Shown here one piece after another: positions 1 through 64,000 of a DNA stretch of 64,000 nucleotides. The position numbers were made by a program, and so were the translations under genes. The stretch comes from a virus, in IMG/VR virus record IMGVR_UViG_3300035698_026135, positions 49,330 through 113,329 of that record, one strand, 5' to 3'. The notes under the pieces were generated by a model that was not told the DNA's origin, ran no database searches, and worked only from the letters and a program-made list of their open reading frames with translations. How positions within the stretch are numbered: position 1 is the first letter of the stretch; each line of letters begins with the position of its first letter.

Positions 1-2
1 CA

Positions 3-137
3 CTCAACGCGAACATCTTTGGGCTATATGAATTTGGTGGAGAAATCGGTATCGGACCTGTTATCGGCGTCGCCACCATCGAAGATAAGTCCAGATTTAA
101 TTTTGGGCTACAATTTCAATGGAGGCCTTGGGACTGA
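3..137 (+). CDS. C-terminal fragment of an unrecognised protein (cut by window edge)
   Basis: A reading frame is open from the left edge and stops with TGA at 135-137, leaving 44 visible residues. The tail ends FNFGLQFQWRPWD and is rich in glycine and aromatic residues in an alternating pattern that suggests beta-strands. I do not recognise the protein; a virion or beta-structured surface protein is possible but not shown. Its stop codon overlaps the next start by one base (TGATG), which supports it being a real translated gene. Confidence 0.55.
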   Translation, partial: LNANIFGLYEFGGEIGIGPVIGVATIEDKSRFNFGLQFQWRPWD

Positions 138-400
138 TGAAAAAAATAGAACTAGAAGAAAGAGAAGAGCGGGTCACGCAAGAGGATCGGGATGCATATA
201 AAATTCCCTTTGCTTGCTATGGGTGCAATTCACTAATGTATAACTGGGACCGTAGATGGTTCTATAAACATGGAGTATGCGCAGATTGCTCTATAGAATA
301 TATAGAGGATAGAGATTTGTCAGAAGATTTATTGAGAGATCGCCCTAAGTTATTGGCGTATGTCAAAGAAAAAATAACCGAAAGAAAGAAAAAAGAATAA
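137..400 (+). CDS. Small zinc-ribbon-like protein, function unknown
   Basis: The 87-residue product carries two CxxC pairs (about C27/C30 and C48/C51) separated by 17 residues, the spacing of a small treble-clef or zinc-ribbon. The N- and C-termini are highly charged. I chose ATG 137 over the in-frame ATG at 119 because a GGAGG sits at 121-125, about 11 nt upstream, and because the start overlaps the preceding stop. No family is recognised. It lies just upstream of the terminase operon, so it may be co-transcribed with it. Confidence 0.6.
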   Translation: MKKIELEEREERVTQEDRDAYKIPFACYGCNSLMYNWDRRWFYKHGVCADCSIEYIEDRDLSEDLLRDRPKLLAYVKEKITERKKKE

Positions 401-425
401 GTATAGGTATAAATGGAGATTTAAT

Positions 426-923
426 ATGTCTAAACCCCACACAATCACAAAGTTTAAAGAGATGCCCAGAGAGTTTGTTTACGAACAGGGCAAGGATTTG
501 TCGTCCGTTCTGCACAATATCGTAGTAGATATTCGAGAAGAGGCCGATCAAGCCATGGTCAATGATTGGAGTATTTCTCCAAGCCAATTAAAGGCCTGCC
601 ACGTAAAAGTTCATGGAACAGGAGATCTTCCGAAGGTTGAACTCAGAGTTTCCGAGATGCACGGTGGATATTTGGGAGATTTAGCTAACCCCCAGGAGCT
701 TTCCAGGCGCGGAACAGAGACTCTGAAATTGCTTGGTAAATTTGAAAAGGATCTCAAGAAGAAATTCAAAGAAAGATCCGGTAAGACTCTCTCCCTATCG
801 AAAGGAAAACCCCATGTAGATTGGCAATTAGTCGCAGCAAACGGCCTTTATCAATTTATTGCAACGAAAGTTTGTGATGTAAAGACGGCGATGCCGGGCC
901 ACACATGGGACAAAGACGAGTAA
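426..923 (+). CDS. Unknown protein preceding the large terminase
   Basis: This 165-residue soluble protein is charged, with a lysine-rich stretch in its second half (about residues 98-120). A GGAG lies about 9 nt before ATG 426. It stops 15 nt before the terminase start and in the same frame. Position suggests a packaging partner such as a small terminase subunit (gp16-like), but I see no helix-turn-helix or long coiled coil that would establish this, so the role is inference from context only. Confidence 0.6.
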   Translation: MSKPHTITKFKEMPREFVYEQGKDLSSVLHNIVVDIREEADQAMVNDWSISPSQLKACHVKVHGTGDLPKVELRVSEMHGGYLGDLANPQELSRRGTETLKLLGKFEKDLKKKFKERSGKTLSLSKGKPHVDWQLVAANGLYQFIATKVCDVKTAMPGHTWDKDE

Positions 924-938
924 GAGGCTCTTCATCGT

Positions 939-2588
939 TTGTCGAAAGAAATACTAAAAAACGACGCCATCAAAGAAGTTCTTAGATGTTCCAGAGACCC
1001 AGTTTATTTCATAAACAATTATTGTAAAATCAAGCACCCCCATCGCGGCTTGGTCACCTTTAAACTCTACGAATATCAAGAAGAGGCAATCCATAACTTC
1101 TTGACTTATGACAAAAACATTGTCAATAAATCAAGGCAGTTGGGGTATTCTACATTGCTGGGCGCATTTATCGCCTGGCTTATCTTATTTCATAAAGATA
1201 AAGAGGTTTTGGTCGTTGCGACAAAGAAGGACGTCTCAACAAATCTTCTGAAGAAGGTTAAATTGATCTTAAAACACCTTCCCGACTGGATGTATCTTGC
1301 TGATATTACGACCAATCAGGCTCATACCCTCGCTTTGAGCAACGGCTCGTCTATGAAGTCTATACCGCGCTCTGATGACGCCGGACGCTCTGAGTCACTG
1401 GCGCTGCTTGTGATCGACGAAGCGGCTCATATCCGTGATATGGACGAGTTATGGAAAGGTTTGGCCTCGACAGTAGCAACAGGAGGTAAGGCAATTGCTC
1501 TTAGTACGCCCAAGGGCGTTGGTAATTGGTTCTATCACTATTGCAGAGGCGCAAAGTCAAAAGAATTAGCATGGAATTATCAAGAAGTTCCGTGGTGGCA
1601 TAACCCCGATTATGCCCTGGGTCTCGAAGATGATGCCAACGTGCCTGGAGGAAAGACTTCGCCATGGTTCAGGGAAATGACAGAGGGTTGGTCAAACCAG
1701 CAGATCGCTCAAGAGCTTCTGGTCAGCTTCACAGAAACCGGAGATACATATTTTGAGCCATCAACAATAGAACAGTATGACAACGCTTCTATCGAACCAA
1801 TAGAAAGAAAGGGTTTTGACAAAGGTCTTTGGATTTATAAACTCCCAGGGAAAGATGATAAATTTATTTTGTCAGCAGACGTTGCAAGCGGAACCGCAGA
1901 GGACAATAGTTCATTTGTCGTGATGGAAATTAAGGAAATGGAGATCTTTGCCGAATTCAAAGGAAAGATATCCCCAGATGTTTTTGGCGAATATATTGTT
2001 AACGAAATTTGCCCGACCTATAATAGCCCTTTGGTTGTCGTAGAAAATAATAGTATTGGAATGGTAACTGCTTTTACTATGAGAAACTTAGATTATAAAA
2101 ATTTGGCCTACATAGACGAAAAAAGTGGAAAACTTGTAGATAAGTGGTATGCTGAATATAACGACATTCAACCTGGATGGCGAACAACTGCAAAAAATAG
2201 ACCTATAATACTACAAAAATTAGAAGAGTTCCTAAGAAAAGGTCTCATTAAGTCTTATTCTAAGAGAATGGCTAGCGAGATGCTTTCTTTTGTCTGGAAA
2301 AGCGGAAAACCTCAAGCGAGAAAAGGAGAGAACGACGATTTAATTATGGCTTTAGCTATAGCTGTTTGGATGCACGAATCCTATTTTGCCCATACCTCAT
2401 CTGGAAGCGACGTTGCGTCTATGTACGATGCTGTAATAATAAACAGCAATTCGGCATCAGAGAGAATTCCAAATAGTGGAAATAGAGTAGAATTAGAAAA
2501 ACAAAGAATTCGTAAGATTGTAGACAATCAATCTAACTTAAGAGTGGGCAACAGCATAATTAATCTAGATTGGATCTATAAACAATAA
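939..2588 (+). CDS. Terminase large subunit, T4 gp17 family
   Basis: This is the DNA-packaging motor: an N-terminal ATPase and a C-terminal headful nuclease that act at the portal. At 549 residues it is close to T4 gp17 (610). A Walker A variant SRQLGYST lies at residues 65-72, Walker B LLVIDEA at 156-162 with catalytic E161, and coupling motif STPKG at 189-193. RNase H-fold nuclease acidic residues are D314 (SADVASG), E369 (VVVEN) and D466/D467 (GENDDL). The start is TTG: the frame is open only after the upstream gene's in-frame TAA at 921-923, and TTG 939 is the first start codon, with GAGG 11 nt upstream. The canonical GKT of the P-loop reads GYS here. Confidence 0.95.
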   Translation: MSKEILKNDAIKEVLRCSRDPVYFINNYCKIKHPHRGLVTFKLYEYQEEAIHNFLTYDKNIVNKSRQLGYSTLLGAFIAWLILFHKDKEVLVVATKKDVSTNLLKKVKLILKHLPDWMYLADITTNQAHTLALSNGSSMKSIPRSDDAGRSESLALLVIDEAAHIRDMDELWKGLASTVATGGKAIALSTPKGVGNWFYHYCRGAKSKELAWNYQEVPWWHNPDYALGLEDDANVPGGKTSPWFREMTEGWSNQQIAQELLVSFTETGDTYFEPSTIEQYDNASIEPIERKGFDKGLWIYKLPGKDDKFILSADVASGTAEDNSSFVVMEIKEMEIFAEFKGKISPDVFGEYIVNEICPTYNSPLVVVENNSIGMVTAFTMRNLDYKNLAYIDEKSGKLVDKWYAEYNDIQPGWRTTAKNRPIILQKLEEFLRKGLIKSYSKRMASEMLSFVWKSGKPQARKGENDDLIMALAIAVWMHESYFAHTSSGSDVASMYDAVIINSNSASERIPNSGNRVELEKQRIRKIVDNQSNLRVGNSIINLDWIYKQ

Positions 2589-2589
2589 T

Positions 2590-4611
2590 ATGCCTGAAAA
2601 TACAAAATCTTTAACTCCTGGACCGAAAGGTCGCAATCCTGTAAAAATGATGCCGGACGGATCTGTCCTAAAGAAGCTGATAAGGCTCTTCAGAACAAAT
2701 TCGGTGATGAAACACCACTTTCAGTCTGATGGATCAGCAAAACCCCAAGGAACCGCAAAGGCATTTTTCAAGAATGCCTACAGTTTCAACCAGAGCGTAA
2801 TCCCCGGATACAGTGGATATGATAGATTTGCTCGCTATTCAGATTATGCAGAGATGGAATCTCATCCGATTCTCGCAAATGCCCTAAATATCGTCGCTGA
2901 CGAGGTAACCCAGAAGAACGAAGACGGAAAAGTCATTCATCTGGTATCTGAGGACCAACAGATAGAGAAGCTCCTTCGCGAGCTGTTTAGCAACATTCTC
3001 AGACTCAACGGCAAACAGGGCTGGAAGCTTGTCCGCAACCTAATCAAATACGGCGATGCCGTCTATCTAATTGATATTACTCCGGAAAATGGTGTTGTTG
3101 GACTTGTCCACATGCCAGCAAATGAAATCGAGAGAGAGGAGGGCTTCGATCGCGATGAACCTTCTGCTGTCAGATTCCGCTGGACAGCCAAGCAGAATAT
3201 CGAAATTCCGAATGCCTACGTGGCACACTTTAGACTAGAAGGGAATGATATGTTTCATCCCTACGGACAGAGCGTCCTAGAGCCTGCTCGCCGCCCATGG
3301 AGGCAGATTGTTCTCCTTGAGGATGCGATGATGGTATATCGAATTACTCGCGCGCCAGAAAGAAGGATTTTTTATCTAGATGTCATGGGAGCACCACCCG
3401 AAGATGTTCCAAACATCATAAACAAGTTCAATGAAACGATTAAGAAAAGTGCCGTAATCGACAACCAAGGAAGAGTAGACCTTCGTTATGGTGGAACCTT
3501 GGCCATGGATGAAGATTATGTCATCCCGGTCAGAGGTGCAGATAGCAGCACGCGAATCGAAACGTTGCCTGGCGGACAAAACCTGGGAGATGTTGAGGAT
3601 ATTGAATTCATTCGAGCTAACCTATTTTCCGCTCTTGGTATCCCCAAAGCATTCTTGACTTTTGATCAAGATATGAAATCAAAACAGGTATTGACACAAG
3701 AGGATATTCGCTTCGCTAGAACTGTAGCCAGAATTCAAGAGGTCGTCATTGACGAACTTATCAAAATTGGAATGATTCACCTATATGTGAAGGGCCTACG
3801 AGGCGAACAGTTGATTAATTTCAAGATTAAAATGACGAATCCCTCGACCGTCGCCGAGCTTCAAAAGATGGAACTCCTTAGGGCGAGAATGGAACTTGTT
3901 ATGAATGCCAAAGATGGCGTATTTGATACGACCTACATCTATAAAGAATTTTTAAATCTCTCCGATGATGCAATCGAGAAGATCAGAAAAGGACAGATTC
4001 AAGATAAGATGTTCCAGGCAAAACTTCTTCAGATAGAGAATGCCCAAGGCATGCAACAAGGCATGCCAGGAATGGATCCAGGTATGGGCGGCGGAATGCC
4101 GATGCCAGGAATGGACCCAGGTATGGGCGGAGCACCACCTCCTATGGGCGGAGCGCCAGGAATGAACCCAGGAGCAGGAATGCCAGTTGAAGGACTTGAG
4201 ATCGACGACGAGGCCGAGGAGCTTGACGAATATAAAGATCTGCACAGAGATTCCTCTGGGAATTTCAGAACAAAGGCAAAACGAGGACTTGAGGGAACAG
4301 ATCTCACAGGAGCAGGCGATCCAGACGATGATCCGTATGACATCGCAGGAATCAGAAGAACCTATGCCTCACCAATGGGATCAAACGAATCGGTAGAACC
4401 GGCCCAGATGACGATGACCGAAGTCTTAAAATTGGTAAAAGAATTTTATAAAGATGAAGATGCGGAGAAGAAGAAAAATTCCAACGTATCTGAATACCCA
4501 CTTGGAATGACGGAAGAGAAATTAAAAGAAATATTTGGCGACGATCAATCGGGCGCTCAGACGAAAGAAATGCTCACAGAAGCCTACCATGAAAGCATCT
4601 GCCGGCTATAA
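2590..4611 (+). CDS. Portal protein, T4 gp20 family
   Basis: The portal is the dodecameric ring at the head vertex through which gp17 packages DNA. The 673-residue product starts one base after the terminase stop and precedes core and protease genes, the T4-like order. The body (residues ~60-480) has the gp20-type arrangement, including the hydrophilic clip/stem stretch and the conserved region around LGIPKAFLTFDQ. Unusual is a Gly/Met/Pro-rich low-complexity insert at about residues 488-535 built from GMDPGMGG-like units, then an acidic tail absent from T4 gp20. The last residues include MLTEAYHES. An in-frame open stretch follows the stop (see 4612-4698). Confidence 0.9.
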   Translation: MPENTKSLTPGPKGRNPVKMMPDGSVLKKLIRLFRTNSVMKHHFQSDGSAKPQGTAKAFFKNAYSFNQSVIPGYSGYDRFARYSDYAEMESHPILANALNIVADEVTQKNEDGKVIHLVSEDQQIEKLLRELFSNILRLNGKQGWKLVRNLIKYGDAVYLIDITPENGVVGLVHMPANEIEREEGFDRDEPSAVRFRWTAKQNIEIPNAYVAHFRLEGNDMFHPYGQSVLEPARRPWRQIVLLEDAMMVYRITRAPERRIFYLDVMGAPPEDVPNIINKFNETIKKSAVIDNQGRVDLRYGGTLAMDEDYVIPVRGADSSTRIETLPGGQNLGDVEDIEFIRANLFSALGIPKAFLTFDQDMKSKQVLTQEDIRFARTVARIQEVVIDELIKIGMIHLYVKGLRGEQLINFKIKMTNPSTVAELQKMELLRARMELVMNAKDGVFDTTYIYKEFLNLSDDAIEKIRKGQIQDKMFQAKLLQIENAQGMQQGMPGMDPGMGGGMPMPGMDPGMGGAPPPMGGAPGMNPGAGMPVEGLEIDDEAEELDEYKDLHRDSSGNFRTKAKRGLEGTDLTGAGDPDDDPYDIAGIRRTYASPMGSNESVEPAQMTMTEVLKLVKEFYKDEDAEKKKNSNVSEYPLGMTEEKLKEIFGDDQSGAQTKEMLTEAYHESICRL

Positions 4612-4698
4612 GAGCCGTTGGATTGGGAAGAAACTCTAGAAAGAAACGACGAAAAAGCAAATAAATTATTAGAAGAAGTCTATTTGCCAAATAAATAA
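4612..4698 (+). other. In-frame 28-codon open extension beyond the portal stop
   Basis: After the portal TAA (4609-4611) the same frame stays open for 28 sense codons and then ends in TAA TAG. The residues (beginning EPLDWEETLERN, ending EEVYLPNK) look like genuine charged protein sequence rather than random translation. It could be a recently truncated portal C-terminus, rare stop read-through, or a tiny separate gene from TTG 4618. Nothing in the sequence decides between these. Confidence 0.35.
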
Positions 4699-4723
4699 TA
4701 GTAGAAGCGAGAGAAAAAATAGA

Positions 4724-4957
4724 ATGACGCTTAATAATCCCATGAAAAATAAAATTACTGCTAAAAGGGTAGCTAGGGCAAAAAGAAGGCTGGTTAACCA
4801 ATATTCTTTGGGTGGAGGTTTTATAAACTCCTACAATTCAGCCATTAATATTGAAGAAAGTCTTGGTTTTTTTAGGCAAAATATTTCGGCATGTTGTCGA
4901 GGAGAATCCAAAACATCTCATGGATATGTTTGGAGACATGAAAATGATACGACATAA
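4724..4957 (+). CDS. Probable N-terminal frame of the following core-region gene (frameshifted)
   Basis: ATG 4724 opens a 77-codon frame starting MTLNNPMKNKITAKRVAR. The first ~48 residues are basic and look protein-like, but downstream of a run of seven T (4867-4873) the frame turns into cysteine-rich, unlikely sequence, whereas the +1 frame becomes convincing from that point. Joining the two at the T-run gives a continuous product. I therefore think residues 1-48 belong to the gene annotated at 4851-5792. Alternatively it is an independent small gene overlapping the next one. Confidence 0.4.
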   Translation: MTLNNPMKNKITAKRVARAKRRLVNQYSLGGGFINSYNSAINIEESLGFFRQNISACCRGESKTSHGYVWRHENDTT

Positions 4958-5792
4958 CAAAAAAAGAAATACATTTATAGTTTACGAACAATTAATTACA
5001 CTAGTCACACAACTGGCTGCTGGCGGAAATAAAACCGAGGCAAATTTTGTTGTTGAAATCATTAAGGAATGTTTTCACCCAAAAACACATTTGGGCCGAG
5101 AATACAAATTAATGAAGTCCGTCTTCGAAACGAGGCTGGGCTCAAAAGAGGATGCTCAGGATTTACTCAAAGAGGTTCTTTCAGAATCTAAGATTATTTC
5201 CCAAGAAAAACTGGAATTTGAGAAGGGCCGGCTTATAAAAAATATAAATAAATCCTTTTCTAAAGATTTTTATAAAATCCCCATTAAAGAATACAAGCAG
5301 GCCGCATCCCTGCAAATCTTGATGAACGAATCCAGAACCAAAGATGTTGATACAACTCCCTCAGAGAGAGTTCAAATCAAGAAGACTTTAATTGAGACCA
5401 TCACCAGAGCGAAACCTGCTCCCGCCCAAGAGGTTGATAGCCTGACGCTATCTTTGATGATCAAAAAGTTTAATGGAAGATACGCAAAAATAATGAATGA
5501 GGACCAACGACACCTTTTGTCTGCTTGGACAAACTTCATTGTCAACAAGGACGAAACTCAAGCTAAAAAGGTCATCGAAGAGAAGGTCGATAAGTTGAAA
5601 ATTTCACTCTCCTCTTTAATGCATTCAAAAAATCATAAAAACAGTGAACTACGAGGCAGTCTAAAAGAAGCCTACGGCAAACTTGTTGAATCTAAGTTTG
5701 AACTAGATGAAAAATCAATTTATGAAGTTATGAGGTATTTTGACCTTACCGAGGACCTTAAAAATTATGACCAAGAAGAAAAAGAAGTTTGA
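4851..5792 (+). CDS. Head-core-region protein of unknown function
   Basis: The frame encodes up to 313 residues of helical, lysine/glutamate-rich sequence without recognisable motifs. It lies between portal and protease, where T4 keeps the core proteins gp67 and gp68, so a prohead-core role is inferred from position only. The start is uncertain: the frame opens with TTG 4851; an ATG at 4942 has a GGAG 8 nt upstream; or the protein begins at ATG 4724 in another frame and shifts at the T7 run. The stretch before 4942 (including FRHVVEENPKHL) looks coding, which favours the last option. Confidence 0.6.
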   Translation: MKKVLVFLGKIFRHVVEENPKHLMDMFGDMKMIRHNKKRNTFIVYEQLITLVTQLAAGGNKTEANFVVEIIKECFHPKTHLGREYKLMKSVFETRLGSKEDAQDLLKEVLSESKIISQEKLEFEKGRLIKNINKSFSKDFYKIPIKEYKQAASLQILMNESRTKDVDTTPSERVQIKKTLIETITRAKPAPAQEVDSLTLSLMIKKFNGRYAKIMNEDQRHLLSAWTNFIVNKDETQAKKVIEEKVDKLKISLSSLMHSKNHKNSELRGSLKEAYGKLVESKFELDEKSIYEVMRYFDLTEDLKNYDQEEKEV

Positions 5793-7986
5793 TGAAGCAT
5801 CGGTCACAGCCGATATAACAGGATACCTCGCTTCTCGAAAAGCTTTTGCTAACGGAGAGGTGTATAATAAAAATAAGAAGAATAAGAAACCGACTCCTTG
5901 GTACCTGAAAACGGTCAAGGAAGTCCGTGCTGGCGTTCGTAAAGCGCTCACCGAACACAGGCTCCTAAGCGAATCTGATTTGAATTCGTTTGATGATCAC
6001 ATTGAAGATCTAGAGAATCAACTCGCCGACGCCGAAGAGAGATATGCCGAAAAGCCAAAAGATGCCGCACGGCGATTCAAAGTCCGCGAACTAGGTAGTC
6101 AAGTTCAACGATCCCACAAAGCGAAAGAGCTTGGCGGAGACGATTGGAGAAGTTATCTCATTGACCCAGAAGGCCAAAAGAAGATTGACGATACCAAAAA
6201 AGAGAAATCTACACGAAACAAAAAACAATCAGTGGTGGACGATTTCGACAAAGATCCCGAAGTAGAAAACTTTGTCTCTGTTGTGACTCCGGGCATCACA
6301 AAGTGGGTAAAGGCCAACAAAAATAAAACTGGTGTTTGGCTTCTGAATAAGTTTCAAAAATATCTCAACCAGACTAATACGAACGCTAAAGAGCTTAAGG
6401 ACATTGAGAGCCTCGTCAAAGATGTCCTGATTGGCAAATATGCCAATAGTCCGAACCTTACTTCTCCGCTTGGAAAACCTGCGGAGAGCGAAGAGGATAA
6501 AATTAAATATGGCACGCTCGCATTTCTAAAGGCAAAAGAAGGAGAGAAAACACCAGCGCAGCCAATGGATTCGCCAGAGATGAAAGTCAAAGGCTCAGGC
6601 AAACGCACCGCACCAGGCGCAGGAATGGTACAAAAGGGAAGCGATAGGTACCGCAAAAGAATCGCTAAAGAGCCAATGCCTGGAGCAATCGGAGACCTTC
6701 AAAAGCTTCACAAAAAGATAGACGTTGCACCAGAATTTAAAGGCAAGGCTGTTGTTCCACCCAAGAGCGGTCGGGGCGGAAGCTTTGATCCAGGAACAGC
6801 AGGAAAAGAACTTCAGCAATCTTATGTTAAGATTGTAGATGAGATTCTGTATGGAAAAAATGGCAAGTTTGACGAACTCGTAAACATCATTGGCCGTCGC
6901 CATGGCATAAACGATATGCCAAAGGTTGTTGCGCACCTTGCAAGCTTCGAAAAAGAAGGCGTTGACATGACAGAGAAGAATGTAGAAATGCAGTTTTCAG
7001 ACAAGGAGATCGAGGCCCTTGGAGAATTGTCTGTCCTTTCCGATCCAACCGAAGTTGCAAAATTACAGAGTCAGGGATTTACTCAATTTGAGGACGCTCT
7101 AGGAAATTACCTAAGAGACCTCTTTGCCGATAGAGGATATGACATTAAAACGTCCGATGAAGACGATGACTTAGATTCAGATTCCGGCGCCGTGACAGAT
7201 GGGATGAGAGCACTTCTTGCCATCGAATTGAAGGTTAAGAGAAACGAGGTGGACCAAGCCGCTTCCGAAATGAGAAAATCGAATCCAGAAAAGTGGAACA
7301 AGGCTGAGACCGCCGCCCTGAGAAGGTTGAGAGATCTTTCTCCGAGCGATTTCACCAAAGAGATTCAGGGCCGAAAGGGCCGAACCGACGATGCAAAAGA
7401 GCTTGAAAAAAGAAAGGCTGCCCTCAAGCCATCAGTAGACAAAAGAAGAGAGGAAGACGAAGCAATAGTTGCCCCTATGGGAAAATCCGATTTCCAAAGA
7501 AGTCTGGATGCACGGGAATATCACCAAAATATGTCTGCAATGGACAGGGTTATTGCGAGGCAAGAGAAAGAGTCGGCCGAGAATGAAGATCAAGGCCTAT
7601 TTAATCAGAGAGAAAACAAAATGAGTAAAAAAGAATCATACCAATTTAGCATCCTTGAGCTTTTCGAAGGCTTCGAGAATTCTTACGATATCGAGACCGA
7701 CGAAAAAGAAGAAGAGTGGGAGAATGGAACCCTTGCGTCCAAGAAAGAATGGGTTAAAGACCTATCCCTAGAGTCCCTCATGAGGACTATTGTTGAATCC
7801 GAGAAGGATAGACACACCAGAACGCGAAGCCCAGAGCCCGCCGATTGGCTTGAAGGAGATGCAGAAGTAGAAGAGGAACTAAAAAACGTCAATGTTCCTG
7901 ATGGTTGGAATAAAGGAAACACTCCAGATTCATGGCTCGCCGTTGGCAAGCATGCCGGAAAGCTTCCTGACAACGAAAGGAAATAA
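5767..7986 (+). CDS. Large charged head-region protein, function unknown
   Basis: The 739-residue product is very rich in Lys, Glu and Asp, with long predicted helices and disordered linkers, and lacks any motif I recognise. I prefer ATG 5767 (GAGGA about 11 nt upstream, overlapping the previous gene by 26 nt) to TTG 5740. An in-frame ATG at 7621 begins a C-terminal module of ~120 residues containing SILELFEGFE, resembling short motifs near the starts of other head-cluster proteins here. Its position directly before the prohead protease suggests an internal core or packaged protein, by inference. Confidence 0.7.
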   Translation: MTKKKKKFDEASVTADITGYLASRKAFANGEVYNKNKKNKKPTPWYLKTVKEVRAGVRKALTEHRLLSESDLNSFDDHIEDLENQLADAEERYAEKPKDAARRFKVRELGSQVQRSHKAKELGGDDWRSYLIDPEGQKKIDDTKKEKSTRNKKQSVVDDFDKDPEVENFVSVVTPGITKWVKANKNKTGVWLLNKFQKYLNQTNTNAKELKDIESLVKDVLIGKYANSPNLTSPLGKPAESEEDKIKYGTLAFLKAKEGEKTPAQPMDSPEMKVKGSGKRTAPGAGMVQKGSDRYRKRIAKEPMPGAIGDLQKLHKKIDVAPEFKGKAVVPPKSGRGGSFDPGTAGKELQQSYVKIVDEILYGKNGKFDELVNIIGRRHGINDMPKVVAHLASFEKEGVDMTEKNVEMQFSDKEIEALGELSVLSDPTEVAKLQSQGFTQFEDALGNYLRDLFADRGYDIKTSDEDDDLDSDSGAVTDGMRALLAIELKVKRNEVDQAASEMRKSNPEKWNKAETAALRRLRDLSPSDFTKEIQGRKGRTDDAKELEKRKAALKPSVDKRREEDEAIVAPMGKSDFQRSLDAREYHQNMSAMDRVIARQEKESAENEDQGLFNQRENKMSKKESYQFSILELFEGFENSYDIETDEKEEEWENGTLASKKEWVKDLSLESLMRTIVESEKDRHTRTRSPEPADWLEGDAEVEEELKNVNVPDGWNKGNTPDSWLAVGKHAGKLPDNERK

Positions 7987-7988
7987 AA

Positions 7989-9701
7989 ATGCCAGTCATC
8001 CTCAAAGAGTATTATCAGCTCTCCCCAAATAAAGAGACCCTAACAGAAATGAGACAGTCTCTAAGCGAGGGCAAACCCTTCATCGTAAAGGGTCTCATTC
8101 AACGCGCCGATGCACAGAATCAAAATGGAAGAATTTATCCATTCGAAATTCTCAAAAAGGTCTTGGATGGCTACGACAAAGATTATGTATCGAAAGGTAT
8201 TGCATTGGGTGAACTCGACCATTGTCTAGCTGGAGATACGGAAGTGTTGACGGAAGATGGCTGGAAAATGCTTCCAGATGTAGAGGTCGGAGAGAATGTA
8301 TATTCCTACAAAGAGGGAGAAATCAAACTTGTGCCGGTAACGAAGACTCACAAATTTGCCTATAATGGAAAAATGATTCGCCTAACCAACGGAAAAAAGA
8401 TGGATCTACTAATGACCCCTAATCACAGAATGATTTTGTGGGATAGAGATAATAAAGATTACTATATGACAGCCGAAGATGCAAGAAAGTCATGGAAGAC
8501 AAAAAGCCCTTCCCTCTCTCATTCTAGCATTAAGTCGTCCGGCGAGTGGAATGACGGAAATAGCGAATCATATTTTGAGATTCCCGATACGGATTATAGA
8601 GTTTCGATGAAGGCGTGGGCCGGTTTGATGGGCATATTTTTATCAGATGGACACGTAGAGGGAAGTCGTTCGGGAAACGTTAGAAACAATAGGGTTACTA
8701 TTCACCAGAAAAAGGCCGAAAATATATCAAAAATAGAAGAATTGTTGTCGTCGACCGAACTTCCCTGGACTAAGTTTATTCACGAAAACGGAAAGCATGA
8801 GTGGAGCCTTCACAACAAAGGGGTTCATGCTTACTTTTCTCAGTTTGGCAATTCGGAAACCAAGTTTATTCCAAGGGATCTACTCTTACAAAATAAAGAT
8901 GTTTTGTCGACCTTGTCAGAATGGCTCCTTGTTGGCGATGGACGAAACAGAATTTCAAAAACCTCGAACTCCACAAGAGCTATTAAAGAGTATTCGACTG
9001 TGTCAACAAGATTGGCTGACGATGTTAGCGAATTGTTTTTCAAATTGGGATATAGGCCCTTCATCAAGACGGAGATAGCCAAAGAAGATTTGTTGATTGA
9101 AGGGAGGGTTGTCAAAAAAGAAAATTGCAAACCTCTCTATACTGTTGCTGGCAACACGACTAGCACATCGCTGGATGCTCGATTTATAAACTTCGAAGAA
9201 ATAGAATATGATGATTATGTTTATTGTATTTCGGATGAAAATAAGAACTTTTTAACACGTAGTCCCAATGGATATGTTTGCTGGACAGGCAATACCGAAG
9301 AGCCCGTTATAGCACTAAAGAATGTCTCCCATAGAATCCTTGAGGTTTGGTGGGAAGGTAAAGATGTGCATGGAAAGGTTCAAATTCTGAACACCCCAGC
9401 AGGAAAGATCGCCCAAGAGATGACACTAGCAGGAATACCTCTCGGTATTTCATCGAGAGCCGTTGGATCCGTATCCAAAAACGAGTCTTCTGGTGCCGAT
9501 ATTGTAGAGGATGACCTTCAAATGATTTGTTTCGATCTTGTCGGCACACCATCTACCCACGGCGCCTTCCTTCACGAGAATCAAAAAGTGCTTAATTCAA
9601 AAGCAAAAGAGATTACGGATTTTGATCCAACAAAAGTTTTGCCCGCCAGCGTAAGAGTAAAGCAAACTCTCGAAGACATCCTGGGCAAAGAAGTAAAATA
9701 A
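7989..9701 (+). CDS. Prohead protease, T4 gp21 family, interrupted by an intein
   Basis: The two exteins form a gp21-like serine protease (S78 class) that matures the prohead by cleaving scaffold and capsid. Extein 1 is residues 1-78, ending GELDH, whose histidine is the expected catalytic histidine. Extein 2 starts T436 and has GISSRAVGS with the expected nucleophile serine, and GTPSTHGAF. The 357-residue intein sits directly after the catalytic histidine. Spliced length is about 213 residues, matching T4 gp21 (212). AGGAAAT provides the ribosome site 3 nt after the previous stop. Activity would depend on protein splicing. Confidence 0.92.
   Translation: MPVILKEYYQLSPNKETLTEMRQSLSEGKPFIVKGLIQRADAQNQNGRIYPFEILKKVLDGYDKDYVSKGIALGELDHCLAGDTEVLTEDGWKMLPDVEVGENVYSYKEGEIKLVPVTKTHKFAYNGKMIRLTNGKKMDLLMTPNHRMILWDRDNKDYYMTAEDARKSWKTKSPSLSHSSIKSSGEWNDGNSESYFEIPDTDYRVSMKAWAGLMGIFLSDGHVEGSRSGNVRNNRVTIHQKKAENISKIEELLSSTELPWTKFIHENGKHEWSLHNKGVHAYFSQFGNSETKFIPRDLLLQNKDVLSTLSEWLLVGDGRNRISKTSNSTRAIKEYSTVSTRLADDVSELFFKLGYRPFIKTEIAKEDLLIEGRVVKKENCKPLYTVAGNTTSTSLDARFINFEEIEYDDYVYCISDENKNFLTRSPNGYVCWTGNTEEPVIALKNVSHRILEVWWEGKDVHGKVQILNTPAGKIAQEMTLAGIPLGISSRAVGSVSKNESSGADIVEDDLQMICFDLVGTPSTHGAFLHENQKVLNSKAKEITDFDPTKVLPASVRVKQTLEDILGKEVK
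8223..9293 (+). mobile_element. Intein with LAGLIDADG endonuclease in the prohead protease
   Basis: The insert spans residues 79-435. It begins with Cys in a typical block A (CLAGDTEVLTEDG), has a block-B-like TPNHRM, and two dodecapeptide motifs, LMGIFLSDG and LSEWLLVGDG, of a LAGLIDADG homing endonuclease. It ends CWTGN before Thr+1, so Asn is present but the usual penultimate His is Gly. Removing it restores GELDH-TEEPVIALKNVSH, which fits gp21 proteins. Splicing is inferred from motifs. Confidence 0.88.
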
Positions 9702-9733
9702 ATTTTAACAACTAACCCAAAAAGGAAGTATAA

Positions 9734-10084
9734 ATGAATATAAAGAAACTATCTTTGTTAATTGAGCGTATGGTAGCGAAGCAACTCCAGAAACACCTTA
9801 AGCCCATGATCAACGAGGTTCTTGCAGAAAAATACCTCTCTGTGCTTACAGAGCAGAAGGCTCCCGGCCTACAGGATTCTTTTCCAGCATACACACAAGA
9901 AACCAGGCCCACAACCGCACCTCCCGTAGAAGACGGCAGAAAACAACTACAGGAAAGAAGGGAAGCTTTGATAGCGAAGCTTACCGATGGAGACCCAGGA
10001 ATGGCTATGCTTTATGAGGGTACAAGCGCACTCGACGAAGTTGTCGATGATGATGGCGTTGATATCTCTCGGTTTGGATTTTAA
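9734..10084 (+). CDS. Small head-cluster protein, function unknown
   Basis: The 116-residue product has an amphipathic N-terminal helix (KLSLLIERMVAKQLQKHL), a proline-rich middle and an acidic end. AAGGAAG lies 6 nt before ATG 9734. It lies between protease and scaffold genes, where internal core proteins are common, but no family is recognised. Confidence 0.65.
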   Translation: MNIKKLSLLIERMVAKQLQKHLKPMINEVLAEKYLSVLTEQKAPGLQDSFPAYTQETRPTTAPPVEDGRKQLQERREALIAKLTDGDPGMAMLYEGTSALDEVVDDDGVDISRFGF

Positions 10085-10086
10085 TT

Positions 10087-10419
10087 ATGGATAAATTTAA
10101 TATATTTGGATTTCTTTTTGAGGGTGGAATGTTGAGCGAAGAGGGAGAAGAGGAAGAGCAACCCGAAGCTGAACCCGAAGCTCCACAACAGCAACAGCAA
10201 GCTGAGCCGACACCAGAGAAAAATGCTGAAGTCGTTAGTCCCACGACAAGTCCTTTCGATCAATTTACTGGAGAAACAATTCAGAATATTGAATTTCAAC
10301 CACATGAAAATGGTGGAAGTTTTACAATTAAAGTCGCCAACTCGAATTTGCCAATCATTATTAGTTGGGCTGGCGATCGAGTCACCATGAAGCACAAGGA
10401 TATTGTCTCACTAACGTAG
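10087..10419 (+). CDS. Acidic small protein, function unknown
   Basis: The 110-residue product starts 2 nt after the previous stop. After NIFGFLFEGGML comes a Glu/Pro/Gln-rich low-complexity region (about residues 17-45, with a run of glutamines) and then a compact C-terminal domain of ~60 residues rich in beta-formers. I do not recognise it. The N-terminal FLFEG-type segment resembles short motifs in neighbouring head genes. Confidence 0.65.
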   Translation: MDKFNIFGFLFEGGMLSEEGEEEEQPEAEPEAPQQQQQAEPTPEKNAEVVSPTTSPFDQFTGETIQNIEFQPHENGGSFTIKVANSNLPIIISWAGDRVTMKHKDIVSLT

Positions 10420-10439
10420 TCAATATATTTTTGTTTTAC

Positions 10440-10447
10440 TATTTAAA
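10440..10447 (+). promoter_or_regulatory. TATTTAAA box before the bS21-like fusion gene
   Basis: The box lies 3 nt before GTG 10451, and no Shine-Dalgarno sequence precedes that start. It matches boxes at the same distance from other starts in this window (14589, 18769, 62817). Likely a late-promoter -10 element; this is inference. Confidence 0.5.
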
Positions 10448-10450
10448 CAT

Positions 10451-11536
10451 GTGAAACTGAAGCTTACAGACATTCTGAAGGAATTGGTTGGAGGTCCCAG
10501 CCTTCGTCCTCAAGGCCCTTCAGGCGCAAACCAACATCTATTCCCACACCATGGCCTATACGGCAAATTGGGCGGAGGGAAGCCTAAAGCTTCCAATAAA
10601 GCCCCATATAACGATAAGGATTCAGATTTAGAGAACGGCGATAAAATGGCCGACGAAGCACAACCAAAAATAGAAGAGCTTCCTTTGGAGAATCTATTTA
10701 AATTTACCACATCGGCCAACGATAATACATCGTTTCCTCGTCCTCCAACTATGGGAGCGGGATCAATGGCCGCATATGGAAAAGACACTAATGCGATCGA
10801 CTCCTTCGATACGAGCGATGAAGGAAATGAGGAGCGATTCAAGACACTTAAGGGCCGCGAAGACCAAAGAGCTAAGATTACAGAGCTTGCAGGGGGGAGA
10901 GAGAGACACCCTCGCGATGACAATGATTACTCCACCAAGCAAGGCTGGGCCAACGGAATTCCTGGCCGAGACAAAAAAGACATCGAAGCTGGTGATTTAA
11001 AAGTAGATGAAATGATGAAAGATAGAGCACCCGATGCTGACGCTGGAAAGATCTATAAAAGGATTGTAGGAGAATCTCATGCTGGCCCACTCAAGGAAGG
11101 GGGCGCCGATTCGTCCTTTTCGAGAATGAATTTACAAAAAACGATGAAATCGCCCCAAAGTGATTTAAATTTTTGGAATATTATTGATAGAGAAAATATA
11201 TATCTATTAACGAACCCTAACAAAAAGGAAAAGAATGACAAAAGGAAAAGAAGAAAAGTACAGATTGATAAGAGATTCCACAAAGCGGCTGAGCTAACTC
11301 ACGTCCCCGTTGTGGCTAAGCACCTAGAAGTGAAAGCAGAAGAGGTGAATGGAGACATTAGAAAACTAATAAAGAAATTTTGCAAAAAAGTGAGAAGAGA
11401 AGAAGTTCTTAAACCATTTTATGGAAAATTGATGCACTATACTCCAAAGTCTGAAATCAAAAGACAGAAAAAACTGTCTGCGATATATTCTCAGAAAAAG
11501 AAGGAAGAAAAAGAAGAAAAGGAAGAAATTTTATAA
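10451..11536 (+). CDS. Head-cluster protein with C-terminal ribosomal protein bS21-like domain
   Basis: The 361-residue product has two parts. Residues 1-~265 are hydrophilic, Gly/Asp/Lys-rich and unrecognised, starting KLTDILKELVGGPS. Residues ~292-353 resemble bS21: a V-x-V-type strand, then IRKLIKKFCKKVRREEVLK, a Y-x-P-K motif and a KRQKKLSAIYSQKKK basic tail, lining up with the F-K-R, V-L, Y-x-K-P and K-R-x-K-A positions of bacterial S21. bS21 sits on the 30S platform near the anti-Shine-Dalgarno and several phages carry free copies. Here it appears fused, with no obvious internal start that would release it alone. Start is GTG without a ribosome site. An RNA-binding lysine-rich tail is the main alternative. 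Confidence 0.65.
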   Translation: MKLKLTDILKELVGGPSLRPQGPSGANQHLFPHHGLYGKLGGGKPKASNKAPYNDKDSDLENGDKMADEAQPKIEELPLENLFKFTTSANDNTSFPRPPTMGAGSMAAYGKDTNAIDSFDTSDEGNEERFKTLKGREDQRAKITELAGGRERHPRDDNDYSTKQGWANGIPGRDKKDIEAGDLKVDEMMKDRAPDADAGKIYKRIVGESHAGPLKEGGADSSFSRMNLQKTMKSPQSDLNFWNIIDRENIYLLTNPNKKEKNDKRKRRKVQIDKRFHKAAELTHVPVVAKHLEVKAEEVNGDIRKLIKKFCKKVRREEVLKPFYGKLMHYTPKSEIKRQKKLSAIYSQKKKEEKEEKEEIL

Positions 11537-11599
11537 TTTCTCTGCCTTTTAGGAAATTATTGCATAATTAAATGTAAATCTAAAGGAGTTAAATAAACA

Positions 11600-12559
11600 A
11601 TGGCAAAACGCAATATTCTTCAAGAATCGATTGTTGAAGCAAAACAACTAAAAGAGGCTGCTTACGAAAATGCCCAGAGTGTGCTCATGGAGCACTTGAA
11701 GGATAATGTAAAGCAGTTTGTTGACGACCAGATTAATGAGTCTCTTCTTACTGAAGCTGACGAGGTTTCCGACGCAGATTCATGCGGTGACGATGAAGAA
11801 GTACAAGAAGAAGGTTACAACATGGAAGGAGAAGAGGACATGACAGACGATGAACTAGACCTAGAGGAAGTTCCCGAAGAAGAGGAAGAAGACGAAGAAG
11901 AAGAGTGTGGAGAAGACGAGGACGTGTCCGAAGGCTTCAGCGAAGAGGATCTAGAAGAAGCGATTAATGCTGCTTTGTCAGAAGTAACCCACGGCGGACT
12001 CGGAGACATGGATTGGATTGAGAACGATGGCGAGAAACACGGCACCGGGATCGAAGATTTTGATTCGAAAGAAGACGGATGGGAAAAGAAACGCGCTCCC
12101 AAAGCAACCGATGCTAAACTGTACGGTGGCGAGCAATACCACGAGAGTCTCAAAGCGAAGATTGCATCTCTTGTAAAAGAGAATGTTACGCTTAAAAAGG
12201 CTCACAAGAAACTCTCAGAGGCTCTTAGTGAAACAAATCTTTTTAACGCAAAATTGTATTACGCTACACAGCTAATGCAGAATGAGTCGCTTAACTCAGA
12301 TATCAAGACCAAGATAATTAAAAAAATGGACAAGGCCACGACTCGAAACGAGGCGAAAGGCATTTATGAGTCCGTAGAATTTGCTATTGGATTAATGGGT
12401 GAATCAAAGAAGACTTCCAAGAAGTCAAAACGTTCACTTTCCGAAGCTTATGGTTCTGAAGGCAAGTCAGCTGGCACAGGTGCCGGCGTAACAAATACAG
12501 CTCTTACTGAGTCGTATATACGTCGCAGCCAAATCCTCGCTGGTATTGTCAAAGAATAA
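11600..12559 (+). CDS. Prohead core scaffold, T4 gp22 family
   Basis: gp22 is the major scaffold inside the prohead, degraded by gp21 during maturation. This 319-residue protein has a very acidic central region (about residues 55-120, almost all Glu/Asp), then a coiled coil (about 188-220) and the gp22-like signature LFNAKLYYATQLMQNESL followed by IKKMDKATTRNEAKGIYESV. Length is near T4 gp22 (269) and the gene directly precedes the capsid gene. AAGGAG lies about 13 nt before ATG 11600. Several L-x-E sites (for example LLTEAD) fit gp21 cleavage preferences. Confidence 0.9.
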   Translation: MAKRNILQESIVEAKQLKEAAYENAQSVLMEHLKDNVKQFVDDQINESLLTEADEVSDADSCGDDEEVQEEGYNMEGEEDMTDDELDLEEVPEEEEEDEEEECGEDEDVSEGFSEEDLEEAINAALSEVTHGGLGDMDWIENDGEKHGTGIEDFDSKEDGWEKKRAPKATDAKLYGGEQYHESLKAKIASLVKENVTLKKAHKKLSEALSETNLFNAKLYYATQLMQNESLNSDIKTKIIKKMDKATTRNEAKGIYESVEFAIGLMGESKKTSKKSKRSLSEAYGSEGKSAGTGAGVTNTALTESYIRRSQILAGIVKE

Positions 12560-12580
12560 TAGGAGGCACAAGGAAAGAAA

Positions 12581-14209
12581 ATGAATTTTAAAGAATTAAC
12601 ACAAGATACTCGTAACGAGCGAACTTCACAGTCCGCTATCTCACGAAAGAAAGTTGCCAAATGGCAAAAGACAGGTCTTCTCGAAGGCTTAAAGGATGCC
12701 CGCACGAAAGCCAATATGGCTCGACTGCTTGAGAATCAGGCGGCATCGATGCTTAATGAGGCATCAGACACATCCGACGTAAAGGGATTTCAGGCTATTG
12801 CCTTCCCTATGGTACGTCGTGTTTTCGGCAACCTTTTGGTTGGCGAAATTGCATCGGTTCAGCCGATGGCACTTCCATCTGGTCTAGTCTTTTGGCTCGA
12901 CTTTACACATGGTAGTACCGGAAAGGCTGGTACTGGCCGAGACGACTGGTCATCCGGTGGCTCGGTATTTGGAGATCCCGTTGGACCTCTTACCGGTGGT
13001 GCTGATGGAACTGGAGGTCACTACAACCTTCATAATAGTTATACTCAATTCGAAGCTTCGGCTGCGGTTGGTCTAGCTTCGTCAGGTTCGGCAACTTGGC
13101 TTGAGGTCGAATATGATCTTGAGCTTTCGTCCGCTGTAGCTGGCGACACTCTTTGGAAGGTCACTGTTGACCTCGACGAGAATGCTGCAATCACAAATGT
13201 GGATCAATCAAACTATAAGAGTTTTGCCATCTCGGGAGCAGTGAACGCAGGTGTCACTCGCTACTACAGACGTCACAATTTGTTTGATACTGCCACCAAT
13301 ATCCTAACTGTCTTTTACACTGGTGCCGCTGCGCTCGATTCGGGCTCGGCTGTTCAAGTTGCTTATGTCAAGAAGGATGTTCTTGGAGCAGATACGAATG
13401 GTACAACCTTGAGCCCCGCGTTCGAGTATGCATTTGATAGTGCAGATGACATTCCAGAGATTGATATCAAAATTACATCTCATCCGGTCACAGCTAACAG
13501 TCGTAAGTTGAAAGTCAAGTGGACTCCAGAAGTCGCGCAGGATCTTAACGCTTATCACACTGTTGACGCTGAAGCTGAGCTTACTCAGGTGATGGCCGAT
13601 CAGGTGGCACTCGATATTGATTCCGAGGTACTTCAAGATATGGTCAACAATGCGAAAGCAGCGAAATACTACTGGGACCGTCGTCCTGGAACGTATGTCG
13701 ATAAGGCAACAGGCGTGGAGATCACTGGACCTTCCTTCACGGGTAATGTTCAGGAGTGGTATCTTACTCTCATGGAAACAGTCCTTGACGTAAGTAACAC
13801 GATCCACCGCAAGAACTTGCGCTCAGGAGCTAACTTCATGGTGACATCACCTGACGTAGCAACAATCCTTGAGTCAATGGTTCAATGGCGTCCTTCGATT
13901 GATGTTGGCGATCCAAAGCAAACTAAATACTCGATGGGTATTGAGAAAATTGGTACACTTGCAAACCGTTTCACGGTCTACAAAGCTCCTTTCTTCTTCC
14001 GTAATATGATCCTAGTTGGATTTAAGGGAGACGAGTGGCTTGAGACTGGATACGTCTATGCTCCGTACGTTCCGATGATCGTTACACCAACGATCTACGA
14101 GCCCGATAACTTCACTCCACGCAAGGCGGTCATGACCCGTTATGCGAAACAGATCATCCGTGGTGATTATTACGGTCTCGTGGTCGTGAAAGGAATGAAT
14201 ATTTTCTAA
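12581..14209 (+). CDS. Major capsid protein, T4 gp23 family
   Basis: The 542-residue product matches gp23 (521 residues) in length and context. Near residue 50-65 is ARLLENQAASMLNEAS, the position where gp21 removes the N-terminal propeptide in T4 (cleavage after L-x-E), followed by the typical FPMVRRVFGNLLVGEIASVQPM block at the start of the mature HK97-fold subunit. The gene is 21 nt from gp22, with GGAGG and AAGGAAAG upstream of ATG 12581, and is followed by a strong terminator, as expected for a highly expressed last gene of an operon. Confidence 0.95.
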   Translation: MNFKELTQDTRNERTSQSAISRKKVAKWQKTGLLEGLKDARTKANMARLLENQAASMLNEASDTSDVKGFQAIAFPMVRRVFGNLLVGEIASVQPMALPSGLVFWLDFTHGSTGKAGTGRDDWSSGGSVFGDPVGPLTGGADGTGGHYNLHNSYTQFEASAAVGLASSGSATWLEVEYDLELSSAVAGDTLWKVTVDLDENAAITNVDQSNYKSFAISGAVNAGVTRYYRRHNLFDTATNILTVFYTGAAALDSGSAVQVAYVKKDVLGADTNGTTLSPAFEYAFDSADDIPEIDIKITSHPVTANSRKLKVKWTPEVAQDLNAYHTVDAEAELTQVMADQVALDIDSEVLQDMVNNAKAAKYYWDRRPGTYVDKATGVEITGPSFTGNVQEWYLTLMETVLDVSNTIHRKNLRSGANFMVTSPDVATILESMVQWRPSIDVGDPKQTKYSMGIEKIGTLANRFTVYKAPFFFRNMILVGFKGDEWLETGYVYAPYVPMIVTPTIYEPDNFTPRKAVMTRYAKQIIRGDYYGLVVVKGMNIF

Positions 14210-14242
14210 GCAATATCAAGTACTTAGAGAGATCTTAGATAG

Positions 14243-14262
14243 GCCGCCTTCGGGCGGCTTTT
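14243..14262 (+). terminator. Rho-independent terminator after the capsid gene
   Basis: A perfect 6-bp GC stem GCCGCC/GGCGGC closed by a UUCG tetraloop is followed by TTTT. It lies 34 nt after the gp23 stop. Confidence 0.9.
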
Positions 14263-14301
14263 CTAATTGTATATTATAAAACCTTTGTTGTAGTTACTAG
14301 T

Positions 14302-14464
14302 ATGCACAAAGAAGAACTTGAGAGACTATATAACCACAACCACACAAGCTATGGAATGCAAAGAACTATGGAATACAGATAATGGAACCACTCTATGCAT
14401 ACCCTGTCACAGAAAGACTCCCACTTGGGGATACGGCTCAGTAAAAATATCGAAAAATATATAA
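14302..14464 (+). pseudogene. Decayed HNH homing endonuclease
   Basis: Two short fragments in different frames resemble the ends of phage HNH homing endonucleases. Frame 1 from ATG 14302 gives MHKEELERLYNHNHTS, like the N-terminal helix-turn-helix region. Frame 2 from 14351 gives CKELWNTDNGTTLCIPCHRK followed by TPTWG and a stop at 14462-14464, matching the C-terminal zinc-binding half. The middle, including the catalytic DHI region, is deleted. The rest of this 391-nt gene-free interval (14210-14600) holds the terminator upstream and two TATTTAAA boxes downstream. Confidence 0.7.
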
Positions 14465-14471
14465 AATTATC

Positions 14472-14479
14472 TATTTAAA
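14472..14479 (+). promoter_or_regulatory. TATTTAAA box followed by an orphan GGAGGT
   Basis: The box is immediately followed by GGAGGT (14480-14485) without a convincing start codon or ORF nearby. It lies between the capsid terminator and the neck operon, a sensible promoter position. A transcript from here would carry an approximately 115-nt leader before ATG 14601, in which I see no gene. Confidence 0.4.
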
Positions 14480-14588
14480 GGAGGTAAGACCTAGTAGAGA
14501 TTGTATTCGAGCAGGTATTTGGGTCCAGGTGGAAATAGAAGCCACGATAGCAGCAATTCTATTGTTGTTTTATTTTTCTTTTTAGCTC

Positions 14589-14596
14589 TATTTAAA
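14589..14596 (+). promoter_or_regulatory. TATTTAAA box 4 nt before the neck protein start
   Basis: The box is followed by TACG and ATG 14601; there is no Shine-Dalgarno sequence in the preceding 25 nt. If TATTTA acts as the -10 hexamer, the ATG itself would be at about +1. Confidence 0.5.
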
Positions 14597-14600
14597 TACG

Positions 14601-15761
14601 ATGTCAGAACTATCCTTCGTCTCCTTTAGTGGAAGCACCCGCCCAACAGCCTTCGGAACCTACGACCTAGACGCGACCTTCCAAGCAGATGCGGATAAGG
14701 TCGTATATTACGTTCAAAGAGAGCTTGGCTCTCCCGTTCTTGATTCTGAGCTTGATCTAAGGTCTATTTGGACCTCGTTCGAACAAGCAACGATCGAATA
14801 TAGCCAAACAATCAATGCGGCCCATGCTCGAAATATCCTCCTTGATATGCTGGGCCAGGGAACAGGATCTCTCTCTGGGTCTGAGCAAGCTTTCCCGGTA
14901 AATAACTCAACCCAGTTTGCACGACGCCAGACGGTTCAATACTCGCACGAGTTTGGCTCAGGAGGCCCCTACAAGTGGTTTACTGGGTCCGTGACCCTCG
15001 TACCAGGCCAACAGCATTACGACCTCCAGGCGTCCATCTCAGCGTCTCTAGTGGGCACGCCGGACGATGGTAAGGGTATCACAATCAGAAAGGTCCATCA
15101 TTATGAACCAACCGCAGCATTTAGATTCTTTGACACGACCAGCGTCATGAATTTCATGGGTAACTCCCTGGGCTTTGAATCATATTCCCCAGAGACGATT
15201 TTCTATCTGTTGCCAATTTGGGAAGATGTTCTCAGAGGTATACAACTTGAATTAAATCAACGAGTTAGAAGGTCTAATTATTCTTTTGACCTCAAAGGAG
15301 GCCAGATAACTCTATACCCTGTTCCAAATTACCCCACGCCTCTATTTTATGAATTTAGCTTGGACCAAGACCCAACAGACGAATCACAACTCCAAGGGCT
15401 TAAAACTAAAGGTGTTACGTCAAACATTTCAAACATCGCCTTCGGGCATTTGGGATATGATGATATAAATTCCATAGGCAAAACCTGGATTTGGAGAATG
15501 ACTCTAGCTATGTGTAAAGAGATCTTGGGCCATATTTACAGCAAATATCAAAATATTCCTATCCCAGGACAGCAGATCACCCTCAATGGTGCTGATCTAA
15601 TTGCGCGAGGAAGAGAAGATCAAGCAAACTTGAGACTTGAACTCAAGGAACTCTTGGAGCAAATGAGTTATAAAAACCTCATCGCAGACAGGCAAGAGCT
15701 TGAAGATAACGTACAAAGGGAGTGGTTAAGGGTACCACTTTTAATTTATTTGAGCAAGTGA
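14601..15761 (+). CDS. Neck protein, T4 gp13 family
   Basis: gp13 forms part of the connector between portal and tail. The 386-residue product has the family-type N-terminus (VQRELGSPVLDSELD, then a helical segment around residues 55-75) and a C-terminal signature TWIWRMTLAMCKEILGHI followed by IPIPGQQITLNGADL, closely parallel to gp13 proteins. It is longer than T4 gp13 (309). The gene follows the capsid terminator and is the first of the neck group. It has no ribosome site but a TATTTAAA box 4 nt before ATG. Confidence 0.78.
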   Translation: MSELSFVSFSGSTRPTAFGTYDLDATFQADADKVVYYVQRELGSPVLDSELDLRSIWTSFEQATIEYSQTINAAHARNILLDMLGQGTGSLSGSEQAFPVNNSTQFARRQTVQYSHEFGSGGPYKWFTGSVTLVPGQQHYDLQASISASLVGTPDDGKGITIRKVHHYEPTAAFRFFDTTSVMNFMGNSLGFESYSPETIFYLLPIWEDVLRGIQLELNQRVRRSNYSFDLKGGQITLYPVPNYPTPLFYEFSLDQDPTDESQLQGLKTKGVTSNISNIAFGHLGYDDINSIGKTWIWRMTLAMCKEILGHIYSKYQNIPIPGQQITLNGADLIARGREDQANLRLELKELLEQMSYKNLIADRQELEDNVQREWLRVPLLIYLSK

Positions 15762-15789
15762 GCCTTGTATAGTAGGCTATTATTACAAA

Positions 15790-16059
15790 ATGATAAATAT
15801 CGATACAGAAAAACTTGTTGAAAAACACAGCCAAAAAGACCTGACCCTCAAGGAGTTAGCCAACTTTTTTGAGTTCCTGAAGAAGAAGGGAATAGAGATC
15901 GACAACGGAAGTTTTGAATTTTCTCCCCATATAACAATAAAACATTGCGACAATGAGCCGAACGTCGAAGTGCTAAATTTAAATCTTGATTTTGAAATAG
16001 ACAACATCTCCTTTGCGTCCCATGGAGACAAACAGATTGTGAGGCTCGGAAATGACTAA
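15790..16059 (+). CDS. Small protein in the neck cluster, function unknown
   Basis: The 89-residue product has an N-terminal helix (residues ~5-35) and a C-terminal stretch that alternates like beta-strands. It overlaps the next gene by 8 nt, which supports translation coupling. No ribosome site is evident; an AT-rich CTATTATTA ends 4 nt before the ATG. No family recognised. Confidence 0.6.
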   Translation: MINIDTEKLVEKHSQKDLTLKELANFFEFLKKKGIEIDNGSFEFSPHITIKHCDNEPNVEVLNLNLDFEIDNISFASHGDKQIVRLGND

Positions 16060-16873
16060 TACATATGACGGAGAAAGACTTACTAGAAACTATGGCCTCG
16101 TGGATGTCGATAGAGCGTTTCGCGATTGGTGGACGGACAAACTTTCTCTCAATATAAAAGACCAAGACGGCCACAGTAAAGAGATCCCGATCTTCTTCTT
16201 CTCATCAGAGCGATGGAGCAAAGCTAGAGAAGATGCCAACACGGAAAAATCTCTTTCTGGTGTGAGAGACGAGAACGGAACACTCGTCCTACCATTGATT
16301 GCCATTATTAGAAACCCTCCGAGTTCAGGAAACGATGGGCCATACGGAAGAACATTTGCCGAAACAAAAGGAGAGGTGACGTACTCCAGAAGAATTCATC
16401 CAAAATCTTCAAAGATTAAAAACCTGCTCGAAGCAAGACCAAGCAGTATTGATCCCAACCTTCCTATCTATGAGGTTTTCACAGCGCCAGTTCCAGATCA
16501 CTATCAACTAACCTATGAAGTAAAGATCTGGACCCAGTACGTTGAGCAGATGAATGAGATAATAGAAAAGCTGGGCCAGGAACTAGATTTCAAATCAGAG
16601 CGATCTTTTCAATTTAGTACCAAGGATAAATATTATTTTATCGCATTTCAAGATGATGACTTTCAAGATGAGAGCAACCTGAATGAATATTCCAGCGAAG
16701 AGAGAATTGTTAGAATGACGACAAAGTTTTCTGTTGCTGCTCATATCCTGCCTCAATCTGACCAGAGAGAGAATACCCTTAAAAGATATTGGTCTCAGAC
16801 TAAGCTGGTAATCAAACAGGAGACTGCATTGACCAACGAAGAGTTTGACAGGCTCACAGGGAAATATGAGTAG
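16052..16873 (+). CDS. Tail completion / proximal sheath stabiliser, T4 gp15-like
   Basis: gp15 caps the completed tail tube and sheath before head joining. This 273-residue product (T4 gp15 is 272) carries the gp15-like core: PVPDHYQLTYEVKIWTQY followed by a helix EQMNEIIEKLGQEL, then an Arg/Thr-rich strand and TKFSVAAHILPQ, paralleling the T4 arrangement of P-x-x-x-x-Y-E-L-x-I-x-T-x-Y and the later T-F-E-V segment. The assignment rests on this pattern and position between neck genes. Confidence 0.7.
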   Translation: MTNTYDGERLTRNYGLVDVDRAFRDWWTDKLSLNIKDQDGHSKEIPIFFFSSERWSKAREDANTEKSLSGVRDENGTLVLPLIAIIRNPPSSGNDGPYGRTFAETKGEVTYSRRIHPKSSKIKNLLEARPSSIDPNLPIYEVFTAPVPDHYQLTYEVKIWTQYVEQMNEIIEKLGQELDFKSERSFQFSTKDKYYFIAFQDDDFQDESNLNEYSSEERIVRMTTKFSVAAHILPQSDQRENTLKRYWSQTKLVIKQETALTNEEFDRLTGKYE

Positions 16874-18775
16874 GTGAAGTTTGATTTATCTAAAATATTT
16901 AGAAAGCTCATTACAGAAGATGCTGAATCGAAAGAATACCTGAAGGGACTCAACGCAAAACAGCTTCAAAAGGGCGCTCGACCTCCAGAGGGAGTAGACC
17001 CAAAAGAGTTCTATAATAACCTCCAACAACAAATCTCCCAAGAGGCTGAGGACGGCCCTATCTTCAACGGTAGTATACTGGGGTTTGTAGAGTCGATTCC
17101 ATACCAGATGGACAAGAGACAAACTCAGTGGGTTGGAAATTTAAAAAAGCAAGGCGCTGCCCTGGACCCTGGACCGCTGGGCCAGGTCATTTCTTATACG
17201 AGAGCTAACGATATTGACATCTCTCAATTTCCCGATCTCGAAACAGCTAAACAGAGCTTTGACGATTGGGTAGCGGGGTCCGACGAAGAAGATGACGGTG
17301 ACCTTGGTGGGTATGCAACAAACCATGTCGCCATGGACTTTCCTGACGGATACAAAATTGTAAATATGACATCAGAAGATCTTGAGACCGAAGGCGAAAA
17401 GATGGGACATTGCGTCGGTGGGGAAGATTATTGCGAAGCTGTGGACACAGAGCAGTCCGAAATATACTCACTAAGAGACAAGCAGAACCAACCGCACGTA
17501 ACCCTAGAATATGATTTAAACGAAGAGCAGGTCGTTCAGATATACGGGAAGCAGGACGAAGATCCGATTCCGAAATACCATCCTTATATCTTTCAGTTTT
17601 TGATGAAGATGAACGACCCGGAGCAAGCTGCCGATTGGGCCGATGATAATTCTTTGAAAGGTCTCGTTCAACACGAAGATCACTCTGTCCGCGCATCCAT
17701 TGCCGGAAACAAAAAGATGACTCCAGAACTTCTTGATATTTTGGCCAACGACGAAAGCCATATAGTTCGAGAGATGACAGCAGAGAATAAAAACATCTCT
17801 CCTGAAGCTTTAGATAAAATACTCGACCACGAAGATGTCACCAGCATGACAAGAAAGAACGCAGCAGAGAACCCCAGAGCCAACGCCGCCACGCTAGAAA
17901 AGTTATATAAATTAGAGGACGAAGAAATCAATTGGAGGATTGTATCAAACCCCAATGCAGATAAAGATATCGTCTTAAAGATTTATAAAGATGTTTTAGG
18001 GAGTTCGAAGTGGGATTTCAGATACGAAGAGAAGTTCGCAGAAAATGAAAATACTCCCTCTGATATCTTGAATGATATTTCCCTGAAAACCAAAAGGCAT
18101 CGAACCACCGAGAAGCTTGCTAAAAATCCAAACTCTCCACCCGAAGTGTTGGATAGGATAATGGATAAATACCTTGCCAACGATCCAATCATCGATAGCG
18201 TTATTGTTCAGTATGTTGCATACAATAAGAACACCTCCGAAAAAACTCGCCACAAACTGATAGATACTGGATCTTTTCTTCGTCATCTTGCGATAGTCAG
18301 AAACTTGAGTGTTGATACGATCAAAAAATTGATTGACGCCTCCCTCTCAAAACAATCTCCTCGCGACCAAACCAAGACGTTTTGGGAAATTGCCTCAAAT
18401 GAAAATGTGCCCAAAGAGTATCAACGGAAAATGGAAGATAGCGGAGAAATCAGTGTTGCAAATAAGCTTGCACAAAATAGAAATTTAGATCCAGATCTAG
18501 CTAGAACACTTGATAAACGTTACGGAAGCGAAGCGCAGCAAATACTGGCGGCAAATCCTGCGATTCCTGACGACTTGATCATAAAATATATTAGCCACAA
18601 AAATCCGTATGTTAGGGTTGCGGTTCTCACCCAGAGTTCAGAAAGGCTCGGCCGAGAAGCTCTTGAAAAACTAAGTAAAGACGATTCTGGACCAGTTGCA
18701 GATAATGCCAGAATAAAGATTCAAGAACTTAGCGAATCATTTAATCCGCCTCTTCTGGGATTTTTCAATATTTAA
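16874..18775 (+). CDS. PcfJ-like domain fused to leucine-rich-variant repeats
   Basis: This 633-residue protein is not a known T4-type structural protein. Residues ~150-250 resemble the PcfJ-like domain: a conserved MGHCVGGEDYCEAV (Cys180), then IYSLRDKQNQPHVTLEYD and a V-V-Q-I-Y-G strand. Residues ~263-620 form a solenoid of leucine-rich-variant/HEAT-like repeats with units such as VRASIAGNKKMTPELLDIL and KLAKNPNSPPEVLDRI. The start is GTG, directly after the previous stop; the N-terminal FRKLITED motif resembles head-cluster proteins. PcfJ function is poorly understood. A virion-associated or injected protein is a guess. Confidence 0.7.
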   Translation: MKFDLSKIFRKLITEDAESKEYLKGLNAKQLQKGARPPEGVDPKEFYNNLQQQISQEAEDGPIFNGSILGFVESIPYQMDKRQTQWVGNLKKQGAALDPGPLGQVISYTRANDIDISQFPDLETAKQSFDDWVAGSDEEDDGDLGGYATNHVAMDFPDGYKIVNMTSEDLETEGEKMGHCVGGEDYCEAVDTEQSEIYSLRDKQNQPHVTLEYDLNEEQVVQIYGKQDEDPIPKYHPYIFQFLMKMNDPEQAADWADDNSLKGLVQHEDHSVRASIAGNKKMTPELLDILANDESHIVREMTAENKNISPEALDKILDHEDVTSMTRKNAAENPRANAATLEKLYKLEDEEINWRIVSNPNADKDIVLKIYKDVLGSSKWDFRYEEKFAENENTPSDILNDISLKTKRHRTTEKLAKNPNSPPEVLDRIMDKYLANDPIIDSVIVQYVAYNKNTSEKTRHKLIDTGSFLRHLAIVRNLSVDTIKKLIDASLSKQSPRDQTKTFWEIASNENVPKEYQRKMEDSGEISVANKLAQNRNLDPDLARTLDKRYGSEAQQILAANPAIPDDLIIKYISHKNPYVRVAVLTQSSERLGREALEKLSKDDSGPVADNARIKIQELSESFNPPLLGFFNI

Positions 18776-18776
18776 A
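18769..18776 (+). promoter_or_regulatory. TATTTAAA box 4 nt before the gp14-like gene
   Basis: The box lies across the end of the preceding gene and is followed by ACAA and ATG 18781. No Shine-Dalgarno sequence is visible. Same geometry as 14589. Confidence 0.5.
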
Positions 18777-18780
18777 ACAA

Positions 18781-19329
18781 ATGTCATTATTTAGATCCAA
18801 GAAAGATATCGCTTTTATCAAACGCATCAACCGCGAATTGATCGAGAGAGTTATTGGCGAAAAGATAACATACTATCCCATCTCAAAGCGCCTCTCAGAA
18901 GAAAACATATATGGAGAAGCGGTCTCGAAAGTTGTTGACGCACCAGTTGAAATATATGCTCTCGTCGAATGGCTTCCTCAAGAAGTAAGCACAACGACCT
19001 TTGGTCAAGATAAAATCTACAACCTAAATGTCTTCATTCATGACGAACACCTAGAACAAATAGAGCTGAAGCCCACAGAAGGCGATGTTATTGATTATGA
19101 TGACAAGAAGTTTGAAATCACACAAATACAGACTCCAACTCAAATATTCGGCAAAGCGGGCCAAGAAATAGGAATTCAGTTGGTATGCACCACTATCCGT
19201 GAGAGTCAATTTAAAATCTCTGTCTCTGGAACAGTCGAAGATCCTGCGAGAACTCGACCTGATGATGATGCCAAAATCGATACCCTATATGGAAATAGAA
19301 CCTTTCCTCATTCTGGAAGTAACGGATAA
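18781..19329 (+). CDS. Neck protein, T4 gp14-like
   Basis: gp14 is the second neck ring protein that closes the filled head. The 182-residue product matches the conserved half of gp14: ITYYPISKRLSEENIYGEA, a strand-rich middle with FGQDKIYNLNVFIHDEHL and PTEGDVIDYDDKKFEI, a P-x-E-G-D-x-I-x-Y pattern shared with gp14. It is shorter than T4 gp14 (256). The C-terminus is polar and probably disordered. It is followed by a terminator. Confidence 0.65.
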   Translation: MSLFRSKKDIAFIKRINRELIERVIGEKITYYPISKRLSEENIYGEAVSKVVDAPVEIYALVEWLPQEVSTTTFGQDKIYNLNVFIHDEHLEQIELKPTEGDVIDYDDKKFEITQIQTPTQIFGKAGQEIGIQLVCTTIRESQFKISVSGTVEDPARTRPDDDAKIDTLYGNRTFPHSGSNG

Positions 19330-19383
19330 CTATTGATTTTGTATTTCTAGTACAATATCTGAAAAGATATTAAAAAACTTTAG

Positions 19384-19411
19384 AAAAAACTGCTTTTGGG
19401 TGGTTTTTTTT
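19384..19411 (+). terminator. Rho-independent terminator after the gp14-like gene
   Basis: A run AAAAAAC pairs with GTTTTTT across a short stem extended by wobble pairs, with loop TTTTGG, ending in eight T. It lies about 55 nt after the gp14-like stop. Confidence 0.75.
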
Positions 19412-19412
19412 C

Positions 19413-19420
19413 TATTTATA
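19413..19420 (+). promoter_or_regulatory. TATTTATA box before the HNH remnant
   Basis: One-base variant of the box, 4 nt (GTCA) before ATG 19425, directly after a terminator. No ribosome site. Supports the box being a promoter placed at the head of a new transcript. Confidence 0.45.
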
Positions 19421-19424
19421 GTCA

Positions 19425-19802
19425 ATGCAAGAGATCAGCGAGAATTGGCTAAGAGGGAAGTATGTTGATGATGGGATGTCTGCTCGTGAAATATCGGAGC
19501 TTACAGATAGATCTGAGCAAACAATCTGTAGGAGATTGTGCTCTTTTGGAATTCCGACAAGGAGCCCCTCGGAAAGATATGCGATCATGATGAAGAAGAG
19601 AGTCTTTAAGACTATAGATCTCGATGCTGACCATATCAAACCATTTATAAAGATTTTAGAGGACAGTAAGGCAACCTCTTTAAAAGAAGCCTATAATCAT
19701 AAGAAATTTTGGGACCTAGAAAATGGTCGCACCCTATTTAAATGTCATAAGAAAACAGATACATGGGGACATAAAATTCACAGTTACAAAGGAGAAAAAT
19801 AA
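19425..19802 (+). CDS. HNH homing endonuclease, shortened and probably inactive
   Basis: The 125-residue product has an N-terminal helix-turn-helix of the homing-endonuclease type (WLRGKYVDDGMSAREISEL to RRLCSFGIPTR, residues ~8-48) and a C-terminal HNH half with ADHIKPF and NGRTLFKCHKKTDTWG. The family normally reads TLC-x-x-C-H here; the first Cys is missing and one codon is lost, and the region between the two halves is short. So the zinc site looks broken. It sits between the neck genes and tail sheath, a typical intergenic homing position. A TATTTAAA at 19735-19742 in its end may serve the sheath gene. Confidence 0.75.
   Translation: MQEISENWLRGKYVDDGMSAREISELTDRSEQTICRRLCSFGIPTRSPSERYAIMMKKRVFKTIDLDADHIKPFIKILEDSKATSLKEAYNHKKFWDLENGRTLFKCHKKTDTWGHKIHSYKGEK
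19735..19742 (+). promoter_or_regulatory. TATTTAAA box, possible tail sheath promoter
   Basis: Lies inside the HNH remnant, 62 nt before the sheath ATG. The tail tube has an equivalent box 57 nt before its ATG. Both genes, unlike the box-proximal ones, have a good Shine-Dalgarno. It may also be coincidence, since these bases code for LFK. Confidence 0.3.
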
Positions 19803-19804
19803 TT

Positions 19805-22255
19805 ATGTCCGAGAAAATCCTCGTCAGCGCTGGCGTTTTTTCGCGAGAGATTGATGGTACAATCCGCCCCGCAGATCCACAGGGAATTGGTCCCGCATTT
19901 ATTGCATCACGAGCAAAGGGGCCCGCGATGGTTCCGATCCGAACAAAGGATCTAGATACAGATCAACTATATTTTGGCGCACCAGACGCCTCAGGCAAAG
20001 ATTTTGGAGCCTATATGAACAGGCTCTATCTGGCACAAGATGCCACGCCCAGTACGTTCATTCGCGTCCTCCCCGTTGAGGGCACCGGAATCACTCCAGG
20101 GTTTACGGTAAACAATGTTGTAGCAATTGGATCTTCGGGCTCGACCGAAGGAAACATTCTTGCTTTGATTCATTCATCGGGAAGTGTAACCCTCACGGAT
20201 CTATCCTCCTCGATAGACGAACTCGGCCTCGTGATCGCTGGTGGCGACGGAAGCGGCGGCGTTCTTTCGGTTACCATGTCCTTGAATAGAAATTCAGACA
20301 AATACATAAAGAAGGTCTTGAATACAGATCCTACTCAGTATGGTACAAAAAATTATTATGTTTATTCCGTGTATGATTATGCGGACAAGGTTCCTGAGTC
20401 GGGAGTTGATGCGTTCTTCGCAGCCACTCTTCCAACAGGAGAGGCCGGAACTTACACCGATGGTTTCATTACGGGCGCAACGACGAACGTGATTTCTCAA
20501 CCATTCGATGCAACCGAATATGATCTATTTGGCGTCGGCTCAAGATTCGCAGGCGATAGCGCAAATACAGAAATTAAAGTTTCTGTTGTGAATATCAAGA
20601 AGTCTCCGAATCCAGATCAGAATGAGTTTGGGTCTTTCGGACTAATTGTTCGCCAGTACGCAGACAACGATCGTCAGCCAGTTGTTCTTGAGTCCTTCTC
20701 TAATCTATCTCTCAATCCAAGCGACAGAAACTATATCTGCCGAAGAATTGGTGATCGATACAAGGTCTGGAATTCAGCAACGGACAAGTTTGATGCATAC
20801 GGCGAGTTTGAAAACAAATCAAAATACGTCTATGTCAATCCAACTACAGATCTCAAAAACGGAAACGTTCCAGACGCCGCACTACCATGGGGTTTTAATG
20901 GATATAGGAATCTGACCTCTGGTGCCGTTGGCAACAAGGCTCCCTTTCCCCCTCTTCCGTATGTTCAGGACCTTGTTTACAAGAGCAACTTTACAACGAA
21001 GGTTTATTGGGGCGTTGAGATTATCAACAACGCTTCAGGCGCCATCAACCACGGCGTAGCAGATCGAGTTAAACATCTTAGTAAAACTCTTCTTGCTGCA
21101 TCTGGAACTGTTGACGCGGACTTCTCGCTTAAGTTTGTCTCAGGAGCCACCGCCAACGTCGCAGGCTATAGTGCCACCGGTCGTTTGACTGCACCTGATT
21201 TGTCGACCCTGAGTACGTCAATTCAGTATAGTGCATCAACCGTTATGCCCACAGCGGGCTCAGGCGGATTCCTTTCGGTGGACAACATTGAAAACACGGT
21301 CGTTGCCAAGTTCACATTCCCTATCGCTGATGGATTTGATGGACTCAACATTCACCTAAAGGACCCATTGTCCTCAGAACAGATGTTGACAGACCAAGAC
21401 TATCAGACGCACGCGTTCAAAACGGCGATAGACATGCTCTCCAATGCTGATGATATCAACATTAACGAGTTATCCATTCCTGGAATTTACGCCAACAAGA
21501 TCAGAGATAAGGCCGTTGAAGTCGTAGAGGATCGCGGAGACGCATTTTATATGATGGATATCTCAGGTGCCACGGTCGATGATGCCGTGGACAGTGTTGT
21601 AGTCAATCAGCTCGACAGCAACTATGCCGGAGTGTGGTATCCCTACCTTCGACTCAACGACTCCTTGAATAACAAGATTGTGGAAGTTCCACCAACCGTT
21701 GTCATGCCAGCAGTTCTTGCCTTCAATGACAAGACCGCATTCCCTTGGTTTGCTCCTGCCGGATTCAATCGAGGCGGACTGGCGCAATATGGAGTAGTTG
21801 AGGCAAAAGACAAACTCAACAAGGCAGATAGAGATAAACTTTATGAGAATAGAGTCAATCCTATCGCGACCTTCCCCAACCAGGGAACCGTCGTCTGGGG
21901 TCAGAAGACACTGCAAATTGCACCTTCTGCCCTTGATCGAATTAACGTTCGTCGAATGCTGCTTAGAGTCAGAAAGACAATCGCTCAAGAGGCACGAAAT
22001 ATCGTCTTCGAGCCGAATGTCCCTGCTACGTGGGAAAGATTTAAGAATCGCGTCGAGCCTTTCTTGAACCGCGTCAGAGAAAATGCCGGAATTGAAGATT
22101 TCAAGTTGATTCTCGACGAAAGCACGACCACCGAGGATTTGATCGAGCGAAACATCATGTATGGTAAAATCGCAGTCAAACCCACCAGAGCGGCAGAATA
22201 TGTCTTGCTGGACTTCTTTGTGACAAACAACGTTGCCGGCTTCCAAGATAGTTAA
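19805..22255 (+). CDS. Tail sheath protein, T4 gp18 family
   Basis: The contractile sheath subunit. At 816 residues it is longer than T4 gp18 (659), but begins and ends as expected: an N-terminal EKILVSAGVFSREIDGT strand, and a C-terminal conserved block from about residue 640 with WFAPAGFNRGG, then NPIATFPNQGTVVWGQKTLQ and RINVRRMLLRVRKTI, which are hallmarks of phage sheath proteins. Residues ~100-560 hold variable surface domains. AAGGAG is 9 nt before ATG 19805 and a terminator follows. Confidence 0.95.
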   Translation: MSEKILVSAGVFSREIDGTIRPADPQGIGPAFIASRAKGPAMVPIRTKDLDTDQLYFGAPDASGKDFGAYMNRLYLAQDATPSTFIRVLPVEGTGITPGFTVNNVVAIGSSGSTEGNILALIHSSGSVTLTDLSSSIDELGLVIAGGDGSGGVLSVTMSLNRNSDKYIKKVLNTDPTQYGTKNYYVYSVYDYADKVPESGVDAFFAATLPTGEAGTYTDGFITGATTNVISQPFDATEYDLFGVGSRFAGDSANTEIKVSVVNIKKSPNPDQNEFGSFGLIVRQYADNDRQPVVLESFSNLSLNPSDRNYICRRIGDRYKVWNSATDKFDAYGEFENKSKYVYVNPTTDLKNGNVPDAALPWGFNGYRNLTSGAVGNKAPFPPLPYVQDLVYKSNFTTKVYWGVEIINNASGAINHGVADRVKHLSKTLLAASGTVDADFSLKFVSGATANVAGYSATGRLTAPDLSTLSTSIQYSASTVMPTAGSGGFLSVDNIENTVVAKFTFPIADGFDGLNIHLKDPLSSEQMLTDQDYQTHAFKTAIDMLSNADDININELSIPGIYANKIRDKAVEVVEDRGDAFYMMDISGATVDDAVDSVVVNQLDSNYAGVWYPYLRLNDSLNNKIVEVPPTVVMPAVLAFNDKTAFPWFAPAGFNRGGLAQYGVVEAKDKLNKADRDKLYENRVNPIATFPNQGTVVWGQKTLQIAPSALDRINVRRMLLRVRKTIAQEARNIVFEPNVPATWERFKNRVEPFLNRVRENAGIEDFKLILDESTTTEDLIERNIMYGKIAVKPTRAAEYVLLDFFVTNNVAGFQDS

Positions 22256-22282
22256 AAAATAAAACAAGACCTGTATAGAAAG

Positions 22283-22305
22283 CCCCTGAATTCCAGGGGT
22301 TTTTT
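22283..22305 (+). terminator. Rho-independent terminator after the sheath gene
   Basis: Stem CCCCTG/CAGGGG with loop AATTC is followed by six T. Located 27 nt after the sheath stop. Confidence 0.9.
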
Positions 22306-22387
22306 ATTTGTGGTGTACGCTTTTATCAAAATATCGGCCTTTTATCGGCCAGGGAACCAAAGACTCGCTTTATGTCGAATAAATAGA

Positions 22388-22395
22388 TATTTAAA
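22388..22395 (+). promoter_or_regulatory. TATTTAAA box, likely tail tube promoter
   Basis: The box lies in the 197-nt gap between the sheath terminator and the tube gene, 57 nt before ATG 22453, which has its own AGGAG site. This placement after a terminator supports a promoter role. Confidence 0.5.
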
Positions 22396-22452
22396 TTATT
22401 TTACTTTTGTTTGTCTCATTACTAATTAAAAACAACTAGGAGATAAACTTGA

Positions 22453-22941
22453 ATGGCTGAAACATTAGAAGTAACACAGATGCTCGCAAATCAATACGAG
22501 CCCAAAAGAAAGTTCCGTTGGTTGCTAGAAATTGATGGAATTGACGCCTTTACTTGCAAAACGACCCAAAGACCCAAAAAGAAATTTGAACCCAAGACGA
22601 TTGATTATATTAATCAGAAAAGGTATGTCGCAGGGAAAGGGGAATGGCAAGAGGTTCAGTTTGTTCTGTATGACCCCATTGCTCCATCGGCAGCACAAAA
22701 GGTAACATCCTGGCTCCGATTGGTCCACGACGATCCTACTGGACGTATGGGCTATGCTGAAATGTATAAGAAAAACTTCGCACTCAAACTCCTTGATGGA
22801 ATTGGGAATGTTGTTGAAAAGTGGAACATCATAGGCGCTTGGCCCATGGATGTTGATTTTGGAGAACTGGACTACGAGTCCAGCGACCTTACCGAAATTA
22901 CGGTAATGATTCGTTACGACGAAGCGAGAATGGAATTTTAA
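22453..22941 (+). CDS. Tail tube protein, T4 gp19 family
   Basis: The tube subunit around which the sheath contracts. Length 162 residues equals T4 gp19 (163). Conserved features are the NQYEPKRKFRWLLEIDGID start, the strand with KTTQRPKKKFEPKTIDY, the WQEVQFVLYDPI segment, and a C-terminal WPMDVDFGELDYESSDLTEI block. TAGGAGATAAAC gives a good ribosome site. It directly follows the sheath gene and its terminator, the usual order. Confidence 0.93.
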   Translation: MAETLEVTQMLANQYEPKRKFRWLLEIDGIDAFTCKTTQRPKKKFEPKTIDYINQKRYVAGKGEWQEVQFVLYDPIAPSAAQKVTSWLRLVHDDPTGRMGYAEMYKKNFALKLLDGIGNVVEKWNIIGAWPMDVDFGELDYESSDLTEITVMIRYDEARMEF

Positions 22942-22978
22942 TCACACACATTAGGAGACAATAAGGAATTATTTTACA

Positions 22979-24730
22979 ATGAAGAAGAAAAAGATGAAAT
23001 TGAGTGAATTCGCACCTCTAGCTGCTGTTGGGGGTGCTCTTGCATCCGCAGCCACAGACAAGGTTGTCGATGCCCTAACTGATGCAAAAGAAGAGGGAGA
23101 GATCTCCGAACAGTCCGCATTTCAAGAAATGTTTGAAGCCGGAATGAAAAACGAAGATTATCCGGCACGAAATCAATATCCTGGCGGACAAGAGTTTCCA
23201 AAATATAAGAAGCCCGAAAACACCGGAAGTGAAGAGTTAGACGAAGACGGATATCCCCATTCGATTCAATATCCCGGAAAGAAACCCGCATGGCCAAGAG
23301 TTAAAGAGTCAGTAGCGCAAGATTTAGATCCAGGATTTAAAGATTGGGTAGAAGAGAGATATGGCATGGACCCAGCGCAGCTTGAGAACGATCAGCAAAA
23401 CAAGTTGGCCACCGAATATAGAAATAAGACAGGGCTTAAGAATAGGCCTAAAATCGGTGAGGCACGAAAGTCCCAAAAGTCCCTTAAAGAATTTGGGGCC
23501 GCTCAAGGACAATCCGATCCAAAGGCCGCCTTACCAGAGCTGATGAGGCTTTTGATGGCCCTACCTCAGCAAGAGCTTATAAAGATTGGTAGCATGATTC
23601 CCAAGTTGGCTTCAATGAAGCAAAATCAGAGAGAGTCTAAAGACCTTAAGGAACGTTTCCCTGGAGAACAAGGACGCGACCTATCCCAAGAGTACAGGGC
23701 AGACCAAGTGAGCCAAGCAACAAGCCGAATGCCTCAAGGCGCGGAAGCAAATCCCGATGATGTATTTGCAGATTTTGAAAACAATCAAATGAATCGTCAA
23801 ATGTCTGGAATGTCTAGAAGCAATCTTCCATCGATGAACAATTCACCACAAAATCCGTTCTCTGGAGAACGATCCAAGCCTGGTCTTGGAGTAATAAATA
23901 AAAACTTAAATCGGTTTTCGAGAGAGGATCTTCCCACAATGCACGGAGAAAATAAAAAGATTTCAATGACAAAAGGTCGATTAAGAGATATAATCAAAGA
24001 GAGTTTGGTTTTACAGAAAAAGAAAGAGTGTGTTAATCGCATTGTTAAACAACAGATCACAGAGCAGGTTAGAGTTCATCATTTGGCAAATCATTACCTC
24101 ACAGAGGGTCCTCTTTCCAATATGTGGCAAGGTGCAAAAACAGCTGGAGCTGGAGTTGCCGGAGCCGCAAAGGGTCTCGTTCAAGGCGCTCAGGGCGCAA
24201 TGGGCCAAGCTGCTGCTGGTATGGAACAGGGTCGCGCCGCACAGCAGGCACAGAATCAAGTCCAACAGGCAGAAAAACAACTCATGAAACTTGTCGGCAC
24301 AGCAAGCAAGGCGAAAGATCGTTTTACTCAAGAGACCCTAAAGAGTTCTCAGCTTTTAAATAATTATCATGAGGCTATCACTCAACTCACCGCAGCCCAC
24401 AAGCAGCTATCTCCTCAGCTTGGATCAGAAGGAGAGCGACTAAAAGGTGAGGTCGATCGCATGGTAGGACAGCTATATTATGACCTCAAGTCAGAAAAAG
24501 AGGGAGTAGAGACCTTCCTAAAGAGTCTTCGCTCAGATGGCTCAATGGTACAAGGCCAAGCTCAATATCAGGGATCTCAAGCTAGAAAGGGTGCGGACAC
24601 CGAGCGACAGGCTCAACATGGCGGCAAAACTTCAGCCAGAAGTCGCGCATCTAGAGATTCAGGCCCAGGCAAAAAACCTTACAAAGTTCCTAGTCCCGAC
24701 GATATGGGATTCGGCAAAAAAAAGAAATAA
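22979..24730 (+). CDS. Virion-associated protein candidate, related to next gene
   Basis: The 583-residue product has a short N-terminal Ala/Val-rich helix (residues ~8-30), polar disordered regions, a small motif FKDWVEERYGMDPAQLENDQ (~105-140), an amphipathic RLRDIIKESLVLQKKK segment (~335), then LTEGPLSN followed by a glycine/alanine helix GAGVAGAAKGLVQGAQGA and a long C-terminal coiled region. The next gene shares both the WVE-type motif and the EGP-glycine segment. No known family recognised. Position between tail tube and tape-measure groups suggests a virion or assembly role. Confidence 0.65.
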   Translation: MKKKKMKLSEFAPLAAVGGALASAATDKVVDALTDAKEEGEISEQSAFQEMFEAGMKNEDYPARNQYPGGQEFPKYKKPENTGSEELDEDGYPHSIQYPGKKPAWPRVKESVAQDLDPGFKDWVEERYGMDPAQLENDQQNKLATEYRNKTGLKNRPKIGEARKSQKSLKEFGAAQGQSDPKAALPELMRLLMALPQQELIKIGSMIPKLASMKQNQRESKDLKERFPGEQGRDLSQEYRADQVSQATSRMPQGAEANPDDVFADFENNQMNRQMSGMSRSNLPSMNNSPQNPFSGERSKPGLGVINKNLNRFSREDLPTMHGENKKISMTKGRLRDIIKESLVLQKKKECVNRIVKQQITEQVRVHHLANHYLTEGPLSNMWQGAKTAGAGVAGAAKGLVQGAQGAMGQAAAGMEQGRAAQQAQNQVQQAEKQLMKLVGTASKAKDRFTQETLKSSQLLNNYHEAITQLTAAHKQLSPQLGSEGERLKGEVDRMVGQLYYDLKSEKEGVETFLKSLRSDGSMVQGQAQYQGSQARKGADTERQAQHGGKTSARSRASRDSGPGKKPYKVPSPDDMGFGKKKK

Positions 24731-24733
24731 GTT

Positions 24734-26194
24734 ATGAAGAAAAAACCTTCTGAAAAAATCATTAACGAAGCAATCCAGGCCGCGATCAATGGGAGAATCC
24801 TGCACGAGGGTCCTATTAATTTCGTAAAATCTGTTGGCGCTGGAATAAAAGGCGCCGGCCAAGGCGCTCTTGGAAACTATAATGCCAATAAGGCCAAGTC
24901 TTATATGGACCAGTTTGCCAAGAAGACAGAGAAGGGTTTTCAGAAATTTTCCACAAAGACAAAGAATGTCGCCGGAAAGATGAAGAACTCGTCCAATCCT
25001 GCCGTTAGCAAGACTGGACAAGAGATAGACTCAGAAGTCGAAGATGCAAGGAATAAGCTAGGTCGTGTTATAAAAGATATGCAGCAAAACCTGCCTTCAG
25101 CCGTTGGCGGAAGTAAAAACAAAGGCGCCTTCGCTGGATCTGAAGCAGGACAAGAAAAAGGATCTCCAGAATCAGAAAAAGAAGATTTATTCTCCCCCGA
25201 AATGAAACAGTGGTTTGATGAAAAACATGGACATACCGGACTTAGCTTGGATAAATTATCTAAGTCATCCAGGGAAAAGGTTCAGTTTCAGTACAGTAGA
25301 GAGAAAGAAAAAAAAGAAGATGACGCCCTAAACCCCAAAGAAGAACCTAAAGCCGAAGAGCCAAAAGAAAAAAAAGAACCCGAAGCAAAAGGTGAGCCCG
25401 AAGCAAAAGGTGAGCCCGAACAACCGGAACCCGAAGTTCCTAAATCAGGATTTGAAAGATGGGTTGAAAAAGAATACGATTCGCCATTTGAGCAAGTTGC
25501 GCAAGGCAACGCAGCGAAGGCTCGTTTGTTCAAGGACTACCAAGAGCACGTCAGACAACAGAAGGTTATCAAAAAGGCCCAAGCGGCCCAAGCTAATGCG
25601 GCCACCGCAGAGCCAGCCCCCGCTGTTGACGAGCCCGTCACAACTCCTCCTCCAGGCTCCACGGGAACCGGAGCAAACGCCCCCAAGGTAAGCCAGGCTC
25701 AACCAAGCCAGAAAAAGAAAGCAAGCGGATACAAACCGCCCACGCCAGAACAAATGAGGAAGAAGATGGACAGAGACGAACACCAAAGAAGATCTGCTGC
25801 GAAACAGGCCGGCCAACAACAGGCTCGGCCACAAGAGGCCAACTCTCCAATGCTTCCTCCTCCATCAGCCGCAAGCCATCAGGCCGGCCGCACCAAAATT
25901 CCGACATCACAAACGCCAATTCGGGTCGCTCAGCCTGATGAAGAGCACATGAAAGCCAATTTTGGATCACGGACAGCAAATCAAACCGTCAAAAACCAGA
26001 AAATTAGAGACACATCAACCTGGAGGCCTCCAAGTAAAAAGGAGGGCCAACAAGAAGAGGGATTTGATGGTAGCAAAACAATGTCGGACTACATGTCGCA
26101 TTATGACGACAATCCAGACGAAGAGGCAGCAGCCCTTGAACAATATAAATTAGATTCTTTTTTCCCATACACACAGAAGAAGAAGCGTAAATAA
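24734..26194 (+). CDS. Virion-associated protein candidate, paralogous segments with previous gene
   Basis: The 486-residue product starts 3 nt after the previous stop. Near the N-terminus is ILHEGPINF followed by GAGIKGAGQGALGNYN, echoing LTEGPLSN and GAGVAGAAKGL upstream. Two copies of a ~35-residue motif are present: MKQWFDEKHGHTGLSLDKL (~155-195) and FERWVEKEYDSPFEQVA (~240-275). Between them lies a Lys/Glu/Pro low-complexity tract with an 18-bp tandem repeat. The C-terminal third is Pro/Gln-rich and probably disordered. Function unknown. Confidence 0.65.
   Translation: MKKKPSEKIINEAIQAAINGRILHEGPINFVKSVGAGIKGAGQGALGNYNANKAKSYMDQFAKKTEKGFQKFSTKTKNVAGKMKNSSNPAVSKTGQEIDSEVEDARNKLGRVIKDMQQNLPSAVGGSKNKGAFAGSEAGQEKGSPESEKEDLFSPEMKQWFDEKHGHTGLSLDKLSKSSREKVQFQYSREKEKKEDDALNPKEEPKAEEPKEKKEPEAKGEPEAKGEPEQPEPEVPKSGFERWVEKEYDSPFEQVAQGNAAKARLFKDYQEHVRQQKVIKKAQAAQANAATAEPAPAVDEPVTTPPPGSTGTGANAPKVSQAQPSQKKKASGYKPPTPEQMRKKMDRDEHQRRSAAKQAGQQQARPQEANSPMLPPPSAASHQAGRTKIPTSQTPIRVAQPDEEHMKANFGSRTANQTVKNQKIRDTSTWRPPSKKEGQQEEGFDGSKTMSDYMSHYDDNPDEEAAALEQYKLDSFFPYTQKKKRK
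25379..25414 (+). repeat. Two tandem copies of an 18-bp repeat in coding sequence
   Basis: The unit CCCGAAGCAAAAGGTGAG occurs twice in direct succession and begins a third time (CCCGAA). It encodes PEAKGE units in a Lys/Glu/Pro tract. A slippage-prone spacer whose copy number could vary between relatives. Confidence 0.85.
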
Positions 26195-26266
26195 ACATAC
26201 GCACCCAAAAATTCGAACTTAGACTAGCTTAGATTATCTTAGCTTTCATAATATTAAGGAGATAGC

Positions 26267-27088
26267 ATGACACAAAAAAATATAGATGTGCTGGAAGGCA
26301 CAAAGAAAAATGACGAGGGGGTACCATTTGAATCGGTACCCTTGCCGTCCCAAGGCGCAATTTACGCAGAGGAACACCCGCTCTATCAAGAGACTTCTGT
26401 TGAAATTAAGGCCATGACAGCAGTTGAGGAAGATATCCTTACATCAAGAGCCTTGATTAAAAAGGGTACCGTAATAGATGAACTTTTGAAATCTTGTCTC
26501 TTGAATAAATCGATTAATCCCGCCAAGCTTTTGGCTGGCGACAAATCCGCAATTCTTTTAGCTATTAGAATTTCTGGTTTCGGAGCAGACTATACCGTCG
26601 AGACGGCTTGTCCAGACTGTAGTAAAAAGTTTGACTATACCTTTGATCTCTCTAAGTGTTCTATTAAAAACCTGGCCGAAGAGCCACAGTCCCCAGGAGA
26701 GAACCTTTTCCTGATGACACTTCCCATGTCAAAAAAGGAGGTGAAATTTAGACTGCTAACAGCAGAAGACGAAGAAGATATTACAAAAACTCAAGAAGCT
26801 CGAAAGAGAGCTGTCATGAAGCAGACGAAAGGACGCGCACCAGATCTAGAAACGAACGTTACAGATCGATTGACTTTCGCTGTTGTCTCTTTGGGAGGCG
26901 AACAAGATAAATCCAAAATTGCTAAAATGGTCAGACAACTACGCGCAGGAGATTCTAAAGCTCTCCGTCGTAGGATGAACGAGATCGAACCAGACGTAAG
27001 GATGGAAGAGGAGGTAAACTGCCCTCATTGTGGAGCCGTGGAATCACACGACATCCCGATGGGGGTAGAATTTCTTTGGCCGCAATAG
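26267..27088 (+). CDS. T4 gp26-like protein, probable tail assembly chaperone
   Basis: The 273-residue product matches the family typified by T4 gp26 (baseplate hub subunit; PF12322-type): an N-terminal VPLPSQGAIYAEEHPLY, the segment IKAMTAVEEDILTSRALIKKGTVIDELL, and two zinc-binding CxxC pairs (CPDC about residue 118, CPHC about 251). The end FLWPQ is also typical. AAGGAG precedes ATG 26267. It lies immediately before the tape-measure gene, where many phages encode a chaperone pair joined by frameshifting; a +1-frame extension follows (27069-27281). Confidence 0.8.
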   Translation: MTQKNIDVLEGTKKNDEGVPFESVPLPSQGAIYAEEHPLYQETSVEIKAMTAVEEDILTSRALIKKGTVIDELLKSCLLNKSINPAKLLAGDKSAILLAIRISGFGADYTVETACPDCSKKFDYTFDLSKCSIKNLAEEPQSPGENLFLMTLPMSKKEVKFRLLTAEDEEDITKTQEARKRAVMKQTKGRAPDLETNVTDRLTFAVVSLGGEQDKSKIAKMVRQLRAGDSKALRRRMNEIEPDVRMEEEVNCPHCGAVESHDIPMGVEFLWPQ

Positions 27089-27281
27089 TGAATACTTATT
27101 CGGTATAGATAACAACTATATAACAAAAGTCTCTTTGAAGGAAACTTATTACTTGGTTGGCTACGGATTTTCCCATGAATCGCTTAGGAAAATGCCTATA
27201 GCCCTAAGAAGATATTATTTTTCTGAATTTGTTAAACAGAAAGAAGATGAGAGAGGAGAAAATCCCACTCCACAAAGATAG
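27069..27281 (+). CDS. Downstream tail-chaperone frame, likely reached by +1 frameshift
   Basis: A frame overlapping the end of the gp26-like gene is open from 27069 to the TAG at 27279-27281. Its distal part (SLKETYYLVGYGFSHESLRK followed by MPIALRRYYF and a charged tail) looks like a conserved small helical protein, but it has no ATG or GTG; the first standard start is TTG 27135 with no convincing ribosome site. The upstream gene reads TTT CTT TGG before its stop; a +1 slip of the CTT tRNA onto TTT, as in prfB, would join the frames at 27074-27078. Independent initiation at TTG is the alternative. Confidence 0.5.
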   Translation, partial: NFFGRNSEYLFGIDNNYITKVSLKETYYLVGYGFSHESLRKMPIALRRYYFSEFVKQKEDERGENPTPQR

Positions 27282-27290
27282 ATGCGCTTC

Positions 27291-27298
27291 TATTTAAT
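27291..27298 (+). promoter_or_regulatory. TATTTAAT box before the tape measure gene
   Basis: One-base variant of the recurrent box, 10 nt before ATG 27309. No ribosome site is seen next to that start. Weaker case than the others because of the longer spacing. Confidence 0.3.
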
Positions 27299-27308
27299 CT
27301 AGAATTCG

Positions 27309-29597
27309 ATGAATAAAAACGACATGAAAGACATCAGTGCCGGCATGGGCGGACTGACGCAAGCGATTGATAGACTAGAGGCTCGCCTTTCTGGTGCGGG
27401 AGAGAACTTTAAAAAATTCGGAGCCTCTGCTGCTGACTCTACAAAGAAAACAGCCAGAGCCAAAAAGGGTACGTCCGACCTTTCTTCTAGTATGTCCAAG
27501 CAGGCCACCATTATGAGTACGGTCACCGACAAAATAAAGAGACACACCAGCGCTCTAGGTCTGCTTACAGCCGCCATTAGCCTAGTTAAGACCGCCTGGA
27601 AGTCCTGGATGGCTGTCGGCACAGCTTCAAAGAAGGCATTTGCCGATATGTCTGGACAACTAGGTTTATCCACAGCCCAGATGGGTAAGATGAAGAAGGC
27701 CTCCAGAGAACTTCAGGGGACATATAACGGCCTTGTCGGAACCATCGGCGAAGTCAATATTACACTTTCAGCAAAAGACACAGCAGAATTAGCTAAATCT
27801 TGGAGAAATGTCAATGAAGCAGCAGGCCCAGGATTCGGGAATGCCATGCTCACCTTCTCTAGAGGTATGGGCCTTGGAATGGAGGGCGCTACTACATTAA
27901 GGCGCTCGCTCGAAAGCATGGGTGTAACAGAAACAAGTGCAGAGTTTCAGGCTTGGGGCGGTGAAATGATCGGCTTCGCGGATAGTATTGGTGCAAGCGC
28001 TGGCCAATTGATGGGAGATTTCAACGAGTCCAAGGATGTGTTGGCAAGATTTGGCAAACAAGGCATGTCAACATTTAAAGATGCTTCCCTGATGGCAACA
28101 AAATTTGGTCTGTCCACAAAGAAACTTTTGGAAGGAATGACAGGGTTTGATAAATTTGGAGACTCAGCAAGCAAGGTGAATGAATTGAATGCAGTTCTTG
28201 GCACAACGGTATCTGCATATAAGTTAACGATGGAAACAAGTCCAGCAAAGAGGTTGGAGATGGTTCGACAAGAAGTCATGGAGTCAGGCAAAGAGTGGGA
28301 ACACATGAGCCACATTCAGAGAAAGACTTTAGCTCAGACTGTCGGACTAAGCGAAGAAGAAGCAGCTCGCGTATTTAAAAATAAAATGTCTCTTAGCGAG
28401 CTTCGCGGAGAGCAAGAGAAGGCAGCAAAAAAGAAAGGCCTTGAAGCGCTATCGGAAAAAGAGAATCAGAAAAAGATGCAAGACGCTCTTATTCGAACTG
28501 GTGAAGTGTTTGATAAAATAAGCCAGGCTATGGATGGATTCTTTAAGTCGATAGGAAATCTTCTAGCTCCCATCTTCGGAGATGTTAACGATGGCCTATC
28601 GGGCATGATCAACAAGGCGACTGTATTTATCAACAAGATAGCGAAGGACAAAAAAGTCCAAGCGTTCATGGTCAGACTGAAAGAAAAAATAGACCAAATC
28701 GGTAAAGAGGCACTTCCCTGGATCACCGACACAGCTTGGCCATTGGTAGAAAAGGCTTTTATGTTCATAGACAAACACGCCATTCCTGCTTTTGATTTAT
28801 TTCTAGATACCGTTAATATGGTTGCCGAATCATTTGAGTGGTGGGCAACAGCGTTCAATAAATATGTTGCTGCGCCTTTCAAGTTCTTCTTTGGGGATGT
28901 CGATTTTCTAACAAGGTTTAAAGATTCAATGCATATCATAATGCTCGACATTGGACAAGATATCTATAGTTCAATAGCAACACCGTTTCAGAAAATCTCT
29001 CAATTGATATTGACGCTCGCCGGGAAAGTTCCCGCCCTCGGCAAAATGATCAATAAGGCCGGCCTGGGCGAAGGCCTTAAACATATGGCTGCTGGCGGGA
29101 ACCCCTTTTCTAAGGCTATTGTAGAAAAACAAAAAGACATGACAAAAGATGAAGGTGCGTACAAGATCGCTGAAGTGATGAAAGGTCGCGGCGTAGGCGC
29201 AACCGAACTCGCTAAGCTACCAGAGCACAAAAATGCACTAGAGAATCTTATGAGGATGGCACCAGAGGGAACGAAAGATAAGGCCGCTTATGTACAAAGC
29301 CTGTATGACCGAATCGGTAAAGGCAACGGCGCCACTGACAACGAAAGAGGTAACGGCCAACTTGGCGGAATAAGAGCGCCAGCAGCCACCGCAGCCACCG
29401 CAGGCTATACCGAAACCCTTCTTCCAGAAGAGGCGGCTGGAGGCTCTTCAAATAAGAATGCAACAAAAAAGACAAGAAGTGCTTCACCAAGCAGTCTAAG
29501 CCCTGGATCCAAAGATATTACAATAGAAGCAGCAGATGTTGTTATGGACGGAAAGAAGGTTGGAAGCGTTTTGTTTCAAGCCTCCGTAAGAGATTAA
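27309..29597 (+). CDS. Tail tape measure protein
   Basis: The 762-residue protein sets tail length and is ejected through the tube. It has a Ser/Ala/Lys-rich helical N-terminus, a short hydrophobic segment LGLLTAAISLVKTAWKSW (~80-100), a long helical middle with repeated MGF/GFG-type tape-measure motifs (~130-330), and further hydrophobic helices at ~395-420 and ~545-590. The C-terminus is a small conserved-looking strand segment (ITIEAADVVMDGKKVGSVLF). Position after the chaperone pair supports the assignment. T4 gp29 (590) is the functional counterpart. Confidence 0.82.
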   Translation: MNKNDMKDISAGMGGLTQAIDRLEARLSGAGENFKKFGASAADSTKKTARAKKGTSDLSSSMSKQATIMSTVTDKIKRHTSALGLLTAAISLVKTAWKSWMAVGTASKKAFADMSGQLGLSTAQMGKMKKASRELQGTYNGLVGTIGEVNITLSAKDTAELAKSWRNVNEAAGPGFGNAMLTFSRGMGLGMEGATTLRRSLESMGVTETSAEFQAWGGEMIGFADSIGASAGQLMGDFNESKDVLARFGKQGMSTFKDASLMATKFGLSTKKLLEGMTGFDKFGDSASKVNELNAVLGTTVSAYKLTMETSPAKRLEMVRQEVMESGKEWEHMSHIQRKTLAQTVGLSEEEAARVFKNKMSLSELRGEQEKAAKKKGLEALSEKENQKKMQDALIRTGEVFDKISQAMDGFFKSIGNLLAPIFGDVNDGLSGMINKATVFINKIAKDKKVQAFMVRLKEKIDQIGKEALPWITDTAWPLVEKAFMFIDKHAIPAFDLFLDTVNMVAESFEWWATAFNKYVAAPFKFFFGDVDFLTRFKDSMHIIMLDIGQDIYSSIATPFQKISQLILTLAGKVPALGKMINKAGLGEGLKHMAAGGNPFSKAIVEKQKDMTKDEGAYKIAEVMKGRGVGATELAKLPEHKNALENLMRMAPEGTKDKAAYVQSLYDRIGKGNGATDNERGNGQLGGIRAPAATAATAGYTETLLPEEAAGGSSNKNATKKTRSASPSSLSPGSKDITIEAADVVMDGKKVGSVLFQASVRD

Positions 29598-29600
29598 AAA

Positions 29601-31256
29601 ATGGACGGTCCAAATAAAGCCGCAAGCGAGAGGGTCTATAAAGAGGGACTCAAAAAAAATGACTCGATTGATATTTCTGGTTTATCAAACCCGAGAAACT
29701 TCAAAGAAGCAGAGAATTTTCTAAATAGAATTTTTACCCTCAACCAATTCGATAGAACCATTGGTGCTAACGACAATAATAAAGGTAGGCCATCTCTGTC
29801 TTTGCGCTCTTATATCAACCAAGCGAAGAATGTAATCTCTGCGTTGGAAGCAAAGGGTGGTGTTGAGAATTTTATTCTATCAAATGCTGCTTTACATATC
29901 CTGAATCCAAATATAGGTCAGGGTCGAATCGTCAATCCTGTAACGACAATCATTGGCCCTCCGCCATTCTTTGGAGGATACACGACGGACACGCTAGATG
30001 TTCCGACCTCTCATATGAATCCTGTTACGAGGAATCCTGGCGATCGACTCTTAGATCAATACAATGGAGAAGATGTCCGCATAAAAGTTGAAGCTACGAT
30101 TCCTCCGATTACCTATGAGAAAAAACTTACGTTCCCAGATGACGGCGGCAGCCCACTTGGCGGAGTTGATCAGGCCCTTGGAGCCGCAGGTCTCGGAGCA
30201 ATTTCTGATACGGCGAGCGCCATTGCAGGAGGAAAGACGCTAAGGGATAAATATAAAGAATACAACATGCAGGATGACCCTCAAGCTCAAGGGGGAAATG
30301 TTGACGGAATGTTAAATAAGGTCGTATTTGATCCTTACACTCCGGACATGAATTCTAGGTCGGAGAACATCGACGGCGTTGATATCATAAAACCTGACTA
30401 CACAAAGATATTCAACAAGCGAATCGGCGCCAGCGCTGGGAAGATGCCAGGCTGGTCAGCCGGCGGTCGAGGCTACCTCTACTATCACCCCGAACCTGAT
30501 GCGCTATTTACCCCCAAAGACTATCCATCGAAGGTAAACCTTCAAAGAAACTTGGACTCCTATTTCAACGCCTTGGATGTAGAAAACGGCTACGTCGAAG
30601 AGAAGATTCAAGACGGACAGATCGTTGTACCCTTTTGTCTGAACGACCTCAGAAAGCCAGATAGATTCCTATACTTTCGAGCTTTCCTTACAGAGTTTAG
30701 CGAAACTATCGCGGCCACTTGGACAAAGGAAGATTTCTACGGTCGTATTGATCCTGTCGGCACATATATGAATACAGCAAGAACTTTCTCTGTGGGATTC
30801 ACGGTTGTCGCAATGTCTTTGCCGGGCCTTACCACAATGTGGAAAAAGATAAATAACTTTTGTAAAATGCTCTATCCAACATACACCAACGGCATATTGT
30901 CAGCAGCGCCCGTTATTCGATTGAAGGTTGGAGATGTGTGTTCGGACGGAGACGGAAACGGATTGCCAGGATGGATTGAGAACCTTTCCATAAATTATAG
31001 CGCAGCCACCTGGGAAATCGAAGCACACAAGGCTCCAATGTCAGCAGAGATATCTTTTATGTTTCAGGTTATCCACGAAAAGAATCCGTCAGTTGATTCT
31101 GGATACAACTTCAATGTTGGTACGTTTAGAAAGATAGGTACAACCGGCGATCAAATGATTAGCGAAGACCAAAAACAAAACGAAGAGAAGGACGACAACT
31201 CAAAGGGAACCACCAATACGGAAAATCCCGATAAAGCAAATAGGGAGCCAGTTTAA
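29601..31256 (+). CDS. Baseplate tail-tube cap/initiator-like protein
   Basis: The 551-residue product has an unrecognised N-terminal half and a C-terminal domain (about 350-520) with the pattern of tube-initiator and tube-cap proteins: FLTEFSETI, FYGRIDPVGTYMNTARTFSV, then W-K-K-I-N and LYPTY, APVIRLKVGDV and a final strand region ending EISFMFQVIHEKNP. This is the tail-tube-like fold found in T4 gp48/gp54 and equivalents. It lies 3 nt after the tape measure gene and overlaps the LysM gene by 1 nt, a usual baseplate-hub order. Confidence 0.55.
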   Translation: MDGPNKAASERVYKEGLKKNDSIDISGLSNPRNFKEAENFLNRIFTLNQFDRTIGANDNNKGRPSLSLRSYINQAKNVISALEAKGGVENFILSNAALHILNPNIGQGRIVNPVTTIIGPPPFFGGYTTDTLDVPTSHMNPVTRNPGDRLLDQYNGEDVRIKVEATIPPITYEKKLTFPDDGGSPLGGVDQALGAAGLGAISDTASAIAGGKTLRDKYKEYNMQDDPQAQGGNVDGMLNKVVFDPYTPDMNSRSENIDGVDIIKPDYTKIFNKRIGASAGKMPGWSAGGRGYLYYHPEPDALFTPKDYPSKVNLQRNLDSYFNALDVENGYVEEKIQDGQIVVPFCLNDLRKPDRFLYFRAFLTEFSETIAATWTKEDFYGRIDPVGTYMNTARTFSVGFTVVAMSLPGLTTMWKKINNFCKMLYPTYTNGILSAAPVIRLKVGDVCSDGDGNGLPGWIENLSINYSAATWEIEAHKAPMSAEISFMFQVIHEKNPSVDSGYNFNVGTFRKIGTTGDQMISEDQKQNEEKDDNSKGTTNTENPDKANREPV

Positions 31257-31525
31257 TGAGTAGATATTATAGATCAGCCGGTAAGGCGGAAGGTGGATAT
31301 AAAATTCCAAGATTTGTTTATGTTGATTTTTCTGACATTCCAGGAAAAGAATTCATGATTCAAGAAGGAGATCGATTGGACGTAGTTGCTCAACAGGTGT
31401 ATGGCGATCCCAACCTGTGGAAGGCAATACTTTTATACAACAATCTAGGATATATGTTCGAACTGAACCCTGGAGACATAATAAAATTACCTATTGACAT
31501 TGAGTTAGTCCTCGAAAGAATTTAA
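31256..31525 (+). CDS. LysM-type baseplate protein, T4 gp53-like
   Basis: The 89-residue product contains a LysM-like core: EGDRLDVVAQQVYGDPNLWK followed by ILLYNNLGYMFELNPGDIIKLP. T4 gp53 and many phage baseplate proteins use such a domain between tube cap and hub or wedge. The start overlaps the previous stop (TAATG), and the stop is adjacent to the amidase-hub gene. Confidence 0.72.
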   Translation: MSRYYRSAGKAEGGYKIPRFVYVDFSDIPGKEFMIQEGDRLDVVAQQVYGDPNLWKAILLYNNLGYMFELNPGDIIKLPIDIELVLERI

Positions 31526-34330
31526 ATGGGAATAGTTATAGAAGGAAAAAGGTTTGAAGTCAGCGGACTTAGGACAAAAGACTTTGAAGAAACCGGATTA
31601 GACTTTGATCCGATCAAGTTTCCAAGGGCAAATAAGTCCCGAAAGAACGTGAAGGTAGAACTGATTGTTCTGCATTGGACGGGCGGAGAGGGAAGTTCTG
31701 CCGAACGCGTTAGAAACACTCTTCAAAGACGGTCTGCTGGTGCCCACTTTTTTGTGGATATCGATGGCACGGTATATCAATATGTAGATACCGCTCGCGC
31801 ATCGGACCATGCGATGTATTCCAAGAACAGTATAGGAATAGAGATTCAAAACCCTGGTGTAGTCGGTGGTCTCGTAAAGGGAGACAAGAGAAGGAATGCA
31901 TATAAAACAACGCTGCTCGGTGCGAAAAGAACTTTTTATACTTTCACTCCCGAACAAGAGGAAGCAACAAAGAAATTATCAAGCTTCCTGTGTCACAAAT
32001 ATAATATACCGTACACGGTTCCAAAGAATGAAGACGGATCCCTTTATACGGAAGTTTTAGACAAAACATACGTGAGGGGATATAGCGGAATTTGCGGTCA
32101 CTATCATATAAGTAAAAAGGGAAAGTTAGACCCAGGAACAGATCTCCTGAATGCCATCTTGAAAAACCCTCCTCCTGGAGTTGAAGCAAATCAAGTCGCG
32201 TATTCAGCAGCAGCAGCTGAAGAAAACAACAACAGCCGTGCAGAAGAAAGAAAGAAGGCGAAAGCCGCGAAAAAATTAAGAGAAAGATATGCGGCCATGA
32301 CCAATAACCGCACGGCTCCGCCAGCCGAAGACGGTCAAAAATTTAAATATCTCGTCCTTGCCGGAGCTGCTGAGTTCGACCCAAATACAGAAGTGGAGGT
32401 AAGCGCAAGCCAAAAGTTGGTAGCTGGACCCCAAGACCGTTTTATCTCACAGCTTGAGGCCCTACGCACCGTGTCGAACGTAGAGCTTGCTGAGGCGGTT
32501 CCTGTATTGCAAGTTATGGCATACGATGAATCCGGAGAGTTTGTGAATTTAAACAAATTGATTTTCTCTAAGCCAACGTTTCACAACATCTTTGAGTCTC
32601 AAGATATTGTCCCAGGAATCAATCCAGAAAGACCCCTGGCTTCTATTGTATCTTTCGAGGAGACTATAGATGAACCCGCCGCTGGTGGTGCATACGGAAT
32701 ATCAAAAGCCAAGCTTATGATAAAGATTCACAATCCCTCTCTTGTTCATGTCGATCATCCAACAGGAAAGTACCTCTCCTACATGTTGGATGTCGGCCTA
32801 CCGCTAAGAATAAGGTTTGGCACCACGCATCCCAATCTAACCGACAAAAGATTGAAAGAAGCCTTCAGTTGGGTTGAGAAAGATTTTATAATTTCTCACC
32901 ATAACGCCACCGTCAATAATGATCTTACCGTGGACGCGACATTTAATATGACTATTGCCACACAAAAATTAATGCAGACATTCTATGTAGGACAATATAT
33001 ACCGCTGGACTCTATTTCTTCTGACGACATTGACGCAAGCTCTAAAGGAAACGAGGAGACGGCCTCCGACGTTAAAAATACTTTCAAGCTGGCAAACAGT
33101 AGAGATGAAGGCGTGGGCGTAGGATATAATAAATCTGCCGAAACTGGAACAATATATTCCACACTCCAGGGCGCTGTCTCCAATCTTCCCAAGATTATAA
33201 TCAGCGACAAAATGCAGCCAAAAAGAATACAGAACTCAATAAATGCCCTTCAGACCCTTCAGGCAAAACTTCTAACAAAGACGTTTGATATAATGCTCAA
33301 AGAGTGGTCATATAAATTTGAGATGCTCAAGGTAAAATATCCGGCGATCAACTTAGGGCCACTCTTGGAAAAAATGTTAAAGAAGGATCTGGGAAGGGTC
33401 CTACAAGAGATCACAACAAAAAAGATAAACATAGGCGACCGATACTCTACGGATGGCGCCCAAACAGCATCCGCCAAAGTTGAGTTTGTTTTTGGAAACT
33501 TTAACCAAAATGCAGGAGGATTCTGGGCGGGGAAACCGATAAGTTCTTTCCCCATTAATGTCGAAGCACTATTGTCTTACATTCGAACAAACCGCGACGT
33601 TGGAAAATTCAACGGAAATATAAATGCATTCATGCAGAAGTTGGCATACATCATTGGAGATGAAGCCAACTTTACCGCAAAGCCGGTAAGCGAAATGACC
33701 TTCTTTGAAAGGTTGGCCGAAGAAGAAGGAATAAAGCCCGTAATTAGCACTCCGTCGATAAAATATTCTTTATACAAAAGTTCGGATGCGAGCTTCCCGA
33801 AGTGGATATTTTATATTTTTGATGCCAAGCAAAGGGTTATAGAATCCGATGCTGCTGTTGACGGAGTAAGTCAACTCAACAAGGGCAAGGTTAGGTCGGT
33901 ACTTCTTGAGAGATCTATTCCCTTTGTTGAGCCAGGATCAGAAAGAACTTTGATAAAATCAATGTCCGCGACGACTATCGACGGCGACAACATCGGAACT
34001 CAAGCATTAATTAAAGCGAACGTAGCCAATCTCAGTGCTCGCCAAATAGACGACGCCTCTTTGAAGGCGTTGTCAACCGGAATTTCATCGGAGTTTATTC
34101 ACGGCAATGCGCACAACACCAGCCAAATTATTAGACACGACCCGCTCATTCTTCCTTTACAAATGACGATGGAACATTATAATATGGTAACCACAGAGAT
34201 GTTTAGTCCAATGTATGTATTTTTCCCACTTGCTCGTTATTCTAGAATCTATAGGATAATGCAAGTCGTTCACAAGATCGAGAACGGAACCGCCTCCACC
34301 AGTATGTCACTTATCGTTCAAGACACGTAG
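31526..34330 (+). CDS. Baseplate hub protein with N-terminal N-acetylmuramoyl-L-alanine amidase
   Basis: The 934-residue protein begins with an Amidase_2-type domain (about residues 38-215): LIVLHWTGG with zinc ligand H50, AHFFVDIDGTVYQYVD, IGIEIQNPG, and GHYHISKKGKLDPG with H192 and D202. This would cleave the stem peptide from peptidoglycan during DNA entry. Residues ~225-270 are a charged linker. The remaining ~660 residues look like a hub (gp27/gp5-region) protein with a segment around PLRIRFGTTHPNLTDKRL. T4 instead uses a lysozyme in gp5. The gene is directly coupled to the LysM gene. Confidence 0.8.
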   Translation: MGIVIEGKRFEVSGLRTKDFEETGLDFDPIKFPRANKSRKNVKVELIVLHWTGGEGSSAERVRNTLQRRSAGAHFFVDIDGTVYQYVDTARASDHAMYSKNSIGIEIQNPGVVGGLVKGDKRRNAYKTTLLGAKRTFYTFTPEQEEATKKLSSFLCHKYNIPYTVPKNEDGSLYTEVLDKTYVRGYSGICGHYHISKKGKLDPGTDLLNAILKNPPPGVEANQVAYSAAAAEENNNSRAEERKKAKAAKKLRERYAAMTNNRTAPPAEDGQKFKYLVLAGAAEFDPNTEVEVSASQKLVAGPQDRFISQLEALRTVSNVELAEAVPVLQVMAYDESGEFVNLNKLIFSKPTFHNIFESQDIVPGINPERPLASIVSFEETIDEPAAGGAYGISKAKLMIKIHNPSLVHVDHPTGKYLSYMLDVGLPLRIRFGTTHPNLTDKRLKEAFSWVEKDFIISHHNATVNNDLTVDATFNMTIATQKLMQTFYVGQYIPLDSISSDDIDASSKGNEETASDVKNTFKLANSRDEGVGVGYNKSAETGTIYSTLQGAVSNLPKIIISDKMQPKRIQNSINALQTLQAKLLTKTFDIMLKEWSYKFEMLKVKYPAINLGPLLEKMLKKDLGRVLQEITTKKINIGDRYSTDGAQTASAKVEFVFGNFNQNAGGFWAGKPISSFPINVEALLSYIRTNRDVGKFNGNINAFMQKLAYIIGDEANFTAKPVSEMTFFERLAEEEGIKPVISTPSIKYSLYKSSDASFPKWIFYIFDAKQRVIESDAAVDGVSQLNKGKVRSVLLERSIPFVEPGSERTLIKSMSATTIDGDNIGTQALIKANVANLSARQIDDASLKALSTGISSEFIHGNAHNTSQIIRHDPLILPLQMTMEHYNMVTTEMFSPMYVFFPLARYSRIYRIMQVVHKIENGTASTSMSLIVQDT

Positions 34331-35488
34331 ATGCACTTCTATAAGACTCTATCCAACAACAACGAGGATAGTTATGCCCTAGATGGGAAGTTCTATAGTT
34401 CAAGCGCGCCCTCGATTGAGAGCCTTGGCCTAGAGCATAGTTGCATGTGGAACAAGAAGAATAACAAAGCGATAGAGAAGTCTGTTGACTTGATGGACAT
34501 TTTTAACTTCTATAAGATATCTGAGCTGTCTGAGCTTGCCTCCCTGTTTTCGTGTGAGGACTTCGCTCCGTACAACGAATCAAAGAGTAGAATAAAATCC
34601 ATCGCAGGTTCCTATAGGTGTCCCGGCCTCAACATGAAAGGTTATGGGGTTGATCAAATCATTCCTCCTAGATTTCTTAGGACCTTCGCCGAAAGAGAGA
34701 CGGAAGTTCTGGCCTGTGCATACAGCTTCTTGAGAACTAAACACTGGTTCGAGAAAGTATTTTCTTTCTTTTCTGGTTTCGACTCCATGAATGTGTTGAA
34801 GGATTTGAAATATTCTATAGACACAAAGATGGGCCAACAGAATATAGACATAGCCTGGCAAGCAAACTTCAGATTAAAATCCTCTCCTGGATACTTCAAT
34901 CTTTTCAACATGAGAAAACAGGACAGACATATCATCGTACCTCAAGACGATGAAAGCTTTTTGTTCTATGCAGACTTTCGACAGTTTGAAATGAGAACAT
35001 TCTTCATGCTCCATCCTGAAATCAATATGGATTTTTCAAATTTGGAAATCTATACAGAGATGGCTAAGAAACTTGGGCTCTCCAGAGACGAAGCCAAGCT
35101 TCAAATGATAGCTTATAGCTACGGACAGAAGAATGAACGCCTAGACAAAGCATTCAAGAGGAATGTATTGCTTGACGGCATTCACGATGAGCTTTATATT
35201 TGGGAGAGATATCCTGTTGTGGTCAGAGAGAACGATGCAGCAAAGGTTCACACCATAGTCCAGACCATATCTCAATACTTTTATATCGAAAAGCTTCACA
35301 AATTGTTTAAACTGCTAGAAAACAAAGAATCTAAATTCTTGTACCCTCATCACGATAGTGTTATTATATCAATGAAGAAGAGCGAAGTTGATCTGATACC
35401 ACAAATAAAAGCCATACTTGAGGATGATGTATATAAAGTTCAAATGGCTGTTGGCAAAGACCTATCAAACCTAAAGGACATAGAATGA
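34331..35488 (+). CDS. Miniature family-A DNA polymerase-like protein
   Basis: The 385-residue protein carries all three Pol I-type palm/finger motifs in order. Motif A is YADFRQFEMR with D215, Q218, E220 and R222 (Pol I: DYSQIELR). Motif B is R252-x3-K256-x3-I260-x3-Y264-G265 (SRDEAKLQMIAYSYGQ), matching Pol I R754/K758/F762/Y766 but with Ile at the F762 position. Motif C is PHHDSVIIS with H341-D342. A preceding NFRLKSSPGYFNLFNMRKQD resembles the segment before motif A. There is no 3'-5' or 5'-3' exonuclease and the thumb is short. It starts 0 nt after the hub gene and is ATGA-coupled to the next gene. Confidence 0.75.
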   Translation: MHFYKTLSNNNEDSYALDGKFYSSSAPSIESLGLEHSCMWNKKNNKAIEKSVDLMDIFNFYKISELSELASLFSCEDFAPYNESKSRIKSIAGSYRCPGLNMKGYGVDQIIPPRFLRTFAERETEVLACAYSFLRTKHWFEKVFSFFSGFDSMNVLKDLKYSIDTKMGQQNIDIAWQANFRLKSSPGYFNLFNMRKQDRHIIVPQDDESFLFYADFRQFEMRTFFMLHPEINMDFSNLEIYTEMAKKLGLSRDEAKLQMIAYSYGQKNERLDKAFKRNVLLDGIHDELYIWERYPVVVRENDAAKVHTIVQTISQYFYIEKLHKLFKLLENKESKFLYPHHDSVIISMKKSEVDLIPQIKAILEDDVYKVQMAVGKDLSNLKDIE

Positions 35489-35736
35489 ACAAAGAGAAAG
35501 ATGATCTTATTAAATTTGTAGTCTGGCGCTACGGCAACCCCGACTGGCCGCAGATTATGTGTGCTTCTACCCACCAAGAGGCCGCGAGACTCTACGCAAG
35601 ATCGCAGACACAGAACGACAAATCTCCACACTCTCTGACCAAGGTCGCCGTGGCACACTGCAAAGGTGGCACTGTTCTTGTTTTCAATGTACAGATTGAT
35701 ATCATCTTCGCAAAGAACGAAGAGGGAATAGAATGA
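35485..35736 (+). CDS. Small protein coupled to the mini-polymerase, function unknown
   Basis: The 83-residue product overlaps the polymerase stop by ATGA and is itself ATGA-overlapped by the next gene. It reads FVVWRYGNPDWPQIMCASTH then helical and strand segments; no motif recognised. Tight coupling suggests a functional link with its neighbours, by inference. Confidence 0.65.
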   Translation: MNKEKDDLIKFVVWRYGNPDWPQIMCASTHQEAARLYARSQTQNDKSPHSLTKVAVAHCKGGTVLVFNVQIDIIFAKNEEGIE

Positions 35737-35951
35737 CCGAAGAGAAAGATGACCTCGATAAACATATCGAGGAAATAGAAAAGAAACATCCGGGCTTTGT
35801 TGCCAGGGTTGATGATAACGCGAAAAATAAAATCAACCTCGCCGAGATCGAAGAGATAATTGTGCAATGTCAAGAGGATGTTGATAATGGCTCTCTCGAC
35901 ATCAACGAGAGGTTTTACGCCTGGATGGCGGAAGAAGAATTAGATGAATAA
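35733..35951 (+). CDS. Small acidic protein, function unknown
   Basis: The 72-residue product is strongly acidic and probably all-helical. It begins MTEEKDDLDKHIEEIEKK, resembling the MNKEKDDL start of the gene before it, so the two may share a translation-start context. Overlaps its neighbour by ATGA. Confidence 0.6.
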   Translation: MTEEKDDLDKHIEEIEKKHPGFVARVDDNAKNKINLAEIEEIIVQCQEDVDNGSLDINERFYAWMAEEELDE

Positions 35952-35963
35952 AAAGGAAACAAA

Positions 35964-36578
35964 ATGAAAAAAGAGCACTTAAAAGAGATTGAGAAAAATA
36001 GAATTGTCGTATCGAAACTGATTGACAAAGTTGTTACATCAGATCGAAAAGAAAAGATTGTTGCCATGCTGGAGGACGATGACTTCGGAGCCCTCCTCTT
36101 TACGGCGCCTGCTTCATCCAAAAAGGAATATCATTACGCGTGGCCAGGAGGATTGGTCAGCCATAGCCTAAATGTTTATAAAAACCTCAGAAAATTAAAC
36201 ACGGCATTCGAATGTGGATTCACGGAAGAAGAAATGTTTATTGGAGGATTCTTTCACGACCTCGGCAAAGCCTGCGATTCTACGCTGAAAAATCCTCAAT
36301 ATGTTCCTACCACCGAGGACTGGAAGCTAAGGAAGGGTTGGTTTTATGAATATTCTAAAGAGGGAGTATATTTGACAAATCATCTAAGGAGCCTGTATGT
36401 TTTTCAACACTTTGGAATTAGGTTAACCGCAGAGGAATATCAAGCAGTTTTTTTAAATGATATGCATTATTTGCAATCAAATTCCGACTTCAAGCTGAAA
36501 GAATGTAGTTTGGCGTTAATGGTGCACACGGCTGATCGCTGGGCACTTTCTATGGAAGTAGCCGAAAAACAACTATAA
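35964..36578 (+). CDS. HD-domain phosphohydrolase
   Basis: The 204-residue product has an HD metal-binding domain: GGLVSHSLNVYKNL (H67), GGFFHDLGK (H98-D99) and a later HTADRW for the last ligand. Such enzymes hydrolyse phosphate esters in nucleotides or RNA ends; this arrangement resembles the HD part of YhaM-like exonucleases, but no OB domain is present. The substrate cannot be read from sequence. AAAAGGAAAC precedes ATG 35964. Confidence 0.75.
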   Translation: MKKEHLKEIEKNRIVVSKLIDKVVTSDRKEKIVAMLEDDDFGALLFTAPASSKKEYHYAWPGGLVSHSLNVYKNLRKLNTAFECGFTEEEMFIGGFFHDLGKACDSTLKNPQYVPTTEDWKLRKGWFYEYSKEGVYLTNHLRSLYVFQHFGIRLTAEEYQAVFLNDMHYLQSNSDFKLKECSLALMVHTADRWALSMEVAEKQL

Positions 36579-36587
36579 GTATTATGG

Positions 36588-37478
36588 ATGAAAAAAATCT
36601 ATAAGACATATTCGCTCTCTTGTAATAATGAGGTATTCTATATAGGAAGAACGGAACAGTTGTTAAAAAACAGATTAAAAAGACATGTCGTAGACGCCTT
36701 TCTTAAAATTGATGATAAATGGAAATATACTTATCGCAATGCAAATAAGGTAAGAAAACTAACAAACAATAATATAGGAATAAAAATTTCTCTTTTAAAA
36801 GAATATCCCTCATTAAACGAAGCGTTAGAAGGAGAAAAAGAACTCATCTCCTCTTATATAGAAAAAGGAGTCCGGCTTACAAACCACACTGCCGGAGGAG
36901 ATGGCTCTTTAGGGTTAAAGCATAGTGAAGAAACGAAGAAAAAGATTAGCAAAAATTCTTTAAATTGGTGGAAAAATAATCCTGAAGCAAGAAAGTTTTC
37001 CAAAGAGCACAAAGACAATCTATCAAAAGCCGGAAAAGGAAGAATTTTCTCCAAGGAACATATAGAAAATATGAAAAATGCAAAACATCTTTCGGGAAAA
37101 GATAATCCCAAATCTAAAAAAGTGGTACAATATTCTCTGGCGGGCAAGAAGCTGACCACATTTGATTCAATAGGCGAAGCTGCTCGGATCGCGGGACTCG
37201 CAGCTCCCAATATTATCGAAGCCTCCAGAAACAAAAGAAGGACTGCCGGTGGTTTTGTGTGGCGACTTGTTGGAGAGTCATTTGATTATATTCCTTACAA
37301 GAGGCCAACCAAGGCAGTACATCAGTTTGATCTGGATGGAAATCTTATAAAAGAATATACCTCAATAAAAAAGGCCGGCGAACAAAATGGAGTATTTGGA
37401 ACTACTATCTCCCTAGTCTGCAAAGGTAAACAGAAAACGGCCGGAGGTTTTATGTGGAAATACGCTTCCGAAGACTAA
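36588..37478 (+). CDS. GIY-YIG homing endonuclease with NUMOD DNA-binding modules
   Basis: The 296-residue product begins with a GIY-YIG-type nuclease (EVFYIGRTEQLLKNRLKRH, residues ~16-35; Glu in NHTAGGDGSLG region follows), then several NUMOD3-like repeats (LKHSEETKKKISK; RIFSKEHIENMKNAK), and two copies of a NUMOD1-like helix-turn-helix unit: VVQYSLAGKKLTTFDSIGEA with TAGGFVWRL, and AVHQFDLDGNLIKEYTSI with TAGGFMWKY. This is a free-standing mobile gene like T4 Seg proteins. It lies between the HD gene and gene 37501. ATG 36588 is preferred to an out-of-frame ATG at 36584. Confidence 0.9.
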   Translation: MKKIYKTYSLSCNNEVFYIGRTEQLLKNRLKRHVVDAFLKIDDKWKYTYRNANKVRKLTNNNIGIKISLLKEYPSLNEALEGEKELISSYIEKGVRLTNHTAGGDGSLGLKHSEETKKKISKNSLNWWKNNPEARKFSKEHKDNLSKAGKGRIFSKEHIENMKNAKHLSGKDNPKSKKVVQYSLAGKKLTTFDSIGEAARIAGLAAPNIIEASRNKRRTAGGFVWRLVGESFDYIPYKRPTKAVHQFDLDGNLIKEYTSIKKAGEQNGVFGTTISLVCKGKQKTAGGFMWKYASED

Positions 37479-37500
37479 TTAAAGTAGAGGAAATTGCCAG

Positions 37501-38433
37501 ATGTCAGAAGTAAAGACCTATGCGGACAGCGAAGTTGAATTGGATTATCACCCCGACGAAGGAGTGATTTATGTCAAAAGCAAAAAAGGCAAAGATTTAG
37601 GCCAGCTAAAGAAGATTTCGGACAAAATAAAGAATGTCTTGAGCGTTAATTCCGTTGCTGTAGAGGGAGACAATGCGATGAGTCTAAAGCTCGATCCAAA
37701 GTCTTCCCCAGATATGACCCACGAATTCCTTCAGACGATGCTTGGTGGAGGCTTCGAACAAAAAGACGCCCAAGAGATAGGCCAGTCCGCCGCTCGGGAC
37801 GATGCGGAAGCTGTTCCGCCACCTCCGCCCGCTGGAGATCCAAACGCACCACAGCCCCCGCCAGAGGGCGAGGAAGAGCCGCAAGAGGAACTCCCTCAAG
37901 AATCTCTGGTGCTCGATGCCTTCAATACACTATATGAAAGCTATATGCTAAAAGAGTCAACGTACAGAACCGGAAAGTATTGGGACTCGTTGGCCGCTGG
38001 GATTGGTAAAGGAAAACAGCACATCACCTATTTTGATGTCCTCTCTTCTCGCAAGCTTTTTACACAAAAGAAAAAAAGCTCAAACAGAAATGAAACCCTG
38101 CGGTCTCAAGATAGAGCGGCAAAATATTTCTATAGAGTCCTCCGTCGAGAGCAAGGCGAAGAAATTGCTAAAAACTTCATGAGGCAGTATAGAGACATAG
38201 GCTCTCTAACTCCTTCGGATTACCGCGCCCCAGCCGATGATGAGGGAAGCGAATCAAGCCTCTCTCCTCAAGATGCTCCAGGATTAGATCTGAAATCTAT
38301 TGACTTCTCCGAGTTCTTCCCTAAAGATAAGAAGGGTAAGAAATCCAAAGATGACGATGATGATGACGGAGATGACATAGAGGATGACTTGGAAAAACTC
38401 ACTGAGCCGGACGAAGAAGAATATCCAGAATAA
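37501..38433 (+). CDS. Proline-rich, acidic-tailed protein, function unknown
   Basis: The 310-residue product has a small N-terminal alpha/beta domain (~residues 1-75), a proline/glutamate-rich linker (~100-130 with runs of five prolines), a helical middle containing LVLDAFNTLYESYMLKES and a KYFYRVLRREQGEEIAKNF helix, and a Lys/Asp/Glu C-terminal tail with six aspartates in a row. GAGG is 10-14 nt upstream of the ATG. No family recognised. Confidence 0.65.
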   Translation: MSEVKTYADSEVELDYHPDEGVIYVKSKKGKDLGQLKKISDKIKNVLSVNSVAVEGDNAMSLKLDPKSSPDMTHEFLQTMLGGGFEQKDAQEIGQSAARDDAEAVPPPPPAGDPNAPQPPPEGEEEPQEELPQESLVLDAFNTLYESYMLKESTYRTGKYWDSLAAGIGKGKQHITYFDVLSSRKLFTQKKKSSNRNETLRSQDRAAKYFYRVLRREQGEEIAKNFMRQYRDIGSLTPSDYRAPADDEGSESSLSPQDAPGLDLKSIDFSEFFPKDKKGKKSKDDDDDDGDDIEDDLEKLTEPDEEEYPE

Positions 38434-38474
38434 AAGTTTGACTTTTATAATTTTAACATTAGAATAGATAGATA

Positions 38475-38891
38475 ATGAAGTTCAGAGAACAGATTTTATT
38501 AGGCACGTTTTTGGAATCTATGGAAGTTGACACTCCGGTGTTGCGCGACATAGTAGAGAACTTTAGCGTCAGCACAGTCTTTGTGTTTGACACAACGGAG
38601 GACGCTGGCTGTCTGATCACTTTCAATATTCCCAAGGATGAGAACGACCACAGAGTAAAGGGATTCAAAGAGAAGTATAAAAATACCGTAATGCTTCACA
38701 GAAACAAAGAGACCAATACCCTATTCACAATCAACAGCTTAAACAAAATCATCTTCAACCAATGCGGTTCTAGGAATCCCTCACACAAAGTAGATTGGAG
38801 CGACTATAAAAGCTCTGTCGTGCTTCTGGGTGGAGACAAACAAGCAAAACAAATAAAGATAGACCTTAGAGAAATAATAGACTTAATGTAA
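38475..38891 (+). CDS. Conserved-looking small protein upstream of gp32
   Basis: The 138-residue product is mixed alpha/beta with FTINSLNKIIFNQ and VDWSDYKSSVVLLGG; I have the impression of a T4-type conserved hypothetical but cannot name it. RegA was considered and does not fit. No ribosome site is evident before ATG 38475; the upstream region is AT-rich. Confidence 0.6.
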   Translation: MKFREQILLGTFLESMEVDTPVLRDIVENFSVSTVFVFDTTEDAGCLITFNIPKDENDHRVKGFKEKYKNTVMLHRNKETNTLFTINSLNKIIFNQCGSRNPSHKVDWSDYKSSVVLLGGDKQAKQIKIDLREIIDLM

Positions 38892-38928
38892 AATAAAAAA
38901 TGCAAACAAAACAAAGGAGAAAATAAAA

Positions 38929-39792
38929 ATGGTACTAAAAATCAATATTGAAAAAATGAAAGAGAAGATGGCGGGATATGATAATCCTAAAGACTATAAC
39001 AACCAACAGAGTAAAATCGTTAAATTCACGGAGGTCGGAGAATATCTCGTCCGACCCGTCATGTATCCGCATAGCGCGGACCCAGAGGACGATCCATTCA
39101 AGGAGGTCGATGTCCATTGGATAGATGGAGTGGGAAGCTTCTATTGCCCACAAGACAATCGAGCAGAGAAGTGTCACATTTGTGATTTCGCATGGGCTCA
39201 AGCCAAAGCGCTTGACGACAAAGAGGCACGAAAGAAGTGGTACAAGCTTCTGCCTACTCGCCACATTTTGATTCCGGTCCTCGTTCGAGGCCAAGAAGAA
39301 GAGGGCGTAAAGTTTTTGCGCCTGTATACCTCGAAGACGAAAGCGTCTGCGAAACATATTCAGCTCATGAAGTGGGCAATGGATCCTGAGACCAATAATT
39401 TCATGGACCCAGATTCAGGATATGATATCAAACTAACCTATGAAGAGGTTGAGCCCGCCATGCGCAAACAACTCAATGGAGCAAAGATTAAATTTGGAGG
39501 AATGGAGCTTGCTCGAAAAACTTCTAAGTTCGGCAAGAAGGGAGAGTACGAAGCATTTGTGAAAGCAATCCCCAAGGTTGAGGAAGAGATTTTTCCACAA
39601 ACGTCCACGGACGATTCAAAAGTTGCACTGGAGAAGTTGGCCACGCGCCTCGGAAACCTGCAACCGAAACCCACCACTGCCGAGATGAACGCGTCCGATG
39701 GAACGGGAGTCTCTGTTCCAACGCCAACAGACAGCGATGCCTCTGTTGATGAAGATGACATCATGTCCACCCTTAGCGACCTAGGACTTTAG
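38929..39792 (+). CDS. Single-stranded DNA-binding protein, T4 gp32 family
   Basis: gp32 coats ssDNA in replication and recombination and recruits UvsX/helicase partners. This 287-residue protein (T4 gp32 is 301) has a basic N-terminus, a zinc-binding subdomain with H63, C73, C82, C85 (VHWIDGVG, FYCPQDNRAEKCHIC), an OB-like core, and a disordered linker ending in an acidic tail DEDDIMSTLSDLGL used for protein contacts. AAAGGAG lies 10 nt before the ATG. Confidence 0.9.
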   Translation: MVLKINIEKMKEKMAGYDNPKDYNNQQSKIVKFTEVGEYLVRPVMYPHSADPEDDPFKEVDVHWIDGVGSFYCPQDNRAEKCHICDFAWAQAKALDDKEARKKWYKLLPTRHILIPVLVRGQEEEGVKFLRLYTSKTKASAKHIQLMKWAMDPETNNFMDPDSGYDIKLTYEEVEPAMRKQLNGAKIKFGGMELARKTSKFGKKGEYEAFVKAIPKVEEEIFPQTSTDDSKVALEKLATRLGNLQPKPTTAEMNASDGTGVSVPTPTDSDASVDEDDIMSTLSDLGL

Positions 39793-40256
39793 TGAGCGGC
39801 CCCAAAAACTTTGTCATCAAAGATACAGACTCATCTCTTGATGGCACGGTGGTTATCTGCGGCGAGGCACATGATGTATTAGTTCCTCGCCCTGGGGGCT
39901 TTTCGAGGAAGGTTGTAATGCGACCAGTGGAAAGCTTTTTTGTAAACGACCACGACCACGACAGCGAAGTGACGGGTCTGTGGGTGGAAGATATCAACGT
40001 AGGAACCGCAGAAGAAATTTTTGAAACCACGACACCAGGCATTCATATCAAAACGATAACAGTAGATTTGGAAACGACACAAGTCACGGTTGTTGAGTAT
40101 GATGATCGCCTACAGGTTGCGGCACTGATGTCCGGCGATGTAGCTTATACGTCATATAAAGAACTCAAACATCTTGGTTCGATTAAGACCGCCCTCGATG
40201 ATTGTTATGCCCCAGAAGATGTTATTCATTTTATTGATATAGTGAGGGAACTATGA
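39792..40256 (+). CDS. Protein between gp32 and UvsX, function unknown
   Basis: The 154-residue product starts at GTG 39792, overlapping the gp32 stop by one base (TAGTG), and overlaps UvsX by ATGA. It has an alternating beta-strand pattern, with a His/Asp cluster NDHDHDSE at about residues 52-59. No family is recognised. Its coupling suggests a recombination or replication accessory; T4 gp59 is all-helical and does not match. Confidence 0.6.
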   Translation: MSGPKNFVIKDTDSSLDGTVVICGEAHDVLVPRPGGFSRKVVMRPVESFFVNDHDHDSEVTGLWVEDINVGTAEEIFETTTPGIHIKTITVDLETTQVTVVEYDDRLQVAALMSGDVAYTSYKELKHLGSIKTALDDCYAPEDVIHFIDIVREL

Positions 40257-41353
40257 GCGATTTTGCAAAAGAGTTAATGGCCGATGTAAATAAAACGTTT
40301 GGATACGAGATATCTTCTCGCATGGAAGACGGTTCACCATCGGACGTAGAGACTTTCATCTCAACGGGATCCACCCTATTGGACTATATTGTCTCGAATC
40401 AAAGAGGCGGAGGCATCCCTGTAGGAAAAGTTACAGAAATCTCTGGGCTTGAAGGAACAGGAAAGACTCTTTTAGCGATGCAGATCTGTGCAAACACACA
40501 AAAGATGGGAGGCCTTCCTATTTTTATTGATACCGAGAATGCCTTTCAGACAGATTTTGCTAAACGTGTTGGACTTGATCCCACAAAGAACTTTCTATAC
40601 GCCGCGCCTGTGACTGTGGAAGATGTTTTCAAATATATCTTTGCAGTCCTCAAGAAGCTGGACGACAAAAAATCCTCAACAGATTATAAATTTGTAACCG
40701 TCGTATGGGATTCGGTAGCGGCAACGCCGCCTGCAATCGATATCTCGGAAGAAAATCCAGACCCAACATCGAGCATGGCCCTGAAGCCAAGGATTCTCTC
40801 TAAGAATATCTCTACGTTGCTTCGTTCGACCGGACGAGCAAAGGTAGCACTCCTCTTCCTAAATCAGCTTAGGACCAACCTGAAGGCAACTCCATGGATG
40901 GATCAATACGTGACCCCCGGAGGTAAGGCTATTCCGTTTGCTTCCTCCGTAAGAGTGAGACTTTTAAGTAAAGGAAAAGTCAAAGCAGGCGATCAGGTTG
41001 TTGGAATAAACACCAGAGCGAAATGTGTAAAGACTCGCTTCGGACCCCCTCATCGCGAATGCATTTTTCCCATCTACTTCACTCACGGAGTTGACGATAC
41101 AGAAAGCATTCTAACCCTTCTCGTGGACAATAAAACAATTACAAAGAGGGCCGGAGGATCTGCGGGTAACAAATACGCATTCAAAGACGAACCTAAAGAA
41201 GCCGGCCTGAACAGAGTTGAATTCAAAAAGAGAATCAAAAACGACAAAGCCGCAGTCGAAAAGGTCGCAGACCTAGTGGAGGAAGCCATGAAGACATCTA
41301 TGATCAACCCAGAGGAGATCTCGATAGAGATAGTGGAAGATTCTGAGGTCTAA
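40253..41353 (+). CDS. uvsX: UvsX, RecA-family recombinase
   Basis: This strand-exchange ATPase drives recombination-dependent replication. It has 366 residues (T4 UvsX 391). Walker A is GLEGTGKT at 65-72, the catalytic Glu region is FIDTENAF (~91-98), Walker B is FVTVVWDS (D153), and L2-region residues LLFLNQLRTNLKATPWMDQY and TPGGKAIPFASSVRVRL follow, all UvsX-typical. Translationally coupled to the gene before it by ATGA and to the gene after it by a 1-nt overlap. Confidence 0.93.
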   Translation: MSDFAKELMADVNKTFGYEISSRMEDGSPSDVETFISTGSTLLDYIVSNQRGGGIPVGKVTEISGLEGTGKTLLAMQICANTQKMGGLPIFIDTENAFQTDFAKRVGLDPTKNFLYAAPVTVEDVFKYIFAVLKKLDDKKSSTDYKFVTVVWDSVAATPPAIDISEENPDPTSSMALKPRILSKNISTLLRSTGRAKVALLFLNQLRTNLKATPWMDQYVTPGGKAIPFASSVRVRLLSKGKVKAGDQVVGINTRAKCVKTRFGPPHRECIFPIYFTHGVDDTESILTLLVDNKTITKRAGGSAGNKYAFKDEPKEAGLNRVEFKKRIKNDKAAVEKVADLVEEAMKTSMINPEEISIEIVEDSEV

Positions 41354-42081
41354 TGGTTCTACCAGCACAGTATGGCCTTGGGACTGTCATAACCTTTAGT
41401 TATATGTCGCCAACAGCGAATGATCGTATGCCTATGATTATGGTTCTCGCCGATCTTCATCGAGACGGACACATGCACGGGCTGAATTTGAGATACATGT
41501 CTCCTCTTCAGCAGCGTCAAATACAGTTCTATTTTCAAACCGAGGAGCAAAGACAGTCTTCCGTAAACCCATTTCAACAACAGAGGGTTGAGGACTATCA
41601 GAAAAAGCTCCAGCAGGAAAAGATACGCCAACAAAAGCTCGCCCAACAGCAATCTCAACAAGAGGCTCAGCGAGAAAAAAATGCGAGATACAAAATTCCC
41701 ACACCTGGAGAGTTGGATAAAAAAATAGAAGACCAAAAGAAGCAAGGGCAACAAGGATATATTGTCCGTCCCGATCCTCAAAATAAAACCTTCGGTGTCT
41801 CGACCTTTACTAAAACGAACTCAGCACAGGTCCAGGCGGTCGGTAACGCCATGGGCCAACTACAGCAGTACACGCCTTATGGGGGCGACGAAGAGACTCA
41901 GGAAGAGCCATCACCGTTCGCAAACATAAGTCGTAGCAACACGCCACGCATCAACAATCCATATGCGTTTTATTATCAACACGTAAAGCCGATGCTCGGA
42001 CAGTATACCTCGAAGGTCTACAGAAAATACAAGCACCAGCACGTCTTGAATATGCAAATTTTAAAAGGGGTAGCAAGATAA
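41353..42081 (+). CDS. Gln-rich protein after UvsX, function unknown
   Basis: The 242-residue product begins with a compact domain, YGLGTVITFSYMSPTANDR then MPMIMVLADLHRDGHMHG and LNLRYMSPLQQ, a pattern I associate with conserved T4-type virion-gene hypotheticals but cannot name. A glutamine-rich coiled coil follows (~residues 55-110), then a polar region and a basic C-terminal helix. Starts on the last base of the uvsX stop. Confidence 0.6.
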   Translation: MVLPAQYGLGTVITFSYMSPTANDRMPMIMVLADLHRDGHMHGLNLRYMSPLQQRQIQFYFQTEEQRQSSVNPFQQQRVEDYQKKLQQEKIRQQKLAQQQSQQEAQREKNARYKIPTPGELDKKIEDQKKQGQQGYIVRPDPQNKTFGVSTFTKTNSAQVQAVGNAMGQLQQYTPYGGDEETQEEPSPFANISRSNTPRINNPYAFYYQHVKPMLGQYTSKVYRKYKHQHVLNMQILKGVAR

Positions 42082-42124
42082 AACACGGACCTTCGACTCT
42101 AAGCCTTGCCATTCACATCAAAGG

Positions 42125-42160
42125 GTGCTAAAAATATATGATATTAAGAAGGTTTAGCAC
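42125..42160 (+). other. Intergenic hairpin GTGCTAAA/TTTAGCAC
   Basis: A perfect 8-bp inverted repeat with a 20-nt AT-rich loop lies in the 123-nt gap before gene 42205. There is no T-tract after it, so it is not an ordinary terminator. It could be a processing site, a regulatory hairpin or an operator. Confidence 0.5.
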
Positions 42161-42204
42161 GCAGCGATAGTGATACCTAACCCCCGAAAGTGTAACGATT
42201 TAAA

Positions 42205-42585
42205 ATGGGCAAGACAGAGTTTATACAAGATCAAGCTGTGATTAGATTCATCAACCTGATAAAAGATGATACGAAAGAATTTGACTTTGTAGACATCATG
42301 CTCTTTCTTCCAGATGCCCTACGTCACTTCATGCACTTTTACTCTCAGACAATCAAGGGCAATGGTCGCTTTATTGGTTGCAACTTCTTTTATTGCGGAG
42401 ACACCTTGCGCTACAGGATCGAACTGATCTTCACCAACTCTACTGTGGAAGTAAGACCAATGTGGGTCCAGCGATTAGGTGCAGCCGTTTCCCTACACTA
42501 TGATTTCATTAGGCCGATTCATATCAGCGCAGATCTATTTGGCGTCCAGCCCAAATTCGAAAACTTAACAAAGGAAATAAAATGA
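42205..42585 (+). CDS. Small protein upstream of HldD, function unknown
   Basis: The 126-residue product is compact and strand-rich with many aromatic residues (FMHFYSQTIKGNGRFIGCNF). It overlaps the epimerase gene by ATGA. No family recognised. No good ribosome site; CGATTTAAA abuts the ATG. Confidence 0.6.
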   Translation: MGKTEFIQDQAVIRFINLIKDDTKEFDFVDIMLFLPDALRHFMHFYSQTIKGNGRFIGCNFFYCGDTLRYRIELIFTNSTVEVRPMWVQRLGAAVSLHYDFIRPIHISADLFGVQPKFENLTKEIK

Positions 42586-43553
42586 TAATAGTTACAGGCG
42601 GCGCAGGTATGATTGGTAGCAATATAGCCAAGGTTCTTTGCGATAAAGGAGAGCACGTCGTAATAGTAGACGACTTTTCTAGCAATCCAGACAAATTTAA
42701 GAATCTTCTAAGTTTTGATTTCATGGAGTATATCGATAAGAAAGATTTTCTAAATGTCCTCATTGAACACGGCGCCACCAAATTTCATCCGGAACTAACG
42801 GCAGTGATTCATAATGGTGCGATATCATCGACGACTGCTGACGATGGCGCTGCGGTGATGAAAAATAATTACGAATATTCGAAAACGCTAGCCGCCTATT
42901 GCTCTATGCACGACGTTCAGTTTGTTTATGCTTCGAGCGCATCCGTATATGGAAACAATACAAACACACAAGAGAAAAGAGAGAATGAACACCCGCTCAA
43001 TCTCTATGCTTTTTCTAAAGCTTTATTTGATCGTCACCACCCAGGATTTGGTTTTAAAAATCAGGTTGTTGGACTTAGATACTTCAATGTCTATGGGCCT
43101 AACGAGTTTCACAAAAAGGGCCAGTCGAGTCCTGTCCTTCGATATTATGACGAAGTTAAGTCTGGAGTTTCCCCACGGGTTTATTCTGGCGATGACGGAC
43201 AAGGCAATGACGCAATTGATTATAGTCGAGACTTCGTTCACGTCGAGGATGTCGTTAAAGTAGTTTTTTGGTTTCTTGATAACCCCTCAATCTCCGGAAT
43301 ATACAATGTCGGAACTGGAAATAGTTCAAAGTTTGAATATATCGCGAGCCTTGTTACGAAGTGGTTTTGCGAAAAGGATCCTGATCATGACCCAAGAATA
43401 AAGAAGGTTCCAATGCCAGAGAATGTAAAGGGCGGCTCTCAACCCTTTACTCGCGCCAACATATCCAAACTAAGAAACGCAGGCTATAAAGATAAATTTT
43501 TGTCGATCGAAGAAGGAGTAGAGAAATATCTCGATTGGCTAAACGCCCAATGA
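42582..43553 (+). CDS. hldD: ADP-L-glycero-D-manno-heptose 6-epimerase (HldD-like)
   Basis: The bacterial enzyme epimerises ADP-D,D-heptose to ADP-L,D-heptose for the LPS inner core. This 323-residue SDR protein has the NAD-binding TGGAGMIGSN at ~5-14 and follows HldD throughout: IVDDFSSNPDKFKNL, HNGAISSTT, NNYEYSKTLAAYC, YASSASVYG, the catalytic YAFSK (Tyr-x3-Lys), LRYFNVYGP, RDFVHVEDVVKV, and the end KLRNAGYKDKFLSIEEGV-EKY. Catalytic residues look intact. It is an auxiliary metabolic gene within the replication module, suggesting a Gram-negative host; it may remodel host or sibling-receptor LPS. Confidence 0.9.
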   Translation: MIIVTGGAGMIGSNIAKVLCDKGEHVVIVDDFSSNPDKFKNLLSFDFMEYIDKKDFLNVLIEHGATKFHPELTAVIHNGAISSTTADDGAAVMKNNYEYSKTLAAYCSMHDVQFVYASSASVYGNNTNTQEKRENEHPLNLYAFSKALFDRHHPGFGFKNQVVGLRYFNVYGPNEFHKKGQSSPVLRYYDEVKSGVSPRVYSGDDGQGNDAIDYSRDFVHVEDVVKVVFWFLDNPSISGIYNVGTGNSSKFEYIASLVTKWFCEKDPDHDPRIKKVPMPENVKGGSQPFTRANISKLRNAGYKDKFLSIEEGVEKYLDWLNAQ

Positions 43554-44518
43554 GAACTCTGCTTCTGGATGGCACAAATATCTTCATCCAACACTATGCT
43601 GCGAACCCAACCACAGACATAAACGGAACACCCGCTGGCGGCGTCGTAGGATCCCTCAATGCCATCAGGGCAATCATGAAGAAGGTTCGACCCAACAAGG
43701 TCATCTTTGTTTGGGATGGCCCTAATGGTTCAATTCAGAAACGCAGACTCTTCAGCGAATATAAAGAGGGCCGACGAAACAGAACCATTGTGGGTCGCCA
43801 CTACCAATTCAAAGACGTCAATGCAGCAATGGAAAATAAAAAATGGCAAACCCTACAGCTCAGGAATTTGATTGACGCCCTTCCGGTATGTCAGATCATC
43901 ACCGATTCCATCGAAGCAGACGATGCAATAGCGTATATTGTAAACCAGGCTGAAAGCTTCGGTCACACATCAAATATTATTGCAACATGCGACAAAGACT
44001 TCTATCAACTGATCGGAGATAAGACTGTCGTCTATAACCCTTCGACAAAAAATCTAATCACCGAAAACTCCCTAGTAGAAAAGACTGGCTACCACCCAAA
44101 CAACTGGCTCTTCTTTAAGTCTATCAATGGAGACAGGTCTGATAATGTTGGTGGAGTGAAGGGCGTCGGACCAAAAACAATCGCAAAACTTTTTGACGTT
44201 TCGGATGGCGGTGCTAGACTGACACCAGAAACTATCCGAGAAGTATATACAAATTGTACAGACGATAAGCTTAAGAAAAAGTACAAAAAACTTTTCGATA
44301 ACATCGATCTAATAGAGAGAAACTGGAAACTTATGTCATTAGAAGAGGTTATGATTGATCTAGGTTCTAGACAAAAAATCTTTTCAATTATAGAAAATTT
44401 TATTCCGGTAATGAACAAAACCCAGTTCTATGTAGAGTTAGTGAAATTAGGCGGGCTCGGCATACCATCGTATTTCTTTGATGAATTTCATATCTTAAAA
44501 AACAAAAACCACCACTAG
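43550..44518 (+). CDS. rnh: RNase H / 5'-3' exonuclease, T4 Rnh (FEN-1) family
   Basis: The enzyme removes RNA primers and flaps on the lagging strand. I start it at ATG 43550 (ATGA overlap with hldD), giving 322 residues (T4 Rnh 305), rather than TTG 43535. Metal-binding acidic residues are visible: LLLDGTNIF near the N-terminus, FVWDGP, SIEADDAIAYI, ATCDKDFYQL, and SINGDRSDNVGGVKGVGPKT, whose last part is the helix-hairpin-helix of FEN enzymes. Confidence 0.9.
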   Translation: MRTLLLDGTNIFIQHYAANPTTDINGTPAGGVVGSLNAIRAIMKKVRPNKVIFVWDGPNGSIQKRRLFSEYKEGRRNRTIVGRHYQFKDVNAAMENKKWQTLQLRNLIDALPVCQIITDSIEADDAIAYIVNQAESFGHTSNIIATCDKDFYQLIGDKTVVYNPSTKNLITENSLVEKTGYHPNNWLFFKSINGDRSDNVGGVKGVGPKTIAKLFDVSDGGARLTPETIREVYTNCTDDKLKKKYKKLFDNIDLIERNWKLMSLEEVMIDLGSRQKIFSIIENFIPVMNKTQFYVELVKLGGLGIPSYFFDEFHILKNKNHH

Positions 44519-44529
44519 AGGAGAACATT

Positions 44530-46968
44530 GTGACCGCAACCATAGCCATGCAAAAACCATCATCCATTTCTAGTTCTACTCCAAAAGAGAACGGCTTTAC
44601 GCCAAACTTCGAAGAGAGAATTGTCCAAGCTATCTTGAGCGACCCACAGTTCGGAGAACAGATGATTGAGGTCCTTGACCCCAAACATTTTGACATGCAA
44701 TACACCAGCAAGATTGCTGAAATTATTCTGGACTATTTCAAAAAATATGAATGTATTCCATCCCTATCTTTACTCTCCTCTATTTGTATTCAGAGTATTA
44801 CGGTTCCGATACTCAAAAAAGAGTGTGCTTCATTCTTGGATAGGATCCAAACCAAACCCCTAAACGGAGATTTGGAATACGTTAAAGAAGAGTCTCTATC
44901 ATTCTTTCGAACCCAGGCCGTGAAGTGGACGCTGGTAGAAGATGTCATTCCAAAGCTGCGGAATAAAAACTTAGATGAAATTCTTCCCGTACTAACGGAA
45001 GCAATCAATAGAGGAACAAACCGCGACGTTGGATACAATTACAACAAAGATCAGGAGTTGCGCTTTGTGGATAATCAGCTCGCCAAAGTCCCATCGCCAT
45101 GGCCATGCTTCAATAAAGTGCTCGGTGGTGGTTGGGAAGGTGGACGGCTTGCTACAATTATTGGTGCATCGGGGTGTCATAGAAAAGGTACAAAAATTCT
45201 TAATTATGCCGGAGATTTCATAGACGTAGAGGATATTAAAGTTGGAGACTTTCTTATGGGGCCAGACTCGAAACCAAGAAGGGTCTGCGATCTCCATCGA
45301 GGAAAGCAACAAATGGTAGAAATTAATCCTAAAAGGGGAGATTCTTTTGTTGTAAATCTAGATCATATCCTGAGTTTGCGCAGGTTAAGTAGGACAAAAA
45401 AACAATCGCACTTGAATATTTCGGTAAGAGACTTTTTGACAAAGACCGATTATTTTAAGACTCATTGTAAACTTTATCGCCCAGAGGGTATCGAATTTAA
45501 AAAAGAGATAACGGAATTTAAAATAACTCCCTACATGCTTGGAGTGATGCTTGGAGATGGATGCCTAACGAACCACAGAGTTGAAATAACCAGCGAATCA
45601 GAAGAGGTTGTAAACGAAGTATATAAAGAGGCTGATAGATTTAATATAGGCGTTAGTATTCACGAAAAGGAAGATAGTGCCGCTAGCGGATATTATTTTA
45701 CAAGCAATCGAAAGCATAATAATCCAATAGTTTTAGAGTTGTCGAAATTGGGATTGATCGGAAAAAAATCTGGGGACAAATTTATCCCCAAAGATTATAA
45801 ACTATCCTCCAGGGAAAATAGGTTAGACCTCCTTGCCGGACTTTTGGATACCGATGGAAGCCTCGATAAATCCGGGTATGAAATCACAAGCAAGTCTTTG
45901 CTATTAGCCAAGGATATAAAGTTTTTAGCCCAAAGTCTAGGATTTTCTGCAACACTGAATAATAAGTGGGTCAATGAAGATATTTATTATAGAGTTCATA
46001 TTAATGGTTTTTGCGAAACTGTTCCCGTAAAAATAAAGTATAAAAAATCACCAGGCAGAAAGCAGATTAAAAATCATTTGATTACTGGATTTGAAACTAA
46101 GTTGTTGGACGAAGATTTTTATTACGGGATTGAGGTCGATGAAGACAGCCTATATGTAATGGAAGATTTTTTTGTCTGCCACAATTCCGGGAAAAGTCAC
46201 AGCCTAGTCAACATAGGCGCAGCTGCCTTGTTGTCTAAGGGCGAAGGAGGAGCAGGTAGGACAGTAGTGCATTATACTCTTGAGCTTAGCGAAATCGACG
46301 TGGCCCGAAGGTATGACGCCTGTATTACTGGGGTGGAAATTAACCACATCCCGCAAAATAGAGAGCTTGTCTTGGCATCCCTCAAAAAGAAGCTTCCCGA
46401 AGGATGTAAGTTGCGGATCAAGGGCTACCCTATGAACAGCGCTTCCGTCCAAACAATCAAGGCACACCTCTCCCGCCTTCGCCTTAACGATGTTGTCCCC
46501 GACATTATCATCATTGATTACGGCGACCTTCTGGCGTCTGGAGAAAAAGAAGAGCGTCATCGCTGCGCGCAAAACTGGACGAGTATGAAATCCATGGCCC
46601 AAGAATTAGAGATCCCTGTCATCACAGCGACACAAACAAACAGGTCTGGATATGAATCGGAAGTCATTACCGTCGATCAGGTATCGGAAGACATTAGAAA
46701 AATTAACCATTCTGATATTATCATTACGATGGCCCGAAATTCTGAACAAAAAAGCTCAGGCATCGGCAAGATGCATTTTGCAAAGAATCGCCAAGGAGAG
46801 GATGGACAAATTTTCGCCTACTCAATTATGACGGCGAAGTCTAAGATTCTGGCTTACGAAATCACGGAGGAAGTTCAGGATAAGATTGATGCGAAAAACC
46901 TAGAGTTAAAGCAAGGCCAACAAAAATCAAAGATTGATGCACTGACTGACTACCTGAAGAAGAATTGA
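44530..46968 (+). CDS. Replicative DNA helicase, T4 gp41/DnaB family, interrupted by an intein
   Basis: The hexameric helicase unwinds the fork and works with primase. GTG 44530 is preceded by GAGGAG. Extein 1 (residues 1-215) holds the DnaB-type N-terminal domain and ends IIGASG; extein 2 begins S553 GKSHS, so splicing reconstitutes the Walker A GASGSGKS. Later motifs are VVHYTLELSE, IIIIDYGDLL (Walker B), TATQTNRS and the arginine-finger-region MHFAKNRQGEDG. Spliced length is about 475 residues, equal to T4 gp41 (475). Confidence 0.94.
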   Translation: MTATIAMQKPSSISSSTPKENGFTPNFEERIVQAILSDPQFGEQMIEVLDPKHFDMQYTSKIAEIILDYFKKYECIPSLSLLSSICIQSITVPILKKECASFLDRIQTKPLNGDLEYVKEESLSFFRTQAVKWTLVEDVIPKLRNKNLDEILPVLTEAINRGTNRDVGYNYNKDQELRFVDNQLAKVPSPWPCFNKVLGGGWEGGRLATIIGASGCHRKGTKILNYAGDFIDVEDIKVGDFLMGPDSKPRRVCDLHRGKQQMVEINPKRGDSFVVNLDHILSLRRLSRTKKQSHLNISVRDFLTKTDYFKTHCKLYRPEGIEFKKEITEFKITPYMLGVMLGDGCLTNHRVEITSESEEVVNEVYKEADRFNIGVSIHEKEDSAASGYYFTSNRKHNNPIVLELSKLGLIGKKSGDKFIPKDYKLSSRENRLDLLAGLLDTDGSLDKSGYEITSKSLLLAKDIKFLAQSLGFSATLNNKWVNEDIYYRVHINGFCETVPVKIKYKKSPGRKQIKNHLITGFETKLLDEDFYYGIEVDEDSLYVMEDFFVCHNSGKSHSLVNIGAAALLSKGEGGAGRTVVHYTLELSEIDVARRYDACITGVEINHIPQNRELVLASLKKKLPEGCKLRIKGYPMNSASVQTIKAHLSRLRLNDVVPDIIIIDYGDLLASGEKEERHRCAQNWTSMKSMAQELEIPVITATQTNRSGYESEVITVDQVSEDIRKINHSDIIITMARNSEQKSSGIGKMHFAKNRQGEDGQIFAYSIMTAKSKILAYEITEEVQDKIDAKNLELKQGQQKSKIDALTDYLKKN
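45175..46185 (+). mobile_element. Intein with LAGLIDADG endonuclease in the helicase P-loop
   Basis: Spans residues 216-552 (337 residues). It starts with Cys (CHRKGTKILNYAG), has a block-B-like LDHILSLRR, dodecapeptide motifs YMLGVMLGDG and LLAGLLDTDG, and ends FFVCHN before Ser+1, the canonical terminus. The P-loop is a known insertion site for DnaB-type inteins. Confidence 0.94.
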
Positions 46969-46969
46969 T

Positions 46970-47332
46970 ATGGAAGATTACGCAAAAAAGATAAACGAAT
47001 TAACGGGAATGTGTTATAAGACAGCCTTCGACAAAGGCTGGCACGACGACGACTCGGACACACAGTCAGCAACTTTTGTTGAAAGTTTGTGTCTTGTTCA
47101 CTCAGAAGTATCAGAAGCTCTGGAGGAATACAGGAAGGGGAGAGAGCCAGATGAAACCTATTTTGAAGCCGGCACAGGAAAGCCCGAAGGCATCCCCACA
47201 GAACTAGCAGATGTTGTGATAAGAGTCCTGGATCTATGTGGGAGATGCGATATAGATCTGGGCAAAGCAATCGTTGAGAAGATGGCCTACAACAAGACAA
47301 GAAGTTATCGACACGGAAACAAGAAGCTGTAA
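46970..47332 (+). CDS. MazG-like nucleotide pyrophosphohydrolase
   Basis: The 120-residue all-alpha protein has the MazG/dUTPase-superfamily metal sites: HSEVSEALEEYR (E-x2-x2-E pattern, residues ~44-55) and ELADVVIRVLDLC (E-x-x-D, ~78-90), followed by MAYNKTRSYRHGNKKL typical of phage members. It hydrolyses NTPs or dNTPs to monophosphates; substrate unknown. It starts one base after the helicase stop and precedes the ribonucleotide reductase. Confidence 0.85.
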   Translation: MEDYAKKINELTGMCYKTAFDKGWHDDDSDTQSATFVESLCLVHSEVSEALEEYRKGREPDETYFEAGTGKPEGIPTELADVVIRVLDLCGRCDIDLGKAIVEKMAYNKTRSYRHGNKKL

Positions 47333-47351
47333 GCTGGGAGGCTTTATAAAA

Positions 47352-49292
47352 ATGTCAGAATTTAAACAAACAGGAACCAAAGAGTATTCTCAGTTCATTC
47401 ATCTATCGAGATATTCTCGATGGGTCGATAACGAGAGTCGAAGAGAGACTTGGAGCGAAACTGTTGATAGATATATTAATTTCTTTAAATCTCGGTTCCC
47501 AGAACAAGAAAAGGAGATCTCTAAACTAAGAGATCCCATTTTAAATTTTGAAGTTATGCCATCCATGCGTTGTCTAATGACAGCAGGACCAGCTCTTACG
47601 AGAGATGAGATGGCTGGATACAATTGTTCCTATCTGGCAATAGACCACCCCAGAGCGTTCGATGAGATCATGTATATCTGCATGTGTGGAACTGGCGTAG
47701 GGTTTTCTGTTGAATCGAAATATACAAACAAGCTTCCCGAGGTCGCCGAAGAATTTCACGAAACAGACACCGTGATTGTCGTGGCCGATTCAAGAATTGG
47801 TTGGTCGAAATCTTTTCGAGAATTGATCAGCCTGCTCTACAGTGGCCAGGTTCCCAAGTGGGATCTCTCCCGCCTTCGAGCTAAAGGTGCTCGCCTGAAG
47901 ATTTTCGGTGGACGCTCCAGCGGCCCAGAGCCCCTGAGTCAATTGTTTCACTTTGCCGTAGATACCTTCAAGAAAGCCGCAGGAAGAAAGCTTACGCCGC
48001 TAGAGTGTCATGACTTGGCATGTAAGACTGCCGAGGTCATCATTGTCGGTGGCGTCAGACGTAGCGCGCTGATCTCTCTGTCCGATCCGAACGATGATCA
48101 AATGCGAGTTGCCAAATCAGGCCAGTGGTATATCGAAAACCCACAAAGAAGATTGGCAAATAACTCTGCTTGCTATACTCAGCGACCGTCGTTTGAAATA
48201 TTTCTCAAAGAGTGGAAGTCTCTATACGAATCGAAGTCTGGCGAGCGAGGATTTTTCTCAAGACAGGCCGCGAAGAAGCAGGCCGAGAACACAAAGAGGA
48301 GAGATCCAGATCACGACTTTGGATGCAATCCCTGCTCCGAAATTCTTTTGCGCTCAATGCAGACATGCAATCTAACGGAAGTCATCGCTCGATCAACGGA
48401 TGATTTAGACACCCTAAAGAAGAAGGTAGAGGCAGCTACAATCCTCGGAACGCTGCAAGCCTCGCTTACAGACTTCCGATACGCTCGAAAGAAGTGGAAG
48501 CAAAACTGCGAGGAAGAGGCCCTGCTTGGTGTCAGTATCACCGGAATCATGGACAGCAAACTCCTATCTACTATCAAGACAGACAAGGACTGCGAAGCCC
48601 TGGCCGCAAGGCTCGAAGAGCTTAAGACGCACGCAATCGGAGTAAATAAGAAGTGGGCCAAGAAACTAGGAATCAATCCATCTGTTGCCATAACGACCGT
48701 TAAGCCAAGCGGTACAGTATCTCAGTTGACAAACACCTCCTCCGGTATTCATCCAAGGTTTGCAAAGAACTATGTCAGAACCGTCCGATGCACCAAGGAT
48801 GACCCAATGACAAAGTTTATGATAGAAAAGAATTTTCCCTACGAGAATGATGTCATGAATGAAAACAATGTTGTCTTTAGCTTTCCTGTTGAGGCACCAG
48901 ACGGAACGTTCGCAGATGAAGTGGGGGCACTAAACCAACTTAAACTCTGGAAGCTCTATCAAGATCACTGGTGCGAACACAAGCCTTCAATTACTGTATA
49001 TTACAGAGATTCAGAATTTCTTGAGGTTGGATCATGGGTTTGGAACAATTTCGAAAATGTTTCCGGGATTTCTTTTCTTCCCTATTCTGATCACGTATAT
49101 AAACAGGCTCCCTACCAACCAATCACAAAAGAAGAGTATTTAAAACTCTGTGAGGGAATGCCGCAAAATATTGACTGGACAGAGCTTGGAATGTTCGAAA
49201 AAGAGGATAATACCAAGAGTTCTCAGACGCTAAGCTGTCACGGTGGATATTGTGAGGTTGTCGATTTAACAAGTGAAGAAGTAGATGCGTAG
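47352..49292 (+). CDS. nrdJ: Class II (adenosylcobalamin-dependent) ribonucleoside-triphosphate reductase
   Basis: The enzyme makes dNTPs using coenzyme B12 and works with or without oxygen. I start at ATG 47352 (GGGAGG 10 nt upstream), giving 646 residues. Family residues are present: C92 in YNCSYLA (pair Cys of the active site), NPCSEILL with N, C (thiyl) and E, MQTCNLTEV with the second disulphide Cys, TTVKPSGTVSQL, and a C-terminal CHGGYC pair (C-x4-C), the shuttle dithiol as in the Lactobacillus monomeric reductase. T4 encodes a class I enzyme instead. Confidence 0.92.
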   Translation: MSEFKQTGTKEYSQFIHLSRYSRWVDNESRRETWSETVDRYINFFKSRFPEQEKEISKLRDPILNFEVMPSMRCLMTAGPALTRDEMAGYNCSYLAIDHPRAFDEIMYICMCGTGVGFSVESKYTNKLPEVAEEFHETDTVIVVADSRIGWSKSFRELISLLYSGQVPKWDLSRLRAKGARLKIFGGRSSGPEPLSQLFHFAVDTFKKAAGRKLTPLECHDLACKTAEVIIVGGVRRSALISLSDPNDDQMRVAKSGQWYIENPQRRLANNSACYTQRPSFEIFLKEWKSLYESKSGERGFFSRQAAKKQAENTKRRDPDHDFGCNPCSEILLRSMQTCNLTEVIARSTDDLDTLKKKVEAATILGTLQASLTDFRYARKKWKQNCEEEALLGVSITGIMDSKLLSTIKTDKDCEALAARLEELKTHAIGVNKKWAKKLGINPSVAITTVKPSGTVSQLTNTSSGIHPRFAKNYVRTVRCTKDDPMTKFMIEKNFPYENDVMNENNVVFSFPVEAPDGTFADEVGALNQLKLWKLYQDHWCEHKPSITVYYRDSEFLEVGSWVWNNFENVSGISFLPYSDHVYKQAPYQPITKEEYLKLCEGMPQNIDWTELGMFEKEDNTKSSQTLSCHGGYCEVVDLTSEEVDA

Positions 49293-49327
49293 ACTATTTA
49301 TTGTATGATTAGACCAAGTGAACAAGA

Positions 49328-49777
49328 GTGGTTCTTATATGTGGGGACTACAAAAAAGAATTGGGAATAAAGGACCTAGTTGAAAAGTATGGCGTTGGCA
49401 AGCACGCCATATACAAACAACTAAAAAAAAGAGATATAGAGCTGCGCTCTCTACGGGCTGATGAAGACGGAAGGCAGTGTACGACCGTTCCGGAGAGAAA
49501 AAAGATTTTTCAAAGATCTAAAAACAGGGCCAAAAAGTACGGAATCGATTTTAATTTAGACGTTGAAGATATCGTCATACCAAAACGATGTCCCGTTTTC
49601 GACAAAGAATTGATATATAAAGATCACGACTGGTGTGCCTCTATTGATAGAATTGATCCAAATGTTGGTTATATTAAGGGAAATATTCAAATCATTTCAA
49701 ATAGAGCGAACATCATAAAGAATAATGCAACCACCGAAGAGATAGGAATATTGTTTGAGTACATGAAGAAGCTTTAA
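49328..49777 (+). CDS. HNH-type endonuclease, probable free-standing homing gene
   Basis: The 149-residue product has an N-terminal helix-turn-helix (IKDLVEKYGVGKHAIYKQLK) and a C-terminal nuclease-like block IPKRCPVFDKELIY, then ASIDRIDPNVGYIKGNIQI followed by ISNRANIIKNNAT, a pattern found in phage HNH endonucleases. First in-frame start after an upstream stop is GTG 49328, without a clear ribosome site; a CTATTTATT at 49294 precedes an out-of-frame ATG 49305. The N-terminus may therefore be altered. It sits directly behind nrdJ, a typical homing target. Confidence 0.72.
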   Translation: MVLICGDYKKELGIKDLVEKYGVGKHAIYKQLKKRDIELRSLRADEDGRQCTTVPERKKIFQRSKNRAKKYGIDFNLDVEDIVIPKRCPVFDKELIYKDHDWCASIDRIDPNVGYIKGNIQIISNRANIIKNNATTEEIGILFEYMKKL

Positions 49778-49854
49778 TTATATCATAGATATATAATTAA
49801 TAAAAAAAGGGTTTTGAAAAAATTAGATTCTATATAGATCAGGAGATATAAATT

Positions 49855-50070
49855 ATGGAAAACTTACTACAATGGATTACGGAGAATTTAGATACAGTTC
49901 TCGTAGTCGCTTACGCACTATTGAATGTTGTCAATGGAGTTCTGAAACTTGCTACAGGCGAGACAAAAGGATGGGTTGCTTTCATTCGAGGCTTGCTTGA
50001 TAAGGTTTCTGTTCTCACGGCCAAAGACGGCAGTGGGACTATTAAACTACCGCTTGCATCGTCCAAGTAA
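49855..50070 (+). CDS. Small single-span membrane protein
   Basis: The 71-residue product has one hydrophobic segment TVLVVAYALLNVVNGVLKLA (~residues 14-33) and a polar C-terminus. AGGAG is 9 nt before ATG 49855. A terminator follows. A holin-type or envelope function is possible, but there is no lysis cassette next to it. Confidence 0.65.
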   Translation: MENLLQWITENLDTVLVVAYALLNVVNGVLKLATGETKGWVAFIRGLLDKVSVLTAKDGSGTIKLPLASSK

Positions 50071-50093
50071 AATATTGCTTGCGTAATCATCTC

Positions 50094-50129
50094 AAAAGCC
50101 CTATCCTTAGTTGGATAGGGCTTTTGTTT
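50094..50129 (+). terminator. Strong (possibly bidirectional) terminator
   Basis: A perfect 13-bp stem AAAAGCCCTATCC/GGATAGGGCTTTT with loop TTAGTT is followed by GTTTT. The A-tract on the left and T-tract on the right would let it act on both strands. Confidence 0.92.
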
Positions 50130-50145
50130 TATCAGAGAGGCGAAT

Positions 50146-50721
50146 GTGAAGAAACCAATTTTATTTGACGTAGACGGAGTTCTTGCCGGGTGGGTAAGTG
50201 CCGTATTAGATTATTCAAACACGAAGAACGAAACCAATTGGACTGCTGACCAAATCCGGCAAGACCTGAGAAAGTATGATGTCTGGAATGACGACTGTGA
50301 AGAACTCGTCAAGAGTCCCGGATTTAATAGAACACTCAAGGAGCTTGAGCCAGGCTGCACTGCTGTTCGACATTTCCTTGCAGACTCGCATTACAAAGTG
50401 ATGTTCCTTACGTCGCCCTATCATAACGCTACAACTTGGGCGCACGATAGAATTTGCTGGCTTCATGATCACTTCGGCGTAACTCGCGACGATGTAATTA
50501 TTGCAAGAGACAAAAGATATGTAGATGGTTGTGTACTTGTTGATGACTTGCCCAAGAACGTAAAGGCTTGGTCCGACTACAATGAAACCCGTGCCCTTTT
50601 GATGGACCAGCCATGGAACAGAAAGGATGTGGCAATGAATTTTGGAGCCCTGCGTGTACAAACAGCAGAAGATATTATAGGCCAAGTCACTGAGTGTGCC
50701 TACCTTCATGGAGAGAAATAA
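50146..50721 (+). CDS. HAD-family 5'(3')-deoxyribonucleotidase
   Basis: The 191-residue product has the HAD nucleophile motif LFDVDGVLAGW (D8, D10), motif II Thr/Ser in VMFLTSPYHN, and motif IV VLVDDLPKNV, as in mitochondrial-type deoxyribonucleotidases found in phages. It would dephosphorylate dNMPs, balancing nucleotide pools. GTG start at 50146 follows GAGAGGCGAAT. Overlaps dnaE by one base. Confidence 0.85.
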   Translation: MKKPILFDVDGVLAGWVSAVLDYSNTKNETNWTADQIRQDLRKYDVWNDDCEELVKSPGFNRTLKELEPGCTAVRHFLADSHYKVMFLTSPYHNATTWAHDRICWLHDHFGVTRDDVIIARDKRYVDGCVLVDDLPKNVKAWSDYNETRALLMDQPWNRKDVAMNFGALRVQTAEDIIGQVTECAYLHGEK

Positions 50722-53700
50722 TGACAATTAAATTTGTCGGCTTACACGCCCACACCACATTCTCTGTCGGTGATGGAATCGGATATCCTCAAGACCATTT
50801 CGACTACGCTATAGAGAATGGCATGGACGCCATGGCGATTTCTGACCACGGTAATTGCAATTCTTATGGCTACATGCTTCAGGCTAGAGATGATTATAAA
50901 AAGAGGGGCACTCCATTTAAACCGATCTTTGGTATCGAGGCCTACATCCATCCGTCGCTTGAAGAGTGGCGCATTCTCAAAGAACAAAGCAAGATGCCCA
51001 AAGAAGAGGTTGAGGGCGATCTTGTCGTCGAGAACGAAGCTGAATCAAAACAAAGAAAATGGTATGACCCGATCAAGAGAAGACACCACCTAGTTCTTCT
51101 TGCTCAGAATTATCAAGGCATCCAGAACATCTTTCGTATGGTGAGCCAATCTTATCGCGATGGATTCTATCGATATCCTCGCGTTGATTTTCAGATGATG
51201 AAAAAGCACAACGAGGGAGTGATAATCTCAACTGCTTGCATTGCCGGGTTACCATCTTGGATAACGTTGCGCGATCACGAAAAAGGACAGGCAGAAGTTC
51301 AAAAGGCGCTCGCAGGAGAACTCCTTCCTCTTTTGGAGATCTTCGGAAAGGATCGAGCTTTCCTCGAACTTCAGTTTAACAAACTTCCCGAGCAAAGGAT
51401 TGTCAACGATGCTCTGATTAATTTTTCAGAAACATCTGGATACAAGCTCGTGTCCACAGCAGACTCTCATTATGCTCGACCAGAATGGTGGCGAGACCGC
51501 GAGCTATATCGTTTGCTGGCCATGCAATCAAAGGGCTGGGATAAGCTGGACGATACGCTACCAAAATCGATTGATGAATTAAAATGTCAACTCTTTCCGA
51601 AAAACGGAGATCAAATGTTTGAGGCATACAAAGAAATGTATGACGGAGGAGATCCTCGCCTTGACGAAATAGTTAGAAACTCACTTGAGCTAACTCATGA
51701 CATCGCACACAATATGATTAAACACATTGAGCCCGACAGCTCGATGAAGCTTCCCGTATCAAAGATTACGGATAAGACTCCCTACGAACGACTTAAGGAG
51801 TTGTGCGTCGCAGGAATGAGAAAGAGGGGCCTAGCCAAAAATAAAGAATATATTTCACGCCTTAGTGTTGAGCTTAAGATCATTCGTGACAAAAACTTCT
51901 CTTCATATTTTGTCACCCTAGAGAGAGCGATGAATGTATTGAGGGAGCACATCCTTATTGGTCCTGCTCGTGGATCTGGAGCTGGCTCCCTGGTTTGTTA
52001 TGTTCTAGATATCACTCAACTCGATCCAATCGCAAACGGACTTCTCTTTGAACGGTTTCTATCAGCAGCTCGCACCGAGGCTCCCGATATTGATACAGAC
52101 ATTGAGGACAGAGATATCTGCCTGGCAAAACTGAAGGAGGAGTTTGGAGAGGGTAATGTCATTCCTGTTTCAACCTTCAACGTTTTTCAGTTGAAGTCCC
52201 TAGTGAAAGATATTAGCAAATTCCACGGAGTTCCATACGATGAAGTAAACAAGGTCACCACCGTAATGGAAGCTGAGGCCCGACAACCAATCCTGGATTC
52301 GATTGGCGGCGATCAAAAGTTTTATGTTTTCGATCTCGATAATGCAAAACTCTATTCCCCAACCTTCCGACAGTTCGTAAAAGATTATCCCGAAGTTGAG
52401 AAACACATCGCTCGACTCTTCAAACAGATCAAATCTATCGGAAGACATGCTGGCGGTGTTATCATCTGCGAAGAATCAGAATCGTGTATGCCGTCTATTA
52501 GAATTCGAGGAACTAATCAGACACCGTGGACTGAAGGTATGGCCGCAAAGCACCTTGAGCAATGGGGTTTAATTAAATATGACTTCCTTGGCCTGAGCAC
52601 ACTAAAGTTTATCAGAAAGAGTATCGAACTAATCCTCAAGAAGAGAGGAATTGAACCAACGACCGAAAGGGTATATGAGTTTTATAATAAAAACTTACAC
52701 CCTGATATCATTGACCCTGAAGACCAAAAGGTTTTCAAGAAGGTTTATTGGCAAGGTAGGTTCCCAGGAATCTTTCAATTCACAGAACAAGGCGCTCGTA
52801 GCTTTTGTCAACGCGCTAGACCTACTAGCGTCAATGAGATCGCTCAGCTCACCAGCATCTATCGTCCAGGTCCACTCCACGGCAAGGTAGACCAGCTTTA
52901 TGTTCAAACAAAAAGCGAAGACACGATAAGCTACGACCATCCAGTCCTGGAAGAGGTTCTAGGAGAGAGCCTCGGCTACCTGATTTTCCAGGAGCAATTT
53001 ATGTTGCTGGCCAACAAGCTTGCAGGATTCACTCTCGACGAAGCAGACAAGCTGCGAAAGCTTTTGGTCAAGCCCGTCACGTCCCTTGCTGAAGAGATGA
53101 TCGAAGAGCGCAACAAAGTTGGAGAGAAGTTCATTGATGGTTGTGTTGCGAATGGTCTTGATCCTTATCGGGCTAGACATCTTTGGGAAGATGAGATCTT
53201 AGGGTTTATTTCTTACGGCTTTAATAAATCTCATGCGATGGCATACGCATACATCTCCTATCAGTGCGCTTGGCTTCTGACGTACCACGAAAAAGAATGG
53301 GTCCGAGCCTATCTTGAGTGCGACAAAGATAGAGATAAGGCCATTGCGGACGTTTCTTCGATTGGATACAAGGTAGGAAAGCTTGACGTTAATCAGTCCG
53401 GCCTTGACTGGGAGATTGTTGACAACGTTATCTATCCATCTCTTACGACGATCAAAGGGGTCGGAAACACAGCAGCAGAGGAGTTTATCAATATTCGAGA
53501 TGAGTTAGGGGGGAGATTTACAGATCTAGAACAGATGTTTTACTATGACGGGTTCACCGAAAAGACCAAGAAGCCCAAGAAGTTTTGGAGATTTTCCAAA
53601 TTCAATAAGAGGGCACTGTCTGCAATGATAAGACTTGAAGCGTTTGATTCGATTGATATCATTGACCCCACTCAAACTGCCAGCGAAACAGACGCCGGCT

Positions 53701-54200
53701 CCACTCAAATGTTCCAGAACTACAAACATATGCACAAGGTTTTGATCGAAGAGAAAAACTACGACAAACTCAAACGCGGGTCATTGAAATATAGAGACGA
53801 AGCCCGAACAACAACGTGTAAAGATTGGACCAAAAATCAAAAGATCGAAGAACAGAAAGAGTTGATCGGAACCTATGATAAAACCCTCCTCTTCACAAAA
53901 GAGGTGCTGGAGGCATTTAATAAATTTGATATCGTTCCTTTGTCAGACATCAACAAGACTCCTCAACTCATATGGTTTATATTGAAGGACCACAGAAAGA
54001 ATATTATAAAATCCGGCAAGCCCTATCTTAAATTAAAAATATCTGATGCTGACGATTCAACAAAGTCATTTAATTACTTTGGAGAAATTATGCCACTTAA
54101 AAAGAATTCCATATACGTTATAGAGTTATTTGAAAAAGAAGGGTGGATTAATTCTCCCAGAGGAAAAAAACTTATCAAGATTGGCAAGGACGATGACTAG
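50721..54200 (+). CDS. dnaE: DNA polymerase III alpha subunit (DnaE type)
   Basis: A full-length bacterial family-C replicative polymerase of 1159 residues (E. coli DnaE 1160). N-terminal PHP domain: VGLHAHTTFSVGDG, ISDHGNCNSYG, FGIEAYIH. Palm: GPARGSGAGSLVCYVLD, LLFERFLSAARTEAPDIDTD with catalytic D456 and D458, and KYDFLGLSTL with the third Asp D621. Then SYGFNKSHAMAYAYISYQ, helix-hairpin-helix region and a C-terminal OB fold. ATG 50721 (GGAGAG upstream, 1-nt overlap) is preferred to ATG 50694. T4-type phages normally use family-B gp43, which is not seen in this window. Confidence 0.95.
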   Translation: MTIKFVGLHAHTTFSVGDGIGYPQDHFDYAIENGMDAMAISDHGNCNSYGYMLQARDDYKKRGTPFKPIFGIEAYIHPSLEEWRILKEQSKMPKEEVEGDLVVENEAESKQRKWYDPIKRRHHLVLLAQNYQGIQNIFRMVSQSYRDGFYRYPRVDFQMMKKHNEGVIISTACIAGLPSWITLRDHEKGQAEVQKALAGELLPLLEIFGKDRAFLELQFNKLPEQRIVNDALINFSETSGYKLVSTADSHYARPEWWRDRELYRLLAMQSKGWDKLDDTLPKSIDELKCQLFPKNGDQMFEAYKEMYDGGDPRLDEIVRNSLELTHDIAHNMIKHIEPDSSMKLPVSKITDKTPYERLKELCVAGMRKRGLAKNKEYISRLSVELKIIRDKNFSSYFVTLERAMNVLREHILIGPARGSGAGSLVCYVLDITQLDPIANGLLFERFLSAARTEAPDIDTDIEDRDICLAKLKEEFGEGNVIPVSTFNVFQLKSLVKDISKFHGVPYDEVNKVTTVMEAEARQPILDSIGGDQKFYVFDLDNAKLYSPTFRQFVKDYPEVEKHIARLFKQIKSIGRHAGGVIICEESESCMPSIRIRGTNQTPWTEGMAAKHLEQWGLIKYDFLGLSTLKFIRKSIELILKKRGIEPTTERVYEFYNKNLHPDIIDPEDQKVFKKVYWQGRFPGIFQFTEQGARSFCQRARPTSVNEIAQLTSIYRPGPLHGKVDQLYVQTKSEDTISYDHPVLEEVLGESLGYLIFQEQFMLLANKLAGFTLDEADKLRKLLVKPVTSLAEEMIEERNKVGEKFIDGCVANGLDPYRARHLWEDEILGFISYGFNKSHAMAYAYISYQCAWLLTYHEKEWVRAYLECDKDRDKAIADVSSIGYKVGKLDVNQSGLDWEIVDNVIYPSLTTIKGVGNTAAEEFINIRDELGGRFTDLEQMFYYDGFTEKTKKPKKFWRFSKFNKRALSAMIRLEAFDSIDIIDPTQTASETDAGSTQMFQNYKHMHKVLIEEKNYDKLKRGSLKYRDEARTTTCKDWTKNQKIEEQKELIGTYDKTLLFTKEVLEAFNKFDIVPLSDINKTPQLIWFILKDHRKNIIKSGKPYLKLKISDADDSTKSFNYFGEIMPLKKNSIYVIELFEKEGWINSPRGKKLIKIGKDDD

Positions 54201-54208
54201 ATATAGCT

Positions 54209-54406
54209 ATGGACACAAACAGCAGACCGTTTCGACATTTGTTCGTCAGTATGCTGTGTCCATTGTGCGCCGAAGCAGTAGTCGTCGGAATGAGCGACGA
54301 GGTTGTAAAGAACGGGTTTATATGTCCCTACTGCACCGAGAACGTTTCCACCGATGAGATGTGGGAAGAGATAATTGAAAGCTCGAAAGAGTTCGAGAAG
54401 AATTAG
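54209..54406 (+). CDS. Small zinc-ribbon protein
   Basis: The 65-residue product has two knuckles, CPLCAE (~C17/C20) and CPYCTE (~C39/C42), with a strand between, and an acidic C-terminal helix. It begins 8 nt after dnaE. Zinc ribbons of this size often bind nucleic acid or partner proteins; no specific role can be read. Confidence 0.65.
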   Translation: MDTNSRPFRHLFVSMLCPLCAEAVVVGMSDEVVKNGFICPYCTENVSTDEMWEEIIESSKEFEKN

Positions 54407-54415
54407 AAACACGGT

Positions 54416-54503
54416 GCCTGACAGCCCCTAAGATCGACGTAGAGTGATCATACATAGTCGTACCCCGATAATACACAAGAGCCCTATAAGGGGCGCCACA
54501 GGC
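54416..54503 (+). ncRNA. Candidate structured RNA in the gap after dnaE
   Basis: The 209-nt gap (54407-54615) contains two nested helices: GCCTG (54416-54420) with CAGGC (54499-54503), and GCCCCT (54424-54429) with AGGGGC (54489-54494), separated by a small internal loop. Inside, CGAC (54435-54438) pairs with GTCG (54457-54460) around a TGATCA. This GC-rich block stands out from the AT-rich flanks. No ORF, tRNA or terminator T-tract explains it. Could be a small RNA or a cis-regulator of gene 54616. Confidence 0.5.
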
Positions 54504-54615
54504 CCGCCATAGAGATTTTTGATAAAGAATTTATATTTTGTTGAATTTATTGAAGTTATATAATCTATATATAAAATTATAAATTCCAAAAGGTAAATCA
54601 AAAATATATAAAACT

Positions 54616-54942
54616 ATGAACTTGGAAATAAGTCTAGAAGAAGACCACGAGATCACTCTTGGCGCGCATAAAATAAAGGTTTTTTTCGTAGATCCATCAC
54701 ACGAAAGGTTGGATGGGGATCACGGATGCTATGCCCCCAAGGAATATTCCATCTTTATCAACAAGAATGATCCGGAATCCATTAAATTTACGAGCTATAC
54801 TCACGAGATCATCCACGCAACAGAGCATATATTCACATTTGAGATGGATCATTTTCAATTAAATCTCATTGCAGAGTGCATAGGACAAGCTTTTGATGTC
54901 ACGCCTACGGCGAAAAAAAAAGCAAATAAAAAGTCCAAATAG
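54616..54942 (+). CDS. Small HExxH metallopeptidase-like protein
   Basis: The 108-residue product contains YTHEIIHATEH (HExxH, ~residues 62-66) and a downstream LIAECIGQ Glu that could be the third zinc ligand, as in compact phage and ImmA/SprT-like metallopeptidases. The N-terminal half is strand-rich. TATATAAA ends 3 nt before the ATG and no ribosome site is visible. Substrate unknown. Confidence 0.65.
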   Translation: MNLEISLEEDHEITLGAHKIKVFFVDPSHERLDGDHGCYAPKEYSIFINKNDPESIKFTSYTHEIIHATEHIFTFEMDHFQLNLIAECIGQAFDVTPTAKKKANKKSK

Positions 54943-54978
54943 AAAAAATATAAACTATATACAGCAAGAGGAAAAATT

Positions 54979-55164
54979 ATGCTTTTAGAGAATAAAACCA
55001 AGGACGAGGACCAAGATCGTATCAAATGCGGCAAGTGTAGTTCTGAGTATCACGCAAGACAGGATGTTGAGACATCTGCTCTTGATTATAGCTGCCCTGT
55101 CTGTTCGCACGGAAAGTTCCAAGAGAACTATCAGGCGCCAACCAAAAAGATTCTATTGGACTGA
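54979..55164 (+). CDS. Small zinc-ribbon protein
   Basis: The 61-residue product has CGKCSSEYHAR (C17/C20) and CPVCSHGKF (C39/C42), a rubredoxin-like or zinc-ribbon pair. AGAGG is upstream of the ATG. Third zinc-ribbon protein in this window after 137 and 54209. Confidence 0.65.
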   Translation: MLLENKTKDEDQDRIKCGKCSSEYHARQDVETSALDYSCPVCSHGKFQENYQAPTKKILLD

Positions 55165-55184
55165 GGTCCGAAAAAGGAGTAGAA

Positions 55185-55463
55185 ATGAAAGAAGATATTG
55201 TAGAGATGACGAATGAGCTTAAGAAGATTGTTTCCGAAATAAAGGGGGTGAAAAGCTTATCGGAAAATATACACTTGATGTATGTTGCGGAAGTGGAAGG
55301 CGAAGAAGACAAGAGAAATGTTGAAAAAGTCGCACAAACCCTGTCACAACAAGCAACAAAATATGGTTTTGAGCTTGAGATCGTTCCTGCCACAAGCGCA
55401 GAGCTTCAGACTGCACGAGACAAGCTGGCCGAATACGCCGCTCGTGAAGCTGCTCAAGCATAG
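55185..55463 (+). CDS. Small helical/beta protein, function unknown
   Basis: The 92-residue product has an N-terminal helix, a strand IHLMYVAEVEG, a helix NVEKVAQTLSQQATKYGF and a strand LEIVPAT, then an Ala-rich helix. AAAGGAG is 5 nt before the ATG. No family recognised. Confidence 0.6.
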   Translation: MKEDIVEMTNELKKIVSEIKGVKSLSENIHLMYVAEVEGEEDKRNVEKVAQTLSQQATKYGFELEIVPATSAELQTARDKLAEYAAREAAQA

Positions 55464-55475
55464 GAGATAGAAACA

Positions 55476-55847
55476 ATGGCATCATATAACGACAAAGATA
55501 AACGATCGAAGCAGGCGGAACCTGCCGAGAGGGTGATAGTGGATCCAAATGTGGGACGACTAGCTAAAGCAAAGACCGACAACGAGACGTTGCGCCGAGA
55601 GATCGAGCTACGCAAAGATACAGAGAAGGAGTTGCTAGAGACAATATCTAAACAGAAAGCAGCTCTCGCACACGCAGACGACGCTGCGGCCAGTCATGCT
55701 GAAACGTCCGTCGCACTAGGTGCAAACGAGAGGGCCTCAGTCAAGGAATTGATTGACTTCATGTTCTCTCTTTATCGTGAATCTGAAAGCTCTATTGTCC
55801 GCCAGAAGATTAAGCATTGGCGACAACTATTATCAAAGCTAGTATAG
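55476..55847 (+). CDS. Coiled-coil protein, function unknown
   Basis: The 123-residue product is polar, with a predicted coiled coil over about residues 30-85 (ETLRREIELRKDTEKELLET) and a C-terminal helix (KELIDFMFSLYRE). AGGAGAT precedes ATG 55476. No family recognised. Confidence 0.6.
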   Translation: MASYNDKDKRSKQAEPAERVIVDPNVGRLAKAKTDNETLRREIELRKDTEKELLETISKQKAALAHADDAAASHAETSVALGANERASVKELIDFMFSLYRESESSIVRQKIKHWRQLLSKLV

Positions 55848-55854
55848 GCTCGAA

Positions 55855-57414
55855 GTGATTTTAAAATCAGAAAAAGATTTAAGGCAAGTTTCTGAAAAAA
55901 TAAATATCAAAGAGGGTATAGAATTAGCCTACAGGCTAGAAGGGGAGCTGCGGCTTTGTCGTAACGGCATAGGACTTGCAGCTCCTCAGATAGGAATCTA
56001 TAAGCGCGTAATTGTAGTTCGCGCCAAAGAATACATCCACTTCATAAACCCGGAGATCATAGAGAAGACAGGACCCTTCATTCACAAGAATGAAGGGTGT
56101 CTTTCGTTTCCGGGCCAGTGGATCAACACGCTGCGATATAAAAACGTAGTCGTCAAAGACGATTTACACGGCACGACGAGCTTTAGTCAAATGGCATCGT
56201 TGGTAGCGCAGCATGAATGTTTGCCACATGAATCGATTATCCACACGGAAGATGGAGATAAAACAATTAAAGAAATTTTTGAAAAAAAATGGAAGGGAAA
56301 AGTTCTTTCTTGGAATGAGGAATTATTTGATTTTGAATATAAAAAAATTATAGGATGGTCTAAAAATAGAAACGAAAATAAGAAAAAGTGGCTAAGGCTT
56401 AAGTTTTCTAGGACGGGACCAAACAAGTCTCTACTCTGCACAGAGGACCATAGGTGCTTTTATGTAAAGGACATCTTAAATCCAGAGAGCGGCATGGCCG
56501 TATCAGCCGCAAAAGATATGAATGATAAATTTCTCGTCAGGTTGCCGACTGACAGGAAGTCTAACAACGAACACGGATTATATAATTCGCAACAAATTTC
56601 GGCGCTGTACGGGTTATTGCTTGGAGATATGTGTATATCTCGCCGAGGCGAACTCGTCTCAAACCACGGCGAACCACAGAAAGAATACAGTGTTTTCAAG
56701 GCAGATTATTTTGGGGGAGTCACAAGAAAGGGGTATTCTGGATTCAGAAAAGAATATAGCAACGTTTGTTTCCATGGCCCAATAACAGAACAAACAAAAC
56801 TTCTTCGAGAAAGAATCTATTCGCCTAATAAACAAATTGATTTTATAGCAAACAAAATGACTCCCATATCTTTAGCTTTTTGGTATATGGATGATGGAAG
56901 CCTTGCAACAAATGGCGGATTCAATTTGCATACAGAAGGTTTTGACAAAAAGCAAAACGAAATTCTGAGAGATATTGTGTTTAATTTATTCAAAATAAAG
57001 TGTCAGGTAAATCAGAGAAAGGTTCGAAATAATAACAAATATTATTTAAAATTCAAAAAAACAGAAGAGTCAAAATTTTTTAAAATAATCTCAAAATATA
57101 TTCACCCATCGATGAGATATAAATTGAGAGATGATATTTATGAAAAGTTTGAAAAAAAACACTTTGACTATAAAAAGATTCCCTTTTCGTGCAAAAAAAT
57201 AACAGAGATTAGGCATTTAAAAAATAAAGAAAGCTGTTTGTTCGATTTAGAAATAGAGGGAAATCATAATTTTATAGCAAACAATTCCTTAGTCCACAAT
57301 TGTGATCACTTAGATGGGATATTATTCTTTGATAGAGAGGTTCCCGAAGCTTATGATCCATGCATTTGCGACAGCGGGAAGAAGTTTAGATTTTGTTGCT
57401 ATAAAAAACTATAA
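55855..57414 (+). CDS. def: Peptide deformylase with intein and C-terminal SEC-C zinc motif
   Basis: Deformylase removes the formyl group from nascent proteins. Extein 1 (residues 1-121) has motif 1 GIGLAAPQIG, motif 2 EGCLSFP (metal Cys82) and ends QHE. Extein 2 begins C483 DHLDG, so splicing restores motif 3 HECDHLDG with both metal histidines. After ~20 more residues comes CICDSGKKFRFCC, a SEC-C-type zinc knuckle as on SecA, not normally attached to deformylases. Start GTG 55855. Spliced length is about 158 residues. The enzyme is inactive unless the intein excises. Confidence 0.92.
   Translation: MILKSEKDLRQVSEKINIKEGIELAYRLEGELRLCRNGIGLAAPQIGIYKRVIVVRAKEYIHFINPEIIEKTGPFIHKNEGCLSFPGQWINTLRYKNVVVKDDLHGTTSFSQMASLVAQHECLPHESIIHTEDGDKTIKEIFEKKWKGKVLSWNEELFDFEYKKIIGWSKNRNENKKKWLRLKFSRTGPNKSLLCTEDHRCFYVKDILNPESGMAVSAAKDMNDKFLVRLPTDRKSNNEHGLYNSQQISALYGLLLGDMCISRRGELVSNHGEPQKEYSVFKADYFGGVTRKGYSGFRKEYSNVCFHGPITEQTKLLRERIYSPNKQIDFIANKMTPISLAFWYMDDGSLATNGGFNLHTEGFDKKQNEILRDIVFNLFKIKCQVNQRKVRNNNKYYLKFKKTEESKFFKIISKYIHPSMRYKLRDDIYEKFEKKHFDYKKIPFSCKKITEIRHLKNKESCLFDLEIEGNHNFIANNSLVHNCDHLDGILFFDREVPEAYDPCICDSGKKFRFCCYKKL
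56218..57300 (+). mobile_element. Intein with LAGLIDADG endonuclease in peptide deformylase
   Basis: Spans residues 122-482 (361 residues). It starts with Cys (CLPHESIIHTEDGD), has block-B-like CTEDHRCF, dodecapeptide-like ALYGLLLGDMC and AFWYMDDGS, and ends NNSLVHN before Cys+1. Canonical splice residues are all present. It is more A/T-rich and lysine-rich than the exteins, consistent with separate origin. Confidence 0.92.
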
Positions 57415-57418
57415 TAAA

Positions 57419-58180
57419 ATGGCCAGAGGGAAACAGGAACTAAAAAAGACATCCTTGAATAAAGAGAAGAAGGTCATGGTTCGTTTTCCACGTAGGTCCC
57501 TAAAGAAAGTCAAGAGTCTCCTAATCGAATATAAATTGAATAGTATGCAAGAACTGTTCGATTCGCTGGTGGTGAGTGGCATAGTCTTTCGAAAGAAGGA
57601 GATAATCGAATTCGTAAGAAAGCACGCTCCCGATTACAAGGAACGATACAGACAAGAGAGACTTTCGAGATTAGGTAAGGCCGAGAAGCCCGACAAGCTC
57701 GATATGTACGGAGTTAATATGTCGATGTATAAAGCTGACTACATCGCCCTAAAGAATTTTGTAGTAGAGGAAAACGTAAAACAACAATGGTTGTGGAACA
57801 TTCTTTTTGAAGACGGCTTCTCCATGGAGGCGGAGTGCATCATCGAGCTTGTGAATAGATCAAAGAAGCTTGAGATAAGCTCAAGAAAAAAATCAATCGC
57901 TCGCTTGACGAACGACGAATATATTACTACACTATCACTAGAGGAAGCCAATAAGATCCTGGAAGAAACAACCAAAGAATATGACAACAGAGAGTTTGAC
58001 GCTTCCCTTGAGGCCATCATTGAATCTAAGATAAAATTAGACAAAGAGATGAGCGAGCTTGACGAAGAATCCCAGCTAGATGCCGACCTTGCAAAGAAGA
58101 TGGATAACCGTCGAAAATCAAGACGCACCAAAATTCAACACCTAACAAAACCGCGACTGGATGAAAATGAACAAGACTGA
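57419..58180 (+). CDS. Charged protein with ribbon-helix-helix-like segments, function unknown
   Basis: The 253-residue product starts at ATG 57419, 4 nt after the deformylase stop; the in-frame ATG at 57314 lies inside the deformylase gene and is unlikely. Residues ~18-55 (KKVMVRFPRRSLKKVKSLL then NSMQELFDSLVV) suggest a ribbon-helix-helix DNA-binding fold, with a weaker second copy near 95-130. The C-terminal half is acidic coiled coil ending in a basic patch. A DNA-binding regulator is a plausible but weak guess. Confidence 0.6.
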   Translation: MARGKQELKKTSLNKEKKVMVRFPRRSLKKVKSLLIEYKLNSMQELFDSLVVSGIVFRKKEIIEFVRKHAPDYKERYRQERLSRLGKAEKPDKLDMYGVNMSMYKADYIALKNFVVEENVKQQWLWNILFEDGFSMEAECIIELVNRSKKLEISSRKKSIARLTNDEYITTLSLEEANKILEETTKEYDNREFDASLEAIIESKIKLDKEMSELDEESQLDADLAKKMDNRRKSRRTKIQHLTKPRLDENEQD

Positions 58181-58463
58181 ACGACCATCGATTTTTGAGC
58201 ACATGGGCCATGCTCTATTTTTTTTGCTTCCTTATGTTGCAACCAAGGTTTACAAATTGGCATACGAAGAGTATGCAAACACCAGCCTATATAAAAGCCG
58301 CCAGTCGCTTGGCTCAGAGGAGTCGATTAATTATTACACTTCCTTGAATCAGATAGACTACCACCTGATGGCCTGGAAGAAGCATTGGTTTAAAATTCTT
58401 TTTGACCCAAGACGCATCATGCCACACGAAGATCTTCTTTTGTCTGGAGGTTGCGCGGTATGA
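58161..58463 (+). CDS. Small protein overlapping the dNMP kinase, function unknown
   Basis: The 100-residue product has one moderately hydrophobic N-terminal segment HMGHALFFLLPYVATKVYKL and several aromatic residues. ATG 58161 and ATG 58167 are both possible. It overlaps the gene before (20 nt) and the kinase after (ATGA), so translational coupling is likely. Confidence 0.6.
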   Translation: MKMNKTERPSIFEHMGHALFFLLPYVATKVYKLAYEEYANTSLYKSRQSLGSEESINYYTSLNQIDYHLMAWKKHWFKILFDPRRIMPHEDLLLSGGCAV

Positions 58464-59167
58464 ATATCATCGGAATCAACGGCCAACTCCGCAGCGGAAA
58501 AGATACTGCTGCTGCTCATCTGGTAGAGAAGTGGGAATTCAAACAGGCTTCATTCGCCAATCCTCTCAAACAACTGGGGAAGAAGGTGTTTGAATTCTCG
58601 AACGATCAACTGTGGGGGCCGTCACAAAACAGGGATGCGATGGATGAAAGATATCCCGCCTTCTATGAACATGCTTTTAATAACCTTGAGAACCATGGGA
58701 CAACCTGGCTTAAGGACCTGGGAAATTATTATACGACCGCTAACATGTGGAAGCTTCGCAAGTGGTTCTTCGATCTAGAGAAAGATCACCAAGAATTATC
58801 TCCTCGAATTGCTCTTCAAACTCTCGGCACAGAGTGGGGCCGCGAGATGATGCACAAAGATATCTGGGTTGATTCACTATTTCTTCGAGCGCAAAAGCAG
58901 ATAGACGACGGAGCAGCCGGCATTGTTGTTTCCGATATAAGGTTTGAGAACGAGATGGAGGCTGTCAGAAACGCAAAAGGACGCATCCTTCGCATAGAAA
59001 GACCGGAGACCGACAGCGACGCTCTCAAAGCTGGCGTCCTGAACCATCCGTCAGAAGCAGAGCAGGCCACGATATCATTAGACAGCTTCAATGCGGTCAT
59101 TCAAAACGATGGTACGCTAGAACAATTATATGAGAAACTAGATAAATTTATGCTGTCGAGCCGATAG
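58460..59167 (+). CDS. Deoxynucleoside monophosphate kinase, T4 gp1-like
   Basis: The enzyme phosphorylates dNMPs for DNA synthesis. I use ATG 58460 (ATGA overlap) instead of TTG 58451, giving 235 residues (T4 gp1 241). P-loop is GINGQLRSGKDTAA at residues ~5-18; conserved later segments are RIALQTLGTEWGREMMHKD-IW and VVSDIRFENEMEAVRN. It lies with other nucleotide-supply genes. Confidence 0.88.
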   Translation: MNIIGINGQLRSGKDTAAAHLVEKWEFKQASFANPLKQLGKKVFEFSNDQLWGPSQNRDAMDERYPAFYEHAFNNLENHGTTWLKDLGNYYTTANMWKLRKWFFDLEKDHQELSPRIALQTLGTEWGREMMHKDIWVDSLFLRAQKQIDDGAAGIVVSDIRFENEMEAVRNAKGRILRIERPETDSDALKAGVLNHPSEAEQATISLDSFNAVIQNDGTLEQLYEKLDKFMLSSR

Positions 59168-59173
59168 ATAAAT

Positions 59174-59431
59174 ATGATATATCGAAAAGGAGAGTTCGTC
59201 CAAGTAAATAATTTTAAATCACACTTCAATGAGGAGTCCGGCCTGGTCGATACAGTCCTGAGTCTCGAAGATAGAAAACCTTTTGTTGTCACGTTCTATA
59301 TAAACGAAATGAAAATGAAGGAGAGTTTCGACCACACCGAATTAAAACATGTCAGGGACGACAGATTAGAAAATGTCAGGAAAGATTTTTACCATGAAGC
59401 TAAAATGTACGAGTTGTCTAAAGCTTTATAG
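59174..59431 (+). CDS. Small protein, function unknown
   Basis: The 85-residue product reads as several strands (GEFVQVNNFKS; KPFVVTFYINE) and a C-terminal charged helix. No ribosome site or motif is visible. Overlaps the next gene. Confidence 0.55.
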   Translation: MIYRKGEFVQVNNFKSHFNEESGLVDTVLSLEDRKPFVVTFYINEMKMKESFDHTELKHVRDDRLENVRKDFYHEAKMYELSKAL

Positions 59432-59582
59432 TCACGATGAAATAAAAACGAGAACCATTGGCGACGAAACCATGCATGCTTGCCAAGAATGTAGGGGCGA
59501 GTTCTTCAAGGAAAAAGGATTTATAAGCAGAGTTTTTAAAAAGATTTTTGGAATAGAACCAAAAGAGAAAGATGATGAATGA
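59394..59582 (+). CDS. Small zinc-ribbon protein
   Basis: I prefer ATG 59394 (62 residues; AGGAAAG ~12 nt upstream) to the in-frame ATG 59373. It begins MKLKCTSCLKLYS and has HACQECRGEFF, a CxxC/CxxC pair typical of a zinc ribbon, followed by a basic-amphipathic helix ISRVFKKIFG. Overlaps its neighbours on both sides. Confidence 0.6.
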   Translation: MKLKCTSCLKLYSHDEIKTRTIGDETMHACQECRGEFFKEKGFISRVFKKIFGIEPKEKDDE

Positions 59583-59836
59583 ACATAAATCAAATCGTTG
59601 ATCAGATACATCAACAGAACAAAGATTTAGTTATGACTATAACTGCCGTTGACAAATCGGCAATTATATTCTTTAATAAACTCGGCCAAGCACAAGGGGA
59701 ACTGCAAGTCCAACAAGACCAGCGCGGCAACCAGCGCGCGGTGTTCCATAGCTATGACAATAAGATAGATGAGAACAATATACCTTCGGATCGGGTAACT
59801 TACGTCCCGCAAGAAAAAAACAAGAAAACACCTTGA
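59579..59836 (+). CDS. Small protein, function unknown
   Basis: The 85-residue product has an N-terminal helix, two strands and a Gln-rich loop (QGELQVQQDQRGNQRAVFH). Coupled to the preceding gene by ATGA. No family recognised. Confidence 0.55.
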   Translation: MNINQIVDQIHQQNKDLVMTITAVDKSAIIFFNKLGQAQGELQVQQDQRGNQRAVFHSYDNKIDENNIPSDRVTYVPQEKNKKTP

Positions 59837-59862
59837 CTTCAGCAGCCATTGCTGTATATTAT
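59833..59862 (+). promoter_or_regulatory. Sigma-70-like promoter
   Basis: TTGACT (59833-59838) and TATTAT (59857-59862; alternatively TATATT at 59855-59860) are spaced by 18 (or 16) nt. It lies just upstream of gene 59883, whose AAAGGAG ribosome site follows. This host-type promoter differs from the TATTTAAA boxes of the structural genes, suggesting early expression of this segment. Confidence 0.6.
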
Positions 59863-59882
59863 AAAAACAAAAGGAGATAGAT

Positions 59883-60116
59883 ATGCAACGTTATTTTTTA
59901 CATAAGGGCCGTTACGTGGTAACAACGAACGAAGACAACACAGGATCCGAGAAGGTCTCTGTGGAGTTTGTAGGCCTTCACTCAAGTGTCAGCGGGCTCT
60001 CACGCCGAGGACGACCACCCAAGTATGCAAACGCAGTTGCGGTTAGCGAACTAGAAGAGATTACAGACACAACCGTTCTTTCAGAATTTGCACAATCGCC
60101 AAGCGAGCAAAACTAA
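59883..60116 (+). CDS. AT-hook protein
   Basis: The 77-residue product has a strand-rich N-terminal half and then RRGRPPKY (~residues 40-47), a canonical AT-hook that binds the minor groove of AT-rich DNA, followed by a polar tail. AAAGGAG is 9 nt before the ATG, behind a sigma-70-like promoter. An early DNA-binding protein is a reasonable inference. Confidence 0.7.
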   Translation: MQRYFLHKGRYVVTTNEDNTGSEKVSVEFVGLHSSVSGLSRRGRPPKYANAVAVSELEEITDTTVLSEFAQSPSEQN

Positions 60117-60130
60117 GAAACGAATTTCCA

Positions 60131-60204
60131 GAGGCCGGGAGACCACGCAGCCGTGTATAAAGCTGCAACTGTTGTTGGTCTGTTAGGTGGTTAATCCCGG
60201 TCTT
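60131..60204 (+). ncRNA. Candidate highly structured RNA
   Basis: The gap 60117-60219 folds strongly on paper. A closing helix of about 10 bp pairs 60131-60140 (GAGGCCGGGA) with 60195-60204 (TCCCGGTCTT), including two or three G-U pairs. Stacked directly on it, GACCA (60141-60145) pairs with TGGTC (60176-60180), and inside that GCAGC (60147-60151) pairs with GCTGC (60162-60166) around a 10-nt loop. A 14-nt bulge (60181-60194) is left single-stranded. It is not a tRNA (no T-loop) and lacks a terminator tail. Confidence 0.6.
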
Positions 60205-60219
60205 GCTTTAAGATAAAGA

Positions 60220-60483
60220 ATGCATTTATTATTTGATTTCAGATTTCTAAAACATTACATAGGCTACTTGGCCCTAACATATATATGGATGTTCTTAACG
60301 TCCTCAGAGTCCTTAGGTCATTTCCATTGGCACCTCATCTTGTGGTGGGTGGTCGGAGTAGCAACTGTTCTGGTCTATAGTTTCAAAACTTTAAACGAAC
60401 GAATTGAAAGACTAGAAAGCGAGGTAATCCAAAAAATACTTAACGACATTCACGAGTACCAATACGATGAAAAAAAAAAATAG
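60220..60483 (+). CDS. Small membrane protein, two predicted spans
   Basis: The 87-residue product has hydrophobic segments at ~residues 13-27 (YIGYLALTYIWMFLTS) and ~33-50 (HLILWWVVGVATVLVYSF), then a charged coiled tail NERIERLESEVIQKIL. There is no classical ribosome site; the structured element at 60131-60204 lies immediately upstream and could control it. It ends inside a run of ten A (GAAAAAAAAAATAG). Confidence 0.65.
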   Translation: MHLLFDFRFLKHYIGYLALTYIWMFLTSSESLGHFHWHLILWWVVGVATVLVYSFKTLNERIERLESEVIQKILNDIHEYQYDEKKK

Positions 60484-60679
60484 AAAACAATTATTCCAGG
60501 CGCTTGGAGATGTTGAGATCGTTTTTCGAACAGGACATTACTCTCTAGCCTACGACATGATAAAAAGTCTGATTGACCTTGAAAAAAAAATAAACGAACA
60601 AAAGATTCCTAAAAACCTAACTAATAATGAAGACAAAACAAATAACAATAGCAAAGAAAAGGGAGAAGAAAATGGATAA
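60467..60679 (+). CDS. Small charged protein, function unknown
   Basis: The 70-residue product overlaps the membrane protein gene by 17 nt. Residues ~8-45 look like a helical hairpin (LFQALGDVEIVFRTGHYSLA) and the tail is Asn/Lys/Glu-rich. The start lies in the A10 run. No family recognised. Confidence 0.5.
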   Translation: MKKKNRKQLFQALGDVEIVFRTGHYSLAYDMIKSLIDLEKKINEQKIPKNLTNNEDKTNNNSKEKGEENG

Positions 60680-60842
60680 TATTACATTATGGGCCGTTCA
60701 AAACATTGAAACAGGAGGCGTGTCATGGACGCGAACAGCCAAGCGACCTGCGGTCTTCAATACTCGACAGGAGGCTCGACTCGCACTCTCTAGCGGCGAC
60801 ACTTGTCAGTATGGTCGTATCATCAGGCTGGTTAGTAACTAA
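60672..60842 (+). CDS. Very small protein, function unknown
   Basis: A 56-residue product from ATG 60672 with GGGAGAAG upstream; the in-frame ATG 60627 lies within the previous gene. It has a beta-type start (ITLWAVQNIETGG) then NTRQEARLALSSGD, resembling small DUF-like phage proteins that modify arguments of host enzymes, but no family is recognised. Confidence 0.5.
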   Translation: MDNITLWAVQNIETGGVSWTRTAKRPAVFNTRQEARLALSSGDTCQYGRIIRLVSN

Positions 60843-60856
60843 CGATTATGGCCCAA

Positions 60857-60929
60857 TCCTAGGTAGCTCAGATGGAAGAGCACTGATCTTGTAAGTCAGC
60901 GGTCGCCGGTTCGAAGCCGGCTCTGGGAT
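60857..60929 (+). tRNA. tRNA-Thr (anticodon TGT)
   Basis: A full cloverleaf can be drawn: acceptor TCCTAGG (60857-60863) with TCTGGGA (60922-60928), D-stem GCTC/GAGC, anticodon stem CTGAT/GTCAG with loop CTTGTAA and anticodon TGT at 60890-60892, and T-arm GCCGG-TTCGAAG-CCGGC. The 3' CCA is not encoded. It reads ACA (and related Thr) codons. Confidence 0.95.
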
Positions 60930-60999
60930 CTAAGATACAAACAATAGGACGAAACCCCTTGACGATCGTCGCCCCATACCCTAAGCTCTAGGAGTCGCC

Positions 61000-61557
61000 A
61001 TGATCTACTTCACTTCAGATACGCATTACAACCACACAAGAATCCTGGAGTTCTGTCCAGAGACTCGTCCATTCAAGTCGATCGAGGAGCACGATGAGGC
61101 CTTGGTCCGCAAATGGAACGCCGTCGTAACCCCCAGCGATGTCGTCTGGCACCTTGGAGACTTTGCCATGGGGGACCGTAAGGTTGGAGTCAACGCCCTT
61201 AGAAGGCTCAATGGACAGGTCAACTTCATTCATGGCAACCACGATAAGAACATATTGAAGATGTCCAGCTTCACAGATCAACTAAACTGGCATGGGCCAT
61301 ACAAGGAAATTACTCTGAAATTTGATGACGGAATCAAGGTTCCTGTCACTCTGTGCCACTTCCCCTTGGAGATATGGAACCACCGCCACCACGAGGCGTG
61401 GAGCCTTCACGGCCACTGTCACGGATCCTTTCCCTCCCCTAAACACCAAAAAAGGGTGGACGTAGGGGTTGACGTATGGGATCTAGCCCCTGTTTCTCAG
61501 GACCAACTTCGCGCTCATATGAAAAATAAAATTTATAAATCATTAGACCAACACTAA
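61000..61557 (+). CDS. Metallophosphoesterase
   Basis: The 185-residue calcineurin-like phosphoesterase has every metal-binding motif in order: SDTHYNH (D7/H9), WHLGDFAMGD, IHGNHDKN, LCHFPLEIW and LHGHCHGS. Length and motif spacing match small phage and bacterial YfcE-like enzymes acting on phosphodiesters or nucleotides; substrate unknown. TAGGAG is 7 nt before ATG 61000. Confidence 0.9.
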   Translation: MIYFTSDTHYNHTRILEFCPETRPFKSIEEHDEALVRKWNAVVTPSDVVWHLGDFAMGDRKVGVNALRRLNGQVNFIHGNHDKNILKMSSFTDQLNWHGPYKEITLKFDDGIKVPVTLCHFPLEIWNHRHHEAWSLHGHCHGSFPSPKHQKRVDVGVDVWDLAPVSQDQLRAHMKNKIYKSLDQH

Positions 61558-61581
61558 AACCCAACAGAAAGATAATTAATA

Positions 61582-61902
61582 ATGCTAATGGACCAAAATC
61601 AGACCACAGCCTACTCAACCCTAAAAGCTAAAATGGTGGATGTAACCAATTTTATTCTAGAAAACATGGAGAAACCAACTAATTCTTTGGTCCAAGCAGA
61701 GTTTGACATACTATATAATCAGTATTACGGAGCCCTAGAGGAGCTTGAAGCACTAGGGATATCCGAAGAAGAGGCCATTTCCATGAATACGAAATGTCCT
61801 GTTGAAGTTCCACACGACAAACGCGACATGTTTCGTGAGTGGTTTTCAGAAAGAGTTCATACAATGATGACCAACCAGGGTGTTGGTTTTCAAAACAATT
61901 AG
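61582..61902 (+). CDS. Small helical protein, function unknown
   Basis: The 106-residue product is mainly helical (LKAKMVDVTNFILENMEK; FDILYNQYYGALEELEAL) with a C-terminal helix FREWFSERVHTMM. ATG 61582 or ATG 61588 could start it; the upstream sequence is AT-rich without a strong ribosome site. No family recognised. Confidence 0.6.
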   Translation: MLMDQNQTTAYSTLKAKMVDVTNFILENMEKPTNSLVQAEFDILYNQYYGALEELEALGISEEEAISMNTKCPVEVPHDKRDMFREWFSERVHTMMTNQGVGFQNN

Positions 61903-61917
61903 GAGAATACGAAAAAA

Positions 61918-62730
61918 ATGACAAAAAGAAGCTGCGGTATTGGCGTCTCGGCATATATCGACAACCCAAATATTAAAGCTTTTTTTACCGTTGGGGCGCC
62001 GGCGCCTTTTTCCTTTCCTCTCAATGGCGCAAACACCTTATATCATTATAAGTTTGCTGAATCCTCCTCCGGCTCAACCGATCTATTATATGGAGACGAC
62101 CTTCTTAGTGCTCACGGAAGCTTTGGTTTTATAGATGACGGATTAGGATATACCGTCTTGTCTGCTGCCTATGGAACCAGCGTCGTTGGGGAAACAAAAT
62201 TTGTCAGCGAAAACGATATGTCGTCCTCGCTAACGGTTGAGTTCTGCTACAAGAGGGGAGGAACCAATGATAATGACAGCATACTTGTTGCGTATACTGG
62301 GTGGGGAGCTTCTGCTTCCGAAAACTCTTTGTGGTATTTTCTGAGCAAGTGGGGCGGCTCGGATGGAGTTGTGGCTTTCGGCCAGGAAGCCACAACAAGC
62401 AATTTTAGCTACGTGACAGGAACCGTTGCGAACGCAATGGCCGCCGACACATGGTACCATATCGCAGTCACAAGAGATGATTTGGGAACGAGTGGAAAAC
62501 TATATCTAGATGGAGCTTTGATTGCTGCCAACTCTTCCATGACCGAGCCCGATTCCGGAGGCGGCTCAAATACAAGACTTAGACTAAATGCCTTCTCTGA
62601 ACACGCCGGAGGAGGAGGAATATTAAACAGATCTTCTGGTTATTATTCTGGATTGCATGTTATGGGCGTCGAAAAAACAGCAGAGGAAATTGCTGAACTG
62701 GCGACAACAGCACTCATTGGAAAAAAATAA
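61918..62730 (+). CDS. LamG/concanavalin-like domain protein, probable tail-fibre or adhesion module
   Basis: The 270-residue product is strand-rich and contains a LamG-type jelly roll: LTVEFCYKRGG, SLWYFLSKWGG, ADTWYHIAVTRDD and GKLYLDGALIAANSS, the W-H-x-A and L-Y-x-D-G signatures of laminin-G-like folds. The first ~40 residues (SCGIGVSAYIDNPNIKAFF) may anchor it to the virion. AGGAG is 12 nt before the ATG. It is followed by a repeat-rich fibre-like gene, so a receptor-binding or decoration role is inferred. Confidence 0.75.
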   Translation: MTKRSCGIGVSAYIDNPNIKAFFTVGAPAPFSFPLNGANTLYHYKFAESSSGSTDLLYGDDLLSAHGSFGFIDDGLGYTVLSAAYGTSVVGETKFVSENDMSSSLTVEFCYKRGGTNDNDSILVAYTGWGASASENSLWYFLSKWGGSDGVVAFGQEATTSNFSYVTGTVANAMAADTWYHIAVTRDDLGTSGKLYLDGALIAANSSMTEPDSGGGSNTRLRLNAFSEHAGGGGILNRSSGYYSGLHVMGVEKTAEEIAELATTALIGKK

Positions 62731-62816
62731 TATAATAGATGGGCTCAACGCTCTCGCGTTATGATATATGTTTTATAATTATCAAAACAATTTATTGTCA
62801 AATTCGTCGTCGATCC

Positions 62817-62824
62817 TATTTAAA
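62817..62824 (+). promoter_or_regulatory. TATTTAAA box before the fibre-like gene
   Basis: The box ends 5 nt before GTG 62830 with no Shine-Dalgarno sequence, the same layout as at 10440, 14589 and 18769. It lies in a 99-nt gap whose only other feature is a small AACGC/GCGTT hairpin at 62747-62760. Confidence 0.5.
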
Positions 62825-62829
62825 CTAGC

Positions 62830-64000
62830 GTGACGTCAGCACATTTCAGCCAAAGCACAGAAGTACATGCGCCATTCTCATTTAAGGTAGATACGGAAGC
62901 AGGTATAGGCACAGCTACAATTACGGATCCTGAACGAGGAACCCATAATGTAGATGAAAATTTAGATTCGGGCCGTCTTATAAGAGAGCTTGAAGCTGGT
63001 CGAATGCACATAATTCAGACTGGCTCCAGCCCGATGCAGACAAGAAGGATTGATATAACTGGAGCAAGTGAAGTTGTATATTCAGGAGCCCTAGATTCTG
63101 CAAACAATGCAGAGGCAGCAATTGATGTGGCCTATGGGATGGGCGAACATTTTAAAATCTCTGCAAATGATACAACGTCTGGCTCATTTGAAACCAAGAT
63201 TCTTGCTGGAGAAAATATTACTATCGCCGTCTTTAATGACGGTGGTACTGAAACGCTTCAAATTTCTGCCGCTCTCCCTTCTACGTTTAATCTTGATGAG
63301 GGCTTTAAAATCTCTGCAAATGATGCAACCACAGGATCATTTGAAACAAAAGTATCGCCCGGCGAAGATATCGTCTTCACTGTCGCCAACGACGGCGGCG
63401 ATGAAAATATAACAATATCTTCCACGGGCTCGAAAACACAGACCTACTTGGGCGATGCGACACGAGGCTTTCTTGGTGAGAAGATAACCGCTGGAACAAA
63501 CGTGATAATTAATACTCTCGACGCTGGAGGCGGCGACTATGTTATTCAAATTTCTGCTTCTGCCCCTGATCCAAGTGATGATCACTTCAAGATCTCTGCA
63601 AATGATACAACCACAGGATCATTTGAAACTAAAATTCTAGCTGGAGACGGAATGCGCAAAGTTGTCGCTAATGACGGCGGCGACGAAAATCTTACATTTT
63701 CATCTACTGGATCAAAAGTAAAAGCGTCCGCAGCCGATACTGTGCCAGGCTTTCTTGGCTCGAAGATTCTTGCCGGAACCGACATAACTATTTGGACAAC
63801 CGACGAAGGAGGGAGTGATTTTGCTATTCAGATTTCTTCCTCTATTCCCGGTTCAAGTGACGAACACTTCAAGATCTCTGCAAACGATACATCAACAGGT
63901 TCATTTGAGACAAAAGTTTTAGCTGGAGACGGTATAAATTTCGACGTCGCCAACGACGGAGGAGCAGAGACGCTAACACTTTCATCCACAGGCGCGGTAT
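62830..64000 (+). CDS. Repeat-rich fibre-like protein (runs off the right edge)
   Basis: The frame from GTG 62830 is open to the end of the window (390 complete codons, no stop). It opens MTSAHFSQSTEVHAPF. From residue ~108 it is built of beta-repeats with FKISANDTT, GSFETKILAGDG, VANDGGDE and SSTGSK. Such Gly/Thr/Ser/Asp-rich repeats are typical of phage tail fibres or surface decoration proteins. There is no ATG nearby; a TATTTAAA box lies 5 nt upstream of GTG. Neighbouring LamG gene supports an adhesion role. C-terminus unknown. Confidence 0.75.
   Translation, partial: MTSAHFSQSTEVHAPFSFKVDTEAGIGTATITDPERGTHNVDENLDSGRLIRELEAGRMHIIQTGSSPMQTRRIDITGASEVVYSGALDSANNAEAAIDVAYGMGEHFKISANDTTSGSFETKILAGENITIAVFNDGGTETLQISAALPSTFNLDEGFKISANDATTGSFETKVSPGEDIVFTVANDGGDENITISSTGSKTQTYLGDATRGFLGEKITAGTNVIINTLDAGGGDYVIQISASAPDPSDDHFKISANDTTTGSFETKILAGDGMRKVVANDGGDENLTFSSTGSKVKASAADTVPGFLGSKILAGTDITIWTTDEGGSDFAIQISSSIPGSSDEHFKISANDTSTGSFETKVLAGDGINFDVANDGGAETLTLSSTGAV
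63151..64000 (+). repeat. Tandem coding repeats of 282 nt (94 residues)
   Basis: The peptide FKISAND recurs with starts at 63151, 63304, 63586 and 63868: spacings 153, 282 and 282 nt. Each 282-nt unit has two related halves, one with ETKILAG-x-VANDGG and one with GFLGSKILAGT-x-DEGGSD. The first unit is a lone half. Copies are diverged at synonymous sites, so the array is not very recent. Confidence 0.88.

Follow-up and report, generated by a model that had tools for sequence, protein, structure and literature searches.

A predicted thumbless relative of DNA polymerase I at the junction between the structural and replication genes of a large phage lineage

The question raised by this locus is why a phage that encodes a complete replicative polymerase should carry a second, miniature one directly behind its tail genes. 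The window, i.e., the whole stretch of DNA analysed here, spans 64 kb at the right-hand end of a virus record of 113,329 bp. It contains an intact open reading frame of 385 codons (34331..35488; this and all other window features with coordinates in this form are on the + strand), here named mini-PolA, whose ATG directly abuts the stop codon of the tail hub gene. An earlier note had read it as a family-A DNA polymerase with motifs A, B and C packed into 385 residues and "inserted" after the hub gene.

Using the mini-PolA protein alone as a query, zero relatives were obtained in phage records, IMG/VR and GTDB species genomes, and the tail hub or RecA alone recovered no near relative. The match to the Pfam profile DNA_pol_A (PF00476; 11 bits, E 0.21) is below the curated 34.3 bits, and hence mini-PolA is tied to the Pol I superfamily via an intermediate phage family. 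This family was reached not via mini-PolA itself but via the gene for the baseplate-type protein upstream (29601..31256), which in tblastn matched Flavobacterium phage immuto, Microcystis phage Mel-JY01 and a 484-kb uncultured phage (LR756508). All three phages have a small PolA-like gene after the tail hub, annotated as "DNA polymerase family A" in immuto; the other two genes are located at L003:13791-15017 and L004:13986-15344. The 323-aa gene that follows the immuto hub was rejected as the counterpart; its product looks like a small tail protein, and the mini-PolA gene is the next one. A scan of IMG/VR with an alignment of the three genes yielded at least 579 relatives; the 80 best were retained.

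A family profile built without the window protein matches mini-PolA with an E value of 5.2e-8 among all window ORFs, none of which gives another significant match. Consistent with this, hhalign of mini-PolA against the family gives a probability of 93.6% (E 2e-7) and keeps motifs A, B and C in register across 192 columns, and the independent contig L185 encodes a protein that is 47% identical to mini-PolA over 388 columns. The earlier assignment to family A is therefore upheld, and mini-PolA is a genuine, heavily reduced relative of bacterial DNA polymerase I. Weak matches to PHROG 13544 (E 0.0012), a family without assigned function, and to 1r7l (E 0.81), at noise level, were set aside. Pattern scans for further close relatives returned L185 alone, which was already known. 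Between mini-PolA and L185, nonsynonymous differences (pN 0.34) are far below synonymous ones (pS 0.90, saturated), which fits purifying selection; selection thus appears to keep the protein.

Which of the residues required by Pol I have been retained? Alignment to E. coli Pol I gives the following equivalences (Pol I = mini-PolA): R668 = R181, D705 = D215, Q708 = Q218, E710 = E220, R754 = R252, K758 = K256, F762 = I260, Y766 = Y264, Q849 = Q311, H881 = H341, D882 = D342 and E883 = S343. The motif residues that test for family A (D705, K758, Y766 and D882) are all present. R181 and the segment following it, RLKSSPGYFNLFNMRKQD (34871..34924), correspond to the T-GR motif of Pol I and include the block QANFRLKSSPGYFNLFNM, which is identical in L185. 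Motif A reads D215-FRQFEMR (34973..34996), the motif B helix runs from R252 via K256 and I260 to Y264-G (35084..35125), Q311 (35261..35263) is invariant across all classes of relatives described below, and motif C is H341-D342-S343 (35351..35359). D215, E220, K256, I260, Y264, Q311, H341 and D342 are common to mini-PolA and L185, and both have His at the N845 position. Thus, the earlier motif list holds for D215/E220, K256-Y264 and H341-D342, and for the Ile at the F762 equivalent, but not for R252 as a fixed residue, which is His in L185; it also lacked the conserved R181 and Q311.

The predicted structure is supporting rather than independent evidence, as the alignment behind the model included family members. 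The palm-fingers blocks are mostly modelled with pLDDT 82-98, with good confidence for most of residues 190-270 and 310-385 and low confidence elsewhere, including the first ~105-110 residues. The palm/finger geometry, singled out beforehand as the point on which the polymerase reading could fail, is found in the model: motif A lies at a strand end, motif B in a helix and motif C at a strand-strand turn. Foldseek matches the model to Pol I with prob 1.00 and E 2e-7; the TM score is only 0.31-0.46 because the N-terminus is poorly modelled, and all 50 structure matches listed are family-A polymerases. The model of the family member L062 (pLDDT 94.9, pTM 0.91) matches Klenow with a TM score of 0.78.

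The earlier note had also seen neither a standard thumb nor an exonuclease domain, and both observations are confirmed. The family profile aligns with Klenow (E 1.1e-7) while skipping the entire thumb segment (Klenow chain positions 231-327), neither the Pol I alignment nor the family profile shows an equivalent of the Klenow thumb ahead of R181, and the thumb is likewise absent from all relatives of the same slot. For a 3'-5' exonuclease, neither catalytic acids nor a fold are detectable in mini-PolA, whose residues 1-110 are poorly modelled. An I/V-P anchor near residue 111 is the sole N-terminal feature common with the family, and the first ~105 residues, modelled with low confidence, may hold a thumb replacement.

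Three active-site classes can be told apart among the relatives. Of the 124 members of the classical class, essentially all have His in place of E710, Tyr in place of H881 and Phe at position 762. The second class, of ~546 aa (L163:4820-6463, L164:3554-5191, L165:2983-4620, also L169-L184), has canonical E710, R754 and H881-D882-S883 and His at 762; it is also thumbless, the Pfam profile DNA_pol_A matching only from profile position 110. The third class consists of mini-PolA and L185, with E710, H881-D882-S883, Ile at 762, His at 845 and the smallest fingers among the classes. The equivalents of D705, D882, K758, Y766, Q849 and R668 are kept in all three. A joint profile of mini-PolA and L185 scores the 546-aa class with a median of 30 bits, versus 20 bits for the classical class. 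It should be noted that the 546-aa proteins have an N-terminal region of ~290 aa and are not obviously within the published divPolA1 set. In the palm tree, the three classes lie on one side of a branch that has the seven canonical PolAs on the other (support 100/98); the mutual order of the classes is not settled, and the mini-PolA branch is very long. The tree does not reject a grouping of mini-PolA with canonical PolA (AU p 0.295), and hence an independent reduction from canonical PolA, but such an origin would make the common slot a coincidence.

Given the retained equivalents of D705, D882, K758, Y766, R668 and Q849, mini-PolA is likely to be active. The D705 and D882 equivalents form the critical pair in the Tt72 polymerase, which naturally has Ser at position 883 (PMC9324360), and Ser in place of E883 is therefore compatible with activity. 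The replacement of N845 by His and F762 by Ile, together with the drift at R754, may mean that catalysis in this lineage is weak or specialised. The same drift at the three positions, the loss of thumb and exonuclease, and the replacement of E710 and H881 throughout the classical members could also indicate a weak or dead polymerase that is retained as a structural or regulatory part of the replisome, for instance by binding primer ends. We regard this as improbable, as the pair that is critical in the Tt72 polymerase (PMC9324360) is conserved in all three classes, and K758, Y766, Q849 and R668 likewise. Another conceivable role is that of a non-standard nucleotidyl transferase engaged in RNA synthesis, priming or end addition: the thumb is absent, RNA polymerase activity has been raised for the thumbless divPolA2 proteins (PMC11348598), and the steric-gate residue E710 is changed to His in classical divPolA1. 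However, mini-PolA retains this sugar gate, which points to dNTP use, it has no match to divPolA2, and a DnaG-type zinc-ribbon ORF is present elsewhere in the same record, upstream of the window, making this role very unlikely.

The genomic surroundings bear on both the origin and the function of the gene. Upstream of mini-PolA, the baseplate-type gene is followed by genes for a gp53-like baseplate wedge protein (31256..31525) and the tail hub with an N-terminal amidase domain (31526..34330; 36% to a 930-aa gene of L185). Downstream are genes for an HD-domain protein (35964..36578; 63% identical in L185), a conserved 138-aa cluster protein (38475..38891), a single-strand DNA-binding protein (SSB; 38929..39792), RecA (40253..41353), a stand-alone 5'-3' exonuclease of the Pol I N-terminal type (43535..44518) and an intein-containing DnaB helicase (44530..46968). 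This order, baseplate/hub, mini-PolA, SSB, RecA, 5' nuclease and DnaB, matches that of the family, and the genes of L185 correspond one by one, in the same order, to those of the window from baseplate through RecA. Among 124 family members, many of whose loci are shortened by contig ends, the gene always lies on the same strand as its neighbours. Its upstream neighbours are the hub (73 members), the gp53-like gene (60) and a small tail gene (79); those downstream are the 138-aa protein (115), SSB (97), RecA (91), the 5'-3' exonuclease (71) and DnaB (58). When loci were anchored on RecA, mini-PolA was present in 36 of the 37 with at least 6 kb upstream, the exception having just 6.1 kb. The shared gene order means that mini-PolA is not an insertion, contrary to the earlier wording, and synteny rules out a recent one. 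Hundreds of aquatic phages carry the family at this position, and the slot is a standing junction between the structural and replication modules of a large phage lineage.

Several other features of the region were noted. The N-terminal domain of the hub is of the amidase/endolysin type, and its immuto equivalent is annotated as a carboxypeptidase. A homing-endonuclease-like gene, GIY-YIG type by sequence, lies just downstream of mini-PolA (36588-37478), with a 228-aa relative at the same place in L185. The replication cluster also includes, after RecA and before the 5'-3' exonuclease, a sugar-nucleotide epimerase gene (42582-43553). The DnaB helicase and a peptide deformylase (55855-57414) both contain inteins bearing LAGLIDADG endonuclease domains, and a single tRNA-Thr (tgt; 60857-60930) lies within ~1.8 kb without long ORFs.

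The position directly behind the hub could be taken to mean that mini-PolA is a virion protein, coupled to the tail hub and delivered with the DNA, all the more as no base separates its start codon from the stop codon of the hub and, in L185, the gene starts 8 bases after the hub ORF. Phage genes routinely abut, however, a separate tail gene intervenes in most family members, and the same strand continues into the replication genes; we consider a virion role highly improbable.

As the earlier note had pointed out, a complete DnaE, the replicative polymerase of the window phage (50694..54200), accompanies mini-PolA. In the other records checked, the replicase differs: most classical carriers have PolB, immuto has a 778-aa PolA, and the huge phage has PolB plus DnaE; among carriers of the 546-aa class, DnaE was found in four of five and PolB in none of the five. 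In the second-class carriers L178, L179 and L182 (records G012, G013 and G015), the DnaE coding sequence is divided among two or three ORFs, a pattern suggestive of interruption by inteins, introns or homing genes. That mini-PolA is kept alike beside DnaE, PolB or a full PolA shows it to be accessory, whichever enzyme replicates the genome. The active-site class might even track the replicase, Glu/His occurring with DnaE and His/Tyr mostly with PolB or PolA, so that the accessory enzyme would be adapted to the replisome, with the filling of lagging-strand gaps as its dedicated function; we think this doubtful. Some carrier records are near-copies of one another, and the link between class and replicase thus rests on few independent events.

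What, then, might mini-PolA do? The loss of thumb and proofreading in a Pol I enzyme predicts short, distributive synthesis. On balance, we favour, by a modest degree of belief, an active, distributive gap-filling accessory polymerase that together with a stand-alone 5' nuclease constitutes a "split Pol I". A Pol I palm with shortened fingers would be catalytically competent for short stretches of DNA synthesis and would fill gaps left by Okazaki-primer removal or recombination, in cooperation with the phage's own 5'-3' exonuclease, SSB and RecA, while DnaE would carry out bulk replication. The clustering of SSB, RecA and a stand-alone 5' nuclease makes this the most economical reading. We infer the activity, the low processivity, the gap-filling role and the nuclease partnership alike. 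The nuclease was present in all 15 carrier records checked, although proximity alone is no proof of partnership, as this type of nuclease is common in phages. RecA and SSB in the same cluster could also serve a recombination-repair or translesion polymerase, which would extend RecA-made D-loops or bypass lesions and have no part in Okazaki maturation. The absence of proofreading and the altered residue at 762 are in line with such a role, and the fold search with the family model placed both Pol theta and Pol nu among its best matches. However, mini-PolA lacks the thumbs and special inserts of Pol theta/nu, and the 5' nuclease is as constantly present as RecA, leaving repair or translesion an unlikely, though credible, alternative to the split Pol I.

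If active, mini-PolA would rank with the smallest family-A polymerase cores found in nature and would do its work thumbless. In that case it would also show that a dedicated accessory polymerase is retained throughout a large lineage of aquatic phages whose replicase varies among families A, B and C. The natural E710/H881 swaps provide a ready-made test of the residues needed by a thumbless Pol I core.

Compared with known systems, mini-PolA resembles the Klenow part of E. coli Pol I and T7-type PolA in motifs A, B and C, the R668 and Q849 equivalents and the fold, but differs from them in having neither a thumb nor an active 3'-5' exonuclease and in the 5' nuclease being a separate gene. Like divPolA2 of barbaviruses and ICP1 (AUR84708, PHROG 4756), which has a variable gene neighbourhood (PMC11348598), it is a thumbless family-A palm alongside another polymerase; membership of divPolA2 was rejected, as there is no sequence match to AUR84708 and no PHROG 4756 match. 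With the 546-aa class it shares the missing thumb, E710, K758, Y766 and H881-D882-S883, the downstream RecA-exonuclease-DnaB order (seen in all three 546-aa loci checked) and mostly DnaE as the replicase, whereas that class has a longer N-terminus, His at 762 and a conserved N845.

The closest known system is divPolA1, which Yutin et al. 2024 (PMC11348598) described in 14 phages (immuto and 13 others): its thumb is truncated, its exonuclease is inactivated, and a regular polymerase, of family A, B or C, is encoded besides it. Our literature search found no paper on divPolA1 besides this one and its preprint. Mini-PolA shares with divPolA1 the slot, the downstream replication order, the small family-A palm, the loss of the thumb (one of the traits that define divPolA1), the lack of a working exonuclease and the presence of a regular polymerase. 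It differs in that identity is just 15-22%, no degenerate exonuclease fold is recognisable, and the fingers between the Y766 and Q849 equivalents span 47 residues, versus 62 in L062 of the divPolA1 family. In addition, it keeps the E710 and H881 equivalents (E220, H341) and has Ile at 762, unlike the sampled classical members, which all have His/Tyr, a feature outside the published divPolA1 definition. In summary, mini-PolA is a divPolA1-type accessory phage polymerase, in an E/H-Ile762 variant, and not a new kind, as divPolA1 was published in 2024; new here are the larger family, with at least 579 relatives from one scan, and the three active-site classes in one slot.
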